Assembly: GCA_022508945.1 (NCBI GenBank)
Contig: JAFLUE010000003.1
Span: forward strand, 1-42,551
Origin: Oscillospiraceae bacterium
GTDB lineage: Bacteria > Bacillota > Clostridia > Oscillospirales > Ruminococcaceae
Direction of reading: 5' to 3'
Length of the DNA stretch: 42,551 nt
This document shows, one piece after another, positions 1-42,551 of the stretch. The notes under the pieces are model-generated. The model made no database searches, had not been told where the DNA came from, and was given only the letters and a program-made list of their open reading frames with translations. A program made the translations under genes and the position numbers. Each line of letters opens with the position of its first letter. Within the stretch, counting starts at the first letter, position 1.

Positions 1-19
1 TCAAAATTACTTTAGTTAT

Positions 20-55
20 GTGGGGAAAAACTTTCTTCAGAAAGTTTTTCCCCAC
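20..55. terminator. Perfect 17-bp inverted repeat hairpin (GTGGGGAAAAACTTTCT-TC-AGAAAGTTTTTCCCCAC)
   Basis: Direct reading: two 17-nt arms separated by 2 nt. It lies downstream of the minus-strand S1 gene. It may be a terminator or a dispersed palindrome. Confidence 0.55.
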
Positions 56-97
56 GCCCACTTTCAAAGACTTTTTGAACGCTTGACTTATACCGTT

Positions 98-1030
98 TCA
101 AAGCAACGTAAAATCCGTCTCGATCATTTTCGGACAGCCCTCTGTTGAATATACCCATCTGTCAATATGTCCGGAGGAAATAAAATAGTTCAGCTTGCTT
201 TCGTGTATAATAGCGCGGTCGGCTGTATTTACAATAATAAGCTTTATTTTCATCTTTTCGGGTATGATAGCCTTTATGTAAACGCTGACGTGCTGGTTTA
301 CGCTTATGTCGGTGCGAGGTTCTGCAAGTCCCGCTAAGTTCGGCGCAAGCTCTACAAATATCCCGTATTCCTCAATTGAACGCGCGATCCCCGTTACGGT
401 CTCTCCGCTTTCAAAAAGCACGGCATTTTGCTCCCATGTTCCGAGCAGCTCCTTATGCGAGAGAAATATCCTGTCTCCGTCAAATGCTTTTATAACGGCT
501 TTTATGTCCATTCCAACAGAAAATCTGTCGGACGGATGTGAGATCCTCGAAACGGAGATCAGATCTATCGGTATAAGCGACGGTATTCCGCAGCCAATGT
601 CCACAAAACAGCCGAACTGTTCGAGGTGGGTCACTCTTGCGGAAATTACATCTCCCGCTGAAAGCTTTCGTATAAATTCATCACGACAGCGTGTCTGCGC
701 TTCTTTTCTTGAAAGAACGGCGTATTCGTTGCCAAATTCATCCTGTGTTATTTCTTTAACGGTAAAGCACACGGGTTTGTTTACCCTTGAAATAAGCGCT
801 ATGTCCTTTGTCAAACCCTCCGCGATCCCAAGCGCACCGTCCTCGCGCGGAATAATGCCTCTCATACATCCAAGATCAACAATAAGGTTGTGCTTGCTGT
901 CACAGATAATACACGGCGCTTCGACTATTTCTCCCGTTTTTATACAGTTATAGATCGCGTCCTTTGATGAGAGCTTAGCTATATTTTCGGGTGTGTTTAA
1001 AAGAAAGCCCTCCGGCATATGTTCGGTCAT
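98..1030 (-). CDS. S1 RNA-binding domain protein with several S1-like repeats (RpsA/YabR-like)
   Basis: S1-type segments, e.g. GDVISARVTHLEQFGCFVDIGCGIPSLIPIDLIS and GETVTGIARSIEEYGIFVELAPNLAGLAEP. It sits near divIC as yabR does in B. subtilis. Confidence 0.85.
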   Translation of the reverse strand: MTEHMPEGFLLNTPENIAKLSSKDAIYNCIKTGEIVEAPCIICDSKHNLIVDLGCMRGIIPREDGALGIAEGLTKDIALISRVNKPVCFTVKEITQDEFGNEYAVLSRKEAQTRCRDEFIRKLSAGDVISARVTHLEQFGCFVDIGCGIPSLIPIDLISVSRISHPSDRFSVGMDIKAVIKAFDGDRIFLSHKELLGTWEQNAVLFESGETVTGIARSIEEYGIFVELAPNLAGLAEPRTDISVNQHVSVYIKAIIPEKMKIKLIIVNTADRAIIHESKLNYFISSGHIDRWVYSTEGCPKMIETDFTLL

Positions 1031-1218
1031 TTTATACCTCCGTCAAATAAATTCATATATTAATTCATATGAACCTGACGAGGCATTTATTACTACAGAT
1101 CGGTTATAACCGATTCCATGTGTTTTGCCGAACGTTAACTGAATTTAGCCAATAATGGAGGTTGTTTGCAAAGCATATAGGGAATTGACAGACCTTTTTC
1201 AAGCTTATTTCGTAAACA

Positions 1219-1256
1219 AAAAACCGCCGTTCAGCGCCGAACGGCGGAAATTTTGC
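1219..1256 (-). terminator. Intrinsic terminator downstream of cls
   Basis: Hairpin CCGCCGTTC-agcgcc-GAACGGCGG, followed on the minus strand by a TTTTTTGTTT tract, just past the cls stop. Confidence 0.75.
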
Positions 1257-1265
1257 TGGCGAAGT

Positions 1266-2801
1266 TTACAGCATCGGAGCCAACAGTCTTAAAAACATTC
1301 TTCCGATACGAACAAATATATTGACCCTGCAGCATTTTTCGTAGGTTATCTCCTCACATTGCTCTAAGGTTTCGAGAAAATCCGACTTGATGTCTTCGAT
1401 ACAGGAGGTTTTGTACAGCCATACCCCACACTCAAAGTGAAGATAAAGACTTCGGAAGTCAAGATTTATCGTCCCGACAACGGCAAATTTGTCGTCGCTT
1501 ACAAAATTCTTTGCGTGGATAAACCCGGGCGTATATTCGTATATCTTCACACCGTATTTAGTCAGATTTTTGTAGTAGGCTTTTGTTACACAGTGAACAT
1601 ACCATTTGTCGGGAATGTGTGGGGTAATGATCCTTACGTCGATCCCGCTCTTAGCGGCAAGGATCAGCGCACTCTGCATTTCGTTGTCAATGATAAGATA
1701 TGGCGTGGTGATATATACATACTTTTTCGCGGAGTTTACGATGTTCATATAGACATTTTCGCCTACAGGCTCATTGTCGAGCGGACTGTCTGTAAACGGA
1801 ACGACGAAGCCGTTTTCGCCAAATTCCTGATTTGGGCAGAATTTGCCAAGGTCCTCGTCCTCGGTGTTTGTAAGAAAGCTCCACATTGTCAGAAACATCA
1901 TAGTAAAGCTTCTAACAGCCTGTCCCTTTACCATGATCGCGGAATCCTTCCAGTGACCGTGCTTTTCATAGCCGTTTATATATTCGTCCGCGAGATTTAC
2001 TCCGCCCGTAAAGGCAGTGTTTCCGTCAATTACCAGAATTTTTCGGTGGTCGCGGTTGTTCATTTTTGTTGATAAAATAGGTCTGAATTTGTTGAATACA
2101 CGGCATTTAATACCCTTTTCTTCAAGCACCCTGTCATATTTATACGGCAAAGTCAGCAAACACCCCACATCGTCGTATATAACCCGTACGTCGACCCCCA
2201 CATCAGCCTTTCTGACAAGAATACCTAAAATTTTGTCCCACATTTCTCCTTCGTCTATTATAAAATATTCCAGAAAAATGAATTTTTCGGCTTTTTCAAG
2301 CTCCTCAAGCATTACTCTGAATTTTTCCTCGCCGGAAGGAAAGTACGTTGTTGCGGTTTTGTCATATATGGGATATCCTCCGAATTTGGAAAGATAGTCA
2401 GCCTGTTTTCTTGCCGGTTCGTTTATGTCCGAAAGCCTGCTTATGATCTCCTCATTTTGCTTAAGCCTTTCGCGCTCGGTTTTTCCATAGTAATTCATTC
2501 TTCTGCGAAGCCTGTCTCCCGAACGGCTGTTTCCGAAAAATATAAAAAACATAACTCCGAAGATCGGCAGCGTAAGAATGGTCATTATCCAGGCTATCCT
2601 ATAGCTTGGATTAATGTCTGAGTTTACGATAAAAAACGATATCACGACCCCGATCAACTGAAACAAAAGATACGAATAGCTGTAAAGCGTTCCAAGCTCC
2701 CAGAACAGCGACATAAGATAGAATATCTGAAGCAGTATTCCGAAGACACATACAAAAACCCTGTTAAATATTTTTTTCAAAAGCTTTATTGGAATATTCA
2801 T
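1266..2801 (-). CDS. cls: Cardiolipin synthase (phospholipase D family)
   Basis: N-terminal TM helices and two HKD motifs: NNRDHRKILVIDGNTAFTGGVNLADEY and FIHAKNFVSDDKFAVVGTINLDFRS. Confidence 0.92.
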   Translation of the reverse strand: MNIPIKLLKKIFNRVFVCVFGILLQIFYLMSLFWELGTLYSYSYLLFQLIGVVISFFIVNSDINPSYRIAWIMTILTLPIFGVMFFIFFGNSRSGDRLRRRMNYYGKTERERLKQNEEIISRLSDINEPARKQADYLSKFGGYPIYDKTATTYFPSGEEKFRVMLEELEKAEKFIFLEYFIIDEGEMWDKILGILVRKADVGVDVRVIYDDVGCLLTLPYKYDRVLEEKGIKCRVFNKFRPILSTKMNNRDHRKILVIDGNTAFTGGVNLADEYINGYEKHGHWKDSAIMVKGQAVRSFTMMFLTMWSFLTNTEDEDLGKFCPNQEFGENGFVVPFTDSPLDNEPVGENVYMNIVNSAKKYVYITTPYLIIDNEMQSALILAAKSGIDVRIITPHIPDKWYVHCVTKAYYKNLTKYGVKIYEYTPGFIHAKNFVSDDKFAVVGTINLDFRSLYLHFECGVWLYKTSCIEDIKSDFLETLEQCEEITYEKCCRVNIFVRIGRMFLRLLAPML

Positions 2802-2919
2802 ATAAATAAAATCCCTTTTAAAACAAATAATCGGATCCGGTTATGTATCGGCGCTCCTGAACATAACTGTATATTTCATATTGTTTGTCTTCAAAAGGGA
2901 AAGAATACAGAAAGAATAT

Positions 2920-2947
2920 AAAAAAACAGCCCATGAGGGCTGTTATC
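2920..2947 (-). terminator. Intrinsic terminator downstream of divIC-like gene
   Basis: Minus strand reads AACAGCCCTCATGGGCTGTTTTTTT: GC stem plus T tract. Confidence 0.7.
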
Positions 2948-2967
2948 GTGTTCGGTCATAGACCATA

Positions 2968-3312
2968 TCAATTCCCCGGAACAACATAATAAATACGCTC
3001 GTCGGGATTTGCGAAATCAAATTTGTCACGGGCAATGTTTTCTATATATTCATCAAGATTCACGCCGTTCAGATAACCGTTTATCTGCGCGTTCTGTTCC
3101 TTGACCTCAGCGGTTTGCTTAGCAAGCGCTTCATATTCTGCGGTTTGTTCTTTTATTGCGATGCTGTTGGAAATAACGGTATAAACCACAAAAATCGCAG
3201 CAATTAAAACCGCCGCACCCGCAATAATGTTAACCAAGCTGTGTCGCTTGACATTTCTACGGGCCCCTCTTGACGACAGCCTTAATAACATTTTTATTTT
3301 CACCTTCCCCAA
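2968..3312 (-). CDS. divIC: Septum formation initiator, DivIC/FtsB family
   Basis: Small protein with one TM helix, a coiled coil (EQTAEYEALAKQTAEVKEQNAQI) and C-terminal YIENIARDKFDFANPDERIYYVVPGN. It sits next to yabQ. Confidence 0.85.
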   Translation of the reverse strand: MGKVKIKMLLRLSSRGARRNVKRHSLVNIIAGAAVLIAAIFVVYTVISNSIAIKEQTAEYEALAKQTAEVKEQNAQINGYLNGVNLDEYIENIARDKFDFANPDERIYYVVPGN

Positions 3313-3799
3313 TTTTTTCTGATCTTTCTTTATTATACACTATGTTGCCGTCTAAATGCAAGTTATTAAGCAGCTTTTTCTTGTTATCTTGCATATTTTC
3401 GGAGATTTTAACAAATTCTGACTTGGCTTTGTGTGCAATTTTTCCAATGATTTCGGCTGTTGAAGCCTGCAATTTTTTAACCAGCTTTCCGAGTGTTTTT
3501 CTCCAGATGACCGCCATACCGCTTTCAATTAGATTAAGAACTCTGCCTATGGTGGTTATATAAGCAAAAACTCCGGCTCCAAAGCCGATCACGGTGTAAA
3601 TACGTATATAGTTTCCCAAATTTTCCGAAAGACCTACTACCGCGAAAGCCGCGGCAATAAAAAACAACATATCGCATACAAAAATCGCCGCCTTAAACTG
3701 AAGTATAAGACGTATTATCCTGAATATTTCATAAACAATCCCAAATATAAAGCCTGCCGCAAATGCGATAGCCAGGCAGTCCGCAATACTTACGTTCAT
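3257..3799 (-). CDS. yabQ: Spore cortex biosynthesis protein YabQ-like
   Basis: Multi-TM N-terminus (ADCLAIAFAAGFIFGIVYEIFRIIRLILQF) and synteny between yabP and divIC. Confidence 0.78.
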   Translation of the reverse strand: MNVSIADCLAIAFAAGFIFGIVYEIFRIIRLILQFKAAIFVCDMLFFIAAAFAVVGLSENLGNYIRIYTVIGFGAGVFAYITTIGRVLNLIESGMAVIWRKTLGKLVKKLQASTAEIIGKIAHKAKSEFVKISENMQDNKKKLLNNLHLDGNIVYNKERSEKIGEGENKNVIKAVVKRGP

Positions 3800-3811
3800 A
3801 TTTTCACCATA

Positions 3812-4069
3812 TCATCTGAAAATTTTCTTAAACGGCCCGTCCATAACGCTGCTTCTGCTATAGCTGAGGCTGTTTACCGTTCCGGTCATAAAAAAGTCCT
3901 TTGTCTGAGCGTCGAGAGTTGTGACGTGAAGATCCTCTCCCTTAATGACAAGCTCGCCCATGATCGTTGATAAAACAACTATATTTTCACTGAACTTGTC
4001 AATGTCGTTTACGCCGGTTATTTTCAGTGAGTTTCTGTTTTCCATAATAATATTGTGATATTCCTGCAT
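3812..4069 (-). CDS. yabP: Sporulation protein YabP-like
   Basis: Small protein with NRNSLKITGVNDIDKFSENIVVLSTIMGELVIKGEDLHVTTLDAQTKDFFMTGTVNSLSYS, typical of YabP. ATG at 4069 is preferred over the upstream GTG at 4078 because of an SD-like GGGGGTGA. Confidence 0.85.
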   Translation of the reverse strand: MQEYHNIIMENRNSLKITGVNDIDKFSENIVVLSTIMGELVIKGEDLHVTTLDAQTKDFFMTGTVNSLSYSRSSVMDGPFKKIFR

Positions 4070-4078
4070 AAAAATCAC

Positions 4079-4106
4079 CCCCGCTGATAAATTGTATTCA
4101 GCGGGG
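4079..4106 (-). promoter_or_regulatory. 9-bp GC-rich hairpin overlapping the yabP Shine-Dalgarno (terminator-like or SD-sequestering)
   Basis: Stem 4079-4087/4098-4106. On the minus strand it reads CCCCGCTGA-N10-TCAGCGGGGgTGATTTTTATG. Confidence 0.6.
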
Positions 4107-4192
4107 AATTGATATATTCTTGGGCTTGTTCACTAAATCGTTATGTGTTTAAAAAACTCCGAATGCCGAGCCGTAATTTATCGGGCATTTTC

Positions 4193-4429
4193 TCATATTA
4201 CCTCATACAAAGCCGCGGCTTCATCCTTTTTTGTAAATTCTTTTATGTCAGTGACCCTGACCTTTATCGGCTTTCCGATGTTTATTTCAATAATATCCGC
4301 AACCTTCACCTCGTAAGACGCTCTTGCGGCTTTTCCGTTTACAAAAACCTTTTCCGCGTCACAGGCTTCATTTGCGACGGTTCTGCGCTTTATAAGCCTC
4401 GAAACCTTTAAAAACTTATCTAATCTCAT
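4193..4429 (-). CDS. rqcP: S4-domain RNA-binding protein, RqcP/YabO/Hsp15 family
   Basis: MRLDKFLKVSRLIKRRTVANEACDAEKVFVNGKAARASYEVKVADIIEI is a typical S4 domain. It lies between mazG/HU and yabP. Confidence 0.92.
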   Translation of the reverse strand: MRLDKFLKVSRLIKRRTVANEACDAEKVFVNGKAARASYEVKVADIIEINIGKPIKVRVTDIKEFTKKDEAAALYEVI

Positions 4430-4558
4430 TTTTTACTTCTTTCCGGAAAATCATTAATCAAAATACCGATCCGATTGTATATTGCATTATTGTATCATAA
4501 CTGATTTTTTACTGCCGTACAGCAGCATACGATAAATAAACATAATTCGGAAAAATAA

Positions 4559-4588
4559 AAAGCGGCGGAACCCGCCGCTTTTTTCATG
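4559..4588 (-). terminator. Hairpin terminator downstream of HU gene
   Basis: AAAAAGCGGCGGaacCCGCCGCTTTTTT: GC stem with flanking A/T tracts. Confidence 0.8.
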
Positions 4589-4605
4589 ATCCGTTCGTCG
4601 GAAAA

Positions 4606-4908
4606 TTACTTTTTCTTCTTCTTAGTTGCAACGGGAGTGCTTACAGCATCCTTAAGAGCGCGTCCTGCCTTGAAAGCGGGAACCTTTGTCGCGGGAATGG
4701 AGATCTTCTCCTTTGTGCGAGGATTGATACCTGTTCTCGACGCACGCTCACGAACCTCAAATGTTCCGAATCCAACCAACTGGATAGACTCACCCTTAGC
4801 AAGAGTCTCGGAAACAGTCTCGATAACTGCTGCAACTGCCTTTTCAGCGTCCTTCTTTGTAAGACCTGACTTAGCTGCTACTTCTGTAACTAATTCTGCT
4901 TTTGTCAT
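4606..4908 (-). CDS. hup: HU-family DNA-binding protein
   Basis: MTKAELVTEVAAKSGLTKKDAEKAV...GFGTFEVRERASRTGINPRTKEKISIPATKVPAFKAGRALKDAV. ATG at 4908 is preceded by GGAGG. Confidence 0.96.
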   Translation of the reverse strand: MTKAELVTEVAAKSGLTKKDAEKAVAAVIETVSETLAKGESIQLVGFGTFEVRERASRTGINPRTKEKISIPATKVPAFKAGRALKDAVSTPVATKKKKK

Positions 4909-4929
4909 TTGTAAAACCTCCAAAAAATT

Positions 4930-5763
4930 CTATCTAATAGCGGCCGTTCCGCTAAAGATCCTGTTTTTTACCCCGCGAAGCTCGTCCTCCGAAAGCTTAT
5001 CAAGCTCTCTTTTGTTTGCGGAAATTTCCTCTTCGGCTTTCCTGAACTCAGCCGTAAATCTTTGAGAAGCATAAGTAAGCGCCTTCTCACTGTCAACCTT
5101 TAAAAGCCTGTCCACCTCGCAGATCTTGAGCAAGATCACGCCCATCATACTCTGATAAAGCTCGTTCTTATCACCGTCTGTATTATCTGCGTTTTTTTCA
5201 GCTTCGTCCGCAAGTCTGCTTAATTCCTTTGAAAGCGCTCTCAGCGCTTCTGCAGGATCTTTTTCGCAAATACCGGCTCTTGATGCTCTCCTGCAAATTT
5301 TATCGCCCTTTATCAAAGCGGGGAAGGTACTCGGGATACTTTCGAGAGTATCCGAATAGCTTTCCTGCTTTTTGGTTTCCTTTTTTATCGCGTCCCAGTT
5401 TTTAAGAACCTCGTCCGCTGTTTCGGCTTTTACGCTTCCGAAAACGTGCGGATGACGCTCGATAAGCTTTTTGCAGATATCGCTGCAAACATCATTAAAA
5501 ACGAAATTGTTTTTTTCACTTTCGATCTGAGCGTGAAAAACGATCTGCAAGAGCAGATCTCCAAGCTCCTCACGAAGCATCTCCGGACTGTCCCTGTCTA
5601 TTCCCTCACAAACCTCATACGTTTCCTCAATGAGATCGGAGCGTATGCTTTCGTGCGTCTGAACCTTGTCCCACGGACAGCCGTTTTCGCTTCTCAGGAT
5701 CTTAACTATTTCAATCAGGTCGGAAATGTCATAATTGTTCTTAAATACAAAATCCATTTCCAA
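4930..5763 (-). CDS. mazG: Nucleoside triphosphate pyrophosphohydrolase MazG
   Basis: LRSENGCPWDKVQTHESIRSDLIEETYEVCEGID...LREELGDLLLQIVFHA...HPHVFG. Confidence 0.95.
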   Translation of the reverse strand: MEMDFVFKNNYDISDLIEIVKILRSENGCPWDKVQTHESIRSDLIEETYEVCEGIDRDSPEMLREELGDLLLQIVFHAQIESEKNNFVFNDVCSDICKKLIERHPHVFGSVKAETADEVLKNWDAIKKETKKQESYSDTLESIPSTFPALIKGDKICRRASRAGICEKDPAEALRALSKELSRLADEAEKNADNTDGDKNELYQSMMGVILLKICEVDRLLKVDSEKALTYASQRFTAEFRKAEEEISANKRELDKLSEDELRGVKNRIFSGTAAIR

Positions 5764-5827
5764 CGCCCCTAAGAAAAGATTACTTTCTTATAATACCCTA
5801 TTTTATTTATTTTTTCAAGGGCTTTTT

Positions 5828-7516
5828 TCAATTTTTTTCAATTTTTTTGTTAATTATAGCGTTTATACAAAATCCGTGATTCAAAATAGTTAATATTGCA
5901 CAAACAAAAACGCCTGAAATTACTGAAATTCCAATGGAAAACAGTTCGTTTACGGAATTTTTAAGGCATTCATGTACTATTCCCGCACATATTCCGCAGA
6001 TGATCCCGCTGAAAAGGTTCGGAATAATTGCTTTCAAAAGTCCTGTTTTTTGCGGAAAATTGCGTTTTAGGGCTAAAAGTCCGAAAAACGCCGTAAACGC
6101 GTAGCCTATTATGCTTGAGAGCGCCGCACCCGAAATATTGAGTGCGGGGATTGAGATCAATATCGGATTTAGGATAAGTTTAAGAAATACCGAGATTATC
6201 ATAAGAACAAGAGGGATAAACGGTTTTCCGATCGATTGGAAAATTCCGAACAGCGAGGAGGAGATAACCATAAAAATTCCGCCGAGGCACAGGATTACAA
6301 ATGAGTTTACGCAAACAGAAACCTCAGCCGCGCGCGATCTGTATAGTAAATTCAGCACAGGCTCCGCAAGCGCCGCCGCTCCGAAACAGGCGGGACAGGC
6401 GATAAGTGTGCTTGTTCTGATTTGGAGCGATATTTTTTGCGCGATAAGCTTTACGTCTTTTTTCTCCCATGCCGCCGCGATCTCGGGAGCCGCGGCTGTT
6501 CCTGCCATTCCCGCAAAGGACGGAATGAGCATAAAAAGCGAGGTCGCTATTCCCGTGTAGCTTCCGTACATGAAGTTTGCAAGCTCGGAAAAGCCTCCGC
6601 ACTGTTCGATTATCGCCCTGAAATTTTCTGTGTAAAACGCTTGATTCCGCTCGGCGGACGCGGCAAGCGTTCTGGTTACGGTAAGCAGATCGACAAACGA
6701 AACACAGTTCATAACAAGCGCCGAAGCTGACAACGGCAGCGTCTCCCTTATAAGCGATATGCATATCTCACGGACGCTGTATTCGCATCTTTTAGGCAGA
6801 CGGATCCGGTTTTTGTTTTTTCGTTCCATAATCAAAAGCGTTATCAGTCCGAAGCCCTCGCTTATGCTTACGGCAAAAATCGCTCCCGCCGCCGCGTATG
6901 GCAGAGAAGTATTATACGCCTGTTCAATGGTCGAGCAGGATACTCCGAAAACATCTTTGCCGCTGTTAAACGCGTTTTGTGCGTAGAAAACAGCCGCGTA
7001 TGACAGAGACAGCCCGAAAATCGCTCTTGAAACAGCCTCAGCCACTGAAGCCGCCGCGGACGGTCTTACGTCTGAAAGACCCTCGCGATAGCCTCTGAAA
7101 ACGCTCGCTATACAGCATAAGGTAACTGCGGGGGCAATACATATTATCGCCAAAACGCTTTTCGGAGAGCAGGCTATGTAATTCGCGAACGGTTTTGCAA
7201 GAAGCGCTATGAGCATTGTTCCCATAATTCCCACCGCCGCAAAAAGCATAACGGCATATTTCCTTACTACCGCCGCTCTGCAAAGATCGTCACAGGCAGC
7301 ACACCGCGCCGTTGTACGCATGATCGCCGTGGGAATACCTGCCGCCGTAAGCGCGAAGATCGGCGAGTACAGACCGTATGCGGTCGAGAAGTATCCCATT
7401 CCCGTTCCTCCCAGGAGATTTGCGAGAGGTATTTTGAACAATGCCCCGACAATTTTTGTTATTGCCATGGAAACAAACAAAAACGCCGCGTTTTTAATAA
7501 ATCTTTTATCGCTCAT
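5828..7516 (-). CDS. Polysaccharide/lipid flippase, SpoVB/MATE-like (MOP superfamily)
   Basis: Multi-TM protein with FIKNAAFLFVSMAITKIVGALFKIPLANLLGGTGMGYFSTAYGLY near the N-terminus, typical of SpoVB/YabM. Likely start is ATG at 7516 with SD AGAAAGGG. Confidence 0.88.
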   Translation of the reverse strand: MSDKRFIKNAAFLFVSMAITKIVGALFKIPLANLLGGTGMGYFSTAYGLYSPIFALTAAGIPTAIMRTTARCAACDDLCRAAVVRKYAVMLFAAVGIMGTMLIALLAKPFANYIACSPKSVLAIICIAPAVTLCCIASVFRGYREGLSDVRPSAAASVAEAVSRAIFGLSLSYAAVFYAQNAFNSGKDVFGVSCSTIEQAYNTSLPYAAAGAIFAVSISEGFGLITLLIMERKNKNRIRLPKRCEYSVREICISLIRETLPLSASALVMNCVSFVDLLTVTRTLAASAERNQAFYTENFRAIIEQCGGFSELANFMYGSYTGIATSLFMLIPSFAGMAGTAAAPEIAAAWEKKDVKLIAQKISLQIRTSTLIACPACFGAAALAEPVLNLLYRSRAAEVSVCVNSFVILCLGGIFMVISSSLFGIFQSIGKPFIPLVLMIISVFLKLILNPILISIPALNISGAALSSIIGYAFTAFFGLLALKRNFPQKTGLLKAIIPNLFSGIICGICAGIVHECLKNSVNELFSIGISVISGVFVCAILTILNHGFCINAIINKKIEKN

Positions 7517-7715
7517 AAATTTGCCCTTTCTTTTATAAAATCCGACGGAGGATCCGATTTTGTACAAGTCTATGAGCTTAAAACTCTGTTTATGAACTCA
7601 ATTTGGGCAAATGCATATAATAAAGAAGCGGAAGCATCTGCCGAAGCTTACAGAAAAGCTTAAAGCAAAAGCATTCGCTGATACTACTTACCTCATATAA
7701 TGAAAGGAAGATTTT

Positions 7716-7874
7716 ATGGATAAAATGAAGGCGCGCGTCGGATATTCATATGTTCCGATACAGCGAATGGATAGAGTCTATTCACCGGCAAAGGCGCTTA
7801 TGGCGGGAACGATTTTCCCCGAGCTTAACATCACTATTGATGAATACGAGAGGGGGCTTTTCAATGGGAAATAA
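7716..7874 (+). CDS. cotJA: Spore coat associated protein CotJA (52 aa; not in the supplied ORF track)
   Basis: Read directly: MDKMKARVGYSYVPIQRMDRVYSPAKALMAGTIFPELNITIDEYERGLFNGK*. SD GAAAGGAAG upstream; the stop overlaps the cotJB start. Confidence 0.88.
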   Translation: MDKMKARVGYSYVPIQRMDRVYSPAKALMAGTIFPELNITIDEYERGLFNGK

Positions 7875-8187
7875 TATGAGTATGAGCTACAACAACCGTC
7901 ATTTCGAAAGAAATGAAAACAGCACAGGCAGCAACGGCAGCCAGCCGGGCTGCGCTCAGCTTATGAAAGCAATAATGGAAGCTGACTTTTTCGCTATGGA
8001 TCTTAAGCTTTACCTCGATACCCACCCCGACGATGAAAGAGCGATCGGAATGTTCCGCGAAGCCGTAAAACAGTATAATGCCTGCAAAGCGGCGTTTGAA
8101 GAAAGCTTTTATCCGATCACTTCAAACAGCGCGGGAAAAGACGGAGAATGGGACTGGCTTTGCGGAAAATTCCCTCCTCAAAGCTGA
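7864..8187 (+). CDS. cotJB: Spore coat protein CotJB
   Basis: LMKAIMEADFFAMDLKLYLDTHPDDERAIGMFREAVKQYNACKAAFEESFYPIT. The start is ATG at 7864; the track's 7750 start extends into cotJA out of frame. Confidence 0.92.
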   Translation: MGNNMSMSYNNRHFERNENSTGSNGSQPGCAQLMKAIMEADFFAMDLKLYLDTHPDDERAIGMFREAVKQYNACKAAFEESFYPITSNSAGKDGEWDWLCGKFPPQS

Positions 8188-8214
8188 GATAATTTGAATA
8201 CGAGGTGACACTAT

Positions 8215-8781
8215 ATGTTTATTTTTGAGAAAAGAACACAAATTCCCGTAAACATAAAAAACAAAAACCCGCGGCTTGCGGGAATCATTCTCTCGCAATA
8301 TGGCGGTCCTGACGGGGAATTGGGCGCATCACTGCGCTATCTGTCGCAGAGATTTTCAATGCCTGACAATATGGGAAAGGCACTGCTTACGGATATCGGC
8401 ACTGAGGAATTAGCTCATCTTGAGATCGTCGGAAGCATAGTTTCCCAGCTTACGGACGGAGAAGGCGCAAGAAGCTTTGATAAATACGGCGCGGGCGCAT
8501 ACTACGTAGATCACGCAAACGCGGTCTATCCCGCGAGCGCGGCAGGAGTTCCGTTTACCGCGGCATATCTTCAGAGCAAGGCCGATCCGATTGCGGATCT
8601 TACGGAGGATTTAGCGGCAGAGCAGAAGGCGAGAGCAACATACGACAATATTCTTCGTCTTTCGGACGATCCCGATGTAAACGAAGTCATAAAGTTCCTT
8701 CGCGAGCGTGAGATCGTACATTTCCAGCGCTTTGGAGAGCTTCTCGATCACTATCAGGAGAAGATCCCGAAAAACTGCTGA
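8215..8781 (+). CDS. cotJC: Manganese catalase family spore coat protein CotJC
   Basis: LAGIILSQYGGPDGELGASLRYLSQRFSMPD...LLTDIGTEELAHLEIVGSIV; last gene of the cotJ operon. Confidence 0.93.
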   Translation: MFIFEKRTQIPVNIKNKNPRLAGIILSQYGGPDGELGASLRYLSQRFSMPDNMGKALLTDIGTEELAHLEIVGSIVSQLTDGEGARSFDKYGAGAYYVDHANAVYPASAAGVPFTAAYLQSKADPIADLTEDLAAEQKARATYDNILRLSDDPDVNEVIKFLREREIVHFQRFGELLDHYQEKIPKNC

Positions 8782-8808
8782 ATTAAAGCTTGAATAATTG
8801 AATTAAGG

Positions 8809-8844
8809 AAACGTGCGTCAGAGATCTGTTTGGCGCACGTTTTA
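8809..8844 (+). terminator. Intrinsic terminator of cotJ operon
   Basis: AAACGTGCG...CGCACGTTTT stem shortly after the cotJC stop. Confidence 0.65.
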
Positions 8845-8973
8845 CTATTTCGTAAAAATGTTCATTCTTTTTAATTGTCAATTTCATGCTTTTTTTCAAA
8901 AGCTCTTGAAAAAAACGGCGGATTGTGTTACAATATTTACATAAATAATTCTATTAACGGGTTGGATTGTAAA

Positions 8974-10032
8974 ATGGATTATAAACTTAACGCGGGTGTG
9001 TGGAATAAGGTTTTTGCCGTACCCACAAGCGTTGTTGACGAATATATAAAGCTCGCGGGCGGTAATTCTCTTAAGCTTCTGCTGTTTTTGCTAAGACACG
9101 GCGGGGAGTGCTTTTCGGATGACGAGCTTCGCGATAAACTCGGCTTTTCCAAAAACGGAGAGCTTGAGGACGCGGCTGTTTTCTGGGAACAGCGCGGCAT
9201 TATCCGCAGAGCTTACGGCGATGACAGCGGAGAGCTGTGCGCGGCAAAGGAAAAATCGCCGAGCATAACGGAAGTCGATATTCAAACGCCCTCTGCCGCA
9301 AAAACCAAAGCCTTGAAGCCTTCTTCCGCGTCCTCCGGAGAAATTGCGGACAGAATAAAAAATGACAAGGAAATAGCTTTGCTGTTTTCGGAGGCTGAAA
9401 ACCTGTATGGAAGACCGCTGCGTGCGCGCGAATTAAATGTTGTCATATCTCTTGTAGACCATTACGGGCTGAATGTCGGAGTTTCGCTTATGTTGCTTAA
9501 TTACTGCGTAAAAGCTGAAAAAACAACGCCCGAATACATATGGACATGCGCGAAAGATTGGGCTGATAACGGGATAAACAGCGTAGAGCTTGCAAACGCC
9601 CGCGTGCTTAAGCTCGAACAGCGCGACAGACTTTACGATCGTCTTAAAACGGCAATGGGTCTTAAATCAAAGCTGCCGAAGAAAACGACCGACTTGGTTG
9701 AGGTATGGTCGGAGCAGTGGGGATTCAGCGAAGAAATGATTATGCACGCTTATGACGAAACTGTTTACAATATAGGTTCGTGGAAGCCCGAGTATATGAA
9801 TACAATCCTCGAAAACTGGAAAACAAACGGGATCTTTACTGTTGAGGATGCACAAAAAGCGTCGGAGAACTATAAGGCGTCCAAAAAGCAGACAAGTGTG
9901 CCTTCTAAAGCCAAAGCAAAGCAAAAGACGGTGGAAAAATCAAGTTCCTCAAAATCTTCGTTTGATGTGAACGATATTATGACTCAAATCCGCAATAGCT
10001 ACAGAATGGATGTTGATGAAAATGATGAATAA
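8974..10032 (+). CDS. DnaD-domain replication protein
   Basis: ADRIKNDKEIALLFSEAENLYGRPLRARELNVVISLVDHYGLNVGVSLMLLNYCV and WKPEYMNTILENWKTNGIFTVEDA, typical DnaB_2/DnaD C-terminal regions. Start is ATG at 8974; the track start is too long. Confidence 0.85.
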   Translation: MDYKLNAGVWNKVFAVPTSVVDEYIKLAGGNSLKLLLFLLRHGGECFSDDELRDKLGFSKNGELEDAAVFWEQRGIIRRAYGDDSGELCAAKEKSPSITEVDIQTPSAAKTKALKPSSASSGEIADRIKNDKEIALLFSEAENLYGRPLRARELNVVISLVDHYGLNVGVSLMLLNYCVKAEKTTPEYIWTCAKDWADNGINSVELANARVLKLEQRDRLYDRLKTAMGLKSKLPKKTTDLVEVWSEQWGFSEEMIMHAYDETVYNIGSWKPEYMNTILENWKTNGIFTVEDAQKASENYKASKKQTSVPSKAKAKQKTVEKSSSSKSSFDVNDIMTQIRNSYRMDVDENDE

Positions 10033-10993
10033 GGAGTACCTTATAAAAGCGCAAAATCTGTTAGAGGTTGAGTATGCCAAAAACAAGCGCGTCGAAGCCG
10101 AGCGCCGCGAGGAGATCTTAAAAAAAATACCCGAGTATCAAAGGCTTGAAGAGGAGCTTGCACAGACAACGAGCGATGTTGTCGCGGTTGTAATACAGGG
10201 CGGCGAAAATAGGACTGAAAGGCTGAACGAGATAAAAAACAGAAATCTCGCGATACAGTCGAAAATGACCGAGATCCTCGAAAAAAACGGGTATGACGCA
10301 GATTATCTGAAACCGATTTATTATTGCACGATTTGCGGCGACAAGGGCGCTGTAAACGGTGAGTGGTGTGATTGTGTAAAACGTGCCGCCGTAAAAATTG
10401 CCGCGAACGACATTAACAGCGGCGCACTTTGTACGTTTGAGGATTTTGATCTGTCATTATATTCGGATACATTTATTCCGCAGCATGGTTTTTCCCCGCG
10501 CGATATTATGAAAAGAAATCTTGATTACTGCCGGAAGTTTGCCGAGAATTTCAACGGCAATGGCATCGGTATCTTTATGATCGGAGCAACAGGACTTGGC
10601 AAAACTCATCTTTCGCTTTCTATCGCAAACGAGCTTATTAAAAAGGGATTATCTGTGGTATATAATTCCGTACCCGAGCTTGTGAGAATGCTTAGCTCTG
10701 AGCAGTTCAATAAGGTCGAAGGAGACTCAATGCAGATTATAAATGATTGTGATTTGCTTATTCTCGATGATTTTGGCGCGGAGCATTCCTCGGATTACAG
10801 CGAGTCGCTGGTGTATCAGCTTCTTAATACAAGAATGTCTAAAAATAAGCCGATAATAGTTAACACAAATCTTGACGAAAATGATATCAAGGCGCGTTAT
10901 CGTGACAGGATATGGTCAAGACTGTTCTGCATGAAGATCTTGCTGTTTGAGGGTGCGGACAACCGTCTCAAGGTTAAACGAAATCAGTGGTAA
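10010..10993 (+). CDS. DnaC/DnaI-like AAA+ helicase-loader ATPase
   Basis: Cys cluster (CTICGDKGAVNGEWCDC), Walker A MIGATGLGKTHLS, Walker B LLILDDFG. Overlaps the end of the DnaD-like gene. Confidence 0.9.
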   Translation: MLMKMMNKEYLIKAQNLLEVEYAKNKRVEAERREEILKKIPEYQRLEEELAQTTSDVVAVVIQGGENRTERLNEIKNRNLAIQSKMTEILEKNGYDADYLKPIYYCTICGDKGAVNGEWCDCVKRAAVKIAANDINSGALCTFEDFDLSLYSDTFIPQHGFSPRDIMKRNLDYCRKFAENFNGNGIGIFMIGATGLGKTHLSLSIANELIKKGLSVVYNSVPELVRMLSSEQFNKVEGDSMQIINDCDLLILDDFGAEHSSDYSESLVYQLLNTRMSKNKPIIVNTNLDENDIKARYRDRIWSRLFCMKILLFEGADNRLKVKRNQW

Positions 10994-11030
10994 ATTATAA
11001 AAATTCAATAGATGTTTATGGAGGTTTATT

Positions 11031-12113
11031 ATGGCAAAAATGAGGATCGGTATTCTTACAAGCGGCGGAGACTGTCCCGGACTTAACGCGACGATTCGCG
11101 GAGTTGCAAAAGCGACCTACGAGACCTTCGGCGATAATGTCGAGATCGTCGGGATCTACGATGGATATCACGGGCTTATCCACGGAGACTATAAGGAAAT
11201 GTCGCGCTCGGATTTTTCGGGAATTCTTACCACTGGCGGCACTATTCTCGGAACAAAGCGTACTCCGTACAAAATGATGCAGATCATTGGGGACGACAAT
11301 GTGGATAAGGTAAAGGAGATGAAACAGACCTACAAGGACTTGAAGCTCGACTGTCTGTTTACTCTCGGCGGAAACGGAACTCATAAGACCGCTAATATGC
11401 TGTCGGAGGAGGGGCTTCATATAATCGGCCTTCCGAAAACTATCGACAATGATATTTTCGGAACGGACGTTACGTTCGGATTTCATTCGGCTGTAGACAT
11501 CGGCACAGAAGTTATCGACAGAATACACACGACCGCAAACTCCCACAGCAGGATCATGGTTATTGAAATTATGGGAAATAAGGCAGGCTGGCTCACGCTT
11601 TACAGCGGTATAGCGGGAGGCGCGGATATCATACTTATACCCGAGATCCCATATGATATCGACAAGGTCGCAAAGGCTTGTCAGAAGCGTGCGGACGCGG
11701 GAAAAGCCTTTTCGATCATTGCCGTAGCGGAGGGCGCTTATAATATTGAAGAAGCGAAGATGAAGAAAAAGGAGCGCGCTCAGACACGTGCCGACGCGGG
11801 AATCGTAACAGCAACGACCCGCATAGCGAAAGCTATCGAATCCAAAACCGGACTCGAAACAAGAACCGTTGTTCCGGGGCATATTCTGCGCGGAGGCTCG
11901 CCTTCGGCTTATGACAGGATCCTCGCGACACAGTTCGGCGCTCACGCGGCTAAGCTTCTAAAGACAGAAAAATTCGGCTACAGCGTAGCTATGGTTGACG
12001 GAGTGATTACTGAAAATCCTCTCGCGGACGTTGCTATGAAGACCAAGTTTGTCCCCGAAAATCATCAGCTTGTAAAAACCGCAAGATCTATCGGCATTTC
12101 TTTCGGCGATTGA
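11031..12113 (+). CDS. 6-phosphofructokinase family protein
   Basis: ILTSGGDCPGLNATIRG, GGNGTHKTAN, GLPKTIDNDIFGTDVTFGF, MGNKAGWLTLYSGIAGGAD. SD GGAGG upstream. Confidence 0.92.
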   Translation: MAKMRIGILTSGGDCPGLNATIRGVAKATYETFGDNVEIVGIYDGYHGLIHGDYKEMSRSDFSGILTTGGTILGTKRTPYKMMQIIGDDNVDKVKEMKQTYKDLKLDCLFTLGGNGTHKTANMLSEEGLHIIGLPKTIDNDIFGTDVTFGFHSAVDIGTEVIDRIHTTANSHSRIMVIEIMGNKAGWLTLYSGIAGGADIILIPEIPYDIDKVAKACQKRADAGKAFSIIAVAEGAYNIEEAKMKKKERAQTRADAGIVTATTRIAKAIESKTGLETRTVVPGHILRGGSPSAYDRILATQFGAHAAKLLKTEKFGYSVAMVDGVITENPLADVAMKTKFVPENHQLVKTARSIGISFGD

Positions 12114-12172
12114 TTTGATGAATTGTATTTATGAGGAAGGGCAAAAGCTTTTCCTCTATTTTACGGAGAACA

Positions 12173-13216
12173 ATGGAAAGAATAAGCAGGATCGTACCCG
12201 TGGATAAAACCGCGGTATCGGCGGCAAATGAACGCTGGAACAGTATAGCAAAGCCGCTCGGGAGCTTGGGGCTGTTTGAGGATCAGATAGCCCAAATTGC
12301 CGGTATCATAGGCTCTCCCGATGTGGATCTGTCTGAACGAGCGGCAGTTGTTATGTGCGCGGACAACGGAGTTGTATGCGAAAATGTTACGCAGTCTCCG
12401 AGCGGAGTTACTGCTATTGTTGCAAAAGCAATAGCTGATGGAACGTCAAATATAAACATAATGGCAGACTGCTTTAATGTGCGGACTGTCGCGGTCGATG
12501 TGGGAATGAACTCCGATGTTTCCGGGACAATTCGTAAAAAGACCGCATACGGAACAAAAAATATCGCCGACGGCGCGGCAATGACCGAGGAACAGGTCAT
12601 CGCCGCGATAAGCGCGGGAATAGACGTTGTGCGGGATTTATATAAACAAGGAGTAAAGATCATTGTTTCGGGAGAAATGGGGATAGGTAATACAACAACG
12701 GCGGCGGCTGTTGCTTGTGTTATGCTCGATAAAACTCCCGAGGAGATCGCGGGGCGCGGCGCGGGTCTTTCTTCGGAAGGTCTGGCGCGTAAGATCGCGG
12801 TTATAAACCGTGCTATTAAGGTAAATAAGCCGAAAAGGGACAACCCTATCGACGTTTTGTCAAAGCTTGGCGGATTTGATATCGCGGGCATGACGGGGCT
12901 GTTTTTGGGCGGAGCGGTTTACCGTGTGCCTGTGGTTATTGACGGAGTTATTTCGGCGGTGTCGGCGGCTGCGGCGGCTGAGATTTGTCCGCTTTGCCGC
13001 GATTATATGCTGGCTTCTCATATATCGGAGGAGCCTGCGGCAAGGCTGCTGCTTGAAAAACTCGGATTAAAAGCACCGATAAGCGCCGAGCTTCGTCTTG
13101 GCGAGGGTACGGGAGCGGTTTTGCTGCTTCCGATGCTTGACGCGGCGCTTGCGGTTTATAATTCATCTCATAGTTTTGAAAAGCTTTCGATAAAGCAGTA
13201 CACAAAATTTACCTGA
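12173..13216 (+). CDS. cobT: Nicotinate-nucleotide--dimethylbenzimidazole phosphoribosyltransferase
   Basis: WNSIAKPLGSLGLFEDQIAQIAGI, VSGEMGIGNTTTAAAV, GRGAGLSSEGLARK, GFDIAGMTGLFLGGA. ATG at 12173 preferred. Confidence 0.95.
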   Translation: MERISRIVPVDKTAVSAANERWNSIAKPLGSLGLFEDQIAQIAGIIGSPDVDLSERAAVVMCADNGVVCENVTQSPSGVTAIVAKAIADGTSNINIMADCFNVRTVAVDVGMNSDVSGTIRKKTAYGTKNIADGAAMTEEQVIAAISAGIDVVRDLYKQGVKIIVSGEMGIGNTTTAAAVACVMLDKTPEEIAGRGAGLSSEGLARKIAVINRAIKVNKPKRDNPIDVLSKLGGFDIAGMTGLFLGGAVYRVPVVIDGVISAVSAAAAAEICPLCRDYMLASHISEEPAARLLLEKLGLKAPISAELRLGEGTGAVLLLPMLDAALAVYNSSHSFEKLSIKQYTKFT

Positions 13217-13231
13217 CGGTTTGGAAATATT

Positions 13232-13747
13232 ATGGTCATATTGGTTACAGGCGGGAGCAAAAGCGGAAAATCCAAGATCGCGGAGGAGCTTCTTTCGGGT
13301 ATTGGGCGTAAAATATATCTGGCTACAATGGAGCCGTTCGGCGAGGAAGCGAAGTCGGCTATTTCAAGGCACAGGAAGCTTCGCGAGGGAAAGGGCTTTG
13401 AAACGATCGAGAGATCGCGCGATATTCGTGGATCGGACATTCCGAACGGAACGGAAGGTATTTTGGTTGAGTGTCTTTCAACGCTATGTGCAAATGAAAT
13501 TTTCTCGAGCAATGAAAAAGCCTCCGTCGAAAAAATCGTAAGTTGTATAAAACTGCTTAAAGAGAAGACAAAGCGGCTTGTGATAGTTACGAGCAGCGTT
13601 GACCGTGACGGTATTGAATATACCGCCGAAGTCGAAAACTATATTCGCGTTTTGTGCGAGGTGAACAGTAGAGTTGCAGAGCTTTCCGATGTGGTCATAG
13701 AAGCTGTCTGCGGGATACCCGTGATGCTGAAAGGAGCGGTTTTGTGA
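13232..13747 (+). CDS. cobU: Adenosylcobinamide kinase / guanylyltransferase CobU family
   Basis: MVILVTGGSKSGKSKIAEELLS, YLATMEPFGEEAKSAISRHRKLR, ILVECLSTLCANE. Confidence 0.88.
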   Translation: MVILVTGGSKSGKSKIAEELLSGIGRKIYLATMEPFGEEAKSAISRHRKLREGKGFETIERSRDIRGSDIPNGTEGILVECLSTLCANEIFSSNEKASVEKIVSCIKLLKEKTKRLVIVTSSVDRDGIEYTAEVENYIRVLCEVNSRVAELSDVVIEAVCGIPVMLKGAVL

Positions 13748-14532
13748 ATATTCTGAGATCACTTTGCTCGGCGTTCCTGATGTATTCGCGTATTCCGATG
13801 CCTAAGGTAAAATGGAGCGAGGAAAACCGCAGATTTTCGCTTGTGTTTTTTCCTCTTGTCGGGGTCGTGATTGGCGGGATATTGGTCTTGTGGAGCATGG
13901 CGAGAGACAGTCTCGGCATAAATAACCTGCTTTTTTCGGCAGTTTCGTGTGTGATACCGATACTTATAAGCGGAGGAATACATCTTGACGGGTTCTGTGA
14001 CGTTATCGATGCTCAAAGCTCTTATGCGCCTAAAGAAAAAAAGCTCGAAATTATGAGCGATCCACATATCGGTTCGTTTGCGGCTATCGCTCTCGGTGCA
14101 TATTTTATTTTACAGCTCGGGTTGTTTTCGTGCGTCGGCTCATTGAGAACGATGGCTGTTGTTGCACTCGGCTATTCGCTTTCGAGAACGCTGAGCGCTA
14201 TTTGCGCGATAACGTTTAAATCGGCAAAGAACGGCGGAACGCTTCAAAGCTTTGTAAAACCTGCGGACAAACGTGTGTCAATAATTGTCCTTTTTGTGTT
14301 TTTAGCGTTTATAGCTGCGGGAATGATATTTATTGACTATATCACAGGTACGGCGGCGCTTATCTTTGCGGCATTTTCGGTTTTGTTTTTCCGCCTTTTT
14401 TCGTATAAAAATTTCGGCGGGATAACAGGCGATCTCGCGGGATTTTTCCTGCAAATATGTGAGATAGCAGTGCTTTTTGGAGCAGCGGCAGCGGAGATCA
14501 TTCGCGAAATAAGCCCAAACCTGTTTGCCTGA
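13744..14532 (+). CDS. cobS: Adenosylcobinamide-GDP ribazoletransferase (cobalamin synthase)
   Basis: FLMYSRIPMPKVKWSEENRRFSLVFFPLVGVVIGG, GGIHLDGFCDVIDA, EIMSDPHIGSFAAIAL. Confidence 0.95.
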   Translation: MNILRSLCSAFLMYSRIPMPKVKWSEENRRFSLVFFPLVGVVIGGILVLWSMARDSLGINNLLFSAVSCVIPILISGGIHLDGFCDVIDAQSSYAPKEKKLEIMSDPHIGSFAAIALGAYFILQLGLFSCVGSLRTMAVVALGYSLSRTLSAICAITFKSAKNGGTLQSFVKPADKRVSIIVLFVFLAFIAAGMIFIDYITGTAALIFAAFSVLFFRLFSYKNFGGITGDLAGFFLQICEIAVLFGAAAAEIIREISPNLFA

Positions 14533-14583
14533 CAGTAATTTTGGGGTAATTGTAAACACATTTTCAATACTACGGAGTGAAGC

Positions 14584-14979
14584 ATGATTTTGATAATAGG
14601 CGGCGCGTATGAGGGAAAAACAGGATATGCGGCGAAAATTCTCGGGATCTCAGAGAGCGAGATAATTAACGGAAGCATATGCGATTTTTGTGAGGTATAT
14701 TCAGCGAAAGCCGTAAATAATTTCCATATGCTGATAAAAAGGCTGACTGAAATAAATGAAAAAGACGCGGTTGAATTTGTTGCGGATATATGCGGAAAAA
14801 ATCCGAATATCGTGATAATTTCGGATGAGATAGGCTGTGGGATAATCCCGCTTGATAAAAACGAGAGGCGCTGGCGCGAGGAAACGGGAAGAGCCTGCTG
14901 TAAAGCGGCAGAGCTGTCTGAAGCTGTTGTGCGGATAAACTGCGGAATTTCAAGTGTAATTAAAGGAGAACTGCCGTGA
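14584..14979 (+). CDS. Second, short CobU-like protein
   Basis: P-loop IIGGAYEGKTGYAA and IISDEIGCGIIPLDKNERRWREETGRACCKAAELSEAVVRINCGISSVIKG, resembling the CobU NEVGMGIVP region. Confidence 0.78.
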   Translation: MILIIGGAYEGKTGYAAKILGISESEIINGSICDFCEVYSAKAVNNFHMLIKRLTEINEKDAVEFVADICGKNPNIVIISDEIGCGIIPLDKNERRWREETGRACCKAAELSEAVVRINCGISSVIKGELP

Positions 14980-15536
14980 TAATAAACCTGATTCGCCACG
15001 GAAGAACCGAGGGCAATCTCGAAAGCCGATACATAGGAGTAATTGATGAGCCGCTTTGCGCGGAGGGTATCTCGGAGCTTAAAGCTAAGGAATTTCCCGA
15101 ATGCGATATGGTGATATGCTCGCCGATGAAGCGCTGTCTTCAAACAGCAAGGCTGATTTATCCCGATAAGGAGCCTGTTGTTTATGAAGATCTGCGAGAA
15201 TGCAATTTCGGCGCGTTTGAAGGGCAAAGCCCGCGAGAGCTGAGCGAAAATCCATTTTACCGGATATGGCTCGACAGCGGCGGGACGCTGCCGTTTCCCT
15301 CAGGAGATAAGCCAAATGAATTCAAGCGCCGCACCTGTGATGAATTTCTGAAAGCTTTAGCGGAGCAGCCTTATGACAGACTTTCGTTTGTAGTCCACGG
15401 CGGCACGATAATGTCGGTTATGGAGCGCTTTTGTGTGCCGAAGCAAAGCTATTTTGACTATAGGGTCAATAACGGCTGTGGGTATTGCGTGGAATTTGAC
15501 GGTGAAACAATAACGATTATTTCGGAGATAAAATGA
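14976..15536 (+). CDS. cobC: Histidine phosphatase family protein, probable alpha-ribazole phosphatase
   Basis: IINLIRHGRTEGNLESRYIGVIDEPLCAEG, DLRECNFGAFEG, FVVHGGTIMSVM, in a cob operon. Confidence 0.88.
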   Translation: MIINLIRHGRTEGNLESRYIGVIDEPLCAEGISELKAKEFPECDMVICSPMKRCLQTARLIYPDKEPVVYEDLRECNFGAFEGQSPRELSENPFYRIWLDSGGTLPFPSGDKPNEFKRRTCDEFLKALAEQPYDRLSFVVHGGTIMSVMERFCVPKQSYFDYRVNNGCGYCVEFDGETITIISEIK

Positions 15537-16510
15537 ACTTGATTTACGCGGTTTTGCCGATAGCAGCGGGCTTTTTGCTTGACTGTATAATAGGCGATCC
15601 ATATTGGCTTTTTCATCCTATAAGGCTTATCGGTTCGCTCATTTCCGCGCTCGAAAAAGCTGTACGAAGGCTGTTTGGAAGACATTTGAGGCTTGGAGGG
15701 AGCGCGCTTGCGGCGGTTGTACTGCTGCTTTCGACTGGAGTACCCGCGGCTATGTTGTTTTTTTTGTATGGGCTTAATTTTTGGCTCGGCATTGCGGCTG
15801 AAAGTATTATGTGCTTTTACTGTATAGCGGCAAAATGCCTGAAAACAGAAAGCATGAAGGTGTGTGCTTCTCTTGAAAAAAACGATATCGAACAGGCGAG
15901 AAAAGCTGTCTCGATGATCGTCGGACGTGATACAAAGAGCCTTGATGAAGCGGGGATAACGAGAGCGGCGGTTGAAACGGTAGCGGAAAACGCTTCCGAT
16001 GGCGTATGCGCGCCGCTTTTTTATATGGCTTTGGGGGGAGCTGTCGGGGCTTTTTTTTACAAAGCCGCAAATACAATGGATTCAATGATAGCATACAAAA
16101 ACGAGAAATACGGAGATATCGGCTTTGCCGCAGCGAAAATTGACGATATTCTTAATTTTGTTCCGTCGAGACTTTGTGCGTTGCTTATGATAATTTCATC
16201 GGGGATTCTGCGGCTCGATATGAAAAACGCCGCGAAAATCTGGCGTCGCGACAGAAGAAAACATTCAAGTCCGAACTCGGCACAGACCGAGAGCGTCTGC
16301 GCGGGCGCGCTTGGACTGAGGCTTGGCGGCGATGCGTATTATTTCGGCGAGCTTCACAAAAAGCAGTTTATCGGCGACGAGCTTCGTGAAATTGAACCGC
16401 GCGATATCCGCCGCGCAAATGATCTTATGTATGCTGCATCCGGTATTATGCTGATAATTGCGGCAGCGTTCAGAGCAGTGGCAGTTATTGTTTTATGCGG
16501 TATTTCCTAA
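15533..16510 (+). CDS. cbiB: Adenosylcobinamide-phosphate synthase CbiB
   Basis: LLDCIIGDPYWLFHPIRLIGSLISALE, VETVAENASDGVCAPLFYMALGGAVGAFFYKAANTMDSMIAYKNEKY. Confidence 0.95.
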   Translation: MNLIYAVLPIAAGFLLDCIIGDPYWLFHPIRLIGSLISALEKAVRRLFGRHLRLGGSALAAVVLLLSTGVPAAMLFFLYGLNFWLGIAAESIMCFYCIAAKCLKTESMKVCASLEKNDIEQARKAVSMIVGRDTKSLDEAGITRAAVETVAENASDGVCAPLFYMALGGAVGAFFYKAANTMDSMIAYKNEKYGDIGFAAAKIDDILNFVPSRLCALLMIISSGILRLDMKNAAKIWRRDRRKHSSPNSAQTESVCAGALGLRLGGDAYYFGELHKKQFIGDELREIEPRDIRRANDLMYAASGIMLIIAAAFRAVAVIVLCGIS

Positions 16511-16525
16511 ATAGGAGTTGGTTAT

Positions 16526-17533
16526 ATGAGAATTAAGCACGGCGGCGGGGAACAGGCAGATATCGATTTTTCCGTAAACCTTAATCCTCTCGGAATCTCT
16601 AACGAAGTTAGAAAAGCGGCTGCCGAGGCTGATTTCGAGCGATATCCCGACACGGAATGCACCGAATTAAGAAGCGCGATCTCCGAATATGAGAAAATTG
16701 ACGCAAAACAAATTGTTTGCGGAAACGGCGCGGCTGATATGATCTATCGGATCGTCGGAGCGGTAAAGCCTAAAAGGGCTCTGATTATTGAGCCGACATT
16801 TGCCGAATACGAAAAAGCGCTTTTAGAAGCTAACTGCAATGTTGAAAAGCATTTTCTTTTGGAATGTGATGAATTTGCGCTTAAGCGTGATTTTTTTGAA
16901 AAGATCAACAAAGCTGTCGATATTGTTTTTATTTGCAACCCGAACAATCCCACAGGGACTTCAACCGAACACGTCGGAGAAATTGTGCGGAGATGTGCCG
17001 AAACAAATACGCTTTTGGTTGTTGACGAGTGCTTTATGGATTTCACGGAAAATGCCGAGTGTTATTCTGCGAAGTTGGTTTTAAACAAAAATACAATGAT
17101 TGTTAAGGCATTCACAAAAAGCTTTTCAATGGCTGGGCTGCGGCTTGGCTACGCGATTTGCGGCAACATCGCGCTTGCAGAAAAAATAAGCGAATACGGT
17201 CAGCCTTGGAGCGTTTCCGCCGCGGCACAGGCGGCGGGTATCGCCGCGCTGAAGATACACGATTATCTTGACCGTTCGCGTGAACTCATTAAACATGAGC
17301 GAGATTTTTTGTCGAATGAACTTACAGCTCTCGGAATAAAGGTTTTTCCTTCGGAAACTAATTTCCTGCTTTTAAAAAGCGTTTATCCGCTTAAAGAAAT
17401 GCTTATGCAAAAGCATATCCTGATAAGAAGCTGCGACAATTTTGAAGGCTTGGGAAAAGAATTTTTCCGCATTTCGGTCAAAACTCACAAGGAAAACACC
17501 GCGCTTATCAACGCGCTTAAGGAGCTTATATGA
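16526..17533 (+). CDS. cobD: Threonine-phosphate decarboxylase-like PLP aminotransferase
   Basis: HGGGEQADIDFSVNLNPLG, VCNGAAD-like loop (VCGNGAADMIYRIV), CNPNNPTGT, VDECFMDF, KAFTKSFSMAGLRLGYAIC. Confidence 0.92.
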   Translation: MRIKHGGGEQADIDFSVNLNPLGISNEVRKAAAEADFERYPDTECTELRSAISEYEKIDAKQIVCGNGAADMIYRIVGAVKPKRALIIEPTFAEYEKALLEANCNVEKHFLLECDEFALKRDFFEKINKAVDIVFICNPNNPTGTSTEHVGEIVRRCAETNTLLVVDECFMDFTENAECYSAKLVLNKNTMIVKAFTKSFSMAGLRLGYAICGNIALAEKISEYGQPWSVSAAAQAAGIAALKIHDYLDRSRELIKHERDFLSNELTALGIKVFPSETNFLLLKSVYPLKEMLMQKHILIRSCDNFEGLGKEFFRISVKTHKENTALINALKELI

Positions 17534-19002
17534 GCAAGTCGATCATGATACAAGGCACAATGTCAAACGCGGGAAAAAGTCTTATTACAGCGGCATTGTG
17601 CAGGATTTTCAAACAGGACGGCTATTCCTGCGCTCCGTTTAAATCGCAGAATATGGCGCTGAACTCTTTTGTGACACGCGAGGGGCTTGAAATGGGACGG
17701 GCGCAGGTCGTTCAGGCACAAGCCGCGGGAACCGAGCCGAGTGTTTTGATGAATCCGATCTTACTTAAGCCGACCTCCGACAGCGGCTCTCAGGTCATTA
17801 TAAACGGCGAAGCAATAGGAAATATGAGCGCGTCGGAGTATTACCGCCGCAAAAGAGAGTTTGTGCCTATTGTTGAAAACGCATACAAGCGGCTTTCCGA
17901 GAGCGTTGATATAGTGGTCATTGAGGGCGCGGGAAGCCCTGTTGAGCTTAATCTTTCCGAAAACGATATTGTAAATATGGGAATGGCGAGAATAGCGGAC
18001 GCTCCTGTTGTTCTGGTCGGCGATATTGACCGCGGAGGGATCTTCGCTCAGCTTTTGGGAACGCTGTCCTTACTTGAGCCAATCGACCGCGAAAGAGTGA
18101 AAGCGCTTATTGTAAACAAATTCCGCGGTGACAAAACGCTGTTCAAAAGCGGAACGGAGATACTCGAGAGCCGCGGAGGTATACGCGTCGCGGGTGTTGT
18201 GCCTTTTCTTGACTGTGATATCGAGGACGAGGACAGCCTTTCCGAAAAGTTGAACAAAAGGCGGACGGGGCTTGTTGACATCGCCGTAATACGGCTTCCG
18301 AGAATTTCAAATTTTACGGATTTTGATGTTTTTTCGCAGTTCAGCGGCGTTTCCGTGCGCTATGTGTCGACTGCCGATGAGCTGAAAAGCCCCGATTTGA
18401 TAATTCTTCCGGGAACAAAAAGCACTGTTTCGGATATGAAATTCCTGCGCGAAAGCGGACTCGAAGCCGCTATAATAAAGGCAAATTCGCCGATTTTCGG
18501 CATTTGCGGCGGCTATCAGCTTTTGGGTCAGCAAATTTCCGACCCCGAATTCTCCGAGGGCGGCGGAAGCATACGCGCAATGGGCTTGCTTGATACGACA
18601 ACGGTTTTCTCTTCAAACAAGAGGTTAAGGCAAGTTCACGGGAAATTCAACGCGATTTCGGGCTTTTTTGGTTGCCTTTCGGGAGCGGAATTTGACGGCT
18701 ATGAAATTCATCTCGGCAGAACCGAAGGTAACTCGCATCCGCTTGCGGTATTGAACGGAAACGAACCCGACGGCGCGTTCAATAAAAACGTCTGCGGTAC
18801 TTATGTTCACGGAATTTTCGACAGCAAGGACGTTTGCGAAAGGCTGGTAAAAGCGCTGTATAAAAGGAGCGGGCTTGAATATTCGGGCGAGGTCGTTGAA
18901 CATGAAGCCTACAAACAGCAGCAGTTTGACAAACTTGCAGAACAGGTTCGCGAGTGTCTTGATATGGAGCTTATCTATTCGATTGTCAACAGGGAAGTGT
19001 AA
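17530..19002 (+). CDS. cbiP: Cobyric acid synthase
   Basis: IMIQGTMSNAGKSLITAALCRIFKQDGYSCAPFKSQNMALNSFVT and the glutamine amidotransferase region FGICGGYQLLGQ. Confidence 0.96.
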   Translation: MSKSIMIQGTMSNAGKSLITAALCRIFKQDGYSCAPFKSQNMALNSFVTREGLEMGRAQVVQAQAAGTEPSVLMNPILLKPTSDSGSQVIINGEAIGNMSASEYYRRKREFVPIVENAYKRLSESVDIVVIEGAGSPVELNLSENDIVNMGMARIADAPVVLVGDIDRGGIFAQLLGTLSLLEPIDRERVKALIVNKFRGDKTLFKSGTEILESRGGIRVAGVVPFLDCDIEDEDSLSEKLNKRRTGLVDIAVIRLPRISNFTDFDVFSQFSGVSVRYVSTADELKSPDLIILPGTKSTVSDMKFLRESGLEAAIIKANSPIFGICGGYQLLGQQISDPEFSEGGGSIRAMGLLDTTTVFSSNKRLRQVHGKFNAISGFFGCLSGAEFDGYEIHLGRTEGNSHPLAVLNGNEPDGAFNKNVCGTYVHGIFDSKDVCERLVKALYKRSGLEYSGEVVEHEAYKQQQFDKLAEQVRECLDMELIYSIVNREV

Positions 19003-19012
19003 TAGAAAAAGC

Positions 19013-19036
19013 GCTCCGCGAAGCATTTTCGCAGAG
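19013..19036 (-). terminator. Hairpin copy A (minus-strand terminator of the orphan gene)
   Basis: Minus strand CTCTGCGAAAATGCTTCGCGGAGCGCTTTTTC: stem plus T tract. The 20-nt core GCTCCGCGAAGCATTTTCGC is identical to copy B at 19587. Confidence 0.65.
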
Positions 19037-19076
19037 AGTTCTGAATGTCATACTTTCAGGTAATTCGTGTGTGGAT

Positions 19077-19553
19077 TTAGCAACTTGTTTGTTTTTTCCA
19101 TGAAGCTTCTTTCCACACAGTTATTTCGACAATAGGAACTATCGTTTCATCCCATTCAAAGTCCATATTATCATATTTTTCATCATCTGAAAGCTTAAAC
19201 TCAACACCTTTAATTGATTTTAATTCATATGTTGGACAAATTTCATTAAGTCCGTTACAATATTCTCCTAAGTTATTTTCAACATCTTTTAAGGTTGAGT
19301 TAAGTCCGATTGAATTGTTTATTTTCCCTTTAAAATCGTTAAAAACAGAAATAGCAAAAATACATTTATCTTTATCAAAAGAAATCAACATATTTTCGGT
19401 TCTTATAGAATAATATGCTATGTTCTGTTCAACAACATAACTAATATTATTATTTTTCAGATAATCTGCCACTTTATCCCATGTATCAAGAATATGGAAT
19501 TCACCTATACCTGTGTTAGGAACTATATCCCAATAATCTATGGATTTTTGCAT
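19077..19553 (-). CDS. Hypothetical protein (158 aa), possibly an orphan immunity-type protein
   Basis: Open frame on the opposite strand to the cob operon, visibly more AT-rich than its neighbours, bracketed by hairpin copies A and B. No family recognised. Confidence 0.6.
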   Translation of the reverse strand: MQKSIDYWDIVPNTGIGEFHILDTWDKVADYLKNNNISYVVEQNIAYYSIRTENMLISFDKDKCIFAISVFNDFKGKINNSIGLNSTLKDVENNLGEYCNGLNEICPTYELKSIKGVEFKLSDDEKYDNMDFEWDETIVPIVEITVWKEASWKKQTSC

Positions 19554-19586
19554 ATCTCACCTTTAAATAATAACCAAATTACCTAT

Positions 19587-19617
19587 GCTCCGCGAAGCAT
19601 TTTCGCGGAGCGTTTTA
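19587..19617 (+). terminator. Hairpin copy B (plus-strand terminator)
   Basis: GCTCCGCGAA-gcatt-TTCGCGGAGC followed by GTTTTATTATTTTT on the plus strand. Confidence 0.7.
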
Positions 19618-19631
19618 TTATTTTTGAAAAA

Positions 19632-21155
19632 TTACATCGACTTAACTTTCTCAAACTCCTCAACCGTTTTCTCGTCCGGCTTGGAAGTAAGCTTTGATAC
19701 GACGATAATAGCGATCATACTTACAATAAACGCGGGAAGCAGTTCGTAGATATCCCATAAACCGCCGAGCGGACGAATAAGGAACTTCCAGATGAAAACG
19801 GTAGCTCCGCCCGCGATAAGTCCTGCAATAGCGCCGTATTTGTTGGAACGCTTCCAGAACAGCGCCGCAACCATTATCGGTCCGAATGCCGCGCCGAAGC
19901 CTGCCCAAGCGAACGAAACTATCTGGAACACCGAGCTGTTCGGATCCCACGCGATTACAACTCCCGCCGCCGCCATAACTACAAGCGTGATCCTCGCTAT
20001 AAGCATTGCGGTCTTGTCCGACATTTTTACTCCGAAGGTTCCTCTTATAAGGTTCTCAGACGCGCTCGAGGACGCTGCAAGAAGCTGTGAGTCCGCAGTT
20101 GACATTGTGCAGGCAAGTATTCCCGAAAGGATAAGTCCGCCTATTATTGCCAGAAGCACATGATTTTCGCTCATAAGATTCGCGAGGGCAATCATTATCG
20201 TTTCCGGGTCGGAAAGCGGTTCAATACCGCCGTTTGCTGTGATTCCAAGCCCGATCACTCCGATAAGTATTGCGACAGACATTGCAATAACGACCCACAC
20301 GCTCGCAATTCTTCTCGAGGTTTTTATCTCATTTCCGTTGCGTATTGCCATAAATCTCAGCAGGAAGTGCGGCATTCCGAGATATCCGAGACCCCAAGCG
20401 GCGTTCGATATGATCGTCAATACTCCGTATTCAGACGCCTGTCCTGTTTTGGGGTTGTAGGTCTGCGAGATCGAAAGATAACCTGGGAGTTTGCTTGCGT
20501 TGTCAATAACATTATCCCAGCCGCCCGCATAGGAAATGCCCATGAAGACAGCGATAATAAGCGCTATTGTCATGACGATGCTCTGAATAAGGTCGGTACG
20601 GCTTGCGGCAAGAAAACCGCCGAAGCAGGTGTAGGAAACAATGATTATCGCGGAAATAATCATAGCGATGTGATAATCTACTCCGAAAAGCGAGTTGAAA
20701 AGCTTTCCGCAGGCAGAAAATCCCGAGCCTGTATACGGCACGAAAAAGATGATGATAATAACCGCAGATATTCCCATAAGTACTTTTGATTTTTCATTCC
20801 AGCGTTTTGAGAAAAAGTCGGGGATCGTTATTGCTCCGATATGCTCGCTGTAGTTTCTGAGTCTTTTCGCGACAATAAGCCAGCTTACATATGTGCCGAT
20901 AACCAGACCGAACGCCGTCCAGCCCGGGTCGCAGATGCCGCTTGCGTATGCAAGTCCGGGAAGTCCCATAAGCAGCCAGCTCGACATATCCGAAGCCTCC
21001 GCGCTCATGGCGGTGACGATAGGACCGAGCCTTCTGCCGCCGAGGTAGAAATCCCCGACTGAATTGTTTTTCTTCGAGCTGACAAAACCGATTATAAGCA
21101 TACCCACAAGATATACCGCGATCGTAATTATCATAATGATTTGTGCTGTTGTCAT
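19632..21155 (-). CDS. putP: Sodium/proline symporter (SSS family)
   Basis: VSSKKNNSVGDFYLGGRRLGPIVTAMSAEASDMSSWLLMGLPGLAYASG, FGGFLAASRTDLIQS, LGYLGMPHFLLRFMAIR. Confidence 0.95.
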   Translation of the reverse strand: MTTAQIIMIITIAVYLVGMLIIGFVSSKKNNSVGDFYLGGRRLGPIVTAMSAEASDMSSWLLMGLPGLAYASGICDPGWTAFGLVIGTYVSWLIVAKRLRNYSEHIGAITIPDFFSKRWNEKSKVLMGISAVIIIIFFVPYTGSGFSACGKLFNSLFGVDYHIAMIISAIIIVSYTCFGGFLAASRTDLIQSIVMTIALIIAVFMGISYAGGWDNVIDNASKLPGYLSISQTYNPKTGQASEYGVLTIISNAAWGLGYLGMPHFLLRFMAIRNGNEIKTSRRIASVWVVIAMSVAILIGVIGLGITANGGIEPLSDPETIMIALANLMSENHVLLAIIGGLILSGILACTMSTADSQLLAASSSASENLIRGTFGVKMSDKTAMLIARITLVVMAAAGVVIAWDPNSSVFQIVSFAWAGFGAAFGPIMVAALFWKRSNKYGAIAGLIAGGATVFIWKFLIRPLGGLWDIYELLPAFIVSMIAIIVVSKLTSKPDEKTVEEFEKVKSM

Positions 21156-21185
21156 TTTTTACCTCCTAAAAATCAGCATTACTTC

Positions 21186-21214
21186 ATTATAACATATTAT
21201 TTTTATATTGTCAA
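21186..21214 (-). promoter_or_regulatory. Consensus sigma-A promoter for putP
   Basis: Minus strand TTGACA (21214-21209), 17-nt spacer, TATAAT (21191-21186): exact consensus with optimal spacing. Confidence 0.8.
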
Positions 21215-21341
21215 CCTTTGACAAACTAACGCGACAAACCGATATGATATTTGACATTTAACAGCGAGAGTTGACGGTATACTGTCAATTGTACGAAGAA
21301 TAAAAATCCCCCTGATCGGGAGATAACAGATAACATAAATA

Positions 21342-21395
21342 TTAAGGCAACACCGCGCAAAGACCGCCTGACGGCTTTGTGCGGTATTGCCTTAA
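21342..21395. repeat. Near-perfect ~24-bp-arm palindrome with TTAAGGCAA termini
   Basis: TTAAGGCAACACCGCGCAAAGACCG-cctga-CGGCTTTGTGCGGTATTGCCTTAA, read directly. No clear T tract on either strand immediately after the stem. Confidence 0.7.
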
Positions 21396-21406
21396 AAACA
21401 CAGAAT

Positions 21407-21703
21407 TCATTTCATGTTTTTCTTGCGTAAAAGCTCTATCGCGGCTTTCAGAAATTCTATGTCCTCATCGGGAAGATCCGTAACATCAAGCGTTTGCTTT
21501 TTTTCCTTTAATCCAAGCAGATAATCTGTTGAAACATGGAACACTCCGGAAATTTTCACCAGGATCTCGGGAGAGGGATAGCGCAGAGATTGTTCATAAT
21601 AGCTTACCGTTGCCTTAGATACCCACAGCCTTTCCGCAAGCTGTTTTTGTGTTAAGCCGGCGCGCTGTCTGAGTTCTTTAAGGGTCTCTCCGAAATCAAC
21701 CAT
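21407..21703 (-). CDS. XRE-family HTH transcriptional regulator
   Basis: LKELRQRAGLTQKQLAERLWVSKATVSYYEQSLRYPSPEILVKISGVFHVSTDYLLGL. Confidence 0.93.
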   Translation of the reverse strand: MVDFGETLKELRQRAGLTQKQLAERLWVSKATVSYYEQSLRYPSPEILVKISGVFHVSTDYLLGLKEKKQTLDVTDLPDEDIEFLKAAIELLRKKNMK

Positions 21704-21777
21704 AATTGCACCCCTTTTCTAATTTGAGTTTACCTTTATTTGATATTACTATTTTTGGATTTTTTGTATTAAGATAG

Positions 21778-21806
21778 TTGACTTTTTGAAAAATATATGT
21801 TATAAT
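21778..21806 (+). promoter_or_regulatory. Sigma-A promoter upstream of LRR surface-protein gene
   Basis: TTGACT, 17-nt spacer, TATAAT on the plus strand. Confidence 0.72.
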
Positions 21807-21818
21807 ACTATCACGGTT

Positions 21819-21858
21819 GTCGATACACATATTTAGACATTAGGTAAAATGTATCGAC
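21819..21858. promoter_or_regulatory. Inverted repeat GTCGATACA...TGTATCGAC between promoter and start codon
   Basis: Perfect 9-bp arms at 21819-21827 and 21850-21858 in the 5' leader of the LRR gene. Confidence 0.55.
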
Positions 21859-21893
21859 TGCCAATATTATATAACAAAATGGAGGATAAAATT

Positions 21894-23801
21894 GTGAAAT
21901 TAAGAAAATTTGGCGCGGCAGCTTTGGCTGCGGCTATGGCGGCTGCTTTGGTGCCGGCGACGGCGATTATGGCATTTGCAGAGGATTTCATCATCGACGG
22001 AGAGGGAAGATATATAGCAAACGGCTTGAGATTACGTAAACTTGATGATGGGACATTAAGCGTAATGGAATTGGTAGACAAAACCCTTACCGAAGTTACT
22101 GTTCCCGAAGAAGTAGACGGTAAAAAAGTTACGGAGATTCAAAATAGTGTTTTTCGTTTGAACGAAAGTCTCATAAGTGTAACAATTCCTGACAGTGTAA
22201 CCTCTATTGGTAATGAGGCTTTTAAAAAATGCACAAGTCTTGAAAATGTAACTATCGGCAGTGGTGTGACTAAAATCGGCTGGTCTGCTTTCAACGGCTG
22301 CACAAACCTTACAAGCATAACGATTCCCGACAGCGTGACATCGATAGGCAGTGGCGCTTTCTATAATACGCCGTGGCTTGAAAGCAAGAGAGAAGAAAAC
22401 CCACTTGTTATCATAAATAATGTGTTATATGACGGAACAACCTGCATAGGAGATGTTGTTATTCCGAACTGTGTGACCTTGATCGGTGAAAGCGCTTTCT
22501 CCGGTTGTGAAAGCCTTACAAGCGTAACCATTCCCGACAGCGTGACCGAAATTGGCGATTATGCTTTCGGGTTTTGCACATATCTTACAAACGTAACAAT
22601 TTCGGACGGCGTAAATTTAATATCGGTATGTGCTTTTAGATCCTGTGAAAACCTTAAAAGCATAACAATTCCGGACAGTGTGACCAAGATTGATAATTAT
22701 GCGTTTGAGGGCTGCACAAGTCTTGCAGAAATAATAATTCCGAATAGCATAACAACGATTAACGTTGGTACATTTTCAGACTGCACAAGCCTTAAAAGCG
22801 TATCTTTCCCCGATAGTTTGATTGCAATTCACCGAAATGCATTTGATAATACACTGTGGCTTGAGAGCGAACAAGAAAAAAATCCGTTAGTTACTGCGGG
22901 TAAAGTATTATATGACGGTACTAACTGTACGGGAGATGTTATAGTACCCGATGACATAGTTTCGATTTCGGGTGCAGCTTTTATGAATTCCACAGGAATC
23001 GAAAGAATAACCATTCCGGATAGTGTTATTTATTTAGCTTCTATGTTCGGAAGCGAAGCCATTGAAAACCTTAGTGATGTATATTATACGGGAACAGAGG
23101 AGCAATGGAATGAAATAAATTTCTTTTTTACATCTAAATGGGGTGGAGAATACGGAGAATATTATATTTATAAGATGGGTGGTGGAGAGTTGTGGCAAGA
23201 TGTTACTCCGAAAAAGTATTTGTTTGGAGACGCCGAAATCCACTACAACTATGCTCCCAAAACTCCCGAAGATCGTATAGAATACATAGATGAAGCCACA
23301 AAAATAACTGCTGCTGCCGAAGAGGGCGCTTTTGAGTCGGGCACAGAGCTTGTTGTTGCTGCGTTAGCAGACAAGACCGATGAAAATAATTTCACATTTG
23401 ATATCAGCTTTAAGAAGGACGGTAATGAGGTTCAGCCCAACGGATATGTTACTGTCAGGATTCCCGTTCCCGATGCTCTTGCAGGTAAAACTATTTACGT
23501 TTACCGTGCGGAAGCTGACGGTTCGTACACAAATATGAATGCTAAGCTTACGGACGACGGTTATATAGAATTTAAAACCAATCATTTCAGCGAGTATATC
23601 GTAACGTCCGAGCCGATCTACGATGATAACGACGACGATGATGACGATATATCCACAAGAAACAGCACTGATACCTCAACTGACAATAACAACTTCGGCA
23701 CCGTTGCAAACCCCGACACGGGCGCTGTGGGATTCTCACTCACGATAGGGCTTATAGCTCTCGCGGGCGCGGCAGTTGTTGTCAGCCGAAAGAGAAAGTA
23801 A
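21894..23801 (+). CDS. BspA-type leucine-rich-repeat surface protein with NPDTG C-terminal sorting-like signal
   Basis: GTG start with SD GGAGG at 21881, signal peptide KLRKFGAAALAAAMAAALVPATAIMAFA, repeats such as SVTIPDSVTSIGNEAFKKCTSLENVTIGSGV, and C-terminus NPDTGAVGFSLTIGLIALAGAAVVVSRKRK. Confidence 0.9.
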   Translation: MKLRKFGAAALAAAMAAALVPATAIMAFAEDFIIDGEGRYIANGLRLRKLDDGTLSVMELVDKTLTEVTVPEEVDGKKVTEIQNSVFRLNESLISVTIPDSVTSIGNEAFKKCTSLENVTIGSGVTKIGWSAFNGCTNLTSITIPDSVTSIGSGAFYNTPWLESKREENPLVIINNVLYDGTTCIGDVVIPNCVTLIGESAFSGCESLTSVTIPDSVTEIGDYAFGFCTYLTNVTISDGVNLISVCAFRSCENLKSITIPDSVTKIDNYAFEGCTSLAEIIIPNSITTINVGTFSDCTSLKSVSFPDSLIAIHRNAFDNTLWLESEQEKNPLVTAGKVLYDGTNCTGDVIVPDDIVSISGAAFMNSTGIERITIPDSVIYLASMFGSEAIENLSDVYYTGTEEQWNEINFFFTSKWGGEYGEYYIYKMGGGELWQDVTPKKYLFGDAEIHYNYAPKTPEDRIEYIDEATKITAAAEEGAFESGTELVVAALADKTDENNFTFDISFKKDGNEVQPNGYVTVRIPVPDALAGKTIYVYRAEADGSYTNMNAKLTDDGYIEFKTNHFSEYIVTSEPIYDDNDDDDDDISTRNSTDTSTDNNNFGTVANPDTGAVGFSLTIGLIALAGAAVVVSRKRK

Positions 23802-23818
23802 TTCTCCCTTGATACTCA

Positions 23819-23856
23819 AAAAAGCGCGTTCCTGTCAGAGCGCGCTTTAGTTTTTT
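23819..23856 (+). terminator. Intrinsic terminator of the LRR gene
   Basis: AAAGCGCG...CGCGCTTT followed by AGTTTTTTATT. Confidence 0.72.
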
Positions 23857-23900
23857 ATTCGAGCATAAAGAAATCGTCTCGCACAAGCGTACGGAACGCT
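23855..23900. repeat. Degenerate copy 1 of the tRNA-fMet 3'-flank repeat
   Basis: TTATTCGAGCATAAAGAAATCGTCTCGCACAAGCGTACGGAACGC, compared with 24608 onward (copy 3). Confidence 0.6.
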
Positions 23901-23979
23901 GTTTTTGATATAAATGAATAATACTTTTCGACCTTAGGATTTTCAAAAAGTATTTACTTTTGTTATGATAAAACGGAAC

Positions 23980-24279
23980 TTATTTTATGACCCAATCACT
24001 TTTTTCGTCTTTTCTGTCCGCGCTGTGCCCATAATCCATTTCAGCCAGGTTTCCTACCGAATTATCCAGTTCATACGCCTCCGACAAAGCAATTATTTTT
24101 GCCTCGTCTTCATTATGATTATCTCCACATAAAAATTGCCAATACCCATCTTCATCATGCGTTACATGAAGTATCGGTCTTTCTTCATTAAGGACGTGAA
24201 TACAGGTGAACACAGCAGTATTGGGCTTGTCATGAAAAGGAAATGAATTCTTTTTATTTATCAGGTTAAATAGTCCCAT
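23980..24279 (-). CDS. Hypothetical protein (~99 aa), small soluble acidic protein
   Basis: Start ATG at 24279 with SD GGAGG (MGLFNLINKKNSFPFHDKPNTAVFTCIHVLNEERPILHVTHDEDGYWQFLCGD...). The track start at 24357 reaches into repeat copy 2. Confidence 0.7.
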   Translation of the reverse strand: MGLFNLINKKNSFPFHDKPNTAVFTCIHVLNEERPILHVTHDEDGYWQFLCGDNHNEDEAKIIALSEAYELDNSVGNLAEMDYGHSADRKDEKSDWVIK

Positions 24280-24291
24280 AATTCCTCCGTA

Positions 24292-24393
24292 TCGTTGTAT
24301 TCGAGTATAAAGAAACCGTCCCACAGCAACTTGCAGGGCGTGTTTGGTCAAGGGCATTGCCCTTGTGTCCGACCTTTATAAAAAGATTTTTTC
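24292..24393. repeat. Degenerate copy 2 of the tRNA-fMet 3'-flank repeat
   Basis: CGTTGTATTCGAGTATAAAGAAACCGTCCCACAGCAACTTGCAGGGCG...GGGCATTGCCCTTGTGTCCGACCTTTATAAAAAGATTT. It matches the parts around copy 3, including the GACCTTTATAAAAAGATTT module. Confidence 0.65.
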
Positions 24394-24420
24394 GATAAGA
24401 ACGACATTATAAACATTCAC

Positions 24421-24527
24421 ACAATTCGCAAAAACAAGCAGAAACTGAACACGGGGCGAAGCGGAGTGTGAAGCGCTGCTTGGTTAGCGCAGCGCAGAGT
24501 AGATGCGGTGTGCGGTTTGCGAATTGT
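24421..24527. repeat. ~107-nt structured palindromic element with nested hairpins (candidate ncRNA or MITE-like)
   Basis: Closing stem ACAATTCGCAAA (24421-24432)/TTTGCGAATTGT (24516-24527), perfect 12 bp. Internal hairpin GCGCTGC-ttggtta-GCGCAGCGC. Confidence 0.55.
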
Positions 24528-24543
24528 AGATTCAAATAAAAAC

Positions 24544-24582
24544 CAACAAAAATAGACCTGCAAAGCAAGGCTGTTTTTGTTG
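24544..24582. terminator. Bidirectional terminator-like hairpin
   Basis: CAACAAAAA...TTTTTGTTG, 9-bp A/T-rich arms around a small inner stem. Confidence 0.4.
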
Positions 24583-24601
24583 TCTAACCTTTACAAAAAG
24601 A

Positions 24602-24659
24602 TTTCGTTGTATTCGAGCAAAAAGAAATCGTCCCGCAACAGCGTGCGGGACGTACTGTG
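24602..24659 (-). terminator. tRNA-fMet terminator / copy 3 of the flank repeat
   Basis: Minus strand GTCCCGCacgctgttGCGGGACgatttctttttgctcg: GC stem then T tract, just downstream of the tRNA. Confidence 0.7.
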
Positions 24660-24676
24660 TGCAGGGTTTGCCCTGC

Positions 24677-24753
<77 letters not shown>

Positions 24754-24878
24754 ATATTTTGCTGAATATTCACTCAACAAAAAATATTATACCACGCTGA
24801 AAATGATTTGTCAATAGTTTTTTTAAAATTTATTTCACATTTTTATATAGGCTGCGAACTCCGTCGAAAAATAGGGAA

Positions 24879-27065
24879 TTAGATTCGGAACGAAAGGAAG
24901 AAAATATCGGGAAAGAAAAGCGCTGCCGAAATAAATGCCGTTAATATCGTTATGCACATTATCATGTGCTTTTTGTGGAACGGAATGCAAACGCGAATCA
25001 GCGACCAAAAGCATATCGCCGCCGTAAATAATACGCATATAGTTGAAGAAAAATCGTCCGAAATCTCATAAATTCTGCAGATTATCTCCGCCGCTATAAC
25101 ACCGACTGCCGCGGCTATGCCGAACGGGGCGGCGCGCTTAAGCGCATTTTTTGCAAAGCTTCCGCGTATAATGCCGAAATTCGGCTCTAATGTCAGCAGA
25201 AACGACGGCGCGCCAATCATAAGCGCGCTTATGAGCGTGAGCTGGATGGGCTTGAACGGATAATTGTACGGCAAAAAAAGCAGCAGCGCCGAAAGTATAA
25301 ACGAAAAAATCGTTTTCACAAGAAACAGCGCGGAGGAACGTTCGATGTTGTTTATACACCTGCGCCCCTCGTTTACACAATCTGCAAGAGAGGAAAAATC
25401 CGAGTTCATCAACACAAGTTCGCATACGCATCTTGCCGCGTCGCTTCCTGACTGCAAAGCCGCCGAACAGTCCGCCTCGATAAGCGCGGGAACGTCGTTT
25501 ACTCCGTCGCCGATCATTGCGACAGTATGTCCCGAGGCTTTGAGCGCTTTTATTATATTGACCTTCTGATCGGGTGTTGCTCTGCCAAATATCGCACAGT
25601 CTTCGGCAATCTCAGCTATTTTATCCGCTTTTATCTCGGACATATCCGCGCAGTTTCCCTCAAATCCGCATTTTCTTGCTATGTCCGCCACGGTTTCGGG
25701 ACTGTCGCCGCTTATTATCTTTAGCTGAACGCCTTGTTTTCTGAAAAACTCAAGCGCGCTTGACGCGGATGGTCTTATCGTATCCGAAAGCGTGATTACC
25801 GCTTTTGCGGATATGTCATTAGGCAATTTTCCGCCGATAATACGTTCTCTTGTATATGCAAGCACAAGTACTCTCAGTCCCGATTGCGAGTATTTTTTGC
25901 ATAGCTTATCACTTTTTAGAACAAACTCTTCCGCTCCGAGTATAAGGGTCCCGAATTTTTCAAAAACTGCCGCGCTCCATTTACGCTCGGACGAAAATTC
26001 AATAACCTCGAGCGGCTTTTCCGCGCTTTCTCCCGACAGAGAGCCTGCGATCGCCCTGAGCGTTGAATTCGGAGCTTCAAACGCGTTTACAAATGAAAAT
26101 AATGCGGCTTCGGCGTCAAAATTCTCGTCGATGAGGATGATATTTTCAAGCTTCGGTTTGCCTTCTGTGAGCGTACCTGTTTTGTCAATGCACAAAATAT
26201 CCACTCGTGACAGCCTTTCCGCGCAGTAAAGGTTTCGGCACAGTGTTTTCTTTCGCGCGAGCCGTATTGAGCTTACCGCGAGAGCTGTGCTTGTAAGCAG
26301 AAGCAAGCCCTCCGGTATCATTCCGATAAGCGCCGCCGCGGTCTGCTCTACGCTTTCGGAAAGCGGCGTTTCGGAAAAGAAATATGCTTTTGTAAACAAG
26401 ATCGCTCCGAACGGAAAAATGCATAATGAAATTATTTTCAAGATTTTATTTATGTCATTCATCATTGCCGAGGGGCGTTTGATCGGTCCTTTTGCCGAAG
26501 CGGTTATTTTCCCCGAAAAGCTGTCGTCTCCCACTCGAACAGCCTGAGCCTTGCAATATCCGCTTGTTATGAAGCTTCCCGAGTATAGCTCGTCACCCGT
26601 ACGCTTGGCTGTCGGTTCGCTTTCTCCCGTAAGCAGGCTTTCATTTACCTCGACCGTTCCGTCAAGCACCACACAGTCCGCGCAAACAGAGTTTCCGCTT
26701 CTTAAAACCATAATGTCGTTTTCGGCTACGTCCGTAAGATCTATCTCTATTTCCTTTCCGTCTCTAATAACGTTAGCTTTCGGAGAGGTAAGTATTTTCA
26801 GCTTGTCGAGCTTTATTTTCGCGCGTATCTCCTCAAAGATACCTATCGCCGCGTTTCCCGCAACGACCCCCATAAACAGCATATTTCTCCGGCTTCCTAC
26901 CATCGCTAAGGCTACCGCTATAATAACATTTATCAGATTAAAAAAAGTAAAAATATTGGAGCTTATTATTTTTCCGACGCTTTTTGTTTTTACTCCGCCG
27001 CTGTTCTTTTTCGCGGCTGCGGCTTCAGCAGAGCTTAGTCCCGAATTTATATCGATTTCTTTCAT
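24879..27065 (-). CDS. Cation-translocating P-type ATPase (HAD-IC; CtpE/MgtA-like group)
   Basis: NESLLTGESEPTAKR, DILCIDKTGTLTEGKPK, KIISGDSPETVADIARKCGF, MIGDGVNDVPALIEADCSAALQSGSDAAR, plus C-terminal TM helices. Confidence 0.93.
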   Translation of the reverse strand: MKEIDINSGLSSAEAAAAKKNSGGVKTKSVGKIISSNIFTFFNLINVIIAVALAMVGSRRNMLFMGVVAGNAAIGIFEEIRAKIKLDKLKILTSPKANVIRDGKEIEIDLTDVAENDIMVLRSGNSVCADCVVLDGTVEVNESLLTGESEPTAKRTGDELYSGSFITSGYCKAQAVRVGDDSFSGKITASAKGPIKRPSAMMNDINKILKIISLCIFPFGAILFTKAYFFSETPLSESVEQTAAALIGMIPEGLLLLTSTALAVSSIRLARKKTLCRNLYCAERLSRVDILCIDKTGTLTEGKPKLENIILIDENFDAEAALFSFVNAFEAPNSTLRAIAGSLSGESAEKPLEVIEFSSERKWSAAVFEKFGTLILGAEEFVLKSDKLCKKYSQSGLRVLVLAYTRERIIGGKLPNDISAKAVITLSDTIRPSASSALEFFRKQGVQLKIISGDSPETVADIARKCGFEGNCADMSEIKADKIAEIAEDCAIFGRATPDQKVNIIKALKASGHTVAMIGDGVNDVPALIEADCSAALQSGSDAARCVCELVLMNSDFSSLADCVNEGRRCINNIERSSALFLVKTIFSFILSALLLFLPYNYPFKPIQLTLISALMIGAPSFLLTLEPNFGIIRGSFAKNALKRAAPFGIAAAVGVIAAEIICRIYEISDDFSSTICVLFTAAICFWSLIRVCIPFHKKHMIMCITILTAFISAALFFPDIFFLSFRI

Positions 27066-27450
27066 TTTTTCACCTCCTCAGATGACAGTCTTACATCGCA
27101 TTTGCATTTTTTTCATGATTATAATTTGATTTTGTATCGCTGTTGATAATTATAACCATATAAATCTTGTATGTTAATGATGTTATATGATAAATATGTG
27201 AAAATTTCTCTTACCTCTTGATTTATCATTTTGTTTATGTTATAATCAATATAATACACATTAAACAGGAAGTTCGGACTGTCGAAAAAATCATCCGATT
27301 TGTCAGCCGCACCATTGCAGCCTTTATGGTCAGCCGTGGCGCGACTTACTTGTATCTGAGAGCTTACGGCGGTCTGAAAACAGGCATTTTAGCAGGAGGA
27401 AAAACTGTCTGTTTTCTGTTTTGGGGAAGTCTTAGAAAGAGAGGTATTAT

Positions 27451-28782
27451 ATGACAGATGAGATCAGAGTATACGCGGCGGAAAAGCAGGAATTATGCAG
27501 AAAAAACGATTATATTTCCGATGAGCTTTTCAAAAAATACGGAGTAAACCGCGGACTTCGTGATGTAAACGGAAAGGGAGTTCTTACGGGACTTACCTCA
27601 ATCTCAAAAATGGTTTCTTTTACTAAGGACGAAAACGGAAATGAAGTTCCCTGTGACGGAGAGCTGTGGTATCGCGGATATAATGTCAGGGATCTTGTGT
27701 CTATGTGCGGGGACAGTTGTTTCGGCTTTGAAAAAACGGCATATCTTCTTATGTTCGGAGAGATGCCGGATGAGGAGGAAACAGAACGGTTTAAGAATAT
27801 TCTGGGAATGTGCCGTTCGCTTCCGACAAATTTTACGCGCGACGTCATTATGAAAGCGCCGAGTAAGGATATTATGAACTCAATGACAAGAAGTATTCTT
27901 ACTCTTGCGTCATACGATCCGACCACGCTTTCAGGATCGCTTGAGGACAGCCTTTACCAGTGCATAAAGCTTACGGCGGAGTTTCCGATGCTCGCGGTAT
28001 ATGCTTATCATGCCTATAACCACTATGAAAACGATGAGAGTATGTATATCCACCGTCCCGACAGCGCCCTTTCGACCGCGGAAAATCTGCTTATGATGCT
28101 TCGTCCTAACAGACAGTATTCCGCGCTTGAGGCTAAGGTCTTAGACGTTGCGCTTATGCTTCATATGGAACACGGCGGAGGAAACAACTCCACCTTTACC
28201 ACGCGCGTCGTTACTTCGTCCGGTTCGGATACTTATTCCACAATTGCCGCGGCAATGTCGTCGCTTAAAGGACCAAAGCACGGCGGAGCCAATATGAAGG
28301 TAATGGAGATGATGGAAAATATCCGCGAAAATGTTAAAGACCCGAAGGACTATGAGGAAGTATACGAGTATCTCGGGAAAATTTTAGCGGGAGAGGCGTT
28401 TGACCGTAAGGGACTAATTTACGGAATGGGACACGCGGTATATTCGCTTTCCGACCCGAGAGAAAGAATTTTCAGAGGCTTTGTTGAAAAGCTTGCTACA
28501 GAGAAAAGGCGCGAGGACGATATGCTGCTTTACAAGTACATTGAGGACGCTGCGCCGAAGCTTATTGCCGAGAAACGCAAGATAATGAAAGGCGTAAGCC
28601 CGAACGTTGACTTTTACAGCGGCTTTGTATATGATATGCTCGGTATCCCCACAGAGCTTTTCACTGCTATTTTCGCCGTTGCGAGAATAGCGGGCTGGAG
28701 CGCGCACAGACTTGAGGAACTTACAAGCGCGGGAAAAATCATTCGTCCCGCTTATATGAGCGTTATGAAGGAGCTTGACTGA
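27451..28782 (+). CDS. gltA: Citrate synthase
   Basis: RGLRDVNGKGVLTGLTSISKM, LWYRGYNVRDLV, LHMEHGGGNNSTFTTRVVTSSGSDTYSTIAAAMSSLKGPKHGGAN, GMGHAVYSLSDPR. Confidence 0.95.
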   Translation: MTDEIRVYAAEKQELCRKNDYISDELFKKYGVNRGLRDVNGKGVLTGLTSISKMVSFTKDENGNEVPCDGELWYRGYNVRDLVSMCGDSCFGFEKTAYLLMFGEMPDEEETERFKNILGMCRSLPTNFTRDVIMKAPSKDIMNSMTRSILTLASYDPTTLSGSLEDSLYQCIKLTAEFPMLAVYAYHAYNHYENDESMYIHRPDSALSTAENLLMMLRPNRQYSALEAKVLDVALMLHMEHGGGNNSTFTTRVVTSSGSDTYSTIAAAMSSLKGPKHGGANMKVMEMMENIRENVKDPKDYEEVYEYLGKILAGEAFDRKGLIYGMGHAVYSLSDPRERIFRGFVEKLATEKRREDDMLLYKYIEDAAPKLIAEKRKIMKGVSPNVDFYSGFVYDMLGIPTELFTAIFAVARIAGWSAHRLEELTSAGKIIRPAYMSVMKELD

Positions 28783-28822
28783 GAACCGCTTTATGATATT
28801 TTTTGAGTATGTAAATCCGATA

Positions 28823-28856
28823 TTCGGAGCCGTAAAGCGCGGCTCCGAAATTTTTT
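28823..28856 (+). terminator. Intrinsic terminator of citrate synthase gene
   Basis: TTCGGAGCCG-taaagcg-CGGCTCCGAAATTTTTT. Confidence 0.85.
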
Positions 28857-28933
28857 GCAATTTCCTATTGAAATGAAAGCAAAAAAGTATTATAATAAAT
28901 ATATATACATTTTTTGAAAGGACGTTTAAGTCA

Positions 28934-30052
28934 ATGCTGAACGAAAAAATCACGGTAACGATCGGCGGAAGAAATTATAAGCTTGTTACAGACAACGCGA
29001 AGGTACTCGTTTCCGCCGCCGAAAAAATAGATAAAAAAATGACGGAATACTGTACGGAGAATATCGATCTGCGCCGTGACGACGCGGCGGTTTACTCCGC
29101 ACTCGAGCTTTCAAATGAGCTTATCGAAATGCAGATAAAGCTTGACGGCGCAAACTCCGAGATCGCGCGGCTCAAAACTATGGAAGCCGAAAGTAAGGCG
29201 GCGCTTGACGAAAACCGGAAGCTCAGAAGCGACAGCAGTGAACTGCAAAAGCTGAAAGCAGAATTCGATAAGCTTACAAAGCGCTTTTCGGAGCTTGAGG
29301 GGAAAAATGAACAGCTTGCGGAGACCCTAAAATCCGCAAACGAAAAGGCGGCTGAATGCGAAAGACTTAAAACACAGCTCTCCTCCGCGGAAAAGAATAT
29401 TTCCGAGCTTACAAAGAAAAATTCCGACCTTTCGCGCATATCGGGTGAAAATGCCGCTGAGATCGAAAAACAGAAGAAGACGGTTTCCGAGCGCGATAAG
29501 CGTATTTCGGAGCTTGAAAACGAAAATAATAAAGCGGTTAAAGTGACAGAAGAAAACAAGCGCCTGCTTACAAAGCTTGATAAAGCAATGAATTTTGAGG
29601 AGGCATTCAACCGAGAGAAATCGCGGGCGGATAAAGCCGAAGCGGAAGCCAAGAAGCAAAAGGAGCTTCTCGAAGATCTTCAGAGCAAAAAAGGAAAAGA
29701 AGACGATTTTGACGAGCTTGCGGCGGCATATGACGAGCTTGAAAAAAATAATAAAGAGCTAAAAGAAACAATAACCGAGCTTTCCGCTAAAAATAAGGAT
29801 TTTGACAGGATCTGCTCGGATCTTAACGAACTTAAGGTAAGATATTCGCAGATCGAAAGTGAAAATGCCGCGTTAAAGATGGCAGATGAACAAGGACCTC
29901 TCGCAGAGCTTGAAAAAACAAAGGAAGAACTTTCCGCACTCACCGTTAAAAATGCTGAGCTTATTCGCGAGATTAAATCGCTGAAAAAGACAAACGCTTC
30001 GCTTGATAAGCAGGTAAAAGAGATGCTTGAGGACGGTCAGCTTACGCTATGA
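28934..30052 (+). CDS. ZapA-like N-terminal domain fused to a long coiled coil
   Basis: MLNEKITVTIGGRNYKLVTDNAKVLVSAAEKIDKKMTEYC...DAAVYSALELSNELIEMQ, then ~270 aa of Glu/Lys-rich heptad-like sequence. Confidence 0.82.
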   Translation: MLNEKITVTIGGRNYKLVTDNAKVLVSAAEKIDKKMTEYCTENIDLRRDDAAVYSALELSNELIEMQIKLDGANSEIARLKTMEAESKAALDENRKLRSDSSELQKLKAEFDKLTKRFSELEGKNEQLAETLKSANEKAAECERLKTQLSSAEKNISELTKKNSDLSRISGENAAEIEKQKKTVSERDKRISELENENNKAVKVTEENKRLLTKLDKAMNFEEAFNREKSRADKAEAEAKKQKELLEDLQSKKGKEDDFDELAAAYDELEKNNKELKETITELSAKNKDFDRICSDLNELKVRYSQIESENAALKMADEQGPLAELEKTKEELSALTVKNAELIREIKSLKKTNASLDKQVKEMLEDGQLTL

Positions 30053-32076
30053 GCGAAATTCTTGCGCCATGCGGAAGCTTTGAAAGTCTGAAGGCGGCTC
30101 TTAATTCGGGGGCTGACGCCGTTTATTTAGGTTTAAAGCGGTTTTCCGCAAGAAAAAACGCCGAGAATTTTTCGGACGAGGAGCTGTATAAAGCGACAAT
30201 TGAATGTCACAAACGCGGAGTAAAGCTTTATGTCGCGCTTAATACGCTTGTTTATGACGACGAGCTTAAGGATCTTGCGGAATGTGTGAAATTAGCTGCG
30301 AAAAGCGGAGCGGACGGAATAATTGTTCAGGACTTGGGAGCAGCGGCGCTTATCCGCAAAATATGCCCCGAAATGCCGCGGCACGCTTCAACGCAGATGA
30401 CACTCAACAGCGTTTCGGGAGTAAAAGCCGCACATGAACTCGGTTTTTCAAGAGCGGTTATCGGTCGTGAGCTTTCAAGGGAAGAGATAATGAAAATAAG
30501 CCGCGAAGCGGAGATTGAGCTTGAAATTTTCGTACATGGAGCGCTTTGCACATCGGTAAGCGGTCAGTGTTATATGAGCGCGTTTTTTGGCGGAAGAAGC
30601 GGGAACCGCGGACTTTGCGCCCAGCCATGCCGTCTTGATTTCAGCGTAAACGGCAGGCACAATGTGATCTCGCTTAAGGATAGTTCGATCGTAAAAGCGC
30701 TTCCCAAGCTTCCTGAAATTGCCTCGTTTAAGATCGAGGGCAGAATGAAGCGTCCGGAGTATGTCTCGTGTGCGGTCGATGCGTGTGTGAAAAGCCTTAG
30801 CTTACAGGAATACGACGAAGAGCGCTTAAAAAACGTTTTTTCTCGCGGCGGACTTACCGACGGTTATTTCTCGGGAAATTACAGCGATATGAACGGCATT
30901 CGCGGAAAAGACGACGTTGATTTTTCCGCAAAAGCGTTAAGCTCAATCCGCGGAATATACAAGGACGAGTTTCCGAGAATTAAGGTCGATATCAAAGTAA
31001 AAATAAAGTCGGGAGAACAGATTTTTGCGTCTGCATATTGCTGCTTCGGCGAGGTCAGCGCTGTAAGCTGTTCGGTTCCCGAAAAGGCGGTAGGACAACC
31101 GCTCGGTTCAAAAGACGTATGCGGCAGAATGTCAAAGCTAGGGGGAACTCAGTTTATCGCGGGCAGTATCGAAGCGGACGTTGAGGACGGACTTTATGCT
31201 TCGGCGTCGGCGCTTAACGCTTTAAGACGAGATATCTGTGAAAAGCTCGAAAAACTTGTTCTTGAAAAGAACACGCCGAGATACAGAATATTTGAGCCGA
31301 GCTTTCCCGAAATAAAGCGTTCTTTGCCGAAAAAAACCGTATACCGCGCTGAGGTTCGGAACGCCGAACAGCTCATGCAGGCAGTCGGGCTGCCGTTTGA
31401 AATGATTTACGCGCCGCTTGAACTGCTTAGTGATAAAACGCAAAACAAGGAAAAGATAGCTGTGGCGCTGCCGCTGATATTGAATGAAGAAGCTGACAGA
31501 AAGCAGCTTTTAAAGCTTCGCGAGGTCGGCTTTGAACACGGCTTTGCTCAAACGCTTGAACACGCACAGTTATTAAAGGAATTCGGATTTAAGCTTCACG
31601 GCGGCTTCAGGATGAATCTTCTGAACAGCCTTTCCGCAAGGTCTTGTGAGGATTTTGGATTTTCGGATATAACGCTGTCTGTAGAGGGCGAGGCCGCAAA
31701 ATTATCTGAGATATGCTGTAATATTCCCACGGGTATTGTCGCATACGGAAAGCTTCCGCTTACGCTTATGCGCCGCTGTCCTATCGCTGACGGAAGACCG
31801 TGCGGAGCGAGCGGAGGGAAAAACGGCTGTGAAAAACGGATATTCGACCGCTTTGGGAGGGAGATACCGATTTTGTGCGGCGGCAGAAGCGTCGAACTTT
31901 TGAATCCCGATCCGCTTATTTTAAGCGACAAGCCGGAGGTTTTGAGAAAATTTGATTTTGTTGTGTTCAATTTTACGGATGAAAGAGATCTGAAGTGTAT
32001 TGCGGAGATGTATGAAAATAAAGTTGACCCAAGCGGAAGGTTTACACGCGGAATGACATTTGAAGGCGTAATTTAA
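30049..32076 (+). CDS. Peptidase U32 family protein (collagenase-like, with C-terminal extension)
   Basis: [104 protein letters not shown]. Confidence 0.93.
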   Translation: [675 protein letters not shown]

Positions 32077-32193
32077 CATGAGCCTGTTCACATTATTCAT
32101 AAAAAGTGTATGTGAGGCAATTTTGCTTTTTGGGTAATGAGAACAAGCTTATAATAAATTTTTCTGAATATAGTATCGGAAAGGGTTGTTTTT

Positions 32194-35100
32194 ATGAGAT
32201 TAAAGGCTCCTAAAAATTTTACGGCTGTTGGAGAAGACGGGGCTTGTGTCGCAAAATGGGAGGCGGTAGAGGACGCGGTAGGCTATAAGCTGTATTTTTT
32301 CCGCGCTTCCGAGCCGGAAAACTGCGTCAAGATCCGCTATTCGCAAAACTGTGAAAAGACGATTCTCGGTTTTGAAAACAATGAGGAGTATCTTGTAAGA
32401 ATACGCGCCTATTCCTTCAGAAAGGGCAGGGAAATGGTCGGCGCGGCAAGCGAAAAGGCTTCTTTTATCCCTGTTTGCAAAAGGCTTACGGCGCAGAAAA
32501 CGATTTGCCTTAAGGTTGGTGAAAAGGCTCAGATAAAGTGTGAGCGCGAAAACACGGAGCCAAAGATAAGGTCATATGCTTCAAACAATGATAGGATCGC
32601 GTCCGTCGACGCATCGGGCGTTGTTATGGCTAAAAGACCGGGCGTCTGCTATGTAAAGATCATGGCGATAGACGGAGAGTCGTTTGAAACAAGAGTTGAG
32701 GTAGAGCGTTCGCTTTCGTCTTCGGAAAACCGCGCGGTAATTATGCTTGCGGGAGATATTATGTGTACGCTCGCACAGAAACGTGCCTCAAAGGGAAATT
32801 CATACGATTTTACAGAAGCGTTTTCGGGAATAAGAGATACGCTTTCCGAGGCGGATTTTTCCGTGGGAGTTCTCGAGGCAATGTGCTATGACGGCGCTCC
32901 GTATGAAGACGAGCGTTTAAGACTGGAAAACGGAGCGTCAAACTCAAACTCGCCTTCGACCTTCCTTTCGGCGATCTCACGCGCGGGCTTCAAGGGACTC
33001 GTAACCGCTACCAATCATAACTGCGATGCGGGGGCGGACGGACTTTCCGCAACCGTCCACAGGATAGAAAGCCTGGGAATGAAGAACATCGGAACAATGG
33101 GCAGAAATCCTATTGTTCTGCGAATAAATGGGATAAAGGTCGGGTTTATTGCGCTTAGTTCGGCGTCAAACGGGCTTGAAGAAACCGTTGCGGATAATCA
33201 GCACATGACGACAACTCTCGGAAGATTTGGAAGGAAAAACTTTATCAGACTTGTCGGCCGCGCAAAATCAAGAGGCGCTGAGTATATAATCGCGTATCAG
33301 CACTGGGGAAGCATGAATACTCCCGTTGTGCTTGAAAAGCAGATAGAAACAGCCGAGTTTATGGCAAACTCGGGGGCGGATCTTATTGTCGGCTCACACC
33401 CGCATGTTATCCAAAAGCTCTCGATCATAAAAACAGAGGACGGAAGAAACGTTCCGTGTCTTTACTCTCTCGGAAATTTCCTTTCCACAATGAGCGACAA
33501 CCGCGAAAACCGTGACGGAGTAATACTTCGCGCAGAGCTTATAAAAAAGAATGACTCTATTACCACCGAGCTTTCGTATATCCCCGTATTCAGCGAGAGC
33601 AGGGAATTCGGCGCGGCGGTTGTTCGCGCGCTTCCCTCGCACAGCGCTTCTACGCTCGAAAGCTTTGAAAGAACGGCGAAAATATTAGGCAAAAAGCTTA
33701 AATGTCACACATACAGACCGAAAATCTTGCTTTCGGGTTCAAGCTTTCTTAAAAAGATATTCCATTCGGGAAATGATTTCAGAACCGATGATACGGCGAT
33801 GTTCGTATCACAGCTTTCGCTCGGCTCAAAGCCCGTGACGCCCGAGGAAAAATGCGGCGGAAGGCTTTCGCTCGAATTTACAAAGGACCTGTCGGAATAT
33901 ATTATTGACTCGGATCCCGATTATATTGCCGTTGATTTTTTCGGCGCGGGAACATATTCCTGCCTGCGGCTGGACAATGGCGAAGGGCATAGCTATTTTA
34001 CCAATACAAAAAGTTTTGTTCACAGCAGCTTTTTTGAAAAGCATAAGGAAGAGCTGATGAAAATACGTCCGCCATTTGGCGAGGGCATATTCAGACCGCT
34101 TGTCAGAAGTTATGCCGAAATGCTTATTGCTTCCGGGAAACAGGTGATCCTGTTCAGAACAAAGATAACAAACTCGCGCGCGAGAAAAACCGAGCTTCGT
34201 ACCGTTCCCGCTCCCGATCGCACAAACAAGTTTATAAAGGCAATGGAGGATTATTTTATCGAGCTTGTAAGACCGCGTATCGTTGATCTTTCGGGAAAGT
34301 ATTTTTCAAATGTAAACGGTGATGATTTCGAGGACGCATATTACGCGGATGCATACCGCGCGGTTCTGGAGATAACATCTCCGCATGAAAGGACCTGTGT
34401 TAATAAGCCAGACCTTGACATATGGTTTGAAAGGGTGCTGAAATATTACGACAGTATGACCATGCGTTCGTATTCAAAGCGGCTTTTGGATATGAACTGC
34501 GCGGCGGACAATATCATAGCGAAAACGAACAAGGAATTTGCCGCAAACAACCGCACACGTCTTTTAAAGCTGAAAGCTGCCGGAAACTGCGAGCTTTCGT
34601 CTGTCAGAAGATTTTTTGCAAACGATCCGTACGCCGAGGATATCTGCCGCGCGGCGGAAATAATAGACGCTGTTCAGAAGGGCGGACTTGAAAGGACCTA
34701 CGATTTTTTCAGACCCGCGTTTGCGGAAAAGTACAATATTGTAAAATCCATAGCCAAGCTTTTGGCTGTTCAGACAGAAATACCGGTAAACGAATCAAAC
34801 GCGGAGCTTGTTTTTCTTATTCGGGGAAGACCGCAGTTCAGAAGATATGCGACCGATCTGAATATGATGACCGTCGATATATGGGGAAGCTCTGTGTCGC
34901 GTGAGTCGCTCAATTGCTGCCGCGACGCACAGTTCGGAAAATTTATTCAGAAACAGGCGCCGATCCTGCATTATGAAGAGCCTGTGAAGATTGAGATACC
35001 CGAGGGTACGGAGGCGTTCCGCGGAAACACATATCGCAGAAAAACAACGGTCGATTCGTTTGCGAGAAACGGTTTTAATGTTCTCGAAGAAAGCAGTTCG

Positions 35101-35664
35101 AGCTGGATACTGCTGGACTTTTACGATGTTATCTGTCGAATGGCGGAATATAATGGCGCTTTGTTTGAGCTTGACGACTTCTTGATAAGCACCGATTTTT
35201 ACGCGGATATCAGAAGAAACTGTACGGAATGCTTTTTGTTTGAGAAGCGTTCTATGAATTATTGCAGTGAAAAAATAACAAAATTTGCTGAGGAAATAGC
35301 CGAGCTTTACGGTGACAATATAATCCTTATCAAAACCGAGCCGAAAAGCAGTTATATTACTCTCGACTATAAGCTCGAATCTTTTGGCTCGGATAGGCTC
35401 AATAACATAAAGAGAAAGTTTATAGCCTTATGTGAGGAGCGCTTCGCGAGTGTTACAAAATGCTTTGTAATAGACATCTCGAAGAAATTCTATTCTTCGG
35501 ATAAATTTGCGTATGGCGGCGCGAGCGTCGTAAACTACGAGGATGAATTCTACCGCCTCGCGGGGTATTATATTTCCGAGATCTTGAACGGCAACACCAA
35601 AAAGCTCTATAATGAGGTAGACGAGGACTATATCCTTCTTCGTGACCTTAAGCTCAGCAGATAA
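32194..35664 (+). CDS. Multidomain protein: N-terminal FN3/Ig-like (Big_2-type) modules, CapA-type metallophosphatase, C-terminal DUF6270-like region(s)
   Basis: MRLKAPKNFTAVGEDGACVAKWEAVEDAVGYKLYF (FN3-like); KVGEKAQIKCER...YASNNDRIASVDASGVVMAKRPGVCYVKI (Big_2-like); MLAGDIMC, TNHNCDAGADGL, YQHWGS, IVGSHPHVIQ, YSLGNFLS (CapA/PGA_cap); VDIWGSSVSRESLNCC...LDFYDVICRM (DUF6270-like). Confidence 0.82.
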   Translation: MRLKAPKNFTAVGEDGACVAKWEAVEDAVGYKLYFFRASEPENCVKIRYSQNCEKTILGFENNEEYLVRIRAYSFRKGREMVGAASEKASFIPVCKRLTAQKTICLKVGEKAQIKCERENTEPKIRSYASNNDRIASVDASGVVMAKRPGVCYVKIMAIDGESFETRVEVERSLSSSENRAVIMLAGDIMCTLAQKRASKGNSYDFTEAFSGIRDTLSEADFSVGVLEAMCYDGAPYEDERLRLENGASNSNSPSTFLSAISRAGFKGLVTATNHNCDAGADGLSATVHRIESLGMKNIGTMGRNPIVLRINGIKVGFIALSSASNGLEETVADNQHMTTTLGRFGRKNFIRLVGRAKSRGAEYIIAYQHWGSMNTPVVLEKQIETAEFMANSGADLIVGSHPHVIQKLSIIKTEDGRNVPCLYSLGNFLSTMSDNRENRDGVILRAELIKKNDSITTELSYIPVFSESREFGAAVVRALPSHSASTLESFERTAKILGKKLKCHTYRPKILLSGSSFLKKIFHSGNDFRTDDTAMFVSQLSLGSKPVTPEEKCGGRLSLEFTKDLSEYIIDSDPDYIAVDFFGAGTYSCLRLDNGEGHSYFTNTKSFVHSSFFEKHKEELMKIRPPFGEGIFRPLVRSYAEMLIASGKQVILFRTKITNSRARKTELRTVPAPDRTNKFIKAMEDYFIELVRPRIVDLSGKYFSNVNGDDFEDAYYADAYRAVLEITSPHERTCVNKPDLDIWFERVLKYYDSMTMRSYSKRLLDMNCAADNIIAKTNKEFAANNRTRLLKLKAAGNCELSSVRRFFANDPYAEDICRAAEIIDAVQKGGLERTYDFFRPAFAEKYNIVKSIAKLLAVQTEIPVNESNAELVFLIRGRPQFRRYATDLNMMTVDIWGSSVSRESLNCCRDAQFGKFIQKQAPILHYEEPVKIEIPEGTEAFRGNTYRRKTTVDSFARNGFNVLEESSSSWILLDFYDVICRMAEYNGALFELDDFLISTDFYADIRRNCTECFLFEKRSMNYCSEKITKFAEEIAELYGDNIILIKTEPKSSYITLDYKLESFGSDRLNNIKRKFIALCEERFASVTKCFVIDISKKFYSSDKFAYGGASVVNYEDEFYRLAGYYISEILNGNTKKLYNEVDEDYILLRDLKLSR

Positions 35665-35683
35665 ACTACGAAAGGAGTGTTTT

Positions 35684-36904
35684 ATGATAAGCAAACGCAG
35701 CGGCATTTCGCCGCGAATACATAAAACAGTTGCGCTTGCGGTCATACTCGGCTTCGCAATTACCTTGCTCGGTTGTCAGGACGTGAGTAAGCCTTCGGAT
35801 TCTCAAAGCTCGTTGTCGGGTGAGATATCGTCAATATCTGATTCGGGCGATCTTGAGTCAAGTTCGGTTTCGGATGAATTCTCCTCAAGCTCATCAACGA
35901 GCGGGTTTTCATCAAGCTCAATGCCGGACGGATCTTCGTCAAGCTCGGAAACGGGCGGATCTTCATCAAGTTCGACTTCTGTCGGATCATCATCGGTTCC
36001 GGCGTCGAGCGGAGGTTCGTCAAGCTCAAGTATAGTTCCATCAAGCTCGTCAAGTTCACCGGCAAGCTCGTCGTCAAATCCGCCAAACGTTGTAATACCG
36101 GATATCGCGGTTCCGACTTCTCCCGGGACTGCCATACTGACAGCGAATAACGCTGTCATTGATTATTCAAACGCGATGAGCGGATATGTTTCCGTAAAAT
36201 ATAACGGAAGTGCCGCACGAGTTAAATTCAGGTATGTCTTCGCAGACAAAGTGTATACCTTTGATATGGTAATGGACGGTTCTGTACAGTATTTCCCGCT
36301 CTCCTGCGGAAGCGGAACTTACACATTCTACGTTTTTGAAATTATTGAAGGGAATAATGCCCTGACTCCATTTCCGCAGACTGTCAATATTACAATAACA
36401 AACAACATAAAGCCGTATACTTATCCTAACCGCTATGTCTATTATAGCAAAAATTCGAATTGCGTACAAAAAGCCGCGGAGCTATGCGCTGGCAAAACAA
36501 GCGATATCGACAAGATATCGGCGATTTTCTTATACATTTCAGGCAACATTTCCTACGATTACCAACTTGCCGCGACGGTACAGAAGGGATATATTCCAAA
36601 TCCCGACAGTACGCTCAGAAGTAAAAAGGGAATATGCTTTGACTACGCCTCGCTTATGGCGGCAATGCTCCGCTCTCAGGGGATACCGACGCGGCTTGTT
36701 ATAGGCTACGCAAGTCCCGATATATATCATGCGTGGAACGAGATATACACGGAGCAGACGGGCTGGATAACTCCTGAGCTTTTTATGAGCAGGATCGGAT
36801 ATAATATTGCGGACGCAACGTTTTACGCGAGCGCTTCCAACAAAAAAAATATTTCGGATTATATTATGAACAGCACAAATTATTCTGCTGTTTATTACTA
36901 TTGA
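35684..36904 (+). CDS. Lipoprotein with Ser-rich linker and transglutaminase-like domain
   Basis: Start ATG 35684 with SD GAAAGGAG, lipobox-like AITLLGC, long SSSS linker, then CFDYASLMAAMLRSQGIPTRLVIGYASPDIYHAWNEIYTEQTGWITPEL (Cys-His transglutaminase-like core). Confidence 0.88.
   Translation: MISKRSGISPRIHKTVALAVILGFAITLLGCQDVSKPSDSQSSLSGEISSISDSGDLESSSVSDEFSSSSSTSGFSSSSMPDGSSSSSETGGSSSSSTSVGSSSVPASSGGSSSSSIVPSSSSSSPASSSSNPPNVVIPDIAVPTSPGTAILTANNAVIDYSNAMSGYVSVKYNGSAARVKFRYVFADKVYTFDMVMDGSVQYFPLSCGSGTYTFYVFEIIEGNNALTPFPQTVNITITNNIKPYTYPNRYVYYSKNSNCVQKAAELCAGKTSDIDKISAIFLYISGNISYDYQLAATVQKGYIPNPDSTLRSKKGICFDYASLMAAMLRSQGIPTRLVIGYASPDIYHAWNEIYTEQTGWITPELFMSRIGYNIADATFYASASNKKNISDYIMNSTNYSAVYYY
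35850..36085 (+). repeat. Low-complexity Ser-rich coding repeat (TCNTCAAGCTC-type units)
   Basis: SSSVSDEFSSSSSTSGFSSSSMPDGSSSSSETGGSSSSSTSVGSSSV..., imperfect SSSS-x-x-GS units within the lipoprotein gene. Confidence 0.8.
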
Positions 36905-36920
36905 ATAAAGGAGTAAAAAA

Positions 36921-37958
36921 ATGAAGAGGCTTTCTTCGGACGAAACAGCGTATTTTTTTGAACAGCTTGCTATGATACTTAACGCGGGTATGCAGCTCTC
37001 GGACGGAATGGATATTCTTTTTGAAGATCTGAGTGACAAGCGGATAAGAGAAATATGCGGTCAGCTTTCAAAAAGCATAAACAGCGGAAAAACTCTCGGG
37101 GACGCAATGGAAGAATGCGGTAAATTTCCCGAATACGCTGTAAACATGGTGAAGATCGGAAGCGTAACAGGACGGCTCGAAAATGTTCTGAAGGATCTTT
37201 CGGAGTATTATGAAAACCGGGCCGAGCTTAACAGAACTGTAAGATCAGCAGTTATCCACCCGCTTATGCTGCTTTTGATGATGACCGCGGTAATAGTTGT
37301 GCTTATCGTGCTTGTACTTCCGATGTTCAGCAAGATATTCGCTCAGTTTGACGCTTCCGTAAGCGAGACCGTAAGCTCCGCGGTAAACACCGCGTACGGG
37401 ATAGGCTGGGTCATCCTGATAGTGCTTCTTGCGGTTATTGTCTCGGTCATAATAATTTCGCTTTTGTCGCTTATACCTTCCGTGAGGAAAAGGCTTTCAA
37501 GCTTCCTTACGGTATTTCCTCTTACAAAGCGTATTTCCAAAAAGTTTTCTCTTGCGAAAATATCGAGCGCAATGAGCCTTATGGCGTCTGCGGGAATAGC
37601 GGCGGAGGAGATGCCGATGTACGCGGCTTCGCTCATAAATGACAAAAAGCTTGTAAACAAGCTTGAAAACTGCCGTGAGCGTGTGTTGAACGGGGAATAT
37701 TTCGCGGACGTTATCTCCACGTCAAACATCTTCCCGCCGATGTTCGCTCATTCTCTTAAATTTTCATACACCTCCGGTTCTTTTGAGCAGTCCTGGAAAA
37801 AACTTTCGGAGCGCTGCGACTATGAGGCAGCGGAGGCGGCTTCGGGAATTGTGTCGGTCATAGAACCGCTTATTGTAATAATTCTCACAACGGTTATAGG
37901 CGCGGTTTTGCTTTCGGTCATGATACCGCTTATGAATATAATGTCTGTTTTAGGGTGA
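36921..37958 (+). CDS. Type II secretion/type IV pilus inner-membrane protein, PilC/GspF family
   Basis: FFEQLAMILNAGMQLSDGMDILFED, SINSGKTLGDAMEECGKFPEYAVNMVKIGSVTGRLENVLKDLSEYYENRAELNRTVRSAVIHPLMLL, MIPLMNIMSVLG. Confidence 0.92.
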   Translation: MKRLSSDETAYFFEQLAMILNAGMQLSDGMDILFEDLSDKRIREICGQLSKSINSGKTLGDAMEECGKFPEYAVNMVKIGSVTGRLENVLKDLSEYYENRAELNRTVRSAVIHPLMLLLMMTAVIVVLIVLVLPMFSKIFAQFDASVSETVSSAVNTAYGIGWVILIVLLAVIVSVIIISLLSLIPSVRKRLSSFLTVFPLTKRISKKFSLAKISSAMSLMASAGIAAEEMPMYAASLINDKKLVNKLENCRERVLNGEYFADVISTSNIFPPMFAHSLKFSYTSGSFEQSWKKLSERCDYEAAEAASGIVSVIEPLIVIILTTVIGAVLLSVMIPLMNIMSVLG

Positions 37959-37962
37959 AAAA

Positions 37963-38277
37963 ATGAAAAGAATTTCTGTGCGGAGAATATTGTCCGCGGC
38001 GCTCCCTATCGCCGTATTTATGATAATGATAGTCTGGCTTGTTTCGGGAGTGTTGAACGCGAACAGCGCTGTAGACGCAAATGAGCTTGAGGAAATAAAA
38101 AAGACAATAGAAAACGGCGTAACGATATGCTATGCTATAGAGGGTGTTTATCCCGAAAGCATTGATTACCTTAAGGAAAATTACGGTGTGGTCATCGACA
38201 GCAGCAAGTATATAGTGCATTATGAATCGATCGCGGCAAACATACGTCCCACCATAACAATCATTGAAAGGTGGTAA
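37963..38277 (+). CDS. Small single-TM protein in pilus-like operon
   Basis: MKRISVRRILSAALPIAVFMIMIVWLVSGVLNA, then EEIKKTIENGVTICYAIEGVYPESIDYLKENYGV, which resembles pseudopilin-like globular parts. Confidence 0.72.
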   Translation: MKRISVRRILSAALPIAVFMIMIVWLVSGVLNANSAVDANELEEIKKTIENGVTICYAIEGVYPESIDYLKENYGVVIDSSKYIVHYESIAANIRPTITIIERW

Positions 38278-38722
38278 AGAAGTGAAGAATTACAAAAATA
38301 CATCCGATACAATAAGCACGGTCGGAAGTATGCTATTGTTTTTGTTGTTTGCGGTATGTATGATGATGATAATTGCGGCAGCGGCAGGCTCTTACAGCCG
38401 TATCAGCGACAATTACGGAACAAATTTCACTGCCTCGGCTTCGATAAGATACATCTCAAATAAAATCAAAAGCGCCGATAAGGTCGATGTTTCGCAGAAC
38501 ATCATGGTATTGGAAAACGGGGGAGCTACAAACGTTATATATTATTCAAACGGGGGATTGTATGAAAAGACTGTTGCCGCGGGTACGGAATACGAGCTTT
38601 CGGGCGGTGACATGATCTTTGAACTAAACGGAATGGAAATAAATGAAACGGACGAGTTTTACAAAATAACGATAAATGTTGGCGGTGAAACAAGCGCCGC
38701 ACTTGTACGAAAAGGAAAATAA
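38264..38722 (+). CDS. DUF4860-like single-TM protein
   Basis: NTSDTISTVGSMLLFLLFAVCMMMIIAAAAGSYSRISDNYGTNFTASASIRYISNKIKSAD. Overlaps the previous gene. The start could be the GTG at 38282. Confidence 0.75.
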   Translation: MKGGKEVKNYKNTSDTISTVGSMLLFLLFAVCMMMIIAAAAGSYSRISDNYGTNFTASASIRYISNKIKSADKVDVSQNIMVLENGGATNVIYYSNGGLYEKTVAAGTEYELSGGDMIFELNGMEINETDEFYKITINVGGETSAALVRKGK

Positions 38723-38723
38723 A

Positions 38724-39125
38724 ATGAACAAATCCACAAAACGCCCGCTAAACCTGTTTTTTATCGAAATGATTATTGCGCTGTTGTTTTTCAGCATTTC
38801 CGGAGCGGTCATTCTTTCGGTTTTTGCGGGAGCTGACAGAAAATCCCGTCAGAGTGAAGTGCTTGAAAGTGTTATGGTGCTTTCTCAGTCTATAGCGGAG
38901 GTTTACTCAGAAAACGGAAATGCCGATGAAACAATTAAAATTGTAACGAACGAATGCGGCGGACTTAATGAAAACATAACGCTCACAAAGTATGAGGAAA
39001 AAACGCAAAGTGAAGCAGGAGTTCTCTCAAAGCTTACAGTTACATTTTCCGAGGACAAAAGAGAAATATACAGATTTACCTGCGCGGCGTACATTCAAAA
39101 CGGAGGAAATAATGAACAGACCTAA
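38724..39125 (+). CDS. Pilin-like (pseudopilin) protein with non-canonical N-terminal motif
   Basis: MNKSTKRPLNLFFIEMIIALLFFSISGAVILSVF: basic leader, hydrophobic helix with Glu at position 5 of LFFIE. ATG at 38724 is right after the upstream stop. Confidence 0.78.
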   Translation: MNKSTKRPLNLFFIEMIIALLFFSISGAVILSVFAGADRKSRQSEVLESVMVLSQSIAEVYSENGNADETIKIVTNECGGLNENITLTKYEEKTQSEAGVLSKLTVTFSEDKREIYRFTCAAYIQNGGNNEQT

Positions 39126-39585
39126 ACAGAAAAACGCGGGAATAGGCGTAGGATATATAACCGTAATGATTATTTTTGCGGTGCTTTGTCTTACGATCTT
39201 TGCTGTTCTCAGTTTTCACGCGGCAGGCTCGAATGACGCTCTGAACGCCCGTGCCGGAAATTATCTTAATGAGTATTACGAGGCGGATATGTCCGCAAAG
39301 GAAATACTTTTTAAGCTTGACGGGATCGCAAAAACCTCAAGAGATTCGCTTTTTTTCACAGAAAGCTTTGAGGAAGCGGCAGGGGAGATAGACGGAGTTT
39401 CTGTCAAAGCCGCAAATGGAGGATGTACAGCCGAGTTTGTCGTTTCAATAAATGAGCGTCAGAATATCTTTGTCAGCATAACATTTTTTGAACACACTCG
39501 TGAGTACAGGATAAATTCCTGGCAGAATGTAACCGACGCTTTTGATGAAAATACGGGACTTAATGTATGGGACGGAACATTTTAG
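39112..39585 (+). CDS. Small single-TM secreted protein in pilus-like operon
   Basis: Start ATG 39112 with SD GGAGG (MNRPKQKNAGIGVGYITVMIIFAVLCLTIFAVLSFHAAGSNDALNARAGNYLNEYYEADMSAKEIL). Overlaps the previous gene. Confidence 0.75.
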   Translation: MNRPKQKNAGIGVGYITVMIIFAVLCLTIFAVLSFHAAGSNDALNARAGNYLNEYYEADMSAKEILFKLDGIAKTSRDSLFFTESFEEAAGEIDGVSVKAANGGCTAEFVVSINERQNIFVSITFFEHTREYRINSWQNVTDAFDENTGLNVWDGTF

Positions 39586-39599
39586 AATGTGAGGGAAAT

Positions 39600-40652
39600 A
39601 TGGAACTGCTTGAAATTTTAAAAACAGCGTCAGATGATTTTGCTTCCGATATATTTATAATATCCGGAGCGGCGCTGAGCTACAAAACAAACGGTAAACT
39701 TATAAAAATCGATGAAAATATGCTTACTCCGACAATGACAAAAGAGCTTGTTTACGAGATCTACAAGCTCGGCGGATTTTCGTTCGGGATCGATGATATG
39801 CCCGAAAAAGAAATGGATTTCTCTATCTCTGTCGTCGGAATGGGGCGCTTTCGCGCAAACGTCTTTAAACAGCGCGGATCGTATGCGGCGGTACTGAGAT
39901 ATGTTCCGTTTACGCTTCCCGAACCCGATAAGTTAGGGATCCCGGAGGGTGTAATGCGGCTGTCGCAGATGAAAAGCGGCATAGTGCTTGTAACGGGACC
40001 TGCGGGAAGCGGAAAATCCACGACGCTTTCCTGTATTATCGAGCAGATAAATATGGAGCGCGCCGGTCATATAATAACAATTGAAGACCCTATAGAATTC
40101 CTTCATAAGCATAAAAAAAGCATTATCAGCCAGCGCGAGATAAATATCGATACGGACAGCTATCTTTCCGCGCTGCGCTCGGCGCTCAGACAGTCTCCTG
40201 ACGTGATCCTTCTCGGAGAGATGCGCGATTATGAAACAATAAGCGTGGCAATGACCGCGGCGGAAACAGGACAGCTTGTGCTTTCAACGCTTCATACGCT
40301 CGGCGCGGCAAACACGATCGATCGAATTATTGACGTATTCCCAACAAATCAGCAGCACCAGATACGCATACAGCTTTCGATGGTTTTGAATGCTGTTATC
40401 TCACAGCAGCTTGTCGTGTCAAAAGAAGGAAAGTTCGTTCCCGCGTTTGAAATAATGACAATGAACAGCGCTATAAGAACGCTTATCCGTGATGAGAAAA
40501 CTCATCAGATCGACTCGATCATTCAGTCGGCTCCCGGAATGACAACAATGGACAACAGCTTACTAAATATGTATAAAAACGGGGTGATTTCTGCCGAAAC
40601 CGCGGTAAAATGTGCTTATAACCCCGATATAATGAGCAAAAGGGTCATGTAA
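39600..40652 (+). CDS. PilT-like type IV pilus ATPase
   Basis: Walker A VLVTGPAGSGKSTTLSCII, Asp-box IITIEDPIEFLH, LLGEMRDYETI, TAAETGQLVLSTLHT, C-terminal MNSAIRTLIRDEKTHQIDSIIQ. Start ATG 39600 with SD GAGGG. Confidence 0.93.
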   Translation: MELLEILKTASDDFASDIFIISGAALSYKTNGKLIKIDENMLTPTMTKELVYEIYKLGGFSFGIDDMPEKEMDFSISVVGMGRFRANVFKQRGSYAAVLRYVPFTLPEPDKLGIPEGVMRLSQMKSGIVLVTGPAGSGKSTTLSCIIEQINMERAGHIITIEDPIEFLHKHKKSIISQREINIDTDSYLSALRSALRQSPDVILLGEMRDYETISVAMTAAETGQLVLSTLHTLGAANTIDRIIDVFPTNQQHQIRIQLSMVLNAVISQQLVVSKEGKFVPAFEIMTMNSAIRTLIRDEKTHQIDSIIQSAPGMTTMDNSLLNMYKNGVISAETAVKCAYNPDIMSKRVM

Positions 40653-40811
40653 AAGACTATGATTCAAGTAAACAGACAATTTAATTAAATAAATTTAGGC
40701 GAATTTATATATAATACACAAATCGATTAAAATTTTTTCATGGGTTTGTCATATTTGTTAAATAAAATCGTATATTTGCTTAATTTTTGTTGATTTTTTT
40801 TGTTAAAACTA

Positions 40812-40840
40812 TTGACAAATATATATTTTGGTGATATAAT
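40812..40840 (+). promoter_or_regulatory. Consensus sigma-A promoter for the choice-of-anchor-A-like gene
   Basis: TTGACA (40812-40817), 17-nt spacer, TATAAT (40835-40840). Confidence 0.8.
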
Positions 40841-40911
40841 AATAGTAACCACAAGCAGTGGGTGAATTGTATCCATTTATAATTTTTTTATTTTATTAGG
40901 AGATGACAGCC

Positions 40912-42551
40912 ATGTCGAATGAAGAAAAAAGGAAAAAACCAAATAAGGGCAAAGTCGCCTTTATGTTTGCGTTTGCTGTTACCGTTTTGGGTTCACGCGC
41001 AGGTGCAATGACGGCATCGGCTGCTGTAAATCCGGGCGATGACGCGAATAATAACAACGGCGACGGTCAGTCCCAAAGCCAGCAGAATGAGATAGGCTCT
41101 AAAGAGGGCTATCTTAAGTGCGGCTCAAATGTCTACATTGCTTCAGAGGAAGCAAGTGCGGTCAAGGGCTTAAACAACTCGCTTTCGGGTCTGAAGGGCT
41201 TTGCCGCATATACTAAAGATCTCAATATGTACGGTATCCACGTTGAGGGAAATATCTGCGCGGAAACCGTGAATAAGTTTGACGTTTTCAACACAAATGT
41301 CGCTGATAACTTTGTGAAAAACAACGTTGACGGATTTGACGTTTATACCTGCTATATCGCTCAGCCCCCGCAGGACGGCGGAGATATCATCAAGGTACAT
41401 ATGTATGAAGGAACGTCATACGAGCTTGTCCTTGGTTTTGACTTTGAAGAGCGCTTTTTTGATAACGGAAATCAGCTTGGCTTCAGCGCGGGCGGAAAAG
41501 ACTATAAGATCGAGTGCGAAGACAAGAACAGAGTTACTATACGCAGAGCTACCGTTGATGACAAGTTTGCTGACATAAGCGGTAATCTTGACTTGATGGC
41601 AAAGGCGGGTCAGGCACTTATAAATGAGGTCGGATATTCCGCGGATGAATCCGGAAATTCCCTCGAAGATGCAGTTTTTGCGATAGAAAGTAAAGCAGTT
41701 AAACCCGGTCAAACTATCGTAGCAAGCGTACACTGCAACGACTTGCGGTCAAATGGCAGTTACATAGAAAAGCTTCTGACAGATAACGGTGGCGTTAATG
41801 TTATTATCAACGTTATTACCGACGCAGATACAAATTATGTTGATATGGGCGTTGCAAATAACGGAGTAAACTGGAATCTTTCTAATGCCAACGTTACTTT
41901 CAACTTCGGCGATTATGCGGGCGATGTTAAGGCTTCCCAGATGGGCGGACTTATCGTTGCGCCGAACGCACACTTCTTTAATGACGGCGTTCTCAGCGGC
42001 AGCATTTTCGCAAGTGATGTAAAGATGAATAATGAGATCCATCAGATCACTCCCGATGACGGCACGGTTTCTTCTTCCGATGATGAAGATCAAGACGATG
42101 ATCAGAACGTGCAGGATAGCGAAGAGGATGAGGAGTCTGATGAAGACGATTCCAACAAGAATGTCGATGAGGATGTTGTAGAAGACAACGGCGATGATGA
42201 TGACGGCGGAGACGATGATGAAACCACCGGCGGCGATGGCGGAGACGATGACACCGACAATGATGGTGATGACACCGATGATACTACGCCGGATGACGGT
42301 GATGACGACGATTCGGAAGATAAAGTCGTAGGTGAAGATCCGTCGATTGAAACTGACGACGATGACGGAAATGACAATCCTCCCGATGATAATAATACAG
42401 ATGATGGTTCCGATGAAGAAACCGATGTGCCTGATGACACCACAAGCACAGGCGGTGATAATAATGAAGATGAAGTAATTGACGATACGCCTGATGATCC
42501 TCAGACGCCCGACGAGCCTGAGACTCCCGATACACCTGATGATCCTCAGAC
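40912..42551 (+). CDS. Choice-of-anchor-A-like secreted surface protein with long Asp/Glu-rich tail (partial; continues past the window; not in the supplied ORF track)
   Basis: SD GGAGATGA, ATG at 40912, signal peptide KGKVAFMFAFAVTVLGSRAGAMTASA; VNWNLSNANVTFNFGDYAGDVKASQMGGLIVAPNAHFFNDGVLSGSIFASDVKMNNEIHQI typical of choice-of-anchor A. No stop codon before the window end. Confidence 0.88.
   Translation, partial: MSNEEKRKKPNKGKVAFMFAFAVTVLGSRAGAMTASAAVNPGDDANNNNGDGQSQSQQNEIGSKEGYLKCGSNVYIASEEASAVKGLNNSLSGLKGFAAYTKDLNMYGIHVEGNICAETVNKFDVFNTNVADNFVKNNVDGFDVYTCYIAQPPQDGGDIIKVHMYEGTSYELVLGFDFEERFFDNGNQLGFSAGGKDYKIECEDKNRVTIRRATVDDKFADISGNLDLMAKAGQALINEVGYSADESGNSLEDAVFAIESKAVKPGQTIVASVHCNDLRSNGSYIEKLLTDNGGVNVIINVITDADTNYVDMGVANNGVNWNLSNANVTFNFGDYAGDVKASQMGGLIVAPNAHFFNDGVLSGSIFASDVKMNNEIHQITPDDGTVSSSDDEDQDDDQNVQDSEEDEESDEDDSNKNVDEDVVEDNGDDDDGGDDDETTGGDGGDDDTDNDGDDTDDTTPDDGDDDDSEDKVVGEDPSIETDDDDGNDNPPDDNNTDDGSDEETDVPDDTTSTGGDNNEDEVIDDTPDDPQTPDEPETPDTPDDPQ
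42050..42551 (+). repeat. Low-complexity GAT/GAC/GAA-rich coding tail and start of a (TPDDPQTPDEPET)-type tandem repeat
   Basis: Translated DDEDQDDDQNVQDSEEDEESDEDDSN... ending VIDDTPDDPQTPDEPETPDTPDDPQ at the window edge. Confidence 0.85.

Follow-up and report, generated by a model that had tools for sequence, protein, structure and literature searches.

A conserved pilus-like gene module with a PilT-type ATPase and a transglutaminase-like lipoprotein in Clostridia and Chloroflexota

We found a conserved seven-gene module for a PilC-type platform protein, four small single-transmembrane (TM) proteins, a PilT-type ATPase and a transglutaminase-like lipoprotein, and this anatomy is well supported. 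Our preferred reading, at a probability of roughly 55%, is that the module is a self-standing type IV filament-like machine of the cell envelope, with a PilT-type ATPase as its sole motor, pilin-like subunits that are probably left uncleaved, and surface cysteine enzymes, namely the transglutaminase and, in about 28% of loci, a sortase. The module was analyzed in a window of 42,551 nucleotides (contig JAFLUE010000003.1 of an Oscillospiraceae bacterium) and in related genomes.

At positions 36,921-40,652 on the + strand (the strand of all features below), an earlier note on this DNA had described six tightly packed, partly overlapping genes, and all six were confirmed with the identities claimed; three of them matched the profiles T2SSF, DUF4860 and TIGR01420. 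The gene pilC (36,921-37,958) encodes a short platform protein of 345 aa (Pfam T2SSF, 1.1e-37). It is followed by four genes for single-TM proteins, orf2 (37,963-38,277), orf3 (38,282-38,722; GTG start), orf4 (38,724-39,125) and orf5 (39,112-39,585), and by pilT (39,600-40,652), which encodes a hexameric ATPase of the PilT family, the only motor in the module. The pilT ORF opens at 39,567, and the better start is 39,600, with GAGGGA upstream. From pilC to pilT, the successive spacings are 4, 4, 1, -14 and 14 bp. The seventh gene and first in order, tgl (35,684-36,904), ends 16 bp upstream of pilC; it had been overlooked in the earlier inventory, as had the sortase and BTAD regulator neighbours described below.

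The tgl product is a secreted lipoprotein with a transglutaminase-like domain (PF01841, 92.8 bits against a cut-off of 23; Transglut_core, 2.1e-26). Its triad of Cys318, His349 and Asp377 was 100% conserved in 56 sequences, and the lipobox Cys31 was kept in 89%. In most of 60 loci, tgl was immediately upstream of pilC. Of 82 loci, 23 had a flanking sortase gene, frequently adjoining pilT or tgl, while most loci had none. A BTAD regulator was a recurring neighbour of the module. In the window, a gene for a PGA_cap (CapA-like) protein (32,194-35,664; PF09587, 7e-45) lies 19 bp upstream of tgl; this linkage was seen at 6 loci, all of the window's genus, and represents a lineage-specific extension of the operon. 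Downstream, an acidic-repeat surface protein (40,903-42,551, cut off at the contig end; weak Gram_pos_anchor match, 0.0052) is a genus-specific neighbour, whose homologues carry an NPYTG-type sorting signal at the end.

The ATPase had been proposed to be of PilT type, and the tree agreed. The module ATPases formed one clade nested in PilT (support 100/98), apart from PilB/GspE and from the Tad-type group, and membership in PilB/GspE was thereby ruled out. The window ATPase matched the PilT/PilU family TIGR01420 of NCBIfam with 406 bits (cut-off 319.1), and it shared 54% identity with the Flexilinea module PilT versus 41% with the canonical PilT of its own genome. Walker A/B, the His box and the AIRNLIRE-type C-terminal motif were all kept in module PilTs; in the Walker A sequence GPTGSGKS, Ala stood in place of Thr in 57 of 61. 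PilT-type motors are known mainly for retracting pili. The module PilCs fell together on one side of a branch (SH-aLRT 100). The window PilC lacks the N-terminal ~57 residues of GspF and scored under all NCBIfam equivalog cut-offs.

One alternative, which we consider unlikely, is that the module encodes a divergent competence (Com-like) pilus that would bind external DNA and, by PilT retraction, hand it to ComEC. A platform, an ATPase and pilins suffice in the Com pilus without PilM/N/O, and 27 of the 29 module-only genomes tested had ComEC and no other pilus-assembly ATPase. However, ComEC was also present in 49 of 50 module-free genomes. Since ComEC is nearly universal with or without the module, the two are not associated, and a tie to natural transformation through ComEC was discarded as uninformative. 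In addition, the ATPase belongs to the PilT clade instead of ComGA, and the curated Com cut-offs were not reached (ComGA, 126.7 against 300 bits; ComGB, 117.1 against 240 bits, the latter concerning PilC). In the module flanks no com genes were noticed, and neither transglutaminase nor sortase is a part of Com.

Each product of orf2-orf5 has one hydrophobic segment, which is N-terminal, and none of the four has a G/FTLIE cleavage site, so that the earlier description of their N-termini as non-canonical held. The class III signal G/xxxxE was missing from orf2, orf3 and orf5, and the pilin Glu was kept in orf4 only, whose N-terminus reads LFFIE. In the orf4 family, Glu was present in 59 of 61 members and Gly at -1 in 15 of 61; this Gly was unconserved even where the genome has an A24 prepilin peptidase. 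Placement of orf2-orf5 in known pilin families mostly gave no significant match (Pfam, PDB profile search, HHalign, Foldseek). Only orf4 was weakly pilin-like, with weak profile matches to geopilin, PilA, PpdD and GspJ, and sequence profiles gave no pilin-family assignment for orf2, orf3 or orf5.

The best-conserved small subunit is orf2 (104 aa; motifs CYAxEGxYP ... FASNxxP), a candidate major pilin-like subunit. For its pattern scan the narrower alignment was used, the broad one being too divergent. Its AF2 model (pLDDT 88.9) has a helix at 6-60 and a beta hairpin; Foldseek against PDB gave no significant match, and the best TM-scores were to type IV pilins. DUF4860 (PF16152) was matched by 63 of 63 members of the orf3 family, with the window copy at 32.6 bits against a gathering cut-off of 25 (7.7e-8). 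The AF2 model of the Butyricicoccus homologue of orf3 (pLDDT 92) has a helix at 5-59 and seven strands, and no significant match in PDB was found by Foldseek. In both models an N-terminal helix of about 55 residues is followed by a beta domain; a pilin fold of the module subunits is only partly supported. The product of orf5, with its GxxSLxxIF...YYAAD motif, is conserved in nearly all loci and is possibly PilX/GspK-like; PilX_N was matched by only 1 of 36 family members. No text on DUF4860 was found in the open-access literature.

Neither an extension ATPase (PilB/ComGA/GspE/TadA class) nor an A24 peptidase is encoded within the module. The absences reported here are based on profile searches with PF00437 and PF01478 in draft genomes or MAGs. 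In 28 genomes that carry the module, nearly all with a completeness of 90% or more, these searches detected neither another pilus-assembly ATPase nor an A24 prepilin peptidase. Module-only strains include Butyricicoccus pullicaecorum DSM 23266 and Flintibacter muris DSM 110149. A weak A24-like match in the former was rejected, as it sits in a membrane transporter-like ORF. The weak A24 match in another genome, G305, is a short A24-like ORF, and two genomes (G305 and G119) were therefore removed from the PilD-less count. Where the surveyed module genomes had another assembly ATPase, A24 was present in 32 of 32, and the co-occurrence gave a Fisher p of ~1e-15, counted per genome and uncorrected for kinship. 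The near-complete relatives that have the module alone bear out the suspicion, raised from the window, of a poorly described PilT-only system, and we found no description of the module in the open-access literature.

It is quite improbable that the module builds an ordinary type IV pilus, served by an extension motor and a prepilin peptidase that are too divergent, or non-homologous, for the profiles to detect. The dependence of the absences on two Pfam models and the Glu retained in orf4 would fit such a pilus. However, the same models did find A24 wherever a module genome had another assembly ATPase, the module flanks contained no recurring peptidase gene, and orf4 is not conserved at -1.

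The window genome requires separate treatment. No PilB is in view in the window, as had been stated, but the genome search found PilB, PilD and PilM on another contig (C226), in a canonical type IV pilus locus that also encodes PilC, a second PilT and GFTLVE pilins. Therefore, absence from the window proves nothing for this genome, lack of the three proteins is ruled out as its trait, and what the earlier note had inferred from their absence fails here. The module might then be an accessory of the canonical pilus, an extra retraction motor with minor pilins that uses the PilB and PilD encoded elsewhere. The earlier note had counted a canonical locus elsewhere, with this cluster as its accessory, as a refutation of its own proposal, and formally such a locus does exist. 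However, the 28 module genomes had neither a PilB-class ATPase nor A24, and the module PilC forms its own clade. The near-complete relatives indicate that the module is not merely an accessory, a role we hold to be very improbable; it is independent of the canonical locus.

The order tgl-pilC-orf2-DUF4860-orf4-orf5-pilT recurred in more than 100 loci, which excludes a chance arrangement. Carriers were many gut bacteria of many families, from Clostridia into Chloroflexota; cultured examples are Butyricicoccus, Flintibacter and Intestinibacillus, and Chloroflexota are represented by Flexilinea flocculi. The seven genes were shown to be inherited together as one unit. A decaying remnant of a type IV pilus operon, with core parts missing and pilins diverging, is hardly credible when the seven-gene order and the catalytic residues are kept over many families and into Chloroflexota.

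For the self-standing machine, we infer as follows how a filament would form, in which direction the motor would act and what the machine would do. The PilT hexamer would turn or pull on PilC, and this action would move a short pseudopilus up and down, its pilin-like subunits remaining uncleaved in the membrane. By this stroke a substrate may be moved or positioned at the cell surface, for use by the transglutaminase-like enzyme and, in certain lineages, by a sortase as well. The job would likely be the handling of surface proteins or cell wall, not twitching.

More tentatively, and with slightly less than an even chance, the module may represent a type IV filament machine of a class of its own, ranging from Clostridia to Chloroflexota, with a PilT-clade sole motor and never-processed subunits, coupled to transglutaminase and sortase. 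Such a class, if true, would break the rule of extension ATPase and prepilin peptidase for type IV filaments. The module, in genomes without two of the four core parts, would show which parts are truly essential, whether a PilT-type motor can drive assembly by itself and whether uncleaved pilin-like subunits can work. It also gives DUF4860 a functional context, and it is testable in cultured gut commensals such as B. pullicaecorum and F. muris.

According to a recent review (PMC10191384), each type IV filament system contains pilins, a prepilin peptidase, an extension ATPase and a platform; the module has the PilC/GspF platform of this core, and no extension ATPase, A24 or G/xxxxE signals were found in it. 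The Com pilus of monoderms (ComGA-GG) likewise combines a minimal platform and ATPase with a run of small pilin-like genes and does without PilM/N/O and secretin. The module differs in its PilT-clade ATPase, the lack of ComC/PilD in 28 genomes, pilins without a cleavage motif, the transglutaminase-like lipoprotein and the gene order. The type IVa pilus (pilB-pilT-pilC-pilM/N/O), as on the other contig of the window genome, shares PilT and PilC homologues, whereas the module has no PilB, PilD or PilM/N/O and its PilT and PilC form separate clades. In Vibrio, PilT also promotes extension of the MSHA pilus (PMC9815625), a precedent for a PilT contribution to extension, and MSH loci, like the module, have no prepilin peptidase gene (PMC6668835). 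MSHA, however, has its own extension ATPase and may obtain peptidase from another system in the genome, whereas the module was found where both are undetectable. The type II secretion pseudopilus (GspE-K) differs in that GspE is PilB-class and the E. coli GspG-K signals are cleavable, and the module has no equivalents of GspC/D/L/M. Like the module, it has a platform and, after it, several small pilin-like proteins, and by analogy a piston-like action is plausible for the module.

The survey of 62 module-bearing genomes bore on the question of INDEPENDENCE from PilB and PilD. Of the 62, 32 had a further ATPase of the assembly type (PilB, Tad- or Com-like), and all 32 also had a prepilin peptidase of the A24 family (the PilD family), the match in genome G044 lying below the cut-off. 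Among the 30 genomes without another such ATPase, by contrast, no A24 match was found in 28; the two exceptions were G119, with an A24 match, and G305, with a short A24-like ORF. The association (Fisher p ~1e-15) counts genomes, which are not independent events, and the p value overstates its strength. This result indicated that the A24 peptidase goes with other pilus systems and not with the module. The 28 A24-less genomes belong to many genera and several families, with a completeness of 90% or more in nearly every case; two of them, G123 and G181, carry an additional PilT-like fragment or protein, yet no PilB. The cultured strains of B. pullicaecorum and F. muris carried the module alone on both tests. 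The module is independent of detectable PilB and PilD.

For the host genome itself, a 2.33-Mb draft (89.5% complete) in which the window is contig C208, the reasoning of the earlier note from a missing PilB and other parts was wrong, because a canonical type IV pilus of the monoderm kind is encoded on contig C226. Besides PilC and a second PilT, the locus encodes PilB with MshEN, PilD with both A24 domains, a PilM-containing protein, a protein in the PilO position and two pilins, each with GFTLVE and a Pfam N_methyl match. One of the findings that the note itself had named as refuting its reading, a full canonical locus elsewhere in the genome, has thus formally been made.

The six genes described there (36921-40652) were all confirmed on the + strand with tight spacing, while a seventh, upstream of pilC, had been overlooked. 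By Pfam and NCBIfam, the first of the six encodes a short PilC/GspF platform protein (T2SSF, 1.1e-37), the third a DUF4860 protein (orf3) and the last a PilT/PilU-family ATPase (406 bits against a cut-off of 319), for which a start at 39600, preceded by GAGGGA, is preferable. The four small proteins, orf2 to orf5, have one N-terminal hydrophobic segment apiece. The seventh gene, tgl (35684-36904), encodes a transglutaminase-like lipoprotein (Transglut_core, 2.1e-26) and ends 16 bp upstream of pilC. The composition of the module (35684-40652) is established.

The order tgl-pilC-orf2-orf3-orf4-orf5-pilT was preserved in most of 60 loci from relatives. It also recurs in the majority of 80 named loci drawn from genome_contigs, a collection with 318 stretches that encode an orf2 relative; several of these loci were truncated by contig ends, and in a few loci tgl was downstream or not found. 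Among the carriers are Butyricicoccus pullicaecorum DSM 23266, Intestinibacillus massiliensis, Flintibacter muris DSM 110149, Sporanaerobium hydrogeniformans, one Lachnospiraceae strain and Flexilinea flocculi TC1 (Chloroflexota). An even sample of the host's order contained 295 good genomes, 55 of them with DUF4860; in an even sample of its phylum the count was 12/393. The module is inherited as a unit.

Its motor is of the PilT class, as had been proposed from motifs: a maximum-likelihood tree built from 80 ATPases placed those of the module in a single clade (100/98) inside PilT, separate from PilB/GspE and from the Tad-type group. They keep Walker A (GPAGSGKS, versus GPTGSGKS in canonical PilT), Walker B, the His box and an AIRNLIRE-type motif. 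The window PilT shares 54% identity with the module PilT of Flexilinea and only 41% with the canonical copy in the host genome, and module PilCs split from canonical PilC (SH-aLRT 100). At locus L146 (G086:C53), a PilT adjoining a PilC is sister to the module clade and is possibly an intermediate between canonical pili and the module. Some relatives have a third, orphan PilT away from both pilus loci (L141, G034:C5; L140, G042:C32; L142, G044:C12).

Of the small proteins, orf4 resembles a pilin at its N-terminus, where 59 of 61 sequences have Glu; Gly at -1 occurs in only 15 of the 61, with no clear contrast between genomes with and without A24. The best conserved is orf2 (motifs CYAxEGxYP and FASNxxP). 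AlphaFold models of orf2 (pLDDT 88.9) and the Butyricicoccus DUF4860 protein (92.0) both place a ~55-residue N-terminal helix before a beta domain, a predicted arrangement resembling the overall layout of a pilin. Foldseek against the PDB gave no significant match for either model (for orf2, type IV pilins had the top TM-scores in the list, up to 0.49, with E above 1), and Pfam and PDB profile searches of the small proteins were weak or negative; that orf2, orf3 and orf5 are pilin-type proteins we therefore infer from layout and operon position.

In Tgl, Cys318, His349 and Asp377 were kept in 56/56 sequences and the lipobox Cys in 89%, and it is therefore likely an active extracytoplasmic enzyme. 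Of the 82 loci with good flanks, 23 have sortase genes there, which often adjoin pilT or tgl or lie between tgl and pilC. Adjoining sortases were seen at L077, L163, L178, L217, L225, L259, L267 and others; that of L267 lies between tgl and pilC, and others overlap pilT or lie a few bases away. A BTAD-type regulator, usually divergent from tgl, was near 36/82 loci and was also present in Flexilinea (as at L206, L222, L244, L248 and L258; the Flexilinea copy has a weak GGDEF match), and response regulators that carry HD and GGDEF domains were near 24/82. A ~151-aa protein with no Pfam match was near the module in 16/82 loci (e.g. L218:1493-1948, L244:1368-1826). Two neighbours are features of the window's genus: a 1156-aa CapA-like (PGA_cap) protein (32194-35664), which joins the operon 19 bp upstream of tgl only there, and, directly after pilT, a large acidic, D/T-rich repeat surface protein (40903-42551, cut by the contig end), whose homologues at L083, L084, L085 and L086 have a C-terminal NPYTG-type sorting signal.

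DNA uptake is a possible role of the module; ComEC is nearly universal and so does not discriminate for or against this reading. We propose that PilT would drive PilC together with a short pseudopilus of uncleaved subunits, and that this pseudopilus may move or position substrates at the surface for Tgl and, in some cases, for sortase. In the Vibrio MSHA pilus, PilT contributes to extension (PMC9815625), which is a precedent, and for the Com pilus a platform and an ATPase can suffice (PMC10191384).

The part of the survey by Denise et al. that we consulted (PMC6668835) describes no class like the module, and a literature search for DUF4860 found no mention in open-access papers. According to a review, every type IV filament system has a pilin, a prepilin peptidase, an extension ATPase and a platform (PMC10191384), whereas the module is found where two of these four are undetectable. 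Because its platform and ATPase are homologous to those of type IV filament systems, while it departs from them in three defining features that were tested, we place the module as a variant among the type IV filament systems.
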